Positions 1 to 49,800 of a stretch of DNA of 49,800 bases are shown piece after piece. The translations under genes and the position numbers were made by a program. Within the stretch, counting starts at the first letter, position 1; every line of letters begins with the position of its first letter. Source of the stretch: a virus; the IMG/VR virus record IMGVR_UViG_3300046787_000575, positions 1 through 49,800 of that record, one strand, 5' to 3'. The notes beneath the pieces are model-generated. The model was not told where the DNA came from and did no database searches. It saw only the letters and a program-made list of their open reading frames with translations.

Positions 1-203
1 TGATCTCCTGGGTGCCTGGAGAGGGTAAATCGCCTGACCGAGTTGATGCCCTTGTTCATGCACTGACAGCCCTTCTAATCAAGCCACCAGCAGGATTCAG
101 CGGCGGAAAACTACGCGCAAAGAGCCTGGGAGACCGAAAAATGGGTCTTCCTGGCGCTAGTAGGGGATTTCAGGGCCGTAGCGGAGGTTTCAGAGTCCGA
201 TGA
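1..203 (+). CDS. terL: Terminase large subunit, C-terminal end (partial)
   Basis: Only the last 66 codons are inside the window (reading frame starts at base 3). They include ISWVPGEGKSPDRVDALVHA, followed by LTALL. A proline-glycine turn followed by SPDRVDALVHALT is typical of the end of the nuclease domain of phage large terminases, where the Asp of the DA(L/V) segment helps bind catalytic metal. The protein would drive ATP-powered DNA packaging through the portal and cut the concatemer. The last roughly 45 residues are basic and glycine-rich. The stop overlaps the next start as ATGA (200-203), so the genes are translationally coupled. The ATPase domain is outside the window, so the assignment rests on this tail plus the position upstream of the portal. 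Confidence 0.82.
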   Translation, partial: ISWVPGEGKSPDRVDALVHALTALLIKPPAGFSGGKLRAKSLGDRKMGLPGASRGFQGRSGGFRVR

Positions 204-562
204 AGATCGTTAAGGATGTTTTTCCTGCTCATGTTGCGGTAGTACCTGCTGGTTTTACCGAAGACGTAACAGAAATTAAGTCTGCACCAGCCACGGAGGG
301 TGCTTACTACGTCTCGAAGACTAGAGTTGTACTTACGGAAGACGTAATCACTATTGCAGTTGACAGTCCTGACGGTGCTTCCATTATTTTTTATGAAAAG
401 TATGCAGAATACATCCCGGAACTCCAAAAAGGCAGCGATATCAGGGTAATAACCGACTCAGGGAAGATAGTTGCCTTCAAAAAGGACACAAACTGCGGAT
501 GCGGGTCTAGACTTAGAAGTTGGAACCCCTATAAGACGCTAAACTCGATCAAGGACATGTAA
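200..562 (+). CDS. Hypothetical protein between terminase and portal
   Basis: This encodes 120 residues, starting at the ATG that overlaps the terminase stop. A GGAGGT ribosome-binding site lies at about 183-188, rather far upstream. The protein looks beta-rich and has no signal peptide or membrane segment. Near the end it has CGCG (Cys99 and Cys101) followed by SRLRSWNPYKTL, a compact Cys/basic motif that could bind metal or nucleic acid. I do not recognise a named family. Its stop overlaps the next ATG (TAATG), placing it in the packaging/head operon, so a minor role in packaging or head assembly is the natural guess. Confidence 0.75.
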   Translation: MKIVKDVFPAHVAVVPAGFTEDVTEIKSAPATEGAYYVSKTRVVLTEDVITIAVDSPDGASIIFYEKYAEYIPELQKGSDIRVITDSGKIVAFKKDTNCGCGSRLRSWNPYKTLNSIKDM

Positions 563-852
563 TGACTCAGATAGATATCTTCACTTTTGTCATTCTCGCC
601 CTAGCCTCTATCCGATTGACGCGTCTAATAACTATTGATGTAATATTCGAGCCGATTAGAGAGCGTATCTGGAAGAAATTTCCTCCGCACTACGGCTTTG
701 GCTACCTATTCACTTGCAGCTGGTGTACTGGTTTGTGGGCTTCTGCTGTTGTAATTGCTTTGTATTTAGTAGTACCACCAGTTGGCTATGTGGTATCATT
801 AGTGTTGTCTATCTCAACAATTGTTGGGTACATAGCTTCGCGTATCGATTGA
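562..852 (+). CDS. Small membrane protein, DUF1360-like
   Basis: The 96-residue product has hydrophobic stretches at about residues 5-22, 58-73 and 74-93, so it is probably an integral membrane protein. The segment ASIRLTRLITIDVIFEPIRE and the motif CSWCTGLWAS at residues 52-61 match the pattern I associate with DUF1360, a small-membrane-protein family of unknown function found in phages and bacilli. The CxxC pair may bind metal or form a disulfide. The ATG overlaps the upstream stop (TAATG) and AAGGA lies just before it. A membrane protein between terminase and portal is slightly odd for a head operon; superinfection exclusion or envelope modification are possible roles, but nothing in the sequence settles this. 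Confidence 0.75.
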   Translation: MTQIDIFTFVILALASIRLTRLITIDVIFEPIRERIWKKFPPHYGFGYLFTCSWCTGLWASAVVIALYLVVPPVGYVVSLVLSISTIVGYIASRID

Positions 853-865
853 CAGGGAGTCCCAC

Positions 866-2614
866 TTGGGCATTTTTAGACGTAACTCTAAGCAGACCCC
901 GGCAGGTCCTCGACCTACCGGAATACGTGGTTCTGCTCCGAGAAGCGCGACCTCAATCGCACCCGGAATTTCTATAGACTCTTTTGGCCTTGTATATGCA
1001 GAGCCAGTAGCCTACAACTCACCGCGTCCTCTAACTGCTGCAGCTGCTCAGATCAAGATGGGCGACAAGAACGAGGCAGAGCAGTTTAAGGCTCGCCGTC
1101 AGTCGGCATCTACCTCATGGCAGACAGAAGCGTGGGAATATTACGACGCTATCGGTGAAATCAAATATGCTTTCAACCTTGTTGCATCTGTTGTTTCTCG
1201 TATCCGCCTCTACGTTGCCGTAGTTGACGACCCAGCCGAGGCTCCAGTTGCAGTTAATAAGTCTGACACCGTTCAGCAGGACCTTGCCTCTGCCGCAGAG
1301 CGCGCTCTAAAGCGTCTGGACTCTGCTTATGGAGGTCAGTCTGGCCTTCTTAAGGACTGCGCACTAAATCTTCAGGTTACTGGCGAGTGCTACCTAGTTC
1401 AGATCCCTGAGCGTCTAGGCTCAGGCCTCCCTGAGTCCTGGGACATTCGCTCAACTGACGAACTTCAGATTGACCAGAAGGGCAATTACATCATCAATCC
1501 TCGTCGCGAGGTTGGTGGAGGTTCTTCTTCTATGTCTGCTGGCAAGAATGCCATCAAGCTTCCTCGCGATGCGTTCATCGGTCGCGTTTGGAAAGCCCAC
1601 CCACGCTATAGCCAGGAGTCTGACAGCTCGCTACGCGGCCTTCTAGACCTCTGTGCTGAACTACTACTCTTGAACCGTACTTTCCGTGCTACGGCCCGTT
1701 CTCGCCTCAATGCGGGTGCCCTGTACTTGCCAGACGGTCTATCAGTAGCTGCGTCTCCAGACCCAGACTACCCGTATGATGAAGACGGCGAATACAACGA
1801 GCAGTACAATATGGAAGAGGCTGCCGACGACTTCGAAGACCAGCTCATCGATGCGATGACCACTCCGATTAAGGACGAGGACTCAGCTAGCGCCGTAGTT
1901 CCACTTATCATCCGCGGTCCTGCTGAACTTGGCGACAAGATTAAGCAGTTTAAGTTTGAGCGTTCATTCGATGACTCTCTAGTTGCACGTGCTGACCGAG
2001 TACTCGACCGCATCATGCAGGGTCTAGATGTTCCAAAGGACATCGTTACTGGTCTTGCCAACGTTAAATACTCAAACGCTATGCAGATTGACGAGTCACT
2101 CTACAAGGCTCACATCGAACCACTGATGCTTCTGATTGCAGACGCACTGACTGTTGTTTACCTGCGCCCTTACCTAATCGCTAACGGCTACTCAGCGGCT
2201 GATGTCAACCGCCTGCACATCTGGTACGACCCATCGGCCGTAGCTACTCGTAATGACCGTGCTTCAGATGCTGACGCAGGTTTTGACAAGATGGCTGTCA
2301 GCTTCGACACTTGGAGACGTACTCACGGATTCTCAGATCAGGATGCCCCTACAGCTGCAGAGCTAGCGATGCGTCTAGTGATCAACAAGGGTGCTATCAC
2401 TCCAGAGTTTACTCAGGCCCTTCTCGGCGCTGTTGCTCCAGATATCATCAACCTAACTCGAGAGATCCAGCAGGAAGAATCTGTTGCCCCGATCCCGCCA
2501 GAGCTAGACAAACTTCTCAATGACGCTAACGCCCCTACAGCAGAAGCGGCACCTGAAGGTGAAGATACCCCTGCTGCCCCGATTGTCCCACTAGCAGAGC
2601 CAGAGGCCCTATAA
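866..2614 (+). CDS. Portal protein
   Basis: This 582-residue protein would form the dodecameric ring at the head vertex through which DNA enters and leaves. Segments typical of actinophage portals are visible: an early helical block GEIKYAFNLVASVVSRIRLY, VTGECYLVQIPE, the phrase KYSNAMQIDESLYKAHIEPL, and a C-terminal acidic, Pro/Ala-rich tail. The length fits the family. The start is a TTG at 866, with AGGGAG at 854-859 six bases upstream; no ATG fits better. It follows the terminase group and ends one base before the Dps-like gene, so the two are almost certainly cotranscribed. Confidence 0.85.
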   Translation: MGIFRRNSKQTPAGPRPTGIRGSAPRSATSIAPGISIDSFGLVYAEPVAYNSPRPLTAAAAQIKMGDKNEAEQFKARRQSASTSWQTEAWEYYDAIGEIKYAFNLVASVVSRIRLYVAVVDDPAEAPVAVNKSDTVQQDLASAAERALKRLDSAYGGQSGLLKDCALNLQVTGECYLVQIPERLGSGLPESWDIRSTDELQIDQKGNYIINPRREVGGGSSSMSAGKNAIKLPRDAFIGRVWKAHPRYSQESDSSLRGLLDLCAELLLLNRTFRATARSRLNAGALYLPDGLSVAASPDPDYPYDEDGEYNEQYNMEEAADDFEDQLIDAMTTPIKDEDSASAVVPLIIRGPAELGDKIKQFKFERSFDDSLVARADRVLDRIMQGLDVPKDIVTGLANVKYSNAMQIDESLYKAHIEPLMLLIADALTVVYLRPYLIANGYSAADVNRLHIWYDPSAVATRNDRASDADAGFDKMAVSFDTWRRTHGFSDQDAPTAAELAMRLVINKGAITPEFTQALLGAVAPDIINLTREIQQEESVAPIPPELDKLLNDANAPTAEAAPEGEDTPAAPIVPLAEPEAL

Positions 2615-2615
2615 C

Positions 2616-3107
2616 ATGCACGACTACGAAATGGAACCTATCCAAGTAAACCCAGAGAACTCGGGTGTTGATCTAGCGCTTCTACTTGCTCGCACCGTTG
2701 CTGACTCTGTTGTTGCAGCTAGCATTGCTCACGGCTATCACTGGAACGTGCTTGGCCCTGATTTCGCTGAGTACCACGAGTTCTTCGGCGAGATCTATGC
2801 TGACTTCGATGGTTCGATTGACCCTACCGCGGAGCTAATCCTCACCCTTGGACACGAGGCCCCGTACCTACTAACCGATTTCCTAGAACTTACTTGTATC
2901 CAGGAAGAGCGCGTCGATGGTCTAAACACCACCGCTATGTTTGAATCTCTCCACCGAGTAAATGGGATCCTTATTGGCCAGTTTGATAAGGTCTTCGCCA
3001 TGGCAACCGACATTAACCGCCAAGATGTTGCTGACTTTGCAGCAGCACGTCTAACTTCCCTGCACAAGCAGGCGTGGCAGATTAAGGCAACTCTAGGTAT
3101 TCGCTAA
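2616..3107 (+). CDS. Dps-like mini-ferritin (DNA-starvation/ferroxidase family)
   Basis: The 163 residues fit a Dps four-helix bundle. The signature HGYHWNVLGPDF is followed by EYHEFFGEIYADFDG and DPTAELILTLG. The ferroxidase ligands are intact with the family spacing: His42, His54 (12 later), Asp69 (15 later) and Glu73 (4 later). Known Dps proteins form 12-subunit shells that oxidise Fe(II) with peroxide and store iron, and many also bind DNA. Here the N-terminus is short and acidic, lacking the lysine-rich tail many Dps use to bind DNA, so iron/peroxide detoxification is more likely than DNA compaction. The ATG lies one base after the portal stop, and a strong terminator follows. A virion-associated role cannot be excluded. 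Confidence 0.88.
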   Translation: MHDYEMEPIQVNPENSGVDLALLLARTVADSVVAASIAHGYHWNVLGPDFAEYHEFFGEIYADFDGSIDPTAELILTLGHEAPYLLTDFLELTCIQEERVDGLNTTAMFESLHRVNGILIGQFDKVFAMATDINRQDVADFAAARLTSLHKQAWQIKATLGIR

Positions 3108-3120
3108 GCCTGTAAAATAG

Positions 3121-3151
3121 CCCCGGAGCCAAAGCTCCGGGGTTTATTTTT
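3121..3151 (+). terminator. Rho-independent terminator after the portal/Dps unit
   Basis: A perfect 9-bp GC-rich stem (CCCCGGAGC at 3121-3129, GCTCCGGGG at 3134-3142) with a four-base loop is followed directly by TTTATTTTT. This is a textbook intrinsic terminator ending the terminase-portal-Dps transcript. The remaining bases to 3254 hold no gene and no convincing -35/-10 pair. Confidence 0.92.
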
Positions 3152-3254
3152 ACCCTAATCCAAATAACATACCCCAGTGTTCTGTAAACTTTAAATAGGC
3201 TATTTTTAGCACCATAGACTTATCGCGTTTTTGGCGGTCAAAAGAAGGATACGC

Positions 3255-6200
3255 ATGTCTTATCTAGACAAATTCAAGCTTGAAGCAATTGTTGCCGGTA
3301 TCGGCTTTAACGACGGCGCTAACAAAGGCTTCTGGAGAATCCAACCTCGCGACCGTATCAAGCGCTGGGTTGAGATGGGTGCCGAGCTTCGTGCTGCTAT
3401 CAAGGCTAACGGCAAGGTAATCAACGCTCACGGTCGTTCAGTTGGTTCAACTGGTAAGCCAGACGAAGTTCGAGTTTTGTTTGAGGGTCTAGGCGACGCA
3501 GGCATCCCAGATGGCGTTTACGCCGTCCCTTCTCGCTTTATCGAGAAGGTTACCGCTGTTCTTCCAGAGGAATACGTAAAGAACAAGGGTGGCAAGCTAG
3601 CTACCGACGTTAAGCCTCTAAGCACTGATGGCGACGTTCCTGACATCGCTGAGCTAGAGCGTGCTGACGTAACTCCTGACGACATTCGCGTTGCTAACGA
3701 AGGTATCAACTCTCCAGAAGGTATAGAGCAGGAAGCTTTCAAGGATTCGGAAGAGGGCAAGGCCATTGCCGAGCTTCCTACTGGAACCGAAGAGCCTATC
3801 TCAGGCAACGAAGCGATTGAGCAGGCAACCACCAATGAAGAGTCTTATTCTCCAGAAGACCTAATCAACAATGCACTCAACAAAGCTGGTAATGACGAGC
3901 CAGTTAACGTAGACGATCTAATCATGGCCATGAAGCGCCCTGGCAAGCTGGAAGACGACAACGGCGACGACGATGTCTACGACCCTTCTAAGGACAAGAA
4001 CCTTGTAAAGAAGGCCCCGGAAGGCACAGTTAAGAGCTTCCCTCAGGATCTAGTACGTGGAACAGTTGTTCGCGACAAGGACGGCAACGAGCAGGGTGTA
4101 ATCCTAGATAAGCCAGAGAAGTTTACTGCCAGCGACGGCAGCACCGGCTACTCCTTCCACACGATGCTACCAGACGGCACTGTTAAGCAGCTTAGACTAC
4201 GCCGTCAGCAGGAGCTTTACACTGACACCAAGCGTCGTGAAGACCGTAACCTCCCTAAGCCGCCTTTCGCCTCAGACAAGCCAGCTCCAGCCCCTAAGGA
4301 AACCCCTAAGGCTCCAGACGCTCCTAAGACCCCTGACGCTCCAAAGGAGCCAAAGAGCCCAGAAGCTCCTAAGACTCCAGAGGTTCCACCAGTAGACAAA
4401 ACTCCTAAGGCTCCTGAGTACGACGGCCCTACCTTTATTCCTAAGGAGCGTCCAGACAACGGTCAGGACATTGCCCTACCAGATACGAACGAGAACACCC
4501 TTTGGGCTAAGAAGGTTGCACCACTTCGCGATGAGAACGGTAAGAAGGTTCGCGCAATCGACCCTGAGACAGGAGACTTCAAGTCTACGTTCGCCGAGAG
4601 CCCAGACGCTATTCTTAGCGCTATCTTCGAAGAGTATCCTGACGCCGTAATTATGGACAACGGAAGCATCCTGGTAGAGCGCACCAGCTTCTCTGACCCA
4701 GACGGTACGGAACGTCAGTTCGAGTCTATGATTCACCGCACCAAGGGTAGCAACTACATGATCAGCTACCGCATCACCGAGCCTGACGGTACTTCAAAGG
4801 AGTACTTCAGCCACGACTACCGCGACTCATTCAGCTCTATCCACGGTAAGACAAATGGCATCATGCGCATGAGCGCAATCCTTAAGGGAGACCTACCGTC
4901 CGACTACCTACCTAGTGCTCGACGCGATAACAATAAAATATGGAGGACTTACTTCGCCACTGGAAAGCTGGCAGATCGTTTGAAGTATTTCCGCGGCAGC
5001 GAGGACCCTAATAAGGCAAGAGTTACTGAAGATACTCTAATCCGAGACCTTGCCCGCGCAGAGGCCGGAGGCAACAAAAACGAGATCGGCCTAGCTGAGT
5101 ACAACCTCAACTTGCTACGTAATGATTTCGGTGGAGACATCAAGGCTTACCGCGAGAATGCGGCTATCCAGACTATGTCTCTTCTTACCATCGATGAAAT
5201 CACCGATAAGTATGCTACCGGACGATTCGTAAAGTACAACAAATCTAGCGGTAAGGTACTAGGCACCACTCTTAAGAGCAATGTTGACGGTGTTTACGGA
5301 AGCATCAAGGATAAGGATCACGAGGGTGTTATCGAAGCTCTTGATCAGCTATCTGGTCGACTTCCTGATCTAGTCAGAAACGAGGAAGTCGCTCTGCAGG
5401 TCCTTGACCGCCTTCGCGCAGGAATGCGCAAGCGCTTCCCCGAGGCAAACAAGCAGTCGCTCAGCGGTATTATAACTAACGGTTATAACTCATGGGTCGA
5501 GAAGGATTACAGCCCCGAGGTTCTAGATGCTGCTCCTCACGTTTCAGGAGCTGGTGCTATCGTTGGCAAGAATATGCTCGTTCGATACGAGAACGGTGAC
5601 GGCCAGTACTCTGTAGGTATCGTTCACTCTGTTCTACCTAAGGATAAGAGTGATGACCCTAACAGCCCTAACGTCTACTTCGACTATGTAAACGTTTCCT
5701 TCAGAGGCCAAGATGGCAAGATTGACGCACCAACTAGGGTTTCGGCTAAGAACCTAACAATTCTAGATGACACTCTAGATGGTACGGAAATTCCTAAAGA
5801 AGCTCTAGACCAGATGACTATCTACACTCCCGGCCTGAAGGGTGAAGAGCGAATTCGCGAGCGTTTTGGTGACAAGTTCTTGATCCCTCAGAAGTCTCGC
5901 TTCAGGGATTACTTCCCTGGCGCTACGGACACTATCTCTAGCGGATACAGTCCACGAAGCACAGACCCTGCCCAGTACAACGTCGATGATCTGATTCCTG
6001 GAAAGTACTTGTACGATAGCGAAGGTCTACCTGTAGGTCAGATTGCTGCAGTTCGAGACACCACCTCCGAGTCAGGCGATAAGGGCTACACGTTTGCTCA
6101 CGTTGGTCCTGACGGTGAAGTCGGCTTCACCTCGGTCAAGGCTGGACAGACTCGAGCACCTAAGGCAGACATCTCTAAGGAAGATGGCCGTGGATCATCA

Positions 6201-7553
6201 GCTTCAGACGAGGGCTTCACGCCTAACCCGGCTGACTTCCAGGATGCCGGACTAGATGCCGAAGGAATTGGCTCTGACTCTTCAGATGCCGAGCAGGCTC
6301 TGGTTGACACTGTAGCTGACAGCACGTTCCTACGTTCCTCGGAATCACTTCTAGCCATAGCGGAGCTAGCTAGCTTGACTAAGGCTAAGTTCGACTACGA
6401 GAACAGCGAATCGGACGAGGATAAGGCGACTACTAAAGAAGCGTACAAGACCCTTGTAGCCTCTTACTACACTCGACTAGCCAAGTACAAGGCTATGGCG
6501 GCTAAGTTTGATGGCGCGGACTACGACCCGGCTTCTATCCCTAGTGATTCGATCCTGGATTCTTCTGATGTAGTAGCTATAAATGCAAAAATTAAGGCTA
6601 CGCACCCGCCTTTCAAGGCATCTAACAGAGGCAACACTAGACCTGTACGCACATACGATGAGCTTGTAGAAAAATACTCTAATCCTGAAAACACTTACTC
6701 AGGATATTTGCCAGAGGGCTGGAGCGCACCGTCTGCTTCATCGGTTGTAGAAGAGGCGCAAAGCAAGTCTAAGACCACCTTAACCCTCATAGCAGAGGGC
6801 CTACTGGGGGGTAAGGTCAGTATCTCCGACTCGGTCTTCGATATGTTCTCTAAGAGAGCTGCTCTAGAGCTTTTCGTTAATAGCTCCTCTGGCGAGTTCA
6901 AAACCCCCAACTACCACCGACTAGCGAACGCTACCGGAGACCGTGTCGACGTAAGCACGAACACTAGAGCTGCAGACTACGTGGCTCAGGAGCGGTACAT
7001 TGATGTTTCAGCATCTGTTATTAGTGCCCTCCGCGATAAGCTAGATCTAGGTGATGCTCCGCTAACTCACGTTCTTCAGAGCTCTTCTGATGTCGCGGGA
7101 CTCGGGTCAGGCGGTGCGTTCGGTTACGTTTGGTCAAGGGATATGTTTGATCCCTACGACAATTTCGCTAACTTCCACTCAATTGTTGACCGAGTAAATC
7201 GATTTATTGAAGATCTGCAATCTTCTCCTCGCGAGAACTTCGTGCAGGGCCGCTCGTGGTTTGCCGTAGATCTCAGCCAGAACCCGGAGCTTGCTGTACG
7301 TTATGTGGCGTCTCACGAGCTCGGTCACGTAATGCAGGGCAAGATTCTACGAAACCTAGACGTATACCCTAGTCAACGCGAGTGGGATAGGCTTTACGGC
7401 CCGGTTGCTGACTCGTACCGCATTAGTCAGTACGGCACATCGAACTACAACGAGCACTTCGCCGAGTCATTCGTTCGATGGGAACTTACCGGTGAAGCCG
7501 AGCCTCAGTTCCTAAAGTTCCTCACTGACTCTAGACTATTGAAGAATAAGTAG
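3255..7553 (+). CDS. Very long head-region protein with C-terminal HExxH zinc metalloprotease motif
   Basis: I chose the ATG at 3255 (1432 residues) because AGAAGGA lies six bases upstream; a TTG at 3231 would add eight basic residues but has no good site. The N-terminal ~110 residues (GFWRIQPRDRIKRWVEMGAE and on) form a compact domain of a kind seen near phage portals. A Pro/Lys/Glu repeat linker built on KAPDAPKTPDAPKEP lies at about residues 342-392. The middle is long and of unknown fold. Near the C-terminus HELGH gives His1354, Glu1355 and His1358, and NEHFAESF supplies Glu1400 and Glu1404 as possible third zinc ligands. This layout resembles MuF-like head proteins carrying a C-terminal enzyme or effector that may be injected with DNA. 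Substrate and role are unknown. Confidence 0.78.
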   Translation: MSYLDKFKLEAIVAGIGFNDGANKGFWRIQPRDRIKRWVEMGAELRAAIKANGKVINAHGRSVGSTGKPDEVRVLFEGLGDAGIPDGVYAVPSRFIEKVTAVLPEEYVKNKGGKLATDVKPLSTDGDVPDIAELERADVTPDDIRVANEGINSPEGIEQEAFKDSEEGKAIAELPTGTEEPISGNEAIEQATTNEESYSPEDLINNALNKAGNDEPVNVDDLIMAMKRPGKLEDDNGDDDVYDPSKDKNLVKKAPEGTVKSFPQDLVRGTVVRDKDGNEQGVILDKPEKFTASDGSTGYSFHTMLPDGTVKQLRLRRQQELYTDTKRREDRNLPKPPFASDKPAPAPKETPKAPDAPKTPDAPKEPKSPEAPKTPEVPPVDKTPKAPEYDGPTFIPKERPDNGQDIALPDTNENTLWAKKVAPLRDENGKKVRAIDPETGDFKSTFAESPDAILSAIFEEYPDAVIMDNGSILVERTSFSDPDGTERQFESMIHRTKGSNYMISYRITEPDGTSKEYFSHDYRDSFSSIHGKTNGIMRMSAILKGDLPSDYLPSARRDNNKIWRTYFATGKLADRLKYFRGSEDPNKARVTEDTLIRDLARAEAGGNKNEIGLAEYNLNLLRNDFGGDIKAYRENAAIQTMSLLTIDEITDKYATGRFVKYNKSSGKVLGTTLKSNVDGVYGSIKDKDHEGVIEALDQLSGRLPDLVRNEEVALQVLDRLRAGMRKRFPEANKQSLSGIITNGYNSWVEKDYSPEVLDAAPHVSGAGAIVGKNMLVRYENGDGQYSVGIVHSVLPKDKSDDPNSPNVYFDYVNVSFRGQDGKIDAPTRVSAKNLTILDDTLDGTEIPKEALDQMTIYTPGLKGEERIRERFGDKFLIPQKSRFRDYFPGATDTISSGYSPRSTDPAQYNVDDLIPGKYLYDSEGLPVGQIAAVRDTTSESGDKGYTFAHVGPDGEVGFTSVKAGQTRAPKADISKEDGRGSSASDEGFTPNPADFQDAGLDAEGIGSDSSDAEQALVDTVADSTFLRSSESLLAIAELASLTKAKFDYENSESDEDKATTKEAYKTLVASYYTRLAKYKAMAAKFDGADYDPASIPSDSILDSSDVVAINAKIKATHPPFKASNRGNTRPVRTYDELVEKYSNPENTYSGYLPEGWSAPSASSVVEEAQSKSKTTLTLIAEGLLGGKVSISDSVFDMFSKRAALELFVNSSSGEFKTPNYHRLANATGDRVDVSTNTRAADYVAQERYIDVSASVISALRDKLDLGDAPLTHVLQSSSDVAGLGSGGAFGYVWSRDMFDPYDNFANFHSIVDRVNRFIEDLQSSPRENFVQGRSWFAVDLSQNPELAVRYVASHELGHVMQGKILRNLDVYPSQREWDRLYGPVADSYRISQYGTSNYNEHFAESFVRWELTGEAEPQFLKFLTDSRLLKNK

Positions 7554-7567
7554 GATAGGATAACACC

Positions 7568-7771
7568 ATGGATAAGCCACAAAGACCATTCAACCCGATC
7601 ATCTCTATTCTTGGAGATACCTTCCAAGAAGGTAAGGCTCCGATCGAGAAGGTTATCGTTGACCTGACTACCAAGTCTATGGACGAGCTAGAAGAGCTAG
7701 CCGGAACCTATCTCGAGGCTACTTACGAGATGTTCTGGCGCGCACTACAGCCGTCAGAGTACCCACAGTAA
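7568..7771 (+). CDS. Small hypothetical protein in head operon
   Basis: The 67-residue product is acidic and probably helical, with the segment LTTKSMDELEELAGTYLEAT. It has no cysteines, signal peptide or membrane segment. The ATG follows a GGATAGGAT purine run, 14 bases after the metalloprotease gene, so it belongs to the same transcript. No family is recognised. A small helical protein here could be a head accessory or an assembly factor. Confidence 0.7.
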   Translation: MDKPQRPFNPIISILGDTFQEGKAPIEKVIVDLTTKSMDELEELAGTYLEATYEMFWRALQPSEYPQ

Positions 7772-7800
7772 TGTACAATAGTATTTAAAGAAAGAAGCGC

Positions 7801-8157
7801 ATGTCTCTAAATAGCATGATTCGCGTATTTATGTATGTGAACCCCTCGACCACTAACGTGGAAAAAGTAATGTGCTACACCCCGTTCGGTATGTCCGAGC
7901 GACTGGGCGCTGATTGGCGGCCAACTAACCGCGAAAAGTCCGGCGTTGATAGCCTCTCAGAGGATAAGATCTACGAGCTCGACTGGGATAGTGACTTTGT
8001 TCCTATGGATTCAGAAGAAGAAGACCGGGAGCACGCTGCTATCGATCTTTACGATAACTCGACTCTTACTGAAGAAGACTGCAAGAAGTACGGCAAGCTT
8101 TACATGGATCCTAACGACACCAGCAACCCTGCGCTTGACAAACTAATAGGACAGTAA
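7801..8157 (+). CDS. Hypothetical acidic protein in head operon
   Basis: This encodes 118 residues, rich in Asp and Glu, with no recognised domain. Upstream is a TACAAT hexamer (7774-7779), a possible -10 box that would give a leader of about 20 bases, and a weak GAAAGAAG ribosome-binding site. The stop TAA is followed immediately by the ATG of the next gene, so the two are coupled. Codon use matches its neighbours. Its position among head genes is the only hint to function. Confidence 0.72.
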   Translation: MSLNSMIRVFMYVNPSTTNVEKVMCYTPFGMSERLGADWRPTNREKSGVDSLSEDKIYELDWDSDFVPMDSEEEDREHAAIDLYDNSTLTEEDCKKYGKLYMDPNDTSNPALDKLIGQ

Positions 8158-9687
8158 ATGATTAGGTACCTCGGCACGCTAGACAACTCTGCCCTATTCT
8201 CTTACGAGGGTCAGGCAATTGTAGTAGACACTCAGCTTAATATTGTCACTCAAGCTGACTCTCTATCTACCTTGTCCGAGGAGTTTGCTGACAGCTTTTA
8301 TGAAGCACCTACTGCCGAGGCTCTCTATCTAGCTAACAACTACTTTGCAGTTTCAGACCTACGAGCTGTCACAGCTGCTGCCAGCAGAATGTATACCATT
8401 CCTGGTGGTGCTCAGGCCGAGGCCAAGAAGGCTCTTGCGTGGCGCAAAGAAGAGAAGCGTGGTGGAACTCCGGTTGGTCTGAACACTGCTCGTACTCTTG
8501 CAAAAGGCGGCCAGATCGGTATCGAGAAGATCCGTCACATCGCGAAGTACTTCCCTCGTCACGAAGTTGACAAAAAAGGTGAAGGCTGGAAGCCTGGAGA
8601 AGATAACTTCCCATCTAACGGTCGTATTGCCTGGGCACTCTGGGGCGGAGACGCCGCATGGCGCTGGGCTTCAGCTATTGTTGAGCGCGAGAACAAGGCT
8701 GTTACTGCTGGAGCATATGGTTTCGTACATCAGTCGGACCCTATGAACCCTTTCAAGATTGCCCACGAGCTAGACGAGAACTTCGGTCCAGAATTTATTG
8801 CTCGCGTGCGCCTCGATGGTTCTGGCTTTGATCGCCTATATAAGATTGAAATCGACGGAACTGTCTGCGTTTGGGATGACTGCTGCTGGGATGACCTAGG
8901 CAACGTAGACTCTGACATCTGGACCTATGACCGCGCACTAGACGACCCTTACGACACTGTTGGTAAGGACCACGTAATCATTGACGCTGGTTCTGCACTA
9001 ATTATTGCAGGATTGCTGGACCGAAACCCTCACATTCCTGTAATGATGGAGGACATTGATTCAGAAGAGGCTAACCTGATGGCCCTTGGATTGATGGAAG
9101 AAGATGTTGATTTTATCGACACTGCTTCCCTAGTCTCTGCAGCTGCTGCTCCTGGAGCTTCCCCCGAGGGCACCGACAAAGATGGAAACTACACTCCTGA
9201 AGAGCGATCAAAGCTTGCTCAGGGGCAGGCACGTAACGCGCTAGGACGCTTCGCTACTGTCGGTCAGCGTGTTGCTATTGCAGGAGACACCGAGCGCGGC
9301 TCCGGAACTATTACCAAGATGAATAGCAAGGCAGCTACCGTAGATGTCCAGCTTGACTCGGGCAAGACCGTAACCGTTGACACTAAGGTTACTCAGCCTC
9401 TAGATAGCATCCGTAAGGCTTCTGCTGCCAAGAAGATGGTTAACATGGAGAACCAGCCGCTAGATACTTCAGGTATACTAGCTGAGCCACGTACCCCGTA
9501 CAACTACACCAAGGGGCAGCTCCCTGGAACTCTGCCTCCAATGACCAATGCTGAAGTCGGCAAGATGATGAATAGCTGGAACAGCTGGGTCGCGGGACAG
9601 CGAGCTTCTTTCAAGCCTATGCCTGGTCAGAAGAACCCATATGCCGTTGTTAAGAATGGCAAGATCACTACCCAGAAGACTAAGTAG
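8158..9687 (+). CDS. Putative head/structural protein with GRF motif
   Basis: This 509-residue protein has several distinct segments. Residues ~85-175 contain ALAWRKEEKRGGTPVGLNTA and, further on, FPSNGRIAWALWGGDAAWRW, a conserved-looking basic/aromatic domain that I have only an impression of from other phage head proteins. The middle is acidic and aromatic. Around residue 355 is ARNALGRFATVG, a (R)xxxGRF-type motif, followed by a small beta domain (GQRVAIAGDTERGSGTITKM) that looks SH3/KOW-like. The C-terminal ~60 residues are Pro/Asn-rich. It starts directly after the previous stop. It lies just upstream of the maturation protease, so a minor capsid or internal head role is likely; no enzymatic motif was found. 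Confidence 0.72.
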   Translation: MIRYLGTLDNSALFSYEGQAIVVDTQLNIVTQADSLSTLSEEFADSFYEAPTAEALYLANNYFAVSDLRAVTAAASRMYTIPGGAQAEAKKALAWRKEEKRGGTPVGLNTARTLAKGGQIGIEKIRHIAKYFPRHEVDKKGEGWKPGEDNFPSNGRIAWALWGGDAAWRWASAIVERENKAVTAGAYGFVHQSDPMNPFKIAHELDENFGPEFIARVRLDGSGFDRLYKIEIDGTVCVWDDCCWDDLGNVDSDIWTYDRALDDPYDTVGKDHVIIDAGSALIIAGLLDRNPHIPVMMEDIDSEEANLMALGLMEEDVDFIDTASLVSAAAAPGASPEGTDKDGNYTPEERSKLAQGQARNALGRFATVGQRVAIAGDTERGSGTITKMNSKAATVDVQLDSGKTVTVDTKVTQPLDSIRKASAAKKMVNMENQPLDTSGILAEPRTPYNYTKGQLPGTLPPMTNAEVGKMMNSWNSWVAGQRASFKPMPGQKNPYAVVKNGKITTQKTK

Positions 9688-9770
9688 CATAAAAACTACT
9701 GCTTCCTAAGCCAAAGTATACTAGTAGTGAAGGTATTCCGTACCGTCACACTAAACGAGTAAGGTAAGTA

Positions 9771-12700
9771 ATGGCAGAACAAGCCACTAAGTTGACTCCG
9801 GAGACGTCTGACGTAGCTCCGCTGTACTTTGCTATCGTCTCGCCTGATGACCCTCAGGCAGTCATGGACCTAATCGCTCTTACACCGGCTACCTCTAATA
9901 CTACCGAACTAGCTGCGTTCAAGCGTAAGGACAAAGCATGGGTTCCGGACGCTCAGATCGTTAACGACCTAAAGTCAGCGACTCCACCGCCGGTAGTTCC
10001 TATCGACAGCTCGATCCTTAACGACATCCTTCAGCAGGTTGACGGCCTTAAAGAGATTCAGGCTTCTGCCCTGTCTACTCTTTTCACCTCTTTCTGGTCT
10101 TCAAATCCTGGCTCAGCGATAGCTGCAGCCGGTGGTCTAGACCGCAACCGTGGAAACGCAGAAGAGCTTCGCCAGTACTGGACTCGCGGTAAAGGCGCTG
10201 CCAAGATCCGCTGGGGCACCAAAGGCGACTGGACTCGTTGTGTTCGTCAACTTTCAAAGTACATGGGCCCACGCGCTAAGGGCTATTGCCAGTTGCGCCA
10301 TCACGAAGTGACTGGAATGTATACGGGCGACCGTCGCAATCCAGGTAACGATTTCTCGTATGCCGATTTCTCTCAGGGCATGGTAGAGAAGAGCGCGATG
10401 AGCGCTCGCATCACCGATGCTAAAGAGCGCATGGCAATTGTTGCTGGTGCATCTCCTGTAGAAGCTCAGGGCTCGGGCTTCACTATTCCTCTAGTTCTCC
10501 CTGAGAACCTAGAGTCTGGCGACGGCCGAAAGTTTGACGCGGATTCTGTAACTATCCGTGAACTACCTCTGCCATTGATGTGGCAGATTAAGACCGGAAA
10601 TGGTCACCAAGGTTCGGTAGTAGTCGGCCGTATCGACTATATGGAGAGAATCGAAGGCGGTATCGGCAACGCCACTGGTGTTTTTGATACCGGCGCTTAC
10701 GGTCGTGAAGCAGAGCGTCTAGTGCGCAATGGATTCCTACGTGGAGTGTCTGCTGATCTAGACCAGTTTGAGGCTAAGGAAGTCGACTCTGAGAATTCAG
10801 AGGATGACGACAACGAAGTCGAGAAGAGTAAACTTACCATAAATAAAGCACGCGTAATGGCTGTTACAATTGTACCTAAGCCTGCTTTCCAAGAGTGCAC
10901 CATCGCGCTATCTAGCTATGGCACCGCAGACCAGGAGGACCAGATGATTCCAGAAGACGGAATCTATGAAGAAACTGTAGATGCAGAGGGCGAACTACTC
11001 GCTGTAACTGCGTCTGGCTTCCTGTCTCAGGAGATCCCATCAACCCCGCCTTCAGAGTGGTTCTCAGACCCTCAACTAGGCAAGCCGACCCCAATTACTG
11101 TTGGTGAAGATGGTCGAATCTTTGGTCACATTGCTGCATGGCACGTAAACCACATTGGTATGCCTCGTGCTACCAAGCCGCCTCGCTCGAAGAGCAAGTA
11201 CGCCTACTTCCACACTGGCGTTTGCCGCACTGACAACGGTTCAGATGTTCCAGTAGGTCAGCTAACTCTTGCTGGAGGACACGCTCCTCTAGATGCCGAT
11301 GCAGCTTCAGCTGCCCGCCACTATGACGACACCGCTTCGGCAATTGCTGACGTTCACGCTGGTGAAGACGCTCATGGCATCTGGGTTGCCGGCTCTCTAC
11401 GTCCAAATGCTACCGAAGGTCAGATTCGTGCACTTCGCGCTTCTGCTCCTTCAGGCGACTGGCGTCCAATTAACGGATCGCTTGAGCTCGTTGCAGTATG
11501 TCAGGTAAACGTTCCAGGATTCCCTATCGCTCGTGCGATGGTTGCTTCAGGTAAGGTTCTAGCTCTTGTTGCAGCTGGCGCACACTACATGGCAATCATG
11601 AAGAGCGAGCCTACCCTAAAGCTTGCAGAGAAAGCTGCTATCTACGCAGAACTATCTATGTCTGCCGATAGCGCTCAACTATCTACTCGTGTTAAGAAGG
11701 CAAAGCGTAATCTGAAGAAGATTAAGTCTGCTCAGAACATCGAGTCTCTGACTGCCAGCGTCGACTCCATGCGTCACGCTGCCCTAGTTGCAGCTGCTGA
11801 AGCAGAGTTCGCTAAGTTCTCGGATGATGACCGACAGAAACTTGCTAAGCGTGGTCTAGCACTCCCAGATGGCTCATACCCGATTCGTAACGATGACGAC
11901 CTACGTAACGCTATTCAGGCTTACGGTCGAGTAAAGCCAGAGAACAAGGTCAAGCTACGCAAGCACATTGTCAAGCGTGCACGTGCTCTTAACAAGGCAT
12001 ACCTTATTCCAGAAGGCTGGGCTAACGAGGCATCTTCTAGCGCCGAGGCCCTAGTTGCCAGCATGCGCGACAAGATTAATGATCTAGTTGCTGCCGCTCC
12101 TAAGCCTGAGAAAGAGATTTCTGACGTAGAGCTAGATAAGCTTCGTAACGCTAAGGAAGAAGCTGACGCCGAGGCTGAAGCCGAGAAGCAGCTTATCGAA
12201 GATATCAAGGACGGTAAGCCTGTAGAGGGTGACAACGTTAAGGATGGCTACGATGACGAGGGTCGCTCAAAGTATACTGCTGAGACGCAGCCTCGCGATG
12301 CTCGCGGTAAGTTCCGTAAGGTTCTTGCTCGTCTAAAGCAGGACCTAGGCGTGGCCGGTCTACAGGAAGCTCTCAAGCAGGTAGAAACCGCTGAGAACAT
12401 GGAATTTGCTGGTAACTATGTAGGTGCATCTGATGCTGCTGACAAGTTGATTAACACAATCGACCGTCTCGACACAGGTGCTCTAGACGCTACTAAGCTA
12501 GAGAATGTCCGCAACACTGCGGGCGAACTTGGAAAGGTAATTGCCAACCTACCGTTGCCATTTACCAACCAGGCTCAAAAGGTTAGATTTAGCGATCTTC
12601 CTCCTGCGCTGAAGAATCTTATCGACGATATGATTTCACGCGTAGAAGACAAGATCGGTAAGAAGGACGCAGACATTGCTACATCAGAACTGCGAGCTTT

Positions 12701-12776
12701 CAAATCAGGTGCAGATGTTTACAACCAGTCTGAGATCTCCTCACGAATGGCAACACTGCTCCGACTCCTTACCTAA
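9771..12776 (+). CDS. Capsid maturation protease, long multidomain form
   Basis: The 1001-residue protein starts at an ATG with AAGGT-type purines upstream. Residues ~230-360 look like a prohead protease domain: GFTIPLVLPENL, LPLPLMWQIKTGNGHQGSVV with a candidate catalytic His, then RNGFLRGVSADLDQFEA with a candidate Ser. A second related domain, residues ~445-605, contains GHIAAWHVNHIGMPRA and GGHAPLDADAASAARH. Residues ~697-735 contain LPDGSYPIRNDDDLRNAIQA, a small helical domain common in phage structural proteins. RDARGKFRKV occurs near residue 840. Such proteases cut scaffold or delta domains from the capsid protein during head maturation, which fits the acidic extension of the next gene. 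Which domain is active is not certain. Confidence 0.8.
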   Translation: MAEQATKLTPETSDVAPLYFAIVSPDDPQAVMDLIALTPATSNTTELAAFKRKDKAWVPDAQIVNDLKSATPPPVVPIDSSILNDILQQVDGLKEIQASALSTLFTSFWSSNPGSAIAAAGGLDRNRGNAEELRQYWTRGKGAAKIRWGTKGDWTRCVRQLSKYMGPRAKGYCQLRHHEVTGMYTGDRRNPGNDFSYADFSQGMVEKSAMSARITDAKERMAIVAGASPVEAQGSGFTIPLVLPENLESGDGRKFDADSVTIRELPLPLMWQIKTGNGHQGSVVVGRIDYMERIEGGIGNATGVFDTGAYGREAERLVRNGFLRGVSADLDQFEAKEVDSENSEDDDNEVEKSKLTINKARVMAVTIVPKPAFQECTIALSSYGTADQEDQMIPEDGIYEETVDAEGELLAVTASGFLSQEIPSTPPSEWFSDPQLGKPTPITVGEDGRIFGHIAAWHVNHIGMPRATKPPRSKSKYAYFHTGVCRTDNGSDVPVGQLTLAGGHAPLDADAASAARHYDDTASAIADVHAGEDAHGIWVAGSLRPNATEGQIRALRASAPSGDWRPINGSLELVAVCQVNVPGFPIARAMVASGKVLALVAAGAHYMAIMKSEPTLKLAEKAAIYAELSMSADSAQLSTRVKKAKRNLKKIKSAQNIESLTASVDSMRHAALVAAAEAEFAKFSDDDRQKLAKRGLALPDGSYPIRNDDDLRNAIQAYGRVKPENKVKLRKHIVKRARALNKAYLIPEGWANEASSSAEALVASMRDKINDLVAAAPKPEKEISDVELDKLRNAKEEADAEAEAEKQLIEDIKDGKPVEGDNVKDGYDDEGRSKYTAETQPRDARGKFRKVLARLKQDLGVAGLQEALKQVETAENMEFAGNYVGASDAADKLINTIDRLDTGALDATKLENVRNTAGELGKVIANLPLPFTNQAQKVRFSDLPPALKNLIDDMISRVEDKIGKKDADIATSELRAFKSGADVYNQSEISSRMATLLRLLT

Positions 12777-12904
12777 AAAGTAAGGTAAAATTATGTTTAG
12801 GTAGAGTGCCTCTATGCCTTAGTGCATACGAGTCCCTCAGCCTTGACTGTTCACCGAGGATACCACCTGGTATCCGATAAGTAAAAACTGGCCTAGGAGG
12901 TACA
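12777..12904 (+). promoter_or_regulatory. Leader region before the major capsid gene
   Basis: This 128-base gap holds a TAAAAT hexamer (12786-12791) as a possible -10 box, a short hairpin TATGC/GCATA near 12813-12828, and a second hairpin GGATACC-ACCT-GGTATCC at about 12858-12875. It ends in a strong AGGAGGT ribosome-binding site (12895-12901). No tRNA fold or open reading frame is seen. A structured leader with a strong ribosome-binding site fits a highly expressed capsid gene. The -10 has no clear -35, so the promoter part is weak. Confidence 0.45.
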
Positions 12905-14899
12905 GTGGATCAGATCAAATCACAGCTTGACGCTCTAGCTGACCTGAACGACGAGCAACTCTCGGAACTTCAGAGCACTATCGTAAGCGAATTTGAAATG
13001 GTTGAGGGCGAAGAGCCTACTTCCGAGACAGTTGATGCGATGACGTCACTTGCTGACGCTCTCGACACAGTTCGTGGTGAGCTTTCTCGCCGTGAGGCAC
13101 AGGCTGAAGAACTAGCTGCACGCGCAGCTGAGGCTACCGCACGTGTCAAGGGTGTAGAAGAGACTAACGAAGATGGAGAGGCTATGGCCGACGTAACCGA
13201 AGAGGAGACCGTTCCTATGGACGAAGCTCCTATGGAGGAAGCTCCTGTAGAGGAAGCCCCAGCGGAAGAAATTCCTGCTGAGGAAGAAGCTGCAGAAGAC
13301 GAGGCTGAGGAAACTCCAGCTGAGGAAGATGAAGAAGAGTCTAAGAAAAAGGCCTTCTCAACTGACGAAGCTGAGACTGATGTCGTATCAACTATCGAGG
13401 AAGAGAGCACCGAGCTTTCAACCGACGTAACCGAGGAAGCAATTGCTGAAGTAGAGGCAATCGAGCTTTCAACCGAAGAAGCAGAAATCGTAGAGGCACC
13501 AGCTGAGGCTGTTGTTGAAGCGGTAGAGGCATCAGAGGAATCAACTCTAGAAGAATCAACCGAAATTGCGCCAGAAGCGCAGGAAGAGCAGGCACCCGTG
13601 ACCGCCGCAGCAGAACAGCCTTTCGAGGCTCCAGCTGACCGTCAGCCTGTAGTTCAGGTATTCGAGGCAGCTCCAGTGGCAATCACTGCGGGCGCTGACA
13701 TTCCTGGCTACACCGCCGGCAGCACCATCAACGATATGACAGAAGTTGCTCAGGCAATGGAAAAGCGTATCCACTCACTACGCCGTGTAAACGGTGGCGA
13801 CGGAGAGCAGCACATTGTTGCCTCGATCACCACTCAGTTTGACGACGCACGCACCCTAACCACCGATGCAGAGGCTAACTCAGCTAAGATCTCAGCTTTC
13901 TCAGTTGACTCAGCTCTTGTTGCTTCTGGTGGTCACGCTGCACCTCTAGAGGTAAAGTATGACATCTTCGGTTTGGGTTCAACCACTGTACGCCCAGTTC
14001 GTGACTCATTGCCACGTTTCCAGGCTGACCGTGGCGGTATCCGCTATGTAACCCCACCGTCATTCGCTGCTGGTACCTATGCTGACGCTGTTGGTGTATG
14101 GACTGCTGCTGTTGACGCGACTGCTATTGCAGACGAGGCTACTAAGGCATCTCTTACCGTTTCAGCTGCTAACGAGCTAACTGCTACCACTGACGCTGTA
14201 ACCCTACAGCTACAGTTCGGTAACTTGATGACTCGCGCGTATCCAGAGCTAATCGCACGCCACAACGAGCTAGCACTTGTGCAGCACGCTCGCGAGGCAG
14301 AGCAGAACCTTCTAACCAAGATTGGTGCAGGCTCAACCGCTGTTACCACTTCTTCGCTAATCGGTTTCGGTCGCGACTTCCTAGTTCAGATCCGTCGTGC
14401 AGCTGTTGCTTACCGCTCACGTCACCGCCTAGACCCTCAGACCACCCTAAAGGCAATCGTGCCTTCATGGGTATACGAGGCAATGGCCGCTGACCTAACC
14501 CTATCAATGCCTGGAGACAACACCATTGCTGTTTCTAAGTCAGAGATCGATGGCTACCTAGCAACCGTTAACGTTGACCTAGTAGCTTCACTAGACGCAA
14601 CTGTCTTTGGCTCACAGGGTGCTGCTGCACTTCTTGAGTTCCCAGACAGCTTCGACTGGTTCTTGTTCGCTGAGGGAACCTTCTTGTTCCTAGATGGCGG
14701 CACCCTAGACCTAGGTATCATCCGTGACTCTTCACTAGTCGGCACCAACGACTACAAGATGTTCGTTGAGACCTTCGAAGGCCTAGCAAAGGTTGGTATT
14801 GAGTCACTCAAGATCACCTCGACCATCAGCATCAACGGTGTTGCTGCAGCACTTCGCGACACCACTGGTGGCGCAACTGCAGCTGCTATCGAGCTCTAA
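12905..14899 (+). CDS. Major capsid protein with fused acidic N-terminal scaffold-like region
   Basis: The start is GTG at 12905 with AGGAGGT four bases before it. Of 664 residues, the first ~250 are extremely acidic and repetitive (MDEAPMEEAPVEEAPAEEIP and similar) with coiled-coil character. The rest, from about residue 260, looks like an HK97-type capsid core, for example SLPRFQADRGGIRYVTPPSF, then EAEQNLLTKIGAGSTAV and RDFLVQIRRAAVAYRS, ending in a beta-rich C-terminus. An acidic N-terminal domain removed by the maturation protease (the delta-domain arrangement) is known for HK97-like phages, and the protease gene is immediately upstream. A hairpin follows the stop. The core codons are markedly uniform, as expected of a very highly expressed gene. 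Confidence 0.85.
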   Translation: MDQIKSQLDALADLNDEQLSELQSTIVSEFEMVEGEEPTSETVDAMTSLADALDTVRGELSRREAQAEELAARAAEATARVKGVEETNEDGEAMADVTEEETVPMDEAPMEEAPVEEAPAEEIPAEEEAAEDEAEETPAEEDEEESKKKAFSTDEAETDVVSTIEEESTELSTDVTEEAIAEVEAIELSTEEAEIVEAPAEAVVEAVEASEESTLEESTEIAPEAQEEQAPVTAAAEQPFEAPADRQPVVQVFEAAPVAITAGADIPGYTAGSTINDMTEVAQAMEKRIHSLRRVNGGDGEQHIVASITTQFDDARTLTTDAEANSAKISAFSVDSALVASGGHAAPLEVKYDIFGLGSTTVRPVRDSLPRFQADRGGIRYVTPPSFAAGTYADAVGVWTAAVDATAIADEATKASLTVSAANELTATTDAVTLQLQFGNLMTRAYPELIARHNELALVQHAREAEQNLLTKIGAGSTAVTTSSLIGFGRDFLVQIRRAAVAYRSRHRLDPQTTLKAIVPSWVYEAMAADLTLSMPGDNTIAVSKSEIDGYLATVNVDLVASLDATVFGSQGAAALLEFPDSFDWFLFAEGTFLFLDGGTLDLGIIRDSSLVGTNDYKMFVETFEGLAKVGIESLKITSTISINGVAAALRDTTGGATAAAIEL

Positions 14900-14916
14900 G
14901 CCGACAGCTAATCGTG

Positions 14917-14944
14917 AGGGGGAGCCTGGAAACGGGCTCCCCCT
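14917..14944 (+). terminator. Strong hairpin after the capsid gene
   Basis: A 10-bp stem, AGGGGGAGCC (14917-14926) pairing with GGCTCCCCCT (14935-14944), has an eight-base loop. No T-run follows, so it may be a partial terminator or an mRNA 3'-end stabiliser that sets capsid levels apart from downstream genes. Confidence 0.7.
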
Positions 14945-14988
14945 ATACGAAGAAAAATTTAGACTTTAACTTATTAAGGAACCTATAA

Positions 14989-15864
14989 ATGGCTTTCACA
15001 AAGACTGGTGTCGTAACGGCACCTAAGATTGTGCCTTCTGCATTCGGCCTTCTTGCCGTAGTCAAGCCAGAGAACGGTCCATCTGAGGACCAGTGGGTCC
15101 GTGGATTCTCGCAAGAGTGGGAAACAACACTTTACTCAGCAACTAACTGGGACGACACCGACTCAACTGACGGCGAAGTCGTAGCTGCTGGTACACCAAC
15201 TTACTACACCGAAATCAAGCCTTTCTTCATCGAAGCAGAAGAGCTTCGCTCCACTCTAGGCTTCACTGGCCTAGACCGCATTGAGCGTCTAAAGCGCCAG
15301 CTTGAGGGTGTAACCCAGCACGCTATGGAAGTAGAGCTTTGGGATGGAGCAGTCCGTAAGGGAGAGAGCCATGCAAACGTTGCTCTTTCAGATGCTACTG
15401 CAACTATTCTTAACGGCGGAACTGCCCTATCCCCACGCCGTGCACTTGCTCTCCTAGAGCACGAGATTGGTATGGCTTCCGATGGCGGAGAGCAGGGCAT
15501 CATCCACATGACTCGCGACGTTGCAGCTCTGCTAGCTAGCAACTCAAACATGCTTTTTCACGAAGCTGGTATGGAACACCTACAAACCCTAGGCGGTACT
15601 CCAGTTATTGTTGGTTCAGGCTACACAGGCACTGGACCGGATGGTGCTACTGGCGCAACAGCGTCAGCCACCAACAAATGGATTTACGCCACCGGCACCG
15701 TTCGCACTTATGTGGGCGATGTTGATGTCGTGAACGACAATCTAAGCCAGGCTTACGATGTGTCGGGTAATGCGAATGACATGCGTCTCAAGGCAATCCG
15801 CCCAGCTGCGGCTTACTTTGATACATCAATCCACCTCGCTGTTCGGGTAGACCTAACAGCCTAA
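14989..15864 (+). CDS. Structural protein, possible second HK97-fold (pentamer-type) capsid subunit
   Basis: The 291-residue protein starts at ATG with AAGGA upstream. It has no membrane segment or enzyme motif. Segments such as AMEVELWDGAVRKGE, EQGIIHMTRDVAALLAS, the phrase GGTPVIVGSGYTGTGPDG and KWIYATGTVRTYVGDVDVV resemble the loops and strands of HK97/encapsulin-type shell proteins. It lies directly after the major capsid gene. In some actinophages two adjacent capsid-fold genes are annotated as hexamer and pentamer proteins, and this pair may be an example. A minor capsid or head-decoration protein is the alternative. The fold assignment is an impression from sequence, not a search. Confidence 0.55.
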   Translation: MAFTKTGVVTAPKIVPSAFGLLAVVKPENGPSEDQWVRGFSQEWETTLYSATNWDDTDSTDGEVVAAGTPTYYTEIKPFFIEAEELRSTLGFTGLDRIERLKRQLEGVTQHAMEVELWDGAVRKGESHANVALSDATATILNGGTALSPRRALALLEHEIGMASDGGEQGIIHMTRDVAALLASNSNMLFHEAGMEHLQTLGGTPVIVGSGYTGTGPDGATGATASATNKWIYATGTVRTYVGDVDVVNDNLSQAYDVSGNANDMRLKAIRPAAAYFDTSIHLAVRVDLTA

Positions 15865-15883
15865 AACCAAGGAGAATAGCTTT

Positions 15884-17023
15884 ATGGCTACTCAAGACTA
15901 TGCTGCTAGCATCCAGGGTGTGTCGATTCGTGTCACTCGCCTAGACGCTGCTGGCAACTTGCTAACCGGCCCTGCCGACAGCTACACCACATCTGCATTC
16001 ATGCGTATCTCATTTACACCTGAGTACGAAGAAGGCGACGAAATCACCGAAAAGGGTGCAAACGGCGTTGTATGCGTAACATACAAGGCTCCAGACACTC
16101 TAAAGCGCATCACCATGGAGCTTGCAATCTGTGAGCCGGACCCAGAGCTTTCAGCTCTTCTTTCTGGTGGACTATTGCTCCGCAAGAACGTAGGAACTGC
16201 TGGCGACCCTGACCACAAGTCAGTCGGTTGGGCTGCTCCTGGTGTTGGCGATGACCCTGCCGGTAACGGTGTTGCGATCGAAGCTTGGTCACACGCTGTT
16301 AAGGACGGAAAGCGTTCAGGCGCTCTTCCTTACTTCCACTGGATCTTCCCTTACGCCAAGTTCCGTCAGTCTGGTGACCGCGTTATCGAGAATGGCCTAA
16401 TGGCTAACACCTTCGAAGGCTACGGTCTAGGAAACGCTAACTTCCAGTCAGGTATCGATGGCCGCTGGGAGTTCCCGGTTGCTGCAGAGCGTCCATACGC
16501 TTACGCACGTACCGACTGGGCACCTACCGCTTTGTCAGGTTTCTACACTTGGACCGACAACGCAACTGACCAGGTTATCTTCACCTCTAACACTGCATCT
16601 CAGAAGACTGCTATCACTATCCTCAGCTACGAGGCTAAGGCAACTAATGACACTGCAGAGATTACCTTCTCAGCTGCTCCAGCTATTGATGGCAACACTG
16701 TCGGCCAGAAGGATGTTCTATACGTACAGAACCTCGGATCGTTGTTCGACGGTACCCACACCATCAGCAACATCTCAGGTAACACCGTAATCTACGCACT
16801 GAACTCAGAGATCACCACTGACGTTACAGTCGCAGCTAACGCTGTACCTAAGGGTGCTCGTATCACTGTAACCAACAGTTACACCGAGAGCCACCCAGCT
16901 CCTGTAGCTGCAACCTCAGCTCAGATCGGTACCGGAGGCGCAACCTTCAACGTACCTGGAAACATTGCTTACAACGCAGATGCTGCTATCGACAACATCA
17001 TCGCTTCAAACGAAAACGCGTAA
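15884..17023 (+). CDS. Major tail protein (probable), with C-terminal beta domain
   Basis: The 379 residues start at ATG after an AAGGAG site. The first ~250 residues contain FMRISFTPEYEEGDEITEKG, DTLKRITMELAICEPDPELS and YFHWIFPYAKFRQSGDRVIE, a pattern I associate with actinophage major tail proteins that polymerise into the tail tube. The last ~120 residues (beta-rich, Thr/Asn/Ala-rich) look like an added Ig-like or decoration domain. A strong terminator follows, as expected of a highly expressed tube gene. The odd point is position: it precedes the head-to-tail connectors, whereas many siphoviruses place it just before the tail chaperones. A head decoration protein is the main alternative. 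Confidence 0.65.
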   Translation: MATQDYAASIQGVSIRVTRLDAAGNLLTGPADSYTTSAFMRISFTPEYEEGDEITEKGANGVVCVTYKAPDTLKRITMELAICEPDPELSALLSGGLLLRKNVGTAGDPDHKSVGWAAPGVGDDPAGNGVAIEAWSHAVKDGKRSGALPYFHWIFPYAKFRQSGDRVIENGLMANTFEGYGLGNANFQSGIDGRWEFPVAAERPYAYARTDWAPTALSGFYTWTDNATDQVIFTSNTASQKTAITILSYEAKATNDTAEITFSAAPAIDGNTVGQKDVLYVQNLGSLFDGTHTISNISGNTVIYALNSEITTDVTVAANAVPKGARITVTNSYTESHPAPVAATSAQIGTGGATFNVPGNIAYNADAAIDNIIASNENA

Positions 17024-17036
17024 ATAAGTTAAACAG

Positions 17037-17080
17037 AAACGGGTGGCAGACTGGTCTAATCACTAGTTTGCCACCCGTTT
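17037..17080 (+). terminator. Terminator-like hairpin after the tail-tube gene
   Basis: A perfect 12-bp stem, AAACGGGTGGCA (17037-17048) with TGCCACCCGTTT (17069-17080), encloses a 20-base loop that can fold further (ACTGGT with ACTAGT, one G-T pair). The T-run is short. It separates the tube gene from the connector genes. Confidence 0.78.
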
Positions 17081-17100
17081 AAACTTAGTAAAGAGGTATT

Positions 17101-18213
17101 ATGACAAACAACCTATGGATCCAGCCAGAAGATATGGGCGACTACGCCTACACCGAGTTCACCCTAGAGGCGGCTCAGGTTGCGTCATACTTGCTCTGGG
17201 CTATGTCTGGTCGCAAATACACCGGAGTCACTACCGTAACTGAGCGGTACACCTGTACTCTACGCAATAACCGTATGGGACCTTCAACTAAAACTAACTC
17301 TCCAGTTCTTTTCGGTGGAGATGTTTATAACATCCCGTCGGGTGACTACGACGAGTATTCGGAGCTAACTGCCGACGGTATGTCTCCAGAATCGCGTATC
17401 AAGCTTCGTGGCCGTCCAGTCACCAAGATCCATTCAATCCGTAATCGCAACGGTGAAATAATCGACCCGTCTAACTACTACCTAGTTGACCACTCGACAA
17501 TTCACATCAAGGCGGGAACTCCGTGGACTCCGTGCAACACCGAGGTTACTTATTCTTACGGCACCCCTGTTCCGGTTGCCGGGAAGATGGCGGCTCGCAA
17601 GCTTGCTATCGAGTTTGCTCGCCTATGGTCTGGCGACGATATGTGCGAGCTACCTCAGCGTGTAACTTCTGTCTCGCGTCAGGGTGTCTCATATACCATC
17701 CTCGATAACCAAGAGTTCATCGATGAGCTCCGCACCGGTCTCTACGAGATCGACTTGTTCTTAAAAGTAGCAAACCCGGATAACGCTCGCCGCAAGGCCA
17801 AGGTTTTTGCCGTTGATACTCCTAGAGCTCGTCGCTACAGCCCTAAGGCTTTGGTGCTCACTGCAGATACCGACTTCGACTTAACTGTCGTTAAATCTAC
17901 TGCAGCCGAGTGGTCTTCATCAGGAATAACTGGACTAGACTTCAGTAATCTTTTCCCTGACACTGGCTGGACCCCGGTTGTCGCCATCAATAACTACAGC
18001 GGGACTAAGTCTGTAAACCTAGACTCGGCCAGTATCACTCTTATTCAGAATACTGGTGTAGTGGAATTCTCCGTATCGTACGCTAAGGCACTAGCCGGGC
18101 TCGGCATGGTTGACCCAGGAACTTGGACTCTATACGCAACTAAAACTATTTCAGGTGTAGAGAACATCGTAGAACTTGCAACTGGTAACCTCCAGATCAA
18201 GATGTATAGCTAG
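17101..18213 (+). CDS. Head-to-tail adaptor with C-terminal beta-sandwich domain
   Basis: The 370-residue protein starts at ATG after AAAGAGGT. The N-terminal ~250 residues, beginning NNLWIQPEDMGDYAYTEFTL and including SYLLWAMSGRKYTGVTTVTE and GKMAARKLAIEFARLW, match the helical adaptor (HK97 gp6-like) that binds the portal ring and starts the neck. Residues ~255-370, from PKALVLTADTDFDLTVVKST, form a separate beta-rich domain, probably Ig-like, exposed at the neck or involved in head decoration. It is followed by small neck genes in the usual order. Confidence 0.75.
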   Translation: MTNNLWIQPEDMGDYAYTEFTLEAAQVASYLLWAMSGRKYTGVTTVTERYTCTLRNNRMGPSTKTNSPVLFGGDVYNIPSGDYDEYSELTADGMSPESRIKLRGRPVTKIHSIRNRNGEIIDPSNYYLVDHSTIHIKAGTPWTPCNTEVTYSYGTPVPVAGKMAARKLAIEFARLWSGDDMCELPQRVTSVSRQGVSYTILDNQEFIDELRTGLYEIDLFLKVANPDNARRKAKVFAVDTPRARRYSPKALVLTADTDFDLTVVKSTAAEWSSSGITGLDFSNLFPDTGWTPVVAINNYSGTKSVNLDSASITLIQNTGVVEFSVSYAKALAGLGMVDPGTWTLYATKTISGVENIVELATGNLQIKMYS

Positions 18214-18230
18214 AAAGAAAAGAGATAAAT

Positions 18231-18443
18231 ATGTCACACGTACAGACTAACTTCACTGCTGCCGACATGCTTGGCGGAGCTGCTGCTAAGCCTGCCGCTC
18301 CAAAGGCTGCTGCAAAGCCAGCTTTTGTAAAGCCAGCTAAGCCAGCTAAGGCTGCCCCTGTTGTTGAAGCTCCTGTTGTTGAAGACGTTGTTGTAGAAGC
18401 TCCTGTTATTGAAGAGCCTGCAGCTATCGTAGAAGCAGAGTAA
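18231..18443 (+). CDS. Small Ala/Pro/Lys/Val low-complexity protein
   Basis: The 70 residues begin with a short ordered head (SHVQTNFTAADMLGG), then a basic Ala-Pro-Lys stretch and finally an acidic Val-Glu-Ala-Pro repeat (EAPVVEDVVVEAPVIEEP). The charge is thus split, positive then negative. There is a GAAAGAAAAGAGAT purine run before the ATG, and only two bases to the next gene. It is probably disordered. It could be a linker, a scaffold-like peptide or a decoration; no family is recognised. Confidence 0.65.
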   Translation: MSHVQTNFTAADMLGGAAAKPAAPKAAAKPAFVKPAKPAKAAPVVEAPVVEDVVVEAPVIEEPAAIVEAE

Positions 18444-18445
18444 CC

Positions 18446-18952
18446 ATGCCTACCGCTATCGATGTCAGCGGTGTTTCGGAGGCTGCAACTAATCTCCGAG
18501 ACATGATGGCAGGTGTCCTTGAGCGGGTTGAGACCATTTTTCAGTCGTACAACGTAAATCTACCTGCACGACGATATTGGACGATGGGCCAACCAGCTAT
18601 CGATTGTGAGCAGCTGGTTGTCTCATTTGTTCAGATGTATCTAGGCTCTCCTGGAGCTCAGGTTGGTGAACCGCAGCGTTGTCACGTACCGCGCAGCGCC
18701 ACTTTGAATATTCAAATTGCCCGAGCGACCCCTATTGTCGGGCAGAATGGTCGTCCACCTTCTCCTTCAAGTATTCAGATTGCCTCCGAGACCTTGGCGT
18801 ACGACGCCTGGGTGCTTATGGAGTCTATCAACCTGCTTGATCAGTGGGACGACACTGGGTACGGTATCGGAGTTATTGCAACTCTAGATGCGGGCTCGCC
18901 TGAGGGCGGGTTTCAGACAACTACCATGACCGTAACGATGGCGATTCCTTAG
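18446..18952 (+). CDS. Tail terminator / neck protein
   Basis: The 168-residue protein lies between the adaptor and the HK97-gp10-like gene. The pattern of a short helix (AATNLRDMMAGVLERVETIF), strands with LPARRYWTMGQPAIDCEQLV, and a C-terminal FQTTTMTVTMAIP fits actinophage tail terminator proteins that cap the tail tube and join it to the head. No enzyme or membrane motif is present. The order adaptor, small gene, terminator, gp10-like is common in siphoviruses and supports the call more than any single motif. Confidence 0.62.
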   Translation: MPTAIDVSGVSEAATNLRDMMAGVLERVETIFQSYNVNLPARRYWTMGQPAIDCEQLVVSFVQMYLGSPGAQVGEPQRCHVPRSATLNIQIARATPIVGQNGRPPSPSSIQIASETLAYDAWVLMESINLLDQWDDTGYGIGVIATLDAGSPEGGFQTTTMTVTMAIP

Positions 18953-18959
18953 GTCTAAT

Positions 18960-19370
18960 ATGTTAGATTACAAATTTGAGAAACTAACTATCTACAAAGA
19001 CAAGCTCCACATTGAGCTAAACACCCCTAAGGGTGGCTTGTGGAGGACTCTAGATAGAAAAGGAAACCTAGCGCTCAGGGGCGCGAAGGCCATGGTCGGG
19101 GTACAGACTGGAGCACTTAAGCGCTCTATCCGTATGAACCATTACGGGAATCGCACCGGGCAGAAGCTAGTTATCACAGCTGGCAAAAAGTACGCTTTGA
19201 TGCACCATGAGGGTACTAGGCCGCACACTATTACCCCTAAAGAGCAGGGCGGGGTTTTAGTTTTTTCTAGTCGCTCTAGAGTAGTTAGAACTACTACAGT
19301 AAATCACCCTGGCACGAGAGCTAATAAGTTTCTTTCCTCGCAGCTTTACCATTTTAGGCTGGCGGACTAA
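18960..19370 (+). CDS. HK97 gp10-like head-tail completion protein
   Basis: The 136 residues carry the family pattern: an early Lys/Arg-rich helix with RGAKAMVGVQTGALKRSIRM, then YALMHHEGTRPHTITPK, and a C-terminal HPGTRANKFLSSQL. HK97 gp10-like proteins sit in the neck and help complete the tail before joining the head. The start is an ATG at 18960; the ribosome-binding site (AGGTCTA) is modest. After its stop there is a 76-base gap with an extended -10 box. Confidence 0.78.
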   Translation: MLDYKFEKLTIYKDKLHIELNTPKGGLWRTLDRKGNLALRGAKAMVGVQTGALKRSIRMNHYGNRTGQKLVITAGKKYALMHHEGTRPHTITPKEQGGVLVFSSRSRVVRTTTVNHPGTRANKFLSSQLYHFRLAD

Positions 19371-19388
19371 CTCACCGGACTTGTAGTT

Positions 19389-19397
19389 TGATAGAAT
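19389..19397 (+). promoter_or_regulatory. Candidate extended -10 promoter before the tail chaperones
   Basis: TG-A-TAGAAT at 19389-19397 fits the extended -10 form TGnTANAAT in a noncoding gap. No good -35 is seen, as is allowed for extended -10 promoters. Initiation would be near 19404, leaving a leader of about 40 bases. Confidence 0.45.
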
Positions 19398-19446
19398 TGA
19401 CGTAGCAACATCAATACACTATACGTACAGAAAGATCAACTACATT

Positions 19447-19782
19447 ATGGCAAAATTTAAGGATTTCGGTTCAGCCGCTCCTGCCGACAACCTACCACCT
19501 ATTTCTTTTAAGATCTACGATGAAGAGTTCAACTGCGTAAAGCAGCTTCAGGGCAAGGTCATGCTCGAGTTCATCGCTGGATCGAACAGCGACGAGTCAG
19601 CCGATATCGCATCGATGATCGAGCTTTTCTTCAACAACGTTCTAGACGAAGACAGCCTAAATCGTTTCAACGATTTGACCCACGATAAGAACCGCTACGT
19701 CAGCACCGAGACTCTCAGCGAGATCGTCGGCTGGCTAGTAGAGCAGTACTCTGACCGCCCGGAAGAGCAGCCAGAGGCCTAA
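19447..19782 (+). CDS. Tail assembly chaperone, upstream (G-type) product
   Basis: The 111-residue acidic protein lies directly before the second chaperone frame and the tape measure gene, the position of lambda G-like chaperones. These bind the tape measure protein and recruit tail-tube subunits. The sequence has helical segments such as IASMIELFFNNVLDEDSLNR and a charged end (EEQPEA). The -1 frame is open from base 19755, before the stop of this gene, and runs without interruption into the next product, so a fraction of ribosomes may shift to make a fusion. There is no strong ribosome-binding site near the ATG. Confidence 0.75.
   Translation: MAKFKDFGSAAPADNLPPISFKIYDEEFNCVKQLQGKVMLEFIAGSNSDESADIASMIELFFNNVLDEDSLNRFNDLTHDKNRYVSTETLSEIVGWLVEQYSDRPEEQPEA
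19758..19764 (+). other. Possible -1 ribosomal frameshift site (CCCGGAA)
   Basis: In the chaperone frame the codons read CGC CCG GAA. Slipping back one base lets the P-site proline tRNA re-pair with CCC; the A-site match is poor, so this is not a canonical heptamer. It lies within the 28-base window (19755-19782) where both frames are open. The shifted frame continues as GLITWAVDLWPYVNGKAIVN into the second chaperone segment. Confidence 0.35.
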
Positions 19783-19829
19783 TCACCTGGGCTGTTGACC
19801 TCTGGCCTTACGTAAACGGAAAAGCGATA

Positions 19830-20135
19830 GTGAATAACATAAATCTTGCAGATATGGCGGTAAGCCCGATGCTCGATGTTATTCACTATTTCTTTGACGA
19901 AGATTTCAGATACGGGTCCGTAGATGGTGCCCACTCTCACGGTGCGTTTAGGGAGCAGATTTATGGCAACCTATACGACCTTGAATATAAATACTCTACT
20001 AACCCAGAAAAATCATGGAGTAGGACTCAGAAGGCAGAAGACGGTACAGAAGTTAAACCGTTTATCCCGCCAACTGACTTCGATGCCGACAGTATTAACC
20101 CGTTCGGAAGCGTCCTAGACGCTCCTATCGGATAG
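19830..20135 (+). CDS. Tail assembly chaperone, downstream (T-type) segment
   Basis: Taken alone this is 101 residues from a GTG at 19830 with a weak GGAAAAG upstream. Its frame stays open back to 19755 and is -1 relative to the first chaperone, so it is more likely expressed as a GT-type frameshift fusion. The added stretch AVDLWPYVNGKAIVNNINLA looks protein-like and hydrophobic/aromatic. The C-terminal part (SRTQKAEDGTEVKPFIPPTD) is charged. In siphoviruses the fusion protein coats the tape measure and brings the tube protein to it. The tape measure gene follows after a strong ribosome-binding site. Confidence 0.68.
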   Translation: MNNINLADMAVSPMLDVIHYFFDEDFRYGSVDGAHSHGAFREQIYGNLYDLEYKYSTNPEKSWSRTQKAEDGTEVKPFIPPTDFDADSINPFGSVLDAPIG

Positions 20136-20165
20136 ATGTAAAACCTAATCAGGAGGTGAGTTCCA

Positions 20166-23100
20166 ATGGCTGTTGTTGGCGAAGCTAAAATTGTCGTCAC
20201 TGCTGTTACTAAAGGCGTTGAAGGAGAAATCCGCAGGGCTTTTAGTAGCGCAGCCACTGGAGTCGCTGAAAAAGAAGCACGTAACTCTGGTAAAAAACTA
20301 GGTAACGCTCTGTTCCGCGGAATGGACCTAGGCGGCGGTAAGAGCAACGTCTTTACCAACATGGCCGATGACATCAAAAAGCTATACCCGGAGGCGGACA
20401 AAGCTGCTAACGCGTTTAGCAAGCTTGTTCGATCTGGCTTTGTTGCTCAGGGCGGTATCGGTGCACTAGTCGGTAGCGTCGGCTCGCTAGTCGGCGGTCT
20501 CGGTGCTTTAGTTGGTGCTGCTGGTGGTGCTGCTGGTGCCCTTGCTGGTGTTGCTGGTGCTGCCGTCACTCTTAAAGTCGGTCTTGCTGTAGGAAAACTT
20601 GCCCTGGGAGGTATCTCTCAGGCAGTTTCCGCGGCCACCAAGACTAACGGGGGCTATAGCAAATCTCTTAAAGAGATGAAGTTTGATGCTGAAGAGGCTG
20701 CTCTTGGCGTTGAACGCGCTGGACTTAACCTAGAAAAGGCTAGAGAGGGTCTAGCTCGAGTATCAGACCTAGCCCCTAGTAACCGAACTCGCCGCGAGGC
20801 AATGCTGGCGGTTCGTGAAGCCGAGCTAGCCCTACGTAAGGCTAAAGACGCAGAGCAGAATCCGGATAAGGATAAAAAAGCAGGATCCGATCCTTTTGCT
20901 AACCTAACTCCAGCGCAAAAAGACTTTGCTAAGTATCTTCTTACCCTGCAAAAAGATTTTAGAGATCTTAAAGAAGCGGCAGCTAAGGGCTTCCTACCAC
21001 TGTTGCAGACTCAGATGGAGCGCCTAATAAAAGGCGGGCTGCTTACGATTCTAAAAGAGCGTTTCTATGATATCGGTAGGGGCCTAGGCCTAGCTACACA
21101 AAAATTCACAGATATTTTTCTAAGCGGCAGTAATATGAAGCGGTTTAATGCGGTACTAGGCCAAATAGCCGATACGCTACCATCCTTCGGCACCATTCTA
21201 GGAAACGTGTTCAGCGGACTTCTAAGCATCCTAAAAGCTGCAGACCCTCTAACTAGGCGCTTCGTAGCGTTTCTAGAAGCAAAAACAGGCTCTTTTGCTA
21301 AGTTCTTGGATATTGGCGAAAATACCGGAGCACTGACTAAATTTTTCAATAAGGCCGGGGATCTAGCATCTAAGTTTGGAAAATTCTTCGGTCAGACTTT
21401 CAGTGGTCTCGGCAATATCATCGAGGCTAACTTCTCTCCCGGCTCTGGCGGATACATAATTCTTGACTGGCTGGACAAGCTGTCGGCTGGCTGGAAAAAC
21501 GCAGACATTCTAGGCCTCCAAAACTACTTCAAGGGGGCAGCTACAAACTTTGTTGCCATGGGTAATGCTCTAGGCGGTGCCATTGAAACTATAATTAAGT
21601 CTGGTTCCAACCCTGCTATCGCCGAGTTCTGGAGAGCGCTAGATGGTGGAAGCTATGCTTTCAGCCAGATTGTTACAGGTGCAGTTGAGTCTGCTCCAGC
21701 CCTGGGGCGACTAGTTCAAACTTTGGCCGAGATAGTTGCAGTATTCGCTGACAGCTCTCAGGTTACAGCCTTCTTCGACACCCTTAATTATTTTGCGCAG
21801 GGTCTTTCGGAGGCTCTGAATGCCGTCAAACCGGTGATTGACTTTATTGGTGGAACTATTCTCGGACCGCTTAGCGCTGTTACCTTGATGATAGCTGCGT
21901 TTAGTAAGGTCTCTATTGTTGCCCTAGGCTACATCGGTAAAATGGCAAACGCTATGGGTATCGCTATGCCAGCAGCTTTGTCTAAATATACGGCAGCTAA
22001 GAGGGGTGCCGATGCCATCGACCGTACCTCGCTAGCGACTAAAAAAGCTGAAGCAGTCGCCATAGCCACATCCTCGCTACAACTAAAGCGCCAAGCGCTC
22101 GAGGCAAAACTCCATGCTGCAACCATGCAGATGAGCTCTGTTTCGGTAGGTGCCGTCACTACGGGGCAAAAAGTTTTAGCAGTTAGCACTAACCTAACTA
22201 CCATAGCTATCACTAAATCCCAGCTGGCCTTCAACACTGCCTCGATTGCAGCTAAGGCTTTTGGCGCATCCATGAAGGTTGCTATGGCCTCTAACCCTAT
22301 TGGCTGGATTGTTCTAATTGTTGGCGCGTTGGTGGAGCTGGGTATAGCTCTTGCTGGTATTCACGGTGACAACATGCAGCGGGCGGTGGATGGGGTATCC
22401 GCTTCGATGGAGAAGGGCGCTAACTCCGCCGATGTTTGGAAGAACGCTCTTCTAGCTGTCCCTGACGCTTTCAAAAATTCTTCAGATAGCGTAGAGGCCT
22501 TTAAAGAAGATCTATCAAGCCTAAAATCCGCCCAGGAGATGGGCGGCTGGGCTCTCCTATTCTCTACAGCAGGTACGACCGGCGTTGCTGATGCGTTTGG
22601 TGCAATGGGTAGGTCTCTATCCAACGTAGCTACTACGGACTTGCCTAGGGCTCAGAGGCAGATGAAGGCTTTCGCCGAGGGCCAAAAGATGACCACTCGT
22701 GAAGTAGCTGTTGCTATCGACGAAATGGACGAGTACAAGACCGAGCTTAAAAAGCAAGCCGATCAAATGGGTATTAATATCGGAAACACGGATACCCTAG
22801 CTGGAAAGCTTAGATTAGCCGAGTTCGCCATGGGTACCGGTGCTGTAGCAGCTCGCTATCAGGCAGAAGAGCTTGCTAAATTCCAACAAGCCGCGGCTAG
22901 CTCGGCATCCGAGATGGTCGACTTTGCAGCAGCTTTGAAAAAGTCTACTAAAAACGGCAAGGTTGATGCTGTGGCACTTGCAAAGGAGCTCAAGCAGCAG
23001 GTAGCAGACTCCACAAACTACTATAAAAACCTTATGATTCTCCGCCAGCGTGGCGTCAGCGAGGCCTATATCGCCCAGCTGCAAGCCTCAGGGCCTGAAG

Positions 23101-23798
23101 CTGCAAAATCCGCAGCTGCTCTTGTTAAACTTACTGATGACGAGCTTAAAAAATCTGGAATCGTAGGAGCTAACGCTGGAACAAACGTAGTTGCCAGCAT
23201 GGAAGCCGCTATTAGAAAAGGTACTGCCACCGGACTGCTCGACTCTGCCTACAAAGAGCTAGGAGAGGCATCGATGAATGCCTTCTACAAGGCGATTGAG
23301 CAGGGTAAGGGTGTAGACGAGGCCCTCCGAATCCTGCAGGCAGATCTATATAAGAAGCGCATGGAAATTCCAGCGGTCCTAAAGATGACCCCCGAGGCTA
23401 AGGCAGCCTTTGCCCGAGAAGTAGGTCAAGCTATTAACTTCACCGTGGATCCTGCTACGGGCAGTAAAAATGGTGGATACATCTCTGCGTACAAAAATGG
23501 TGGTCTCGCTGGACTAGTTAGACGATTTGCAAACGGCTCTGGTGGACCGGTATTTGGAGCCGGAACTGCTCGCTCTGACTCGATCCCTGCTATGCTTTCG
23601 AACGGTGAGTACGTAATCAATGCTCGCGCTACAGCGCAAAACAGAGACCTGCTAGACGCTATCAACAGCAACAAGCAGGTATCCATGGCTCCGAACATCA
23701 ACGTAACCGTCAACCCATCTGCCGGTATGGATGAGCGAGCCCTAGCTGCTCAGGTGTCTCGCCTAATCGCGTTCGAAATTCGTAAGGGTAATATTTAA
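20166..23798 (+). CDS. Tape measure protein
   Basis: The 1210-residue protein sets tail length and probably helps DNA pass the cell envelope. It starts at ATG with an almost perfect AGGAGGTGA (20151-20159). Long helices alternate with Gly/Ala-rich hydrophobic stretches at about residues 97-150 (SVGSLVGGLGALVGAAGGAA and on), ~560-600 and ~700-725 (NPIGWIVLIVGALVELGIAL). The C-terminus has NGGYISAYKNGGLAGLVRRF and SDSIPAMLSNGEYVINARAT, a highly characteristic tape-measure ending. By the usual ~1.5 angstrom per residue rule the tail would be about 180 nm. It follows the chaperone pair, as expected. No lytic transglycosylase or peptidase motif was noticed. Confidence 0.93.
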   Translation: MAVVGEAKIVVTAVTKGVEGEIRRAFSSAATGVAEKEARNSGKKLGNALFRGMDLGGGKSNVFTNMADDIKKLYPEADKAANAFSKLVRSGFVAQGGIGALVGSVGSLVGGLGALVGAAGGAAGALAGVAGAAVTLKVGLAVGKLALGGISQAVSAATKTNGGYSKSLKEMKFDAEEAALGVERAGLNLEKAREGLARVSDLAPSNRTRREAMLAVREAELALRKAKDAEQNPDKDKKAGSDPFANLTPAQKDFAKYLLTLQKDFRDLKEAAAKGFLPLLQTQMERLIKGGLLTILKERFYDIGRGLGLATQKFTDIFLSGSNMKRFNAVLGQIADTLPSFGTILGNVFSGLLSILKAADPLTRRFVAFLEAKTGSFAKFLDIGENTGALTKFFNKAGDLASKFGKFFGQTFSGLGNIIEANFSPGSGGYIILDWLDKLSAGWKNADILGLQNYFKGAATNFVAMGNALGGAIETIIKSGSNPAIAEFWRALDGGSYAFSQIVTGAVESAPALGRLVQTLAEIVAVFADSSQVTAFFDTLNYFAQGLSEALNAVKPVIDFIGGTILGPLSAVTLMIAAFSKVSIVALGYIGKMANAMGIAMPAALSKYTAAKRGADAIDRTSLATKKAEAVAIATSSLQLKRQALEAKLHAATMQMSSVSVGAVTTGQKVLAVSTNLTTIAITKSQLAFNTASIAAKAFGASMKVAMASNPIGWIVLIVGALVELGIALAGIHGDNMQRAVDGVSASMEKGANSADVWKNALLAVPDAFKNSSDSVEAFKEDLSSLKSAQEMGGWALLFSTAGTTGVADAFGAMGRSLSNVATTDLPRAQRQMKAFAEGQKMTTREVAVAIDEMDEYKTELKKQADQMGINIGNTDTLAGKLRLAEFAMGTGAVAARYQAEELAKFQQAAASSASEMVDFAAALKKSTKNGKVDAVALAKELKQQVADSTNYYKNLMILRQRGVSEAYIAQLQASGPEAAKSAAALVKLTDDELKKSGIVGANAGTNVVASMEAAIRKGTATGLLDSAYKELGEASMNAFYKAIEQGKGVDEALRILQADLYKKRMEIPAVLKMTPEAKAAFAREVGQAINFTVDPATGSKNGGYISAYKNGGLAGLVRRFANGSGGPVFGAGTARSDSIPAMLSNGEYVINARATAQNRDLLDAINSNKQVSMAPNINVTVNPSAGMDERALAAQVSRLIAFEIRKGNI

Positions 23799-23800
23799 TA

Positions 23801-24772
23801 ATGGCAGATGCAGAATTCACCACCACGCAGGCGGACTTACAGGCCGCTGAAAACAGACTAGTCAACCTAGGTCTAACCAAACTACCTCCTCCGGTAGTTA
23901 GCGGTATGACCCTAGGTGCTGACATAAGTCTCTGTGACTCTGACGGTAACACCGTCCTAACCTTCAACAAGGTAGATACCGACACTGCTACCGCTGGCGT
24001 TGTCTGGGTTATTAACGATATTGATGGATGGTGGACTCTCCCTGAGCCAGAGCTCCCGGACCTACCGCGCGGTTGGGGCGATGGTTCGTACGACTCCCGT
24101 GGTCGATTTATCGCTAGAAACATCTCTCTAGCTGGCACTTTCCTGACTCAGTCTCCTTCTCAGGTCCCAGCCGCCAGAGCCAAGCTAGTTAAGGCAATCG
24201 ACCTAGTCTATAAAGGTGGATGGCTTGTAGTAAACGAGTCTCCAGCAAAAGCTTCTTTTGTCAGACTAAGTGGACGTCCAGAGATTGCCACCGTAAATGC
24301 TCGTGGACGCACCGAGTTTTCTGTAGGCCTCAAGGCCTCTGACCCGATTAAGTACGAGTGGCTCACTGGCGGCACGGGGGTCGTGGAGGGGTATCGCAAA
24401 GTCTCCCTGACCGCCAACACTGCCACATCTATTACTAATACGGGCAACACTAAGGTTCCAGTAATCTTTGAAGTGACAGGTCCGACTACTGGCACTAAGA
24501 CCATCAAGCGTGCCGCCACTAACACCACGGCACTCGAGACTATTACTATTGTTAGTAACATCCCTACCGGCAGCAAACTTATAATTGACACACTTAACCG
24601 TGAAGTTTTGCTAGAAGACGGTGATGGTGTTATAACTAACGCTAGAGGCTATGTATCTACTCTCAGCGACTGGATTTTCCTGGGTGCTGCTCCGGACACC
24701 ACTAACGGCGCAAGCAGCATTACGGCTACCGTTGCCTGCGACGTGTTTTACAGATCTGGTTGGATTGCGTAA
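23801..24772 (+). CDS. Minor tail protein, distal-tail (Dit-like)
   Basis: The 323-residue protein follows the tape measure gene by two bases, the normal place for the distal tail protein. GWGDGSYDSRGRFIARNISL, followed by an alternating strand/loop region (RAKLVKAIDLVYKGGWLVVN) and KYEWLTGGTG, fits a Dit N-terminal hub fold. The C-terminal half (NTGNTKVPVIFEVTGPTTGT, then INTLNRE-like strands) resembles the galectin-like C-terminal domain common in such proteins. It would form the ring joining the tail tube to the tip. Confidence 0.75.
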   Translation: MADAEFTTTQADLQAAENRLVNLGLTKLPPPVVSGMTLGADISLCDSDGNTVLTFNKVDTDTATAGVVWVINDIDGWWTLPEPELPDLPRGWGDGSYDSRGRFIARNISLAGTFLTQSPSQVPAARAKLVKAIDLVYKGGWLVVNESPAKASFVRLSGRPEIATVNARGRTEFSVGLKASDPIKYEWLTGGTGVVEGYRKVSLTANTATSITNTGNTKVPVIFEVTGPTTGTKTIKRAATNTTALETITIVSNIPTGSKLIIDTLNREVLLEDGDGVITNARGYVSTLSDWIFLGAAPDTTNGASSITATVACDVFYRSGWIA

Positions 24773-24773
24773 C

Positions 24774-24782
24774 TGTTATACT
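24774..24782 (+). promoter_or_regulatory. Candidate extended -10 promoter before the second minor tail gene
   Basis: TG-T-TATACT at 24774-24782 is a full extended -10. Initiation would fall near the TAACGACA motif (24788-24795), which also occurs at the matching place before two other genes. The box overlaps a GTTATA-CTTGA-TATAAC inverted repeat (24775-24791). No -35 is evident. Confidence 0.5.
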
Positions 24783-24811
24783 TGATATAACGACACTTAG
24801 GGATGTAGACA

Positions 24812-27151
24812 ATGCCAATTCCAACTGCGCCGCAGACGCCTGCTGCGAACTATAGATTCTTCGTTTGCGGTCTAGTTACCAACGAACTTCTCGCGGAAAT
24901 CCCGTTTGGCAACGTCAGCTACGGACGAGCTATCCGCGAGGCTGGTACGTTTAATGGTGATATCCCTATCAACGTCGATACTCAGAATCTAGACCTGTAT
25001 GAAAACACACTGCCGGGTAAGACTGCGCTATATGTAGTTCGTGATGGAGTCTGCGTCTGGGGCGGAATTATTTGGTCTCGTACCTACGACATCAAGAACA
25101 AAGTATTGTCCGTCAGCGCATCTGAATACACTAGCTACCTTTACCACCGCGTAGCTTGGAGAACCTGGTCCAACACATTTGCCGCGTCTATCACTATTGC
25201 TAACGGCGTTGGTACCGCTACCCTACTAGACGGTAAAACATTCGACTTCACTAAAGACGAGCCAGTCGGTATCATCTTTGGTTTGGACTATAACTACAAG
25301 TACAACTCGAGCGCAGCTACAACCTATTACGTAACATCTGACACTCAGCAGAACGCCACTTCTTTCACGTTCAAGCGACGCACCAGCCCAACAGGGGAGG
25401 ATCTATCCGTCCAAGCCAGCGACCGAGTCGATGCTGAATCCTCGGTTTCTGTTCGTCAGGATAGTTATACGTACGCTAGAGATTTCCTAGAGGCCCTATC
25501 GACTGACTTCTTCGGGCTAGAGTTTCAGAACACAGAGCTCGAGCCAGGAAGCACCAACTATCTAAGAGCATCTAAGGCTTCCCAATCGGGCACCTCTGCG
25601 ACCATCTATGTGAGCGAGACTCCCCACGGGCTGATTCTAGGCCAGAGGGTGACTCTAAAAAATATCGGGTCAACCTACAACGGTCAAGCCAAGGTTACTA
25701 ATGTTGGTGATGGTGGTTACTTCGTCTGCGAGACCGTAGGCAGTGGAACAAACTCGCTGGCTACTATCTCTTCTGTTAAGAGAACAATTACTTCGGTCTC
25801 GAGAACAGTCGAAGGTATTGTCACATACACGACTAGCTCATCTCATAGCCTACTAGAGGGCGATCTAGTGGAAATCACTGGGCTACCTAAGATGGTTAGT
25901 GGAACCTATACGGTATCTAGCGTAATTAGCAGCACTAAATTTAGCGTGATTACGGCCGTCTACGTTAAAGCTTCGGAGACTACAGTTACTGGTACTGTTG
26001 ACAAAATCCCATACGTACTGTCCAACACATTCGGGGAGTTTAGCGGCAACTCTGGTCTAAATATCGACTTCTCCACCCAGGAGCTGAGCGAGCAAGACCC
26101 TAAAGATATCCCGGTTTATAGAGGATTCGAACTAACCTCTATCGGAGAAATTCTAGAAAGATACTCTAACGATGCCAACGGCTTCGAGTATCGCATCGAC
26201 TGTGATTACGATGCGGGCACTAACTCGTTCACTAGAACTTTTGTATTCTTACCGCTTCAGCCAGAGTCCCTAACTCAGTACATAAACTCTCTAACTGGAA
26301 AGATGCTTCCGGCCGGTAAATATGCCCCGGTTTCGGCTTTTGGAGCTGACCAGCTCGTGTTCGAGCACCCAGGAAATATTTTAAATGCTTCTATGCAGGA
26401 ATCCGCCGAAGATTCAGCTACTCGTTTCTGGACTCAGGGTGATGATGACACCGGAACCTCTGGTGCCAGCTTGCCATACTCTGCTGACACCGCGACCGCC
26501 TACCTAGAAGATGGGTGGCCGCTACTAGACCAGGTCGAGAAAGTTGACGGCACTAGCGAAGAAGACAGACTATACGAGTATGCTCAGCGATACTTGAACG
26601 AGTCAGTCCCACCCATCGCGAGCTTCTCGGTGAGCGTAGACGGCTCTATTAGACCACTACTAGGAACTTACAAGCCTGGAGACTGGTGTTCTGTCATTAT
26701 TGACGACCAGTTTGTACAGCTACGCGCCCAGAGTACTTTGGAAGCTGGCGGCGAGGAGCGTAACGGTATCCTTCTCCGCAAGATTGACTCATTTGAAGTT
26801 CGAGTCCCGGACGCATCTGCCTTCCCGGAGGAAGTAACTCTAAACCTTGTAACAGAGCCTAACGTAGATACGGCTGGCTCTTACCAGCTATCGCTAGTTC
26901 AGGAATCAGTCACATCGACCGGCGTCACTCTAAACATTCTTATTAATCAGGGATCGGCTACCGCTACGAATGCTACTCTTTTCAAAAATGATGTAGAAAT
27001 ACTGTCTTGGACTATAGCTGCAAACTCAGTGCTTAGTGCTCAGGCTGTGGTTTCGAGTCTAACGCCGAACACCCAATATACGTTCACTTTAAACGGTGCG
27101 AACGACACGTCTAGCGTGATCTATGTGTCTACAGAGGAGTCCCAGGCATGA
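24812..27151 (+). CDS. Minor tail protein, tail-hub type with C-terminal FN3-like domain
   Basis: The 779-residue protein starts at ATG after an AGGGATG site. The N-terminal region (YRFFVCGLVTNELLAEIPFG, EAGTFNGDIPINVDTQ, YVVRDGVCVWGGIIWSRTYD) is the pattern of actinophage tail-hub (Tal/gp27-like) proteins. The middle contains repeated beta modules with TPHGLILGQRVTLKNIGSTY and SSHSLLEGDLVEITGLPKMV, two copies of a similar loop that suggest an internal duplication. The last ~90 residues (TSTGVTLNILINQGSATATN and LTPNTQYTFTLNGAND) look like an FN3/Ig domain. It overlaps the next gene by four bases (ATGA). Confidence 0.75.
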   Translation: MPIPTAPQTPAANYRFFVCGLVTNELLAEIPFGNVSYGRAIREAGTFNGDIPINVDTQNLDLYENTLPGKTALYVVRDGVCVWGGIIWSRTYDIKNKVLSVSASEYTSYLYHRVAWRTWSNTFAASITIANGVGTATLLDGKTFDFTKDEPVGIIFGLDYNYKYNSSAATTYYVTSDTQQNATSFTFKRRTSPTGEDLSVQASDRVDAESSVSVRQDSYTYARDFLEALSTDFFGLEFQNTELEPGSTNYLRASKASQSGTSATIYVSETPHGLILGQRVTLKNIGSTYNGQAKVTNVGDGGYFVCETVGSGTNSLATISSVKRTITSVSRTVEGIVTYTTSSSHSLLEGDLVEITGLPKMVSGTYTVSSVISSTKFSVITAVYVKASETTVTGTVDKIPYVLSNTFGEFSGNSGLNIDFSTQELSEQDPKDIPVYRGFELTSIGEILERYSNDANGFEYRIDCDYDAGTNSFTRTFVFLPLQPESLTQYINSLTGKMLPAGKYAPVSAFGADQLVFEHPGNILNASMQESAEDSATRFWTQGDDDTGTSGASLPYSADTATAYLEDGWPLLDQVEKVDGTSEEDRLYEYAQRYLNESVPPIASFSVSVDGSIRPLLGTYKPGDWCSVIIDDQFVQLRAQSTLEAGGEERNGILLRKIDSFEVRVPDASAFPEEVTLNLVTEPNVDTAGSYQLSLVQESVTSTGVTLNILINQGSATATNATLFKNDVEILSWTIAANSVLSAQAVVSSLTPNTQYTFTLNGANDTSSVIYVSTEESQA

Positions 27152-30063
27152 CAATGAGGCAGCGTCGCAAGAAGCTAACCACAACAATCTCTAGGCTTGA
27201 TAGACGAGTACGCAACGTCGAGCTTAAGGGCCCTACTGGAACAGTTACCTCAACTGCAGCAGTCGACCCAGCGAACGATATTGTTGATCCGGTAATTTCT
27301 ATAACTAATAATCTAGCTCCCAACTCCTGGGTTAGAGTTACTGGTGGTTGGTACTATCCTCAGCAATTTATAGGCCAAAAACAAGACCGTATCGAGTACT
27401 ACCACGAAGGCACTATTGACGGTCTAGATAGCACCGGTACAACTGCTATTCGTGTTTCTGGAGCTTATGCTGACCTGGTTGGTATCAGGGCTAGCAATGC
27501 TAACAAAAGTTCCGACGATCAACATCCAGACTCTCCTCTAAACTTTGCGGTTCTCGGGCACAACTATCCGACGGGTGCTACTAGGGATAACTATCCTTGG
27601 TATGAAGATGTACCTGACGGTATGCAGTTTGAAGTTTGCTCGCCAAATGTAGACCTCCCTGTAGTGCCTCAGAGCTTGATCAATGTATATCTACTCCCTC
27701 AGCCGCTAGTTTATCGATCTAAAGTTGTATCTGTTTCTGCAACGCCCACTCACGGGACTGTAGTCTTTGATAGCTCTGATCCCTCAGTATCGCCGCACTA
27801 CTTCAAGGTTGGAGACGTCCTCTCCGTTTCGGACCTAGATGCACCATTCTCTAACGGTGACGGTATTGTTCAGGTGACTGCTGTTGCAACTACATCTATC
27901 ACGTTTAAGTTCCAGACAGCTCTCGCTGACCCCATCTCTAGCACTGTAATATCCGGAACCAAGTATGTCTACGCTGTAATGCAGAAATATACTCGAATCG
28001 GGTCTACCTGGATCAAGCCGATTGACGGTGGCACCGACCAAGTCTACGTCTGGGATGGTGTTCGATATGTCACCACTGCAAGTGCCGTTGCTGGCACTCT
28101 AATCGATGATGGCGTAGCCCCCTCCCCTCCGACCATTGTCTCAGCCACCGTCACAAGCATCTCCGATATAAACGCAGCTACCGGCAAGATTGCATCAGTA
28201 AAAATTACCTTGGAGGCACCAACAACCAACGAAGATGATACGCCGTTAGATGATCTATTCGGTTACACCATTAAATGGAGGACCTCGCCTTCTGGCGACT
28301 GGACTGGTCAGCAGGAAGTTGGCCCGGATCTGGAGCACACTCTTGGCGGGCTAACGGTTGCATCTACGTACTACATAGGAGCATACGCTAGAGACTATAA
28401 ACGTCTTAGTGCTGTTTCTAACATCTATGAGCTAGTAATCGCTAAGCCAGCCACCGAGATATCCGCGCCGTCTGCCCCTACGGTTGCTCCACCACGCCTA
28501 GGTACTGTTAGCATTACTTGGAACGGAAACAACAGTTCTGGCATAGCTATGCCTCTAGCTCTTTTGAAGCACCTAGAAGTGCACGCGTCTACTACTTCCG
28601 GATTCACTCCGGGCTCGGGCACGTTGAAGGGTTACATCTCTAGCCCTGGTGGTTTAGTGGTCCTTAGCGACTTGCTTTATGGCGTCACTTACTGGGTTAA
28701 ATTTATAGCCGTAGATCTACTAGGTAACAAAACCTCGGCGTCGACGCAAACATCTACTGGAACAATAAAGGCTCTGGTTGATACTGACGTCATTGGCAAG
28801 GTTCTTAGCGGGGCCAACATTATGTCTAACACCATAACCGCCTCGGACTCAATTATTGGTAATACCATCACCGGTGGCTTGATTCAGGCCCTGGCAATCG
28901 ATGCTGGAAAGCTAGCTGCTAACTCAATCATTGCGACTAAAATTGCCGCTGGCTCTATAGATGGCAAGATTATTACTGGTGCCACTGTTCAGACTGCTGC
29001 AATTTATAACGATACCAATAGCATCGGTAACTACACTACCTTCTCGAATCTTCCGTCTGGTCAGTCGTTCAATACCGTGGCCACGGTAGGCGGTGTCGAT
29101 TCTTACGTATTCAAGCAAAATATAAACACTGCCACCGGAGAAGTTATCCCGTTCGGTCAGACTGGATACGGCGGCACTTGGACGCTAACCGGAAAGAAAC
29201 AGCGTATCGTTCTATCTGGAAACGAGTTCAAAGCCTTCAACAGTAGCGGTGCCGAGACCGTGTCCATAACAGGTGACACGTCGGTAATTAGAACATCCAA
29301 TGGTTCTAACGCAGTTACTATGGACGGGGCTACTAACGCTATTAGCTTTAGTTATAGTGGCTCAAAGATAGGCCACCTAGTGTCTTCTTCGGAGTACGGC
29401 GGCTCGGTAGAGATAAGAACCGGAGCTACGCCGACCAGTGTCGGAGTCAGCCACCTTCACGTCGGTAGCACCAACATCTATGCATACATCGAAGGTGGTT
29501 CAGGTGCCGGGTTACTTAATTTGACCACCAGCGGGGCTTATATTAGCGGCGGCGGGTCCCTTGTACATCAGACCGGTGGCAGTGTCACTATTCAAAGTGC
29601 TAACGTGGGCGGCATCATTCTCGGTGATCCGGTTCAGCCGACTACTGCTTATGTTGCTTCCGGGATCATCTACAACCTCACTACTAGCAGTGCTCCAAAT
29701 ATGTGGGTTGCTACCTCTACAAACGGCTATAAGCTTTACAGAAGCACGAATCCATCGAGCCGTAGATTTAAGCGAGACATCCGAACGCTTACCTTCGATC
29801 ATGAGGCGTACACGGCAATTGAGCCGATTGTTTTCAAATATAACGAAGGAATGTTCTCCAACCCAGAGGAGAGCACCATAGATATGCTCGGTTTTATCGC
29901 GGAAGATTTCGAGGCTGCCGGTCTCGAAAGCCTAGTAATTAGAGACGAGGACGGGGAACTCTCCGGTCTGCGTTATGATAAGATGGTTATGTTTTTGCAT
30001 TCTATCGTTTCAGAGCAGAGCAAGAAAATTGCAGCCCTGGAAGCTAAGACCGCATCTATCTAA
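27148..30063 (+). CDS. Tail fibre-like protein with FN3 domains and C-terminal S74 chaperone
   Basis: The 971-residue protein starts at the ATG overlapping the upstream stop. Residues ~320-540 hold two FN3-like domains (APSPPTIVSATVTSISDINA and SAPTVAPPRLGTVSITWNGN mark their starts). Residues ~550-620 are a repetitive Ile/Thr/Ala/Gly stretch (IDAGKLAANSIIATKIAAGS), typical of trimeric fibre stalks. The last ~100 residues are a Peptidase_S74 intramolecular chaperone: SSRRFKRDI contains the Ser cut site and Lys of the S-K pair, followed by EPIVFKYNEG and GFIAEDFEAAGLESLV, then a final coiled coil (SEQSKKIAALEAK). In known members the chaperone drives trimer folding and then cuts itself off. 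It probably binds the host surface. Confidence 0.88.
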   Translation: MTMRQRRKKLTTTISRLDRRVRNVELKGPTGTVTSTAAVDPANDIVDPVISITNNLAPNSWVRVTGGWYYPQQFIGQKQDRIEYYHEGTIDGLDSTGTTAIRVSGAYADLVGIRASNANKSSDDQHPDSPLNFAVLGHNYPTGATRDNYPWYEDVPDGMQFEVCSPNVDLPVVPQSLINVYLLPQPLVYRSKVVSVSATPTHGTVVFDSSDPSVSPHYFKVGDVLSVSDLDAPFSNGDGIVQVTAVATTSITFKFQTALADPISSTVISGTKYVYAVMQKYTRIGSTWIKPIDGGTDQVYVWDGVRYVTTASAVAGTLIDDGVAPSPPTIVSATVTSISDINAATGKIASVKITLEAPTTNEDDTPLDDLFGYTIKWRTSPSGDWTGQQEVGPDLEHTLGGLTVASTYYIGAYARDYKRLSAVSNIYELVIAKPATEISAPSAPTVAPPRLGTVSITWNGNNSSGIAMPLALLKHLEVHASTTSGFTPGSGTLKGYISSPGGLVVLSDLLYGVTYWVKFIAVDLLGNKTSASTQTSTGTIKALVDTDVIGKVLSGANIMSNTITASDSIIGNTITGGLIQALAIDAGKLAANSIIATKIAAGSIDGKIITGATVQTAAIYNDTNSIGNYTTFSNLPSGQSFNTVATVGGVDSYVFKQNINTATGEVIPFGQTGYGGTWTLTGKKQRIVLSGNEFKAFNSSGAETVSITGDTSVIRTSNGSNAVTMDGATNAISFSYSGSKIGHLVSSSEYGGSVEIRTGATPTSVGVSHLHVGSTNIYAYIEGGSGAGLLNLTTSGAYISGGGSLVHQTGGSVTIQSANVGGIILGDPVQPTTAYVASGIIYNLTTSSAPNMWVATSTNGYKLYRSTNPSSRRFKRDIRTLTFDHEAYTAIEPIVFKYNEGMFSNPEESTIDMLGFIAEDFEAAGLESLVIRDEDGELSGLRYDKMVMFLHSIVSEQSKKIAALEAKTASI

Positions 30064-30076
30064 CTAAGGACATATT

Positions 30077-30244
30077 TTGACTGAAGAGTATAACGACACA
30101 TCAGTGGACCTAGAGCAGGTTCTAGACTACTTTAAAAAACTAGTCGGGGATCAGGCTCAGCAGATTGCTGTACTTACTGCCCTAACCAATAAGCTGCAGG
30201 CTAGACTAGCCGATAATGAAGCTGAACCAGTTAAGGCTAAGTAA
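30077..30244 (+). CDS. Small coiled-coil protein (55 residues)
   Basis: A TTG at 30077 preceded by AAGGA (30066-30070, six-base spacing) opens a 55-codon frame ending in TAA one base before the next start. The product is helical and amphipathic: VDLEQVLDYFKKLVGDQAQQ then IAVLTALTNKLQARLADNEA. It fills an otherwise unexplained 181-base gap exactly, which supports it as a real gene. The heptad-like Leu/Ile spacing suggests a coiled coil, perhaps attached to the tail fibre or acting as an assembly factor. No named family is recognised. Confidence 0.75.
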   Translation: MTEEYNDTSVDLEQVLDYFKKLVGDQAQQIAVLTALTNKLQARLADNEAEPVKAK

Positions 30245-30715
30245 GTGTTTGAAGTCAAAGATGGGTCTAGAACCCTTCAATTTAATGGAGTGCTCCTAGC
30301 CGAGTCCTCGTCCTGGCGCAGAGACTCGTCTCGCTGGATTGAATTCAAACTTTACCGCACCGAAAGCGGCTCTTACATCCTGTCTCGCGTAGGGGTTTCT
30401 ATCATCTTTCACGGTGCCGCCTGCCCGTTGGTGCGTAAATATGGTTTGCAAGAAGCTCCTATCTCTATTCTTACTGATCAATCGCTATCTTGCCCCGACT
30501 GTATGCCAGACGAGAGCGCCGACCTAATATTTCCGGAGAAGAATCGCTACTGGGCCCAGGTCTCTGAAGAGCCTGGAGCAGTGCTAGATGCTCTATACAA
30601 ATACGATGACGGCGGAGCGCGTTACCTCACTAACGTGGCTCAGAGGCTACTGGAACAAGCGTCTGATAAAGACAAAAACATCTTTGAAACCTACTCGGTG
30701 GAGATTATCCCCTAA
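30245..30715 (+). CDS. Conserved actinophage hypothetical protein
   Basis: The 156-residue protein starts with GTG directly after the previous stop. VKDGSRTLQFNGVLLAESSS, then RWIEFKLYRTESGSYILSRV and GARYLTNVAQRLLEQASDKD, make up a pattern I recognise from many actinophages, without a known function. A possible zinc pair is CPDC at residues ~79-82 (LSCPDCMPDE). It lies at the boundary between tail and replication genes. No catalytic residues stand out. Expression is probably coupled to the short gene before it. Confidence 0.78.
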   Translation: MFEVKDGSRTLQFNGVLLAESSSWRRDSSRWIEFKLYRTESGSYILSRVGVSIIFHGAACPLVRKYGLQEAPISILTDQSLSCPDCMPDESADLIFPEKNRYWAQVSEEPGAVLDALYKYDDGGARYLTNVAQRLLEQASDKDKNIFETYSVEIIP

Positions 30716-30752
30716 AAGTAGTAATATGAACCAATAAAGACGAAGGACAAAA

Positions 30753-32573
30753 ATGACAACTGGACTAGAAGGCGTACGCCTTGAGCTAGTAGACAATGCC
30801 GAGAAGGCCGGAGAGTTTATCTCCTGGCTAGGTGAACGCCGTCCACATAACGCTATCGCCATCGACACCGAGACTGGCGAGCTAGCTGGCAACCCTAAAG
30901 ATCACGCACTATCTCCGTGGCACGGCCGCCTACGCCTTGTCCAGGTTGGCGATGGTATGACTGGCTGGTCCATCCCCTGGGACACATGGAAGGGTGTCTT
31001 CTACGAGGCTATGGACAAGTTCGACGGTCCACTAGTTTGCCACAACATTGCTTTCGAGGCCCGCTGGTTCGATGTTCAATCCGACTGGAAGATGCCTTGG
31101 CACCGCGCTCACGACACCATGATTATGGCTCACCTGATCGATCCGCTAGGCTCTGGTGCTCTAAAAAACCTAACCTCACGCTACATAGACAAGGATGCTG
31201 CTCGTCTCCAGCAAGTTCTAGATGATGGCATGGCTACAAATGGCTGGACTTGGGGTACCGTACCTATTAACTTCAAGCCCTATTGGGCCTATGGAGCTCT
31301 TGACCCTGTACTAACGATGAGACTCTGGGAAAAGTTCTGGGAAAAGTGTGGACCTGGACAGCCGTATAGCCGAGCTTATGAGCTTGAAATGAATACTCGT
31401 CGTATCGCTACTCGCATGGAGCTAAATGGTGCGCGTCTAGATCTTGATTACTCTAAAAAGAAGTACCAGGAGCTTGTCGATTATACCGAGCAGGTTAAGG
31501 TCTGGGCTAAGGCTAACTACAACGGTATGTCTATCACTAGTAACGCTCAGCTAGTTCGTCAGCTAGAGTCGTTAGGTGCTATGATTACCGAGACAACCCC
31601 GTCGGGCAACAAGTCTGCCTCGGCTGATCAGCTAAAGCTACTTGCTCGTGACGGCAACGCCGAGGTCAAGCAACTAGCTGAAACAGCCCTAAAGCAGCGC
31701 AAGGCCGACAAGTTGGCCTCTACGTACTTCTCTAACTTTATTACTGACAACATCAATGGCTTCGTTCACCCGTCTATCCGTACTATGGGTGCCCGTACTG
31801 GCCGTATGACTATCCAGAACCCTGCTCTGCAAACTCTCCCTAAGGGTGACGACACGGTTCGCCGCGCCTTTGTTCCGCGTGATGAAGATCACGTAATTAT
31901 CACCTCCGACCTTGACCAGGTTGAATTCCGTATGTTCTCGACCATGTCCCAGGACGTGAACTTGATCAACCTATTCAACATGGCAGATGCTACTGGCTCT
32001 GACCCGTTCACCGAGATTGGTCGTGAGGTCTACAACGACGCCTCTATGGTCAAGTCTGATAAACGCCGAGGGCTTATCAAGGGTGTAGTTTATGGACGCC
32101 TCTATGGGGCTGGAGTAGCTAAGCAGGCACTGACTGCAGGTGTTCCAGAAGATCAGATGCGTGCAGTTTCTAATGCTTTTGATGAGCGCTATCCGGGCAT
32201 GGCCTTGTTTCAAAAGAAGGTTGAAGATATCGGTATGCGCCGTCTAAACGCAGAAGGCCAGGGTTACGTAAATACCTGGACTGGACGCCGTTTGCCTTGT
32301 GATGAAGATCGCGTCTATACTCTGACTAACTACCTAATCCAGGGCGGTGCGGCTGAGGTGTTCAAGTCAAACCTAGTGAAACTAGACCAGGCAGATCTTA
32401 CTGAGCTGCTTATCGTCCCTGTACACGATGAAATTGTGCTTAATGCTCCTCGTAAAGATGCTGAAGAGATTAAGCAGCTAGTTCGTCAGTGTATGACTAC
32501 TACTGAAGGTTGGGCTGTACCTCTTACAGCCGATGTCGATGGACCACTAGAGAACTGGGGCGCTAAGTACTAA
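30753..32573 (+). CDS. DNA polymerase, PolA family with 3'-5' exonuclease domain
   Basis: The 606-residue protein starts at ATG after GAAGGA. The N-terminal proofreading domain shows IAIDTETGELAG (Asp38, Glu40), VCHNIAFEARWFD and YGALDPVLTMRLW (Tyr-x3-Asp), so all three Exo motifs appear intact. The polymerase domain has GARTGRM, motif A as SDLDQVEFRMFS (replacing the usual DYSQIELR), motif B as KRRGLIKGVVYGRLYG and motif C as VPVHDEIVL. It lacks a 5' nuclease domain, as is usual for phage PolA enzymes. It would copy the phage genome with the primase-helicase at 44175. Its stop overlaps the next ATG (TAATG). Confidence 0.95.
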   Translation: MTTGLEGVRLELVDNAEKAGEFISWLGERRPHNAIAIDTETGELAGNPKDHALSPWHGRLRLVQVGDGMTGWSIPWDTWKGVFYEAMDKFDGPLVCHNIAFEARWFDVQSDWKMPWHRAHDTMIMAHLIDPLGSGALKNLTSRYIDKDAARLQQVLDDGMATNGWTWGTVPINFKPYWAYGALDPVLTMRLWEKFWEKCGPGQPYSRAYELEMNTRRIATRMELNGARLDLDYSKKKYQELVDYTEQVKVWAKANYNGMSITSNAQLVRQLESLGAMITETTPSGNKSASADQLKLLARDGNAEVKQLAETALKQRKADKLASTYFSNFITDNINGFVHPSIRTMGARTGRMTIQNPALQTLPKGDDTVRRAFVPRDEDHVIITSDLDQVEFRMFSTMSQDVNLINLFNMADATGSDPFTEIGREVYNDASMVKSDKRRGLIKGVVYGRLYGAGVAKQALTAGVPEDQMRAVSNAFDERYPGMALFQKKVEDIGMRRLNAEGQGYVNTWTGRRLPCDEDRVYTLTNYLIQGGAAEVFKSNLVKLDQADLTELLIVPVHDEIVLNAPRKDAEEIKQLVRQCMTTTEGWAVPLTADVDGPLENWGAKY

Positions 32574-33043
32574 TGAGTAAGAAATGGGTTTTATCTGTCG
32601 ATCCCGGTAAGGCTACCGGAATGGCGCTATTCTTCCACGAGGCGGGTAGCGATCCAATTCTTCTCTGGTCTGGAGAATTCCAGCAGGATGAATATGCTAA
32701 GCCAATCCGCCAGTCGCTATCCCTATACGGTCCGGAAGATGGTGGTATTGAAGTTGTATGCGAGAGATTTACAATTAACGCTCAGACTGTAAAAAACTCG
32801 CAGGCACCGTACTCCCTTGAGCAGATCGGCATCCTAAAACAGTGCTTGCTAGATGTAGATCGTCCAGCCGATGATATCTACTTCCAGTCACCAGCAGATG
32901 CAAAAGCTCTTTTTCCTAATCCAGCGCTTAAAAAGTTGGGATACTGGCACAAAGGTGGCGAAGGTCACGCACTAGACGCAATCCGACACGGCCTACTCCG
33001 ACTTGTGAAAAGCGGTTGGAAGCCTGTAGGCTTGCTAGAATAG
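32573..33043 (+). CDS. RuvC-like Holliday junction resolvase/nuclease
   Basis: The 156 residues show an RNase H-type fold: VLSVDPGKATGMALF carries the first catalytic Asp (Asp10), VVCERFTI carries Glu64, and GHALDAIRHGLL carries His132 and Asp135. These match the acidic active site of phage RuvC-like resolvases, which cut four-way or branched DNA during recombination and before packaging. The ATG overlaps the polymerase stop, so the pair is cotranscribed. The end of the gene includes a TTGCTAG word that recurs in the promoter region beyond. Confidence 0.85.
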   Translation: MSKKWVLSVDPGKATGMALFFHEAGSDPILLWSGEFQQDEYAKPIRQSLSLYGPEDGGIEVVCERFTINAQTVKNSQAPYSLEQIGILKQCLLDVDRPADDIYFQSPADAKALFPNPALKKLGYWHKGGEGHALDAIRHGLLRLVKSGWKPVGLLE

Positions 33044-33050
33044 GTAGGTA

Positions 33051-33091
33051 CTAGCAGAAAAAAAGTTTTTTGTAGACATTTTTCTTGCTAG
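33051..33091 (+). repeat. Inverted repeat flanking the helicase promoter
   Basis: CTAGCAGAAAAAA (from 33051) is matched by TTTTTCTTGCTAG (33079-33091) as an imperfect inverted repeat with one unpaired base. The right arm occupies the -35/-10 spacer. TTGCTAG occurs once more, in direct orientation, at 33032-33038. The layout fits an operator for a repressor or activator, but it could also act as a terminator for the resolvase gene. Confidence 0.55.
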
Positions 33092-33101
33092 TATGTATAA
33101 T
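33073..33101 (+). promoter_or_regulatory. Strong sigma-70-type promoter for the helicase operon
   Basis: TAGACA (33073-33078) and TATAAT (33096-33101) are separated by exactly 17 bases, and TG lies directly before TATAAT. This is the best promoter in the window. Initiation would be near 33108, just at the shared TAACGACA motif, 25 bases before the helicase ATG. It probably drives 33134-37248. Confidence 0.85.
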
Positions 33102-33133
33102 AGATACGTAACGACAAATGAAAGATTTTAAAA

Positions 33134-34948
33134 ATGCCAGTTTTTGTAGAGCTCGACGAGTCGGGTGAGCACATTGTTATCAACGCCGAGTGGCGTCTAA
33201 AAGAGCTCTGTAAGAGTATCCCCGGAGCCTCCTGGAGCGCCAAGGAGAGCATTTGGCGCATTCCCGTGTCTTGGGGTGGATGCCTCGCGTTGAGGTCTAC
33301 ATTCAAGGCTGACCTAGTCCTAGGGCCTAATCTAACCGACTGGGCCAAGAACGAGAAACTTACTCGTGTAGACCCTGCAAACCACCTACGTGACGTAGAT
33401 GTCATGGAAGATGGCGATGCGGACCTATTTCCTCACCAGCGTGCTGGAGTAGAGTTTCTAGCTACTGCCCGCCGCGCACTGCTTGCTGATGAGCCTGGCC
33501 TAGGTAAGACCGCTCAAGCGATTCGCTCGCTAAAGCGCCTGCACGATAACGGCGAAGCGGTGTTTCCGGCTCTAATCGTCTGCCCAAATACGCTTAAGAA
33601 GAACTGGGAGCGTGAGTTCGATAAGTGGTGGCCTGGAGTAAATGTGACTGTTATTGGAGGCTCTGCCGTGCAGCGGCGTGCTCAGTTCGACCAGGAGTCT
33701 GACGTAATAGTTGTCAACTGGGAGTCATTGCGCTCTCACTCACGCCTATCTCCTTACGGCTCTATCGCTCTAGCGCGATGCCCTGAGTGTAAGGGTCACG
33801 ACTCCCGAATCACACCTACCCGATGTGAGGTCCACGAGCGTGAACTAAACGTTGTGAAGTTCAAGTCAGTTGTTGCCGACGAGATTCACCGCTCAAAGGA
33901 CCCGAAATCCAAGCAGACTCGCGCTCTTTGGGCCGCTACCGGGGATGCCGATATTCGATTCGCCTTGACTGGTACCCCCATTGCTAAAGATGTTGTTGAC
34001 CTATGGCCTATCCTTCACTGGATCTCGCCTTCAGAGTGGCCGAGCAAGACTAAGTGGATCGATCGAATGATTGACACCATGCTTAATGCTTTTGGTGGCA
34101 TGATGGTTCTCGGCGTCAAACCCCACATGGAATCTGAGTTCTACGCAGCTATTAATCCTCGTATGCGCCGTATGCTTAAAGCTAAAGTACTTCCATGGCT
34201 TCCGGAGGTTATCAATGACCGCCGTGATGTCGAGATGGGCGCTAAGCAGGCTAAAGCCTACAAGCAGATGCTTGAGCACATGATTGTCTCCCTGGAAAAG
34301 GAAGATGGTGCTACTGGCGATGTTGTAGTTGCCGCTAACCCTCTAACTCAGGCACTGCGTCTACTTCAGTTTGCCAGCTCTTATGCTGAGATCATCGTGG
34401 ACCCTGCCTCTGGCGAAGAGAAAGTTGTTTTGTCGGACCCGTCCTGTAAGGTCGATGCTCTGATGGATGACATGAAAAACGGTGACTTCGGTGATGACTC
34501 GGTTGCAGTCTGTGCCGTATCTCGTCAGCTAATCGAAATCTTGAGTGCACGCCTGACGAAGGAAGGTATAGCTCATGGTCTAATCACTGGTGCTTGCTCT
34601 GCTGATGAGCGTCAGCAGTCTATTGACGACTTCCAGTCTGGAAAGACTAAGTGGATTCTTTTCACAGCTCAGGCTGGCGGTGTGGGTGTCACCTTGACAA
34701 CTGCGCGTCGTCTTGTTATGCTTCAAAGGCCATGGTCTCTTGTTGACTACAAGCAGGCCCTGGACCGCGTACACCGCATCGGCTCTGAGATTCACGACTC
34801 GGTAATTATTACCGACTACGTAACTGAGGGCACTATGGAAGAGCGCGTAATCGAAGCACTTGACACTAAGGCTGACAACTTCGAGCAGATTGTTAGAGAT
34901 AAAGATGCTCTGCTCAGGATGCTCAAGGAAAGCAAGGGAAAGAAGTAA
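33134..34948 (+). CDS. SNF2-type DEAD/DEAH-box helicase
   Basis: The 604-residue protein has Walker A as LADEPGLGKTAQAIRS (residues ~116-131), a Walker B-like box VADEIHRSKDPKSKQTRA, motif III LTGTPI, and C-terminal motifs FTAQAGGVGVTLTTARRLVM and QALDRVHRIGS with the arginine finger region. The ~100-residue N-terminal part is a small alpha/beta domain (SWSAKESIWRIPVSWGG) as seen in phage SNF2-like helicases. An inserted cysteine/histidine group (RCPECKGHDSRITPTRCEVH) may bind zinc. It would remodel or unwind DNA in replication or recombination. It has its own strong promoter and overlaps the nuclease gene by one base (TAATG). Confidence 0.92.
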   Translation: MPVFVELDESGEHIVINAEWRLKELCKSIPGASWSAKESIWRIPVSWGGCLALRSTFKADLVLGPNLTDWAKNEKLTRVDPANHLRDVDVMEDGDADLFPHQRAGVEFLATARRALLADEPGLGKTAQAIRSLKRLHDNGEAVFPALIVCPNTLKKNWEREFDKWWPGVNVTVIGGSAVQRRAQFDQESDVIVVNWESLRSHSRLSPYGSIALARCPECKGHDSRITPTRCEVHERELNVVKFKSVVADEIHRSKDPKSKQTRALWAATGDADIRFALTGTPIAKDVVDLWPILHWISPSEWPSKTKWIDRMIDTMLNAFGGMMVLGVKPHMESEFYAAINPRMRRMLKAKVLPWLPEVINDRRDVEMGAKQAKAYKQMLEHMIVSLEKEDGATGDVVVAANPLTQALRLLQFASSYAEIIVDPASGEEKVVLSDPSCKVDALMDDMKNGDFGDDSVAVCAVSRQLIEILSARLTKEGIAHGLITGACSADERQQSIDDFQSGKTKWILFTAQAGGVGVTLTTARRLVMLQRPWSLVDYKQALDRVHRIGSEIHDSVIITDYVTEGTMEERVIEALDTKADNFEQIVRDKDALLRMLKESKGKK

Positions 34949-35889
34949 TGACAACCGAGCCAGTAAGAATCTCCAACTCGGAGATCCAGACATTTAAGGA
35001 CTGCCGCCGTCGCTGGTGGCTGACCTATTACCGACGTCTAAAGCCTAAGATGCAGACTTTCACAGGTCCGCTAGCACTAGGTTCTCGTATTCACGAGGCT
35101 CTAGACCAGTACTATACCTCCGGTATGGAGCGTGACCTCTTGGAGATTCACGCAGAACTAGTCAAGATTGACATGAAGCTTCTCACCGATGAGTATCGCG
35201 ATACTACCGAACTTGAGACAGAGGCCGAACTTGGTCGCGTAATGCTTGAAGGATACCTTGAGTGGATCGAGCTCGAAGGTATCGATGCAGAGCTCGAAAT
35301 GATCTCTACAGAAGAAGTTATCGAGCGCCCTATGCTTGACGGCCGTGTAACTCTTCAGGGCAAGATCGATATGCGTGTTCGCCGCAAGATTGATGGTGCC
35401 CGCATGCTTCGTGACTTCAAGACTGTTGGAGGCTCGTTCGCCGAGTTCAACTCAATCGCCCACCTCAACGAGCAGGTACTTACATACATGCTTTTAGAGG
35501 AAGCTCAGAACAAGGATGGCGAACGTTCAGACGGCGCTATCTTCACGATGCTTCGTAAAGTCAAGCGTGGTGCTTACGCTAAGCCACCGTTCTATGACCA
35601 GACAGTTGTGCGCCACAATGCTTTTGCACTAAGATCGTTCTACCAGCGCCTTGAAGGCACCCTGGAAGATATGATGCGCGTCCGCGATGGTTTAGATGAG
35701 GGAGTGAGCCACCTAAAGCTCGCTTACCCAAAGCCAAGCCGTGAATGCAAGTGGAAGTGCCAGTTCTTCGCTATTTGCCCGCTTATCGACGACGGTTCCG
35801 CCGCCGAAGCAGCAATTAGCGATTCGTTCGTGTCATCCGACCCGTACGATTACTATGGAAACACCGAAGAGAAGAAAGGAAGTGAGTAA
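34948..35889 (+). CDS. Cas4/RecB-like exonuclease with Fe-S cysteines
   Basis: The 313-residue protein fits the PD-(D/E)XK family. The catalytic core is visible as LQGKIDMRVRRK and RMLRDFKTVGG (Asp-x-Lys). Cys19 in FKDCRRRWWL plus three C-terminal cysteines in CKWKCQFFAIC form the four-cysteine pattern that holds a 4Fe-4S cluster in Cas4 and AddB proteins. Such phage enzymes act as 5' or 3' exonucleases with a recombinase. It starts at the ATG that overlaps the helicase stop, and it precedes a Sak4-like ATPase and an SSB, completing a recombination set. No CRISPR array is near, so a CRISPR role is unlikely. Confidence 0.88.
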   Translation: MTTEPVRISNSEIQTFKDCRRRWWLTYYRRLKPKMQTFTGPLALGSRIHEALDQYYTSGMERDLLEIHAELVKIDMKLLTDEYRDTTELETEAELGRVMLEGYLEWIELEGIDAELEMISTEEVIERPMLDGRVTLQGKIDMRVRRKIDGARMLRDFKTVGGSFAEFNSIAHLNEQVLTYMLLEEAQNKDGERSDGAIFTMLRKVKRGAYAKPPFYDQTVVRHNAFALRSFYQRLEGTLEDMMRVRDGLDEGVSHLKLAYPKPSRECKWKCQFFAICPLIDDGSAAEAAISDSFVSSDPYDYYGNTEEKKGSE

Positions 35890-35891
35890 GC

Positions 35892-36656
35892 ATGTCGGAA
35901 GTCGATCGCAGTTTAACATTGATGGTTTATGGCGAATCGAAGGTTGGAAAGTCAACCTTTGCCGTTACAGCGCCTTACCCACGCCTGATGCTGGACGTTG
36001 AGGGTGGACACCGATTCCTCCCTATTAACGTCAAGTACTGGGACCCAATCCGTGAGGAGCCACCTGTGGCTGACGGAACCTGGGACACTGTTGTAGTTCA
36101 GGTACGTGACTACGACATCGTTATGAAGACATTTGCATGGCTTCAAAGCGGTAAGCACCAGTTCAAGTCCTTGATCATCGACTCAATCTCTGAGTTGCAG
36201 GTTAAGTGCATGGACAACATCGCAGGTAGCGAACAGATGAAGATGCAGCAGTGGGGCGAGCTTTTGCGCCACATGGGTGCACTACTTCGTGACCTTCGCG
36301 ACCTAACGATGCACCCAACCCAGCCACTAGAAGCTGTAGTTCTGACTGCAATGGCGCGTAAGGGTCAGGATGGCGTATACCGTCCTTACCTACAGGGCCA
36401 GCTAGCAATTCAGGCTCCCTACTTCTACGATATTCTTGGCGCTATCACTGTGGAGCAGGTACCAAACCCTGACCCACTGCAGCCTCCTTACAAGGTGCGA
36501 CGCATGTACGTCGAGCGCACACCTGAGTATGAAGCTGGCGAGCGCGTCCAGGGACGTCTAGGAAAGATCGTCGAGCAGCAAGACCTTGGGGTCGAGCGCA
36601 TGCTAGACATCATCTTCGGCGAAAAGACACAAACCACAAAGAAAACAACTAGTTAG
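35892..36656 (+). CDS. Sak4-like RecA-fold ATPase (single-strand annealing/recombination)
   Basis: The 254-residue protein starts at ATG after GGAAGTGAG. It has Walker A as YGESKVGKST (residues 13-22) and Walker B as SLIIDSISEL, in the AAA_24/Sak4 arrangement. Its small size and lack of the RecA DNA-binding extensions fit phage Sak4 single-strand annealing proteins, which work with a nuclease and an SSB; those genes lie directly on either side. The C-terminal end is basic and Thr-rich (EKTQTTKKTTS). Confidence 0.85.
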   Translation: MSEVDRSLTLMVYGESKVGKSTFAVTAPYPRLMLDVEGGHRFLPINVKYWDPIREEPPVADGTWDTVVVQVRDYDIVMKTFAWLQSGKHQFKSLIIDSISELQVKCMDNIAGSEQMKMQQWGELLRHMGALLRDLRDLTMHPTQPLEAVVLTAMARKGQDGVYRPYLQGQLAIQAPYFYDILGAITVEQVPNPDPLQPPYKVRRMYVERTPEYEAGERVQGRLGKIVEQQDLGVERMLDIIFGEKTQTTKKTTS

Positions 36657-36672
36657 TTAGGAAATAAATATT

Positions 36673-37248
36673 ATGAGTTCAGTCAACTGGACAGACCTGA
36701 TCAAGGAAGCCGGCGAGTCTGGCAACAGCTACGAGCCACTACCAGATGGTGACTATGAGCTAAAGGTGACCGAAGCCAAGGCTACGGTCTCACAGTCGGG
36801 CAAGACCATGTTCAAGCTCACCAACGAGGTAGCCAACGGCCCACACGCCAAGCGCCGCGTCTGGGACAACTTGGTCATCACCACCGACAACCCTAAGGCC
36901 CTAGGTATGTTCTTCATGAAGATGACTGCCCTAGGTCTCGGTAAGGAGTACTTCAGCTCGAACCCGACTAACGCTCAGATTGAGCAGGCACTACTTGGTC
37001 GTACCTTCCGAGGCACCCTAGCTACCCGTACCTACAACGGCACTCAGAGCAACGAGATCAAGAACTACTTCCCTATCGTTGCCGCGTCTGCCGCCGCCGC
37101 TGTTGCAGCTGCTCCTGCTCCTGCGCCAGCTCCGGCTCCGGCTGCTGCTCCAGCCCCTGCAGCAGCAACCCCGTTCGAAGCTCCGGCTCCGGCTGCTGCT
37201 CCGGCACCAGCGTCTCCAGTAACCGCTTCTGAAGACACTCCGTTCTAA
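36673..37248 (+). CDS. SSB-like protein (DUF669-type) with Ala/Pro linker and acidic tip
   Basis: The 191-residue protein has an N-terminal domain with LPDGDYELKVTEAKATVSQS and GPHAKRRVWDNLVITTDN, the DUF669 pattern of phage single-strand DNA-binding proteins. Residues ~136-182 are a low-complexity Ala/Pro linker, and the protein ends in SEDTPF, like the DDDIPF tip that bacterial SSBs use to recruit partners. It closes the recombination operon and is followed by a TTCG-loop hairpin. A partner-recruiting function for the tip is inferred by analogy. Confidence 0.82.
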   Translation: MSSVNWTDLIKEAGESGNSYEPLPDGDYELKVTEAKATVSQSGKTMFKLTNEVANGPHAKRRVWDNLVITTDNPKALGMFFMKMTALGLGKEYFSSNPTNAQIEQALLGRTFRGTLATRTYNGTQSNEIKNYFPIVAASAAAAVAAAPAPAPAPAPAAAPAPAAATPFEAPAPAAAPAPASPVTASEDTPF

Positions 37249-37264
37249 ACAGAACTAAATCAGG

Positions 37265-37288
37265 GTGGGGCATCTTCGGGTGCCCCAC
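37265..37288 (+). terminator. TTCG-loop hairpin after the SSB gene
   Basis: GTGGGGCATC (37265-37274) pairs with GGTGCCCCAC (37279-37288) around a TTCG tetraloop, with a C-G closing pair and one T-G pair. Such stems are very stable. The following CTCTCATT gives only a partial T-run, so termination may be partial. Confidence 0.78.
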
Positions 37289-37306
37289 TCTCATTAGAGG
37301 GACATT

Positions 37307-38308
37307 ATGAAAGTACTATTTACGGGTATGGGATCATCCCACTGCGGCCCTACCGACAACATGGGATTCTTCCGAGCACTAGTCAATGTTGCCACCTATG
37401 CGGGCCTAGATGCCACCTGGGAAGCTCCAAATATTAACTGGACTAAAGAGCACCTAGATCAGTTCGACGCCGTTTTTGTGGGCATCCTACCCCCTACTAG
37501 CCCCAGTGCAAACAAGCTGTACGGCTCGTTAAACACGATTGGTCTTCTCCTGGACTCTCCTAAGCTTTACTTAGTGGTAGACCACCCTCAGATCTGGCAG
37601 TTTAAGTCCAGTATCGCCTCTGTATCTCGAAATATTAATAGCATCTATACCGACTTCTACGCCAAGCGCAGGGACTACAGGGTTGCTAGTGACGCAGCTA
37701 TTAAATCTCGCATCGAGCTTGCTGTTAAGAAGCTGGATAGCGATGAATGGCCTAAGACCATCTATCCTAAGCTTCCATGGGGAGACGACGAAGTTGTAGC
37801 TAGGTTTCTAACAGATAATCTAATCGGACTTAACCTGGATGTTTTTCTGTTAGAAGAAACCGGAACACCTAGCATGTCTAGGTCTGCCGTATGGCACACA
37901 GATAGCCCTAAGACATCGTGGTCGAAGAAGCAGGAGCTGCTGCTGAGCAACTCTGTCTTCCCCATGAAAAGCTCTAGTAAATCAACTGACGGCGACGTTG
38001 CTATCAATATTTCTGACTCGGTTGGCTCTCTAATTTCTCCTCAGGATAGGGGAGTCGGAACATGGTGGTCATATAGATATGTCCAGTCTTTGAATCTTCG
38101 CACGCCTATTATCTCTGAATGGAGAGAAACTGGTAAGCTAGGCACTAGCTGGGATCTACTGGCCTCTAGTTTGGAGGACCTATCCCCTATGGAGATTTTA
38201 GCTATTGCTCTAGAGCAGCGCACTAGCTACATAGAAGCAATACCAGATAAAAATAGTGTAGTGACAAAAATACAGCAGCTCGTAGGGTCTGCAAGGTTGG
38301 AGAGTTAA
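37307..38308 (+). CDS. Glycosyltransferase-like protein (possible GT-B fold)
   Basis: The 333-residue protein starts at ATG after GAGGGAC. It begins KVLFTGMGSSHCGPTDNMGF, which looks like the first strand and glycine loop of a GT-B fold. Later come DQFDAVFVGILPPTSPSANK, then KLYLVVDHPQIWQFKSSIAS and a C-terminal GVGTWWSYRYVQSLNLRTPI. I recognise the pattern as one found in other actinophages, where it is often called a glycosyltransferase, but I see no diagnostic donor-binding motif. Phage enzymes of this kind modify DNA or surface sugars. Three more glycosyltransferase-like genes occur in the window. Confidence 0.6.
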   Translation: MKVLFTGMGSSHCGPTDNMGFFRALVNVATYAGLDATWEAPNINWTKEHLDQFDAVFVGILPPTSPSANKLYGSLNTIGLLLDSPKLYLVVDHPQIWQFKSSIASVSRNINSIYTDFYAKRRDYRVASDAAIKSRIELAVKKLDSDEWPKTIYPKLPWGDDEVVARFLTDNLIGLNLDVFLLEETGTPSMSRSAVWHTDSPKTSWSKKQELLLSNSVFPMKSSSKSTDGDVAINISDSVGSLISPQDRGVGTWWSYRYVQSLNLRTPIISEWRETGKLGTSWDLLASSLEDLSPMEILAIALEQRTSYIEAIPDKNSVVTKIQQLVGSARLES

Positions 38309-38737
38309 ATGCCTGAAGTAAATGATGAATGGGTACGTAAGCAGCTTGAAGAAGCTAAGGTAAAGATCGGGTCTGGTAAAGCTGTCCTAAAGCTTCTCGA
38401 GACCTGGGCAGAGATCCCGTCTCTTAGCCCTAACCTAGCAAAAGAAGCTATTGAAGTATTCAGTAAACTGGCGCTAAACAAGCCAGCTAAGGAGGAAGAA
38501 ATCCAGGCTGACGAGGTCTGGACACCGCTGCAGCCTGGAAACATCACTGTTGGAGACGTCGTTCGAGTTATGTCTGATGCCTTTGAGGGCAGCTCTGCGC
38601 TTATCCACAACGGTCGCCGTGGCAAGGTTATCGCTGTTCGCTACGGTGATGTTATCGTAAACTCCACTGATGGCAAGACTCCGGAGCTTAAGGGCGTCCA
38701 CTATTCACCGTACAAGCTAGAGAAAAAGGTAAAGTAA
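38309..38737 (+). CDS. Hypothetical protein with SH3/KOW-like C-terminal domain
   Basis: The 142-residue protein starts directly after the previous stop. The N-terminal half is helical (WVRKQLEEAKVKIGSGKAVL). The C-terminal half begins GDVVRVMSDAFEGSSALIHN and continues GRRGKVIAVRYGDVIVN, the glycine/valine-rich pattern of a small SH3 or KOW beta barrel, which often binds nucleic acid or partner proteins. No catalytic residues are visible. Its stop shares a base with the next ATG (TAATG). Confidence 0.7.
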   Translation: MPEVNDEWVRKQLEEAKVKIGSGKAVLKLLETWAEIPSLSPNLAKEAIEVFSKLALNKPAKEEEIQADEVWTPLQPGNITVGDVVRVMSDAFEGSSALIHNGRRGKVIAVRYGDVIVNSTDGKTPELKGVHYSPYKLEKKVK

Positions 38738-38970
38738 TGAGAGTTAACTTTGAACTAAAGTTCGGTGCTGACACCTATAAAGATGCTCAGGGGGAGGCCT
38801 ACCGAGAGGTGGCTAAGTTCCTAAGCCTAGATGAAGAGACCGTAAAGAGCTCGGTTGATCTCGAACTTAAGGTCTCCATCCCCGATGCCGAGAAGGATAC
38901 TCAATATAACGGTCACTTTCTAGTTACCGCCTACGGTCACGTAAAGAACAGTATCGCAAAACCATTCTAA
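38737..38970 (+). CDS. Small hypothetical protein
   Basis: The 77-residue product overlaps the previous stop by one base and is followed by an A/T hairpin. It has one helix (YREVAKFLSLDEETVKSSVD) followed by strands (LELKVSIPDA and NGHFLVTAYGHVK). No known domain, signal or membrane segment is recognised. It probably closes the transcript that begins downstream of the SSB hairpin. Confidence 0.68.
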   Translation: MRVNFELKFGADTYKDAQGEAYREVAKFLSLDEETVKSSVDLELKVSIPDAEKDTQYNGHFLVTAYGHVKNSIAKPF

Positions 38971-38972
38971 CT

Positions 38973-38995
38973 TTTTTTGTGTTTATCACAAAAAA
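38973..38995 (+). terminator. A/T-rich hairpin, possible bidirectional terminator
   Basis: TTTTTTGTG (38973-38981) pairs perfectly with CACAAAAAA (38987-38995) around a five-base loop. The stem has only three G-C pairs, but it lies between two transcription units and provides a T-run on either strand. Confidence 0.5.
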
Positions 38996-39011
38996 CAGGG
39001 ACTTGTCAATA

Positions 39012-39017
39012 TAGAAT
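39012..39017 (+). promoter_or_regulatory. -10 box placed for a leaderless transcript
   Basis: TAGAAT (39012-39017) is followed by six bases and then the ATG at 39024, so transcription would start at the A of the ATG. There is no ribosome-binding site before this ATG. Leaderless mRNAs of this kind are common in Actinobacteria. Confidence 0.6.
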
Positions 39018-39023
39018 CTTACT

Positions 39024-39359
39024 ATGAAAGATTCTCGTATTGGCGAGTCCCTTTGGTTTATCTGGGACCAACATACTGACAGCGATAGCCTAATGTTCTA
39101 CACGGAGGGCCACGCCGACCTAGAGCATGAGGTGGTACGTAAGGCTCTTGCCTCTACTCTGCAGCGAGAGGGTATTGCTCTTTCTCTGGGCCAAGGGTTT
39201 CAAATGCTGGATTCAGCAGAAGTAGTTCTAGGATACTCGGGTATGTCTCCTACCGGAGAAGATGAGGCGCACCCATGCGACCAGTTTGGCGAGACTGAAG
39301 ACGGCTACATCCTGGACTTTATTGTGCCAGCCACCTGGGTAAAGGTGTACGACTTTTGA
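39024..39359 (+). CDS. Hypothetical protein expressed from a probable leaderless transcript
   Basis: The 111-residue protein is acidic, with segments ESLWFIWDQHTDSDSLMFYT and DGYILDFIVPATWVKVYDF. No family is recognised. The ATG lacks a ribosome-binding site and lies six bases after a TAGAAT box, as expected for a leaderless start. Its stop TGA lies inside the TTGA at the start of the WhiB-type gene, so the two are translationally coupled. The pairing suggests it may act with that regulator. Confidence 0.7.
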   Translation: MKDSRIGESLWFIWDQHTDSDSLMFYTEGHADLEHEVVRKALASTLQREGIALSLGQGFQMLDSAEVVLGYSGMSPTGEDEAHPCDQFGETEDGYILDFIVPATWVKVYDF

Positions 39360-39832
39360 TTGATACACCCGAGTGGCATGCTGACTCCGAGTGCTCTAAA
39401 CCAGAAAATTCTGGTGTAGTAGATAACTTTTTTGCTAATAAGCCCTCACAGCAAAACGAGGCCCTAAAGCTTTGCTCCATGTGCCCGGTACGTAAAGAGT
39501 GCGTAAAATCAGCGCTCGAGACTAAGCAGACCTGGGGTATTTGGGGTGGCCTTACTTATAAAAAGATTCGCCGCACATTGTCTATCAACTGGGAGGGGCA
39601 AGAGATTAGGCACAATAGGTTCCCTCTATGCCCGTACTGCAAGGCTAAAACCTCAGCGTTGATTACGGAGACCGTGGACCGACCTACTGGCGGGCGCTGG
39701 GCTACGATGAAGATTGTCAGCTGCGTAGAGTGCAAATTTAGCTGGCAGAGTCGCACTAGTGCTAACGCTGTGGAGGCATACCATTCGCTAGAGGCTAGGA
39801 AGAAAAAGCAGCGGAATAGTGGATCAGATTAG
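39356..39832 (+). CDS. WhiB-family protein fused to a C-terminal zinc ribbon
   Basis: The 158-residue protein starts at a TTG overlapping the previous stop. Residues 1-75 are WhiB-type: Cys13, Cys40, Cys43 and Cys49 to hold a 4Fe-4S cluster, CSMCPVRKEC in the right spacing, and the GIWGG turn at residues 61-65, followed by a basic stretch. WhiB proteins are actinobacterial redox-sensing regulators that bind the main sigma factor. Residues ~90-130 carry CPYCKAK and CVECKFSW (Cys92, 95, 123, 126), a four-cysteine zinc-ribbon pattern. The C-terminus is strongly basic (EARKKKQRN). Fusion with a zinc ribbon is unusual, since most WhiB proteins are single-domain. The 3' end overlaps the convergent gene by 38 bases. 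Confidence 0.88.
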   Translation: MIDTPEWHADSECSKPENSGVVDNFFANKPSQQNEALKLCSMCPVRKECVKSALETKQTWGIWGGLTYKKIRRTLSINWEGQEIRHNRFPLCPYCKAKTSALITETVDRPTGGRWATMKIVSCVECKFSWQSRTSANAVEAYHSLEARKKKQRNSGSD

Positions 39833-40853
39833 TAGCTAATCTAGGGTCATTAGGGTTTATTTTTACAGCCTCGGACCCGTACTCGAAAGCCTCGGTGTAC
39901 ATGCCCAGGTTCCAAGCAGCAATAGCTGCTAGATCATATGGCAGCTCATTCCAAGCGAACTCTTCGCATAGGTAGTCTAATGGTTTGTCTTCTACAGCTA
40001 GCGCCTCGATAGCGTATCGATAGCAGTTTTCCCAGTCCCTACCGTTGTAGAAGTATTGCGCAAGCTCTACTAGTGCCTCACGGCGACCCGGAGATTCTGC
40101 GATAGCTTCCTGTAGCCAGGAGAGTGCCTGGTCAGGTAGACATTTAGCTAAATATCGCATAGAGGCAGCGCGCTCCGGGGGCCATACGGCTTTAGGTAGC
40201 TTTAGGTGACGCTGAAATTCCACAGCTGCCTCTTGGTAACGCTTATAAAAGAATAGCTCGCGCGCGTAGTAAAAAGCATTACGATCGTCGTAAGGATCTT
40301 CTCTAGCAGATAGCTCTAATAGAGGCATATACTGACCACGGCTTTTAGTGTTATCTGGGTGATGGTGGATTTCTAGGCCTACCCACCCCTGGGTCTCTGC
40401 TAAGCGGTCTGAAGTTAGTACCTCGTGTACTGGGTGCTTCCAGCGATACCCTTGACGTGCGTGCACCTTGTCTCCGCCGTACTGCAGTCCTGGCTTACCG
40501 TCTGCCTGCCATGACCAAGTGTATTGGTATCTCGGTCTAGTCCACCCCTCGGCATATGCCTTTTCTAGCTCCGCCCTCCACCCCGGAAGAAGTACCTCGT
40601 CCATATCTAAGGCAATACAATAGTCGATGTCGAGCGGTATTGCGGCTAACGATGCGTTACGCGCGTCATCGAAACGCCAAGGTCTGATCCCGATACTAAT
40701 AACATTTACACCTAGCGTTTCAGCTAGTGCTACTGTGTTGTCGGTTGATCCGGTATCAGCTATTAGTAGGTAGTCAGCATCTTTCGCAGACTCGACCCAC
40801 GCCTCTACAAATTGCTCTTCATTCAGAGCTATGGTGTAAACGGCGACCTTCAT
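39795..40853 (-). CDS. Family 2 glycosyltransferase with C-terminal helical repeats
   Basis: The 352-residue protein shows the GT-A/GT2 pattern: VYTIALNEEQFVEAWVESA, IADTGSTDNTVALAETLGVN, and the metal-binding DxD as ALDMDEVLLPGW (Asp83, Asp85). The C-terminal ~140 residues (RYLAKCLPDQALSWLQEAIA, REALVELAQYFYNGRD) look like TPR-type helical repeats, which often bind protein partners. It is the last gene of the minus operon and follows the nucleotidyltransferase gene with a one-base overlap. Its end overlaps the convergent WhiB-type gene by 38 bases. Acceptor unknown. Confidence 0.88.
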   Translation of the reverse strand: MKVAVYTIALNEEQFVEAWVESAKDADYLLIADTGSTDNTVALAETLGVNVISIGIRPWRFDDARNASLAAIPLDIDYCIALDMDEVLLPGWRAELEKAYAEGWTRPRYQYTWSWQADGKPGLQYGGDKVHARQGYRWKHPVHEVLTSDRLAETQGWVGLEIHHHPDNTKSRGQYMPLLELSAREDPYDDRNAFYYARELFFYKRYQEAAVEFQRHLKLPKAVWPPERAASMRYLAKCLPDQALSWLQEAIAESPGRREALVELAQYFYNGRDWENCYRYAIEALAVEDKPLDYLCEEFAWNELPYDLAAIAAWNLGMYTEAFEYGSEAVKINPNDPRLATNLIHYSAAFSS

Positions 40854-41269
40854 TACTTGCTTCCTAGTCTGCCTTTAATATTGGTAGTACTGATGTTTTT
40901 TGTGTACGGAATGTAGGCAAGCCCTATTCCGCGCTCATCTAGCCAGTCTTGGTTGAACTGCATCTGAGTGTAATAGTCGCGCCTGGCCCAGTCAGATCCG
41001 ACCACGATTAGATCAGGCTTAACTATGTCGACACTTAGGCGGGAGTCGCTGCCGCCAATGTTGGGCACAACGTCATCTACATAGCGACAGGCTCTTAGTA
41101 CAGCTTCACGCTCAGCATAAGTCATAACCGGTGGCTTGCCTTTATATGCTTCGATGAATTCGTCTGTATTTAGTGCAACTACCACAGTCCCTAGCTGGGA
41201 GCACTTCTTAAGAAGATTAACGTGCCCGCTGTGAAATAAGTCAAACGTTCCGCCAGTATACACTATCAT
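40853..41269 (-). CDS. Cytidylyltransferase-like nucleotidyltransferase (TagD/GCT type)
   Basis: The 138-residue protein has GTFDLFHSGHVNLLKK with the HxGH box (residues 13-16) and ISTTNIKGR near the end (residues 126-134), the two signatures of the cytidylyltransferase family. Known members make CDP-glycerol, CDP-ribitol-type or nucleotide-activated heptose donors from the phosphate. Its length is that of glycerol-3-phosphate cytidylyltransferase. It lies between two glycosyltransferase-like genes with one-base overlaps, so it probably makes an activated donor that one of them uses. The real substrate cannot be read from the sequence. Confidence 0.9.
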   Translation of the reverse strand: MIVYTGGTFDLFHSGHVNLLKKCSQLGTVVVALNTDEFIEAYKGKPPVMTYAEREAVLRACRYVDDVVPNIGGSDSRLSVDIVKPDLIVVGSDWARRDYYTQMQFNQDWLDERGIGLAYIPYTKNISTTNIKGRLGSK

Positions 41270-42081
41270 TATGCTTCTAGCGGTCCTTCCAGGTTTGGGT
41301 ATAGCTCTTCAATAGTCAGCTGGTATGCAGCCCTATCATGCGATTTACGGTGCATCATGTTTCCGATAGCATGGATTTTATTGCTGTTGATGCCCCTGCT
41401 TTCGCAAAAGTTTCCGAACTCCCTGCGGATAAGGTTCATCTCAGCAAATGCTGCTGTATTATCGTAGCTACTCCCTGCAGGGTGGTGCATAGTGATCTCC
41501 GCATCTCGATAGATGCGCTTATTCCAATATACTGCTAGTGAGTTGTAGCAGGTATCTAGACCCCACCCGGACTTCATTACCCTGAGATTGAATCTGTCGT
41601 TGGAGGTCCCCCAGTCTAAGAAGTCTTTCATAAACAAGGCCAAGTCTCTGCTCATAGCTAGGTAGATGCCGTTAGTGTGTGTGGCCAGGTTTAGCCCAGG
41701 ATAGCGGCTAGAGTGCTCTAAAAAAGAAGCTGGTCCATTGAAAGAATCGTAATCAAAACCCGGTGCGTAAAGCCCAATACCGCTATCTCCAGAAAATAGT
41801 TCTTCTAGTTTAAAAGTAAGCTCGGCGTATGATTTGTATACAGGGTCCCCGGCATTGAATACAAATAGTCCGTGCGTGGTATTGCAAAAATCTTTAAGCG
41901 CGTTGTAGAAATGCCCGTAATATCTAAGATCTTCGGACCGTACCCAGTTGCGGCTATTTACGTCTACAGAAGAGACGTTGTAGAAGACATACTCTAGACC
42001 GCTATCGTGTAGTTGGTTTTGAATATCTAGACAGTTATCTATAGCCCCGTCCCAGGCAATTAGGTACGTCTTGCTACTCAT
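41269..42081 (-). CDS. Glycosyltransferase-like protein (GT-A type, divergent)
   Basis: The 270-residue protein starts at an ATG overlapping the upstream stop (TAATG). It has DAGDP-like wording in FVFNAGDPVYKSY and the segment GWGLDTCYNSLAVYWNKRIY, followed by RDAEITMHHPAGSSYDN. Such a GW(G)xD...HP region resembles the acceptor-side motif of GT-A enzymes, but no clear DxD is present. The gene is embedded between a phosphoesterase and the cytidylyltransferase in an operon that also holds a GT2 gene. I take it to be a sugar or polyol-phosphate transferase, with moderate confidence. Confidence 0.6.
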   Translation of the reverse strand: MSSKTYLIAWDGAIDNCLDIQNQLHDSGLEYVFYNVSSVDVNSRNWVRSEDLRYYGHFYNALKDFCNTTHGLFVFNAGDPVYKSYAELTFKLEELFSGDSGIGLYAPGFDYDSFNGPASFLEHSSRYPGLNLATHTNGIYLAMSRDLALFMKDFLDWGTSNDRFNLRVMKSGWGLDTCYNSLAVYWNKRIYRDAEITMHHPAGSSYDNTAAFAEMNLIRREFGNFCESRGINSNKIHAIGNMMHRKSHDRAAYQLTIEELYPNLEGPLEA

Positions 42082-43280
42082 TACTTAACCGATAATACGC
42101 TTATGTGCTCGCGAGGATCGAAGTCGCCACCAAATACCATGGTCAATAGCCCCGCTTTCGACTGAGCGCCAGCGCGGTCTCGGTACCAATCTGAACCTGG
42201 ATCGGTAGTTGGGCACTGGCACCATAGGCGCTCACCGATGTCCATTGTGCGGAAGTTGTGGAAGTGGCCTGACACCCAGATGTCAGCACTGCCTAGCGCG
42301 GTCTGTCCAAGGGTTTGACCTGCTAGATACTTTTCTATACTGTTCTGGTTAGCCTGGTGTCCGTGAAACATACCTAGGTGTGTGCCACAGATTTCTGTCA
42401 CTAGAGTTTGGTGACCTGAGGATGGGTAGCGAAACTCGATGTGCTGTAGTGCAGGATTCTCTGCGCAAGCATCTTGTACCGCCGAAGCAATCTCGACATT
42501 CCAACCGTCGGCTGGGTCTGTTGCAACGTATCTACCGGCTTCATCGTGGTTTCCATTGATGACGGGGACAATCATATTTTCTGCAAGGGGAGCCAACGCC
42601 TTAATCTGAGCCATCAATAGACGACGTGCGACACGCACCTGCTCGGTGATACCGAGATCGGATGCAGCTAAGCCCTGAAGACGACCGCCCTGAGACACGT
42701 TGCCCTCGACGTGATCGCCAGGCAGCCCGAGGGTGATAGTACCTAGGCTTAGGCCTATTTTTTGATAGTCCTTGAATCGGTCTACTGCTGATTCAGTTAG
42801 CTGAAGAATTCGATCGATTGATTGCTGGGTTCCACCGGAAGCGGCCTTTTTACCAATCTGCTGGTCTGCAGGGAAAAGAGCAAATGAGCCAGAACCTTTG
42901 GCAGTCTTATTTCCGGCTTGGGGACGCCACTTTTTAATCTCGTCAACTAGCTGCTCTGCATCCAATTTTTCAGCGGCAGCAGCCCCGCGAGGGAGAATAT
43001 TGATACGAAGTGACTCTAGGTATTCTCCGTCATACTTCTGCCACTTACCGCGGCGAACTGAGGTAACTTCCCAAGCATCTGGATCCATGTCAAAATCTTC
43101 CAGAATTTGACGAGCATCCTGCGGCTGTCCCACTGGCTTTGGGCTAGAGATGACAAAACCTCCAGAAACGTCATCGACATCCATCTTGGAACGCCAATTC
43201 TCTGGAGTATTTAGGGCTTTAAAATCGGAGCCAGACTTACCCGGGCTGGCTAGCGCTTCTAGGCGCTCAGAGAGGCCCAT
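42081..43280 (-). CDS. Metallophosphoesterase (calcineurin-like)
   Basis: I chose the ATG whose A is at 43280, because it overlaps the upstream stop as TAATG, the same coupling seen elsewhere in this operon; another ATG at 43304 would add eight residues. The ~399-residue protein has phosphoesterase metal motifs INGNHDEAGRY, GMFHGHQAN and VSGHFHNF, with FPADQQIGK probably the first metal site (D-x-Q in place of D-x-H). A ~100-residue N-terminal domain has MDPDAWEVTSVRRGKWQKYD, a combination I know from actinophage proteins. Possible roles are nuclease, phosphatase or lipid/sugar-phosphate hydrolase. Confidence 0.83.
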   Translation of the reverse strand: MGLSERLEALASPGKSGSDFKALNTPENWRSKMDVDDVSGGFVISSPKPVGQPQDARQILEDFDMDPDAWEVTSVRRGKWQKYDGEYLESLRINILPRGAAAAEKLDAEQLVDEIKKWRPQAGNKTAKGSGSFALFPADQQIGKKAASGGTQQSIDRILQLTESAVDRFKDYQKIGLSLGTITLGLPGDHVEGNVSQGGRLQGLAASDLGITEQVRVARRLLMAQIKALAPLAENMIVPVINGNHDEAGRYVATDPADGWNVEIASAVQDACAENPALQHIEFRYPSSGHQTLVTEICGTHLGMFHGHQANQNSIEKYLAGQTLGQTALGSADIWVSGHFHNFRTMDIGERLWCQCPTTDPGSDWYRDRAGAQSKAGLLTMVFGGDFDPREHISVLSVK

Positions 43281-43549
43281 TACTTTATAACCGCTCTGTG
43301 ACATGCGCAGTCAAGGCGGCGGTGTCGATCTACGGCACTATTGCTAACGTCAAAACCTTCTTCTCGAAGGATTTTTCCAAGTGCTGTATTTGGAACACGC
43401 GCTGGGCTATCTACGGGCGTGTCGAGAAGTGTCGATAGAGTTTTCTTCTCTGCCGTGCTCAGCTGCGAGCTAGCTAGAAGTACGCCAATCTTACAGGCTT
43501 TGACGGCCGCTTCGCCGGCTGCTGCCTGTAGTTTGTCGCTAAGGGACAT
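43280..43549 (-). CDS. Small HTH-like DNA-binding protein
   Basis: The 89-residue protein starts at ATG after AGGAGAG. The C-terminal part, ALGKILREEGFDVSNSAVDR followed by HRRLDCACH, resembles a helix-turn-helix recognition segment ending in a cysteine/histidine pair group. Similar small proteins precede metallophosphoesterases in other actinophages. It is the first gene of the minus operon and may regulate it or act with the esterase. DNA binding is inferred from pattern only. Confidence 0.65.
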   Translation of the reverse strand: MSLSDKLQAAAGEAAVKACKIGVLLASSQLSTAEKKTLSTLLDTPVDSPARVPNTALGKILREEGFDVSNSAVDRHRRLDCACHRAVIK

Positions 43550-43604
43550 GGTCTCTCCTATGTGTCAAAAGTCACTAGGAAAATCCTACTACATTTTTTC
43601 GCTG

Positions 43605-43946
43605 TTAGCTAGCCTTTTTGACACGAGGTTTGCGAACTGGTGTTACAGTGGCGGTGGCCGGAACTTGTCCTGCGGTGATTAGGTCTTTAATTAACCCCAC
43701 TTCAGCAGAGGTTTTGATGCTGTGCGCCTCAATAATGTTGACTCGGTCAGCTAGAGAACTGCCACCGTTTTCCCAGAGCTGGTGCTCTACTCGGTCTAGA
43801 CGTTCGGCAAGAGTACGGCCGTTCTTATCTACACCGATAGAATCGCTAATCTTCTTTACGAATCGGTAGATTGATACGAGGCCACCTACGATGACGCCGA
43901 CAGCTGTGATTACAGCCGCAATTGTTAAAATAATCTCAGTGGGCAT
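43605..43946 (-). CDS. Membrane protein with coiled coil, possible holin (DUF2746-like)
   Basis: The 113-residue protein has one strong membrane helix at residues ~4-28 (EIILTIAAVITAVGVIVGGL), followed by a basic patch and a charged coiled coil (RTLAERLDRVEHQLWEN), then a Pro/Lys-rich tail. This shape fits one-pass actinophage holin candidates or DUF2746-type proteins. No endolysin gene is in the window, so a lysis role is only tentative. The ATG lies five bases from a TATTAT box on this strand, allowing leaderless expression, opposite the plus-strand TATAAT. Confidence 0.65.
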   Translation of the reverse strand: MPTEIILTIAAVITAVGVIVGGLVSIYRFVKKISDSIGVDKNGRTLAERLDRVEHQLWENGGSSLADRVNIIEAHSIKTSAEVGLIKDLITAGQVPATATVTPVRKPRVKKAS

Positions 43947-43950
43947 GACC

Positions 43951-43956
43951 TATAAT
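43951..43956 (+). promoter_or_regulatory. Divergent promoter region (TATAAT plus, TATTAT minus)
   Basis: CTATAATAG offers TATAAT for the plus strand (toward the primase) and, read on the other strand, TATTAT five bases before the ATG of the membrane protein gene. A 24-base intergenic gap thus serves two directions. No clear -35 is seen on the plus strand. Confidence 0.55.
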
Positions 43957-43970
43957 AGATTTTCTAGGGA

Positions 43971-44153
43971 GTGATTAAGTTCGCTTTTTACCATTTTACC
44001 CTATTAGGGTCGTCCTTATTTGACGGGCTGTTAGTTCAAGCCGCCAATGAGTTAGGTCATTTGACCTCGAATTCGCGTTTTCAACTTGCAGCTGCATTCC
44101 TATCGATGTATGCTGTTCTTACCTATCTCTGGAGAGCATATGTATTTCTTTAA
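43971..44153 (+). CDS. Possible small membrane protein before the primase
   Basis: The 60-residue product starts at GTG, with AGGGA directly adjoining, so spacing is poor. It is hydrophobic, especially QLAAAFLSMYAVLTYLWRAY at the end. The frame fills the gap between the divergent promoter and the primase leader. Codon choice (more TTA, CAA) differs from neighbours, so it could be spurious. If real it is a one-pass membrane peptide of unknown role. Confidence 0.45.
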   Translation: MIKFAFYHFTLLGSSLFDGLLVQAANELGHLTSNSRFQLAAAFLSMYAVLTYLWRAYVFL

Positions 44154-44174
44154 CGACACAGCAGGGACTTTTTA

Positions 44175-46802
44175 ATGAGCGACCACTCAACGGCAGGCAA
44201 CGGCCGCCTAGCAGCTGCGGCAATTTGGTACGCCAAGCAAGGTTGGACTATCCTCCCTGTGCACGGTATTTCTCCAGACGGTAGGTGTACTTGTGGAAAG
44301 CCGCACAATGACCCTAAAGACATTGGTAAACACCCTGCACTTAATAACTGGAATACAGAGGCGTCTAGCGATCCCGAGGTAGTTGCTCAGTGGTGGGAGA
44401 TTAATCCCGACTACAACATTGGTGTTGTGTGTAATAAATCTGGCTTCTTTGCTATTGATATCGATCCACGCTCTGGTGGCGATACCTCTATCATCACTTT
44501 CGAAAACCGCGTAGAGGGTTCTCTAATCCCTACTGTCGAGGCCATGACCGGTGAGTACAACATTGGAAACAAGGTAGTTCGAGGTACACACCTCTTATAC
44601 AAGGTGGGGCCGTCTGAGAAGCTAATCGGAAAGCTCGATAAAGAAGGCCTAAAAGGCGTTGACATTAAGCACAACGGCTATATCCTACTAGCGCCTTCTC
44701 GTCACTTTTCCGGTATTACCTATGACTGGAAGGGCGGTCACGAGCCTTGGAAGATGGACGTCTCAGAGGCTCCAGAGGAGCTTCTGGGGGCTTTACGCAC
44801 TAAGACTCTAAAGACCCGCTCTGGCGGCGGAAGCACCTACAAAGAGGGCAGCTGGGACTGGATTGAAGACCTGGAGTTTGCTGGCGACAAGGTTGATATC
44901 GAGAAGGTTCTTCAAGAAGGTATCGATGAAGGCGCTCGTGCTGTAGAGATCTACAGACTAGCCTGCGCGCTTGCTAACAAGTTTGGAACGACTACCGAAG
45001 CTCGTCTAATGATTGAATCTATGATGATTCGCTTCAATCATGAGATGGTGCGCCCTCCGATGGAGCTAGAGGGCCAGAACTCTCTACTCATGCACACCCA
45101 CCGAGCGATCGACTTCGTCGCATCTAGTCCGAAGCTAGACCGTAGCTGGAATGGCCTTACGGAGTGGGTTAACGAGCAGGGTAAGGATTGGGCTGAGCGT
45201 GCTCAGGATGAGACTAACCGCACTGTAAACGTGACTGCTACGGTCGCTACCTCTGCTGTTGGAGACTCTGTATCAGCACTAGTAGAGCAGGGATACTCTG
45301 TAACTGAAGCTACTAGCAACGGTAACTTAAACGTTCCTAAAGATGCTGACGCCATTGCTGAAGAAGACGGTGGACGTCCAGGGTTCCGTACACTTACCGA
45401 CACCGGAAACGGTCGTCGTCTAGTAGACACCTATGGCTCTGCAATTCGCTACACTGCCGGACTTGGATGGTTCCACTGGAACGGCACTTACTGGAAGCCC
45501 GACATTGAAGATCTAGATATGAACGAGCTGGCTAAGCGTTTGGCTCCGATCATTGCGGGGGAGGTCGCTAACTTCCCTGCTAGTGACGATACGCAGCGGC
45601 AGGCGTTGGTTACATGGGCAAAGAAGGCCAAATCAAACACTGCAATCTCGGCTGCAATCAAGAGCGCCAACTCAGACCCACGTGTCGTTGTTGGCGTCGA
45701 ACAGTGGGATGGCGCTGATCACCTGCTAGGTGTTGCCAATGGTGTTATCGATCTAAAGACCGGCGAGCTACTTAAAGGCCGTCCTGATCTATATATCACT
45801 AAGCGAGCTAAGGTCTCCTACACTCCAGGTTTACGTAACGTACGCTGGGAGCAGTTTCTAGACTATGCAACTGGCGGTGACAAGGAGCTTCAGGAGTGGA
45901 TTCAGCGTGCAGTAGGCTATACACTTACTGGACTCAGTAACCAGGATGTTTTGTTCCTTGTCTACGGGCCTTCTGGTTCCGGTAAGAATACTTTTGTTGA
46001 AACCATTGTTGAAGCTTTAGGTACCGACGACTATGCCGGAACTCTTCCGTCAGACTCTCTGGCAGCTGGAAACGGTAACGGCAACAACTCTTCTCAGCAG
46101 TACTACCTGGCTGAACTACGCGGTAAGCGCATGATCTGGGTTGACGAGCTTCCAGAGTCGGAGAAGATTAACGAAAACCAGATTAAGCAGATGACCGGTT
46201 CATCTACTATTCAGGGTCGATCCCCTGGCGAGAAGCCGTTTACCTTTAAGGCTCAGGGTAAGTTGTGGATTACCACTAATCACCGCCCAATTATCAATGA
46301 TGATGCCATGTGGCGTCGTCTTCGTCCAATTCCATGGATCCACAAAGCAGAGACACCAGACCCTAACCTAAAGGCATATCTAGCCGACCCAGAGGGTGGC
46401 CTTCCAGCGGTCCTAGCATGGGCCGTAGAGGGCGCTATTCGCTACTTAGGATCATCTGCTAAGGATCCCCTCGGTTGGTGCTCAGCGGTGCTTGAGGCCT
46501 CGTCTATCTACCGTAAGAACGAGGACCGTCTAGGTCTTTTCTTGGATGAAGAGACTACCGAGGGTGAAGGCTCTTCAGTGCTTGTTAAGAAGCTATTCGG
46601 CACCTACCGCATCTGGTCAGAGGAGCGTGGAGAGCGCCCTATGACTCAGATTGCATTCCAGCGTAAACTGTCAGATCGAGGCCTGGATGTTGTGGGTCAG
46701 GGTGCTAGAGCTGAAGTTCGTGGACGATCCTTGGCTCTACGGGCTGCTCAGGATACGGAAGTTGATTGGACCATGGCGACACGAATTGCTAGAGTGCTCT
46801 AA
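44175..46802 (+). CDS. Primase-helicase: prim-pol domain fused to D5/SF3 helicase
   Basis: The 875-residue protein starts at ATG after AGGGAC. The N-terminal domain (AAAIWYAKQGWTILPVHGIS, then KHPALNNW and FFAIDIDPRSGGD with the catalytic Asp pair) is a bifunctional primase/polymerase. The C-terminal half is a D5/P4-type helicase: Walker A VYGPSGSGKNTFVE, Walker B MIWVDELPES, then LWITTNHRPIINDDAMWRRL with sensor and arginine residues. The middle (residues ~395-560) is the D5 N-terminal region. It primes and unwinds for the PolA polymerase at 30753. It has its own leader with the TAACGACA motif at 44151. Confidence 0.93.
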   Translation: MSDHSTAGNGRLAAAAIWYAKQGWTILPVHGISPDGRCTCGKPHNDPKDIGKHPALNNWNTEASSDPEVVAQWWEINPDYNIGVVCNKSGFFAIDIDPRSGGDTSIITFENRVEGSLIPTVEAMTGEYNIGNKVVRGTHLLYKVGPSEKLIGKLDKEGLKGVDIKHNGYILLAPSRHFSGITYDWKGGHEPWKMDVSEAPEELLGALRTKTLKTRSGGGSTYKEGSWDWIEDLEFAGDKVDIEKVLQEGIDEGARAVEIYRLACALANKFGTTTEARLMIESMMIRFNHEMVRPPMELEGQNSLLMHTHRAIDFVASSPKLDRSWNGLTEWVNEQGKDWAERAQDETNRTVNVTATVATSAVGDSVSALVEQGYSVTEATSNGNLNVPKDADAIAEEDGGRPGFRTLTDTGNGRRLVDTYGSAIRYTAGLGWFHWNGTYWKPDIEDLDMNELAKRLAPIIAGEVANFPASDDTQRQALVTWAKKAKSNTAISAAIKSANSDPRVVVGVEQWDGADHLLGVANGVIDLKTGELLKGRPDLYITKRAKVSYTPGLRNVRWEQFLDYATGGDKELQEWIQRAVGYTLTGLSNQDVLFLVYGPSGSGKNTFVETIVEALGTDDYAGTLPSDSLAAGNGNGNNSSQQYYLAELRGKRMIWVDELPESEKINENQIKQMTGSSTIQGRSPGEKPFTFKAQGKLWITTNHRPIINDDAMWRRLRPIPWIHKAETPDPNLKAYLADPEGGLPAVLAWAVEGAIRYLGSSAKDPLGWCSAVLEASSIYRKNEDRLGLFLDEETTEGEGSSVLVKKLFGTYRIWSEERGERPMTQIAFQRKLSDRGLDVVGQGARAEVRGRSLALRAAQDTEVDWTMATRIARVL

Positions 46803-46815
46803 AAGGCTAACTCCA

Positions 46816-46826
46816 TGCTATAGAAT
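46816..46826 (+). promoter_or_regulatory. Candidate extended -10 promoter before the glycosyltransferase gene
   Basis: TGC-TATAGAAT at 46816-46826 can be read as an extended -10 (TGnTATAGA) or as TAGAAT. It sits 14 bases after the primase stop, and the transcript would contain the terminator-like stem at 46859-46886 before the start codon. Confidence 0.45.
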
Positions 46827-46858
46827 ATTTATGTAGCCGGGAGAGAGAGCTATTGTTT

Positions 46859-46896
46859 AGGGGCTAGGTGGAGACATCTAGCCCCTTCAACTTTTA
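46859..46896 (+). terminator. Terminator or attenuator in the glycosyltransferase leader
   Basis: AGGGGCTAGGT (46859-46869) pairs with ATCTAGCCCCT (46876-46886), 11 pairs with one G-T, around GGAGAC; TTCAACTTTT follows. It ends the primase transcript, but it also lies within a leader that may start near 46833, and the ribosome-binding site AGAGG begins just after it. Confidence 0.75.
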
Positions 46897-46904
46897 GAGG
46901 ATAT

Positions 46905-47672
46905 ATGAAAATTTGCATCGCTACCCCTATGTACGGTGGTAACGCTAAAAGCGTTTTTATTGCTAGCCTAACTCAGCTGACTCAGGCCCTCACTAATGCC
47001 GGGCATAGCGTTTCTCAGGTGAATCTAACTAACGAGAGCCTGATTACTAGAGCCCGTAATACATTGGCTCACATCTTTTTACAGAGCGATAGCGAGGCCC
47101 TGCTTTTTATAGATGGGGACCATAGCTTTGTAGCGGAAGATATTCTGAAGATGATCGAGTCCGGTAAGGACCTCATCGGAGCCATCTATCCGATGAAAAC
47201 CATCAACTGGGATAATGTCCGCAAGGCTGCGCTAATGGGCAAAGAGGATTTAGAAAAATACTCTGGCGTATTCGCCGTCAATACCCTGAGGGGTGATACT
47301 CAATCGTTTAGTAGCGATGCACCGTTTCGTGTTATGGATATCGGCACCGGAATGATGTTTATTGCTAGAAAAGTCTTCGAAGAGCTAGAACCTATCTGCC
47401 CTAAGTATGTTAGCAACAGTTATGGCGGTACTATCCCGTTCGGCGAGCTTATTACTGAGTACTTCACTACTTCTATCAACGAACACAGTATTCTCTTATC
47501 CGAAGACTACGCCTTCTGCCACATGTGGCGTGGCCTCGGGAACGATGTTTGGGCTGCTCCTTGGGTGCGCATCACTCACGCTGGTGACTATAACTTCTCC
47601 GGATCGTTTGTTAGCCTAATAGAGTTAAAATCTGAAGAGCGTGCAGCTATGAAGGCCGAGTCCGAGTCCTAA
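46905..47672 (+). CDS. GT-A glycosyltransferase, phage type
   Basis: The 255-residue protein starts at ATG after AGAGGAT. It shows KICIATPMYGGNAKSVFIAS at the N-terminus, ITRARNTLAHIFLQSD, and LLFIDGDHSFVAEDI with the DxD metal site (Asp70, Asp72). Later MDIGTGMMFIARKVFEELEP and SEDYAFCHMWRGLG match small phage glycosyltransferases of unknown acceptor. It is not in the minus glycan operon and has its own leader with a possible attenuator. DNA bases, teichoic-acid-type polymers or virion proteins are all possible acceptors. Confidence 0.82.
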   Translation: MKICIATPMYGGNAKSVFIASLTQLTQALTNAGHSVSQVNLTNESLITRARNTLAHIFLQSDSEALLFIDGDHSFVAEDILKMIESGKDLIGAIYPMKTINWDNVRKAALMGKEDLEKYSGVFAVNTLRGDTQSFSSDAPFRVMDIGTGMMFIARKVFEELEPICPKYVSNSYGGTIPFGELITEYFTTSINEHSILLSEDYAFCHMWRGLGNDVWAAPWVRITHAGDYNFSGSFVSLIELKSEERAAMKAESES

Positions 47673-47721
47673 AATTGTAGGATAATAGAAGGGTCCAAAT
47701 TAATAGCCCCTTGGGAGCCTA

Positions 47722-47838
47722 GTGCAGCCAGTACCTGACAAAAGACCATCTTGTAAGTGCGCTTATTGCGGGGAGGTCTTCGTAGTACAGTCTTTGGCTA
47801 GGATCTGTGAAGATAAGCACGAGAAAACCGGTAAGTAG
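47722..47838 (+). CDS. Tiny zinc-finger protein (38 residues)
   Basis: A GTG at 47722 with GGGAG (47713-47717) upstream opens 38 codons. The product has CKCAYCGEVFVVQSLARICE followed by DKHEK: a Cys-x2-Cys pair and a Cys-x3-His pair, in the shape of a small zinc finger. The frame ends at 47838, one base before the convergent gene's stop. It fills most of the 166-base gap. A possible -10 (GATAAT, 47681-47686) lies upstream. Small regulators of this kind often bind DNA or RNA. Confidence 0.6.
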   Translation: MQPVPDKRPSCKCAYCGEVFVVQSLARICEDKHEKTGK

Positions 47839-48576
47839 TTATCGCTTCTGGTGATCCGGGAACTTGTTGTCCCAGACATCTTTACCCTTAAAGTACAGAC
47901 GTCCTGATTCGTGCGGCTTTTCTTGGTCTACAGTTTGGCGGGCCGTAGCAAAATCTGAACCTATAGCCCACTCTTCTTCTATTTCTTGTTTGGTGAATAG
48001 AGTAGCTGCGTCTACTAACTTAAAATCATCGACGTAATATCTCTGAATAGGGATAAATGCCCCTATCGGATCCCCCTTCTTAAAAGAAACCCGTACCCCT
48101 GGCTCGGTTATTTTTATGTTAAAGGTGAAATCTCTGCGTAGGTTGTCCGCCTCCACTACGCCAGTCATGTGGTGAACCCCGTGCTGTGGCATATTTGGTG
48201 GGGTTATAGTCATCAGGTTTACTCCCGGGGCTGTTCTAAAGTGCCAAGGATTTTGTATGGTTATGATGCCCTCACCGAAGTGCCCTGAGATTTTTTGCAT
48301 CTGAGCCCCTGGTCCCGGGTAGATGTGGACTCCATCAGGGGAAGGAGATCCGTCCCAGATTGCTTCAAAGTCAAACTCTGCTTTAAAGATGAATCCATAT
48401 TGGTTGCCGATAGTTAGAGGTAGACAGTAGTAGAAGTGCGGGTTGAACCATTCTCTCTTTATCTCTCCTCGCAACGGCCCCATAAGCTGAAAAGCTTTAG
48501 TACTGTCTACCCCCGCGTTGAGAACTACCGCTATGGCCTTATCAGGGACTAAGCTATCTGCAGAGTTTATCGTCAT
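47839..48576 (-). CDS. DUF6065-like protein
   Basis: The 245-residue protein carries NPHFYYCLPLTIGNQYGFIF, ISGHFGEGIITIQNPWHFRT and GVNLMTITPPNMPQHGVHHM, a pattern I associate with DUF6065, found in actinophages and bacteria and of unknown function. Gly- and His-rich loops and beta-strands suggest a jelly-roll type fold, possibly metal binding. Its ATG overlaps the oxygenase stop as ATGA, so it is in the same operon as the oxygenase. Such proteins have been seen with oxygenases, but I cannot state a role. Confidence 0.75.
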   Translation of the reverse strand: MTINSADSLVPDKAIAVVLNAGVDSTKAFQLMGPLRGEIKREWFNPHFYYCLPLTIGNQYGFIFKAEFDFEAIWDGSPSPDGVHIYPGPGAQMQKISGHFGEGIITIQNPWHFRTAPGVNLMTITPPNMPQHGVHHMTGVVEADNLRRDFTFNIKITEPGVRVSFKKGDPIGAFIPIQRYYVDDFKLVDAATLFTKQEIEEEWAIGSDFATARQTVDQEKPHESGRLYFKGKDVWDNKFPDHQKR

Positions 48577-49169
48577 TGGTAGGTGTCATCTTTTTTAGAA
48601 ATATCGGTAGTCCAGAAGCTGGCGATGGTGTATCTAGTTCCACTTTTTACGGCTCTAACACCATGCATATACTCGGTAGTCCCTGGAAAAGTAGCCAGCA
48701 TGCCTGGCTCTGGTTTAATGTCTATACCGTGATGAGGAAAATAAACCTCCCCTCCTTCATAGTCGTCATTTAGGTAGATCACAGATGCCTGCTCTCTCCA
48801 CGGATACGGATGTGGTAGGCCGTTCTCGTGCTGAGAGTCAGCGTGAGGCATCTGATCGTTTCCTGGAAGCCACCTAACAAGCTGAAGCATATCTGCATAT
48901 ATAGGTCCGGAAAACTCTCGAGTAGTTAGTATATGATCCCTAACTCGTAGCCTGATGTCTACCAGTACCTCTAGACACTTCTTATCAGAGATGTCCGCAG
49001 AGTACGCGTCACTGTGACCCCGTAATACAAACGGATTTATTATCCGACCATTCCAACCATAATCATGGGTACCCCAGGCGTTGGCTGCATTTAGCCTCTC
49101 TATTGTGGAGTTTACGATCTCTAGTTCTTCTTTGGTGATGAAGTTTTTTACTACAGAGATCATTACCAT
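48573..49169 (-). CDS. 2-oxoglutarate/Fe(II) oxygenase, prolyl-4-hydroxylase-like
   Basis: The 198-residue protein has the double-stranded beta-helix pattern with iron ligands His109-x-Asp111 (PHADSQHE) and His169 (YMHGVRAVKSGTRY), and the 2-oxoglutarate-binding Arg179 ten residues later. YLNDDYEGGEVYFP matches the prolyl-hydroxylase family. Known members hydroxylate proline, other residues or nucleobases. Two ATGs (49169 and 49163) are possible; I use the upstream one. Directly upstream, in the same orientation, lie a cysteine-rich protein, a small tail-like protein and a polyproline-ended gene, which could be the substrate. Confidence 0.85.
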   Translation of the reverse strand: MVMISVVKNFITKEELEIVNSTIERLNAANAWGTHDYGWNGRIINPFVLRGHSDAYSADISDKKCLEVLVDIRLRVRDHILTTREFSGPIYADMLQLVRWLPGNDQMPHADSQHENGLPHPYPWREQASVIYLNDDYEGGEVYFPHHGIDIKPEPGMLATFPGTTEYMHGVRAVKSGTRYTIASFWTTDISKKDDTYQ

Positions 49170-49402
49170 TTACCTATAGGGCAGGTTGCTTTTTCCAGGT
49201 GCACTTTAGCGCCCATGAAACATTTACAGATGTCGCACTGCAGCGTAGGGTTGATTATCTTAGGGCATGCCTTGCATATATCTAGGCGCTTGGCTGCATC
49301 TACTTTAGAGACGAATTCGGTAGATGGTTTGATAAAGTCCCATGGGCGCGTTTCACCTAGAGCCTGCTTATACTGTTGCCACTTAGATAGCTCTTCTCCC
49401 AT
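49163..49402 (-). CDS. Cysteine-rich small zinc-ribbon-like protein
   Basis: The 79-residue protein ends with ICKACPKIINPTLQCDICKC and then FMGAKVHLEKATCPIGKW. Cysteines 43, 46, 56, 59, 61 and 74 probably bind zinc. The pattern (ICxxC...CxxCxC...CPxGKW) is one I know from small proteins of marine and actinobacterial phages, with no assigned function. Its stop lies beside the ATGs of the oxygenase (ATGGTAATG), so the two are coupled. Confidence 0.78.
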   Translation of the reverse strand: MGEELSKWQQYKQALGETRPWDFIKPSTEFVSKVDAAKRLDICKACPKIINPTLQCDICKCFMGAKVHLEKATCPIGKW

Positions 49403-49411
49403 CGATATCAG

Positions 49412-49630
49412 CTACTCTACTGGTGGTTGGAACGTAGTTCCATCCCATGTCCAGCCTAGCTGTACGCCAGAGTTACCGGTAGCATCAATAATCTGAGGGC
49501 CAGAATCAAAAGCTGCTACAAGCATCTCCGAGTGTGTAGTCTTCTCGCCAATTTCCATAACCAAGAAGACGTCGCCCTCGGTTACAAAAGCGTAGCGCCT
49601 GACTGGATCGAAGTATTCTTTGTTTTCCAT
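49412..49630 (-). CDS. Small tail-associated-type protein
   Basis: I chose the ATG at 49630 (72 residues), because an AGG lies six bases upstream; a TTG at 49636 would add two residues. The product ends in LGWTWDGTTFQPPVE, a Gly/Trp/Pro ending common at the C-terminus of phage tail fibre chaperones and small fibre proteins. On the minus strand a TATACAAT box lies just upstream, and a terminator separates it from the polyproline gene. A role with tail fibres is a reasonable guess. Confidence 0.65.
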   Translation of the reverse strand: MENKEYFDPVRRYAFVTEGDVFLVMEIGEKTTHSEMLVAAFDSGPQIIDATGNSGVQLGWTWDGTTFQPPVE

Positions 49631-49669
49631 AATCAACCTAACTTTCTTATTTTTATTGTATAGGAAAAT

Positions 49670-49695
49670 AGCGGATATCCAAAAGGATACCCGCT
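49670..49695 (-). terminator. Terminator of the polyproline-ended gene
   Basis: Read on the minus strand, AGCGGGTATCC and GGATATCCGCT form an 11-bp stem (one G-T pair) around TTTT, followed by ATTTTCC. It lies just after the stop codon at 49701, so it ends that gene's transcript. The downstream T-run is short but present. Confidence 0.8.
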
Positions 49696-49700
49696 ATCTC

Positions 49701-49800
49701 CTAGCTGCCTTCGGCCTCGTTATCCCAGTCCTCTACCGAGAAGATTCCGAAGTACGGAGGTGTCGGTGGCGGCGGTGGCGGCGGTGTCGGTGGTGGCGGT
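49701..49800 (-). CDS. C-terminal end of a gene with a polyproline tail (partial)
   Basis: On the minus strand the frame enters from the right edge and ends at TAG (49701-49703). The visible 32 residues are PPPPTPPPPPPPTPP then YFGIFSVEDWDNEAEGS. A proline run with Thr spacers followed by an aromatic/acidic tail is common at the C-terminus of phage tail or minor structural proteins. Most of the gene is outside the window. It lies in the same direction as the oxygenase at 48573 and is a possible proline-hydroxylation substrate. Confidence 0.7.
   Translation of the reverse strand, partial: PPPPTPPPPPPPTPPYFGIFSVEDWDNEAEGS

Follow-up and report, generated by a model that had tools for sequence, protein, structure and literature searches.

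The best structural match of the protein considered here is the Pseudomonas aeruginosa Dps PA0962, which oxidizes Fe(II) with H2O2 and, in its iron-loaded form, coordinates the first iron (Fe1) by H37, D64, and E68 and the second iron (Fe2) by only H49 and E68, the residue four positions after the second histidine not being among the ligands reported (PMC10002758). Members of the Dps family are also carried by phages. Dps genes lie near replication genes in Lactobacillus phages (PMC6669764) and are known in 36 further genomes besides those of the gut Gratiaviridae (PMC8008677); for freshwater phages, ferritin has been listed as one of the ROS defenses (PMC6802176). Neither linkage of Dps to a portal gene nor its fusion to a protease is described in the passages concerned. 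A ferritin-like protein, named solely by structure prediction, was reported in the proteome of a Vi01-like phage (PMC10892097). Phage Dps genes have hitherto been read as generic host-stress genes. The family described here is tied to head assembly by a gene order conserved across a phage group and by direct fusion to the protease that matures the capsid.

The Dps gene of the window and its putative ferroxidase ligands

The window, as the whole stretch of DNA analyzed is called here, is a 49.8-kb virus record (IMGVR_UViG_3300046787_000575, positions 1–49,800) with a single Dps gene (Table 1). The initial annotation, made from the letters alone, had proposed a Dps-type mini-ferritin, and the assignment was borne out. 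The product matches Pfam PF00210 Ferritin over residues 23–161 (1.2e-14, 54.9 bits; cut-off 24.5) and PHROG 3636 (1e-19), and its best match among the sequences of solved Dps proteins is 2.5e-15, with profile matches to Dps chains reaching 9.9e-30. The AlphaFold single-chain model (pLDDT 94.3, pTM 0.86) has helices at residues 13–44, 50–77, 86–92, 105–132, and 136–160, a four-helix bundle with a short helix in the B–C connection but no fifth helix at the C-terminus. When this model was compared with the PDB by Foldseek, the best 50 matches belonged to the Dps family throughout, 2fjc (TM 0.93 by target length) among them. A fold other than a ferritin bundle had been named as an argument against the proposal; what the model predicts is a bundle of the Dps type. 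A chance match or a non-ferritin fold is ruled out by the Pfam match, the sequence matches to solved Dps, the model, and the Foldseek result, and the gene product is almost certainly a Dps family member. Its dN/dS of 0.04–0.11 (0.045 against L001 and 0.10 against L002) indicates strong purifying selection. The protein has a pI of 4.5 and no Lys or Arg within residues 1–20, in agreement with the earlier remark that the N-terminus lacks a basic DNA-binding tail. No basic tail of the DNA-binding E. coli type was found at either the N- or the C-terminus of the window Dps; such an acidic protein should not bind DNA alone, and the DNA-binding subtype is not claimed.

Table 1. Coordinates of the Dps gene, its putative iron ligands, and the surrounding head operon in the window, together with fusion ORFs of related contigs.
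Feature	Position	Strand	Evidence or remark
Small cassette gene, conserved	200–562	+	Present in 77/80 portal-selected contigs
DUF1360 cassette gene	562–852	+	Pfam PF07098, 2.4e-13; present in 78/80 portal-selected contigs
Portal protein, directly upstream of Dps	866–2614	+	PHROG 776 portal, 2.6e-107; conserved Dps neighbor
Dps-type mini-ferritin gene, 163 aa, ATG start	2616–3107	+	Pfam, PHROG, AlphaFold, Foldseek
His42 codon, putative ferroxidase ligand (Fe1)	2739–2741	+	Invariant in 179; = H37 of PA0962
His54 codon, putative ferroxidase ligand (Fe2)	2775–2777	+	Invariant in 179; = H49 of PA0962
Gly58 codon, canonical fifth ligand (Asp/Glu) position, lost	2787–2789	+	Variable in family
Asp69 codon, putative ferroxidase ligand (Fe1)	2820–2822	+	Invariant in 179; = D64 of PA0962
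Glu73 codon, putative ligand common to Fe1 and Fe2	2832–2834	+	Invariant; = E68 of PA0962
Intrinsic terminator 3' of Dps	3119–3144	+	11-pair stem and T run; z -5.45
PHROG 2859 protein, 'ARHxVDK...WGG' N-terminal module	8158–9687	+	PHROG 2859, 1.8e-19
Weak Peptidase_S78-like prohead protease segment	9771–12776	+	PF04586, 1.9e-4, 22.1 bits (cut-off 21)
Major head protein	12905–14899	+	PHROG 777, 2.9e-80
Dps-prohead protease fusion ORFs	L017 3517–5781; L020 3543–5360; L024 5154–6962; L028 4304–6571		Pfam

The four putative ligands, His42, His54, Asp69, and Glu73, follow one another at the Dps spacing of 12, 15, and 4 residues, as first read. Together with Trp43, Asn44, Tyr61, and Trp154, they are invariant throughout the phage family (179 distinct sequences, part of which were retrieved by patterns containing His42 or Asp69-Glu73). 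The ligands are also complete in all 47 distinct sequences picked solely via the neighboring portal, a sample free of this pattern bias, and are invariant in the protease-fused domains described below. The description of the ferroxidase center as intact thus stood for these four ligands and failed for the canonical fifth. That ligand, the residue four positions after the second histidine (Asp in the E. coli and Listeria Dps), is replaced by Gly58 in the window Dps, and the position holds G, Q, A, E, N, K, S, or L across the phage family. Gln or Met is found there in some plasmid-borne cellular Dps, and judging from these alignments the position appears variable and is not treated as defining for Dps membership. 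Gly58 need not mean a dead site, because PA0962 binds both irons with the same four ligands. Since the ligands would be contributed by two subunits, their conservation implies a dimer at least. From its residues, the window Dps is likely to be a working ferroxidase.

The portal ORF stops one base before the Dps ORF starts, just as the initial annotation had it. The terminator begins 12 nt past the Dps stop codon and has a folding energy of -25.3 kcal/mol. The strong terminator noted at the end of the gene is real in the window's clade, with equivalent hairpins 3' of Dps in L001, L002, and L008, but is missing in many relatives outside this clade, in which the next gene follows immediately. The head operon of the window further encodes a 1440-aa protein (3231–7553) with long Pro/Lys/acidic stretches and a C-terminal, zincin-like HELGH motif; a Pfam search with this protein gave no match, and it is matched in 41 of the 80 portal-selected contigs. 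Elsewhere in the record, the minus strand carries a 2OG-Fe(II) oxygenase gene (48573–49169; PF13640, 7.3e-10), encoding a second iron-dependent enzyme, and an adjoining DUF6065 gene (47839–48576; 5.6e-42).

Portal linkage and protease fusion among relatives

Relatives were collected both by a Dps search and by a portal-only search, the latter controlling for the bias of searching with Dps. The Dps search yielded 31 viral contigs, and in 26 of them Dps lies right behind a homologous portal gene, mostly preceded by the same two small genes. The portal search yielded 80 contigs, 71 of which extend at least 600 bases past the portal gene and were counted; a Dps-family gene is directly downstream of the portal in 68 of these 71. 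An unlinked position in close relatives, which the initial annotation had named as evidence against its proposal, is therefore not what was found. No Dps was found directly behind the portal in the other three portal-selected contigs, L083–L085, or beside the portal in DSL-LC01, Pumpernickel, and Mimi, the named phages with the nearest portals. The slot is occupied by a protein of about 414 aa with Cys pairs in the former (L083, 6842–8092; L084, 7752–8987; L085, 1924–3168) and, in DSL-LC01, by a 466-aa gene annotated as 'cytoplasmic protein'. The absence of Dps beside the portal in these contigs and phages means that it is unnecessary for head building as such, and within the wider phage group a portal-side Dps is an optional feature. 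The named phages listed as portal relatives all have actinobacterial hosts; the carriers of the portal-Dps pair are many uncultured phages whose hosts are probably freshwater actinobacteria.

A profile search of viral contigs confirmed at least 569 relatives. The comparison of gene order in related phages, proposed in the initial annotation as a check, placed a portal gene at most 1.4 kb upstream in 173 of the 183 informative distinct Dps domain sequences, stand-alone or fused, from all loci retrieved. Among the ten exceptions, Dps lies close upstream of a P22/SU10-type portal in L288 and L292, in an unrelated, podovirus-like head module, and between the large terminase and this portal in L288 (940–5256); in L306 it immediately follows the gene for a virion structural protein (PHROG 5838). 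A few family members do sit outside head modules, for example in L029 (1469–3116), beside a phosphate-transporter-like gene (PHROG 5385). The stand-alone Dps of L022 (2647–3228), L025 (3086–3673), and L023 (3910–4659) end in a Cys-rich C-terminal tail (e.g., CQMCGVGGCVCPACTGGVCNCGAGCTCMIC), possibly a metal-binding extension.

Bacterial contamination was ruled out, since many independent contigs have Dps in the company of genes for terminase, portal, and capsid. A genome-contig search for cellular or prophage kin of the window Dps returned a single weak match of 31 residues in Ehrlichia, and no Dps of an actinophage turned up in a tblastn search of 50,697 phage records. Matches to Staphylococcus and Listeria 'phage' Dps in unannotated records were treated as cellular, the two that were checked being wastewater contigs.

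A tree was built from 65 phage-family Dps (stand-alone and fused), 10 cellular Dps, and three other phage Dps. All 65 phage-family rows fell into one branch (100/100), apart from the 10 cellular and three other phage sequences; with this small cellular sample and the long branches present, the tree does not settle the origin of the phage Dps. The Dps of Synechococcus phage S-SRM01, Bacteroides phage BS162P1, and Aeromonas phage BUCT695, which are located away from head genes, lie outside the branch. The fused rows occupy three places within it, and fusion or fission has therefore probably happened more than once.

These fusions join Dps and Peptidase_S78 in one uninterrupted ORF, usually with an HAD phosphatase-like domain, and were found by profile in 77 distinct domain sequences. 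In the four fusion ORFs of Table 1, the HAD domain precedes Dps and the C-terminal domain is Peptidase_S78, the prohead serine protease of caudoviruses (1e-40 to 5e-46). The full assembly of PHROG 2859 module, HAD, Dps, and protease also occurs in many of L115–L193, and the PHROG 2859 module of the window protein recurs in the L028 fusion (8e-44). Three domain orders were observed in the profile scan, nt-HAD-Dps-S78, nt-Dps-S78, and Dps-S78 (nt, N-terminal module). The fusion ORF lies behind the portal gene (PHROG 12) and, in L020, ahead of the major head protein gene (PHROG 10). Among contigs selected with the L028 portal and having enough downstream sequence, Dps is inside the protease gene in 18; in L213, L215, and L216, whose portals are 74% identical, the protease has the nt-S78 form without HAD-Dps. 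Such insert-free relatives suggest that the protease can fold without the Dps domain. H579, S630, and E657 (L028 numbering), which we take to be the catalytic residues of HK97-type proteases, are invariant in 24 aligned fusions. The L028 model, used only for domain limits at its mean pLDDT of 69.5, consists of separate folded domains and low-confidence linkers (287–307 and 461–496). The HAD domain beside Dps weakly matches a polynucleotide kinase PHROG and, speculatively, might handle oxidized DNA ends. An assembly artifact is ruled out as the source of the fusions by the 77 distinct domain sequences, the several lineages, and the several domain orders. In the window itself the Dps gene stands alone, unfused to a protease, and the product of 9771–12776, by its weak S78 match, looks like the separate counterpart of the protease domain that is fused to Dps elsewhere.

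Possible roles of the head-linked Dps

The portal adjacency, the protease fusion, the further head contexts, and the ligands that are never lost point to an enzyme used in head assembly and packaging. We favor, at a probability of roughly 55%, a ferroxidase that is made late, is associated with head assembly, and clears Fe(II) and H2O2 where DNA is packaged. The phage-specific Dps would be made in one transcription unit with the portal protein and would work during head assembly and DNA packaging. Its subunits would pair, probably within a 12-mer cage as in other Dps, and at the dimer interface His42 and His54 of one subunit and Asp69 and Glu73 of the other may bind two irons. Oxidation of Fe(II) to Fe(III) with H2O2 at this site would remove both Fenton ingredients near the newly packaged DNA. 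Packaged DNA binds iron and is unrepairable in the particle, and an Fe(II) oxidation that consumes H2O2 would presumably prevent strand breaks.

The earlier suggestion that Dps protects the phage DNA or packaging machinery, or travels in the virion, is strongly though indirectly supported by the fusions. HK97-type proteases work within the procapsid that encloses them, and fused copies of Dps should therefore enter it. They would travel into the head with the protease and would then probably be released by proteolysis at the flexible linkers. For its action at or in the head, the stand-alone window Dps would rely on contacts of its own, for instance with the portal; because it is unfused, its head targeting is one inferential step more remote than that of the fusions. 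Considering the relatives and the gene order, we lean slightly toward an action of Dps at or in the head for the window protein as well. The mature HK97 protease exits the head as fragments, and fused Dps need therefore not remain in the virion; that Dps is actually carried in virions or procapsids is conceivable, with the balance somewhat against it. The broader proposal, that a widespread group of phages packages an active mini-ferritin in the procapsid or virion, either as a portal-linked stand-alone protein or as protease cargo, and that the head thus has its own detoxification of iron and peroxide, is equally tentative. Under such packaging, the HAD domain of many fusions, possibly a polynucleotide phosphatase, could mend oxidized DNA ends. 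Should this hold, some virus particles would come with oxidative protection as an integral component, and a single purified phage, examined by mass spectrometry and for its iron content, would put the so far loosely argued connection of iron with virions to a direct test. Extensions of the prohead protease, to judge from the fusions, may also be a natural way to load enzymes into procapsids.

A free cytosolic Dps, made late and shielding the infected host up to lysis against H2O2 and free iron, would require no virion targeting, and the portal slot would then merely be convenient. Host protection is the reading applied to phage Dps or ferritin in earlier papers (PMC6669764; PMC8008677; PMC6802176), and it suits S-SRM01, BS162P1, and BUCT695 with their Dps away from head genes. 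We nevertheless judge it unlikely for the present family, as it leaves unexplained the 173 of 183 copies behind a portal, the two further head contexts among the few other copies checked, and the prohead protease fusion in 77 distinct sequences.

Head-operon position and protease fusion would also fit a Dps oligomer co-opted for a structural task, be it that of a scaffold, of a spacer, or of an assembly factor at the portal, with the interface metal only holding the oligomer together, and its optional presence fits an accessory assembly part. Close relatives, however, make heads without Dps, and the full ferroxidase set, including His54 (Fe2) and Trp43, is invariant in 179 sequences, beyond what metal glue needs; a purely structural role is thus improbable.

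A role of Dps as a carrier that brings Fe(III) into the particle or on to the next host, in the style of the 'Ferrojan horse', would account for the head linkage. A Dps 12-mer measures about 9 nm, and once folded it should not fit through the portal channel. The 'Ferrojan horse' moreover is about iron in the tail and the siderophore receptors of Gram-negative bacteria, and the portal relatives found here belong to actinophages. A ferritin-like protein was reported in the mass spectrometry of a Vi01-like phage, but the Vi01-like phages tested did not depend on this route (PMC10892097), and we regard iron delivery as very improbable. Scarcely any likelihood is left for DNA processing by a divalent-cation-dependent nuclease activity on host or packaged DNA: PA0962, the best structural match, cleaves DNA in vitro (PMC10002758) and the HAD domain with its weak polynucleotide kinase match adjoins Dps in many fusions, yet no nuclease motif was identified in Dps, nuclease activity is no general Dps property, a nuclease within the head would do harm, and the invariant residues are the ferroxidase set.

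Comparison with described Dps proteins and phages

PA0962 (PDB 8ff9; PMC10002758) is both the best profile match (9.9e-30) and the top Foldseek match of the window Dps, with 26% identity in the fold alignment. The two share the four iron ligands, their 12/15/4 spacing, and the lack of a basic N-terminal tail; unlike the window Dps, PA0962 is a cellular stress protein without linkage to phage genes, and it has Glu where the window Dps has Gly58. Bacillus Dlp-1, B. brevis Dps, and H. pylori NapA (1ji5, 1n1q, and 1ji4) have the Dps fold and match the window protein in sequence at 2.5e-15 to 1.4e-14. They too differ from it in being cellular and without head context, and Dlp-1 and the B. brevis Dps likewise have Glu in place of Gly58.

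The Dps-family proteins of Lactobacillus phages, Gratiaviridae, S-SRM01, BUCT695, and BS162P1 are phage-borne as well, some with an anti-oxidant role proposed. They are encoded near replication or metabolism genes or away from head genes and are not fused to a head protein, in contrast to the present family. A counterpart of the fusions in an isolate is gp006 of the Pontimonas phage phiPsal1, which shares the N-terminal module and the S78 protease and is 56% identical to the L028 fusion across 205 aa; with 484 aa and neither HAD nor Dps between the two, it represents the insert-free form. A search of the open-access literature, weak for this restriction, returned no paper with both Dps and prohead protease in phages or metagenomes, and a similarly restricted and weak search for Dps as an 'auxiliary metabolic gene' returned nothing. 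The kind of enzyme is thus known; what looks new is the variation on it, with a constant location within the head module and a joining to the prohead protease.
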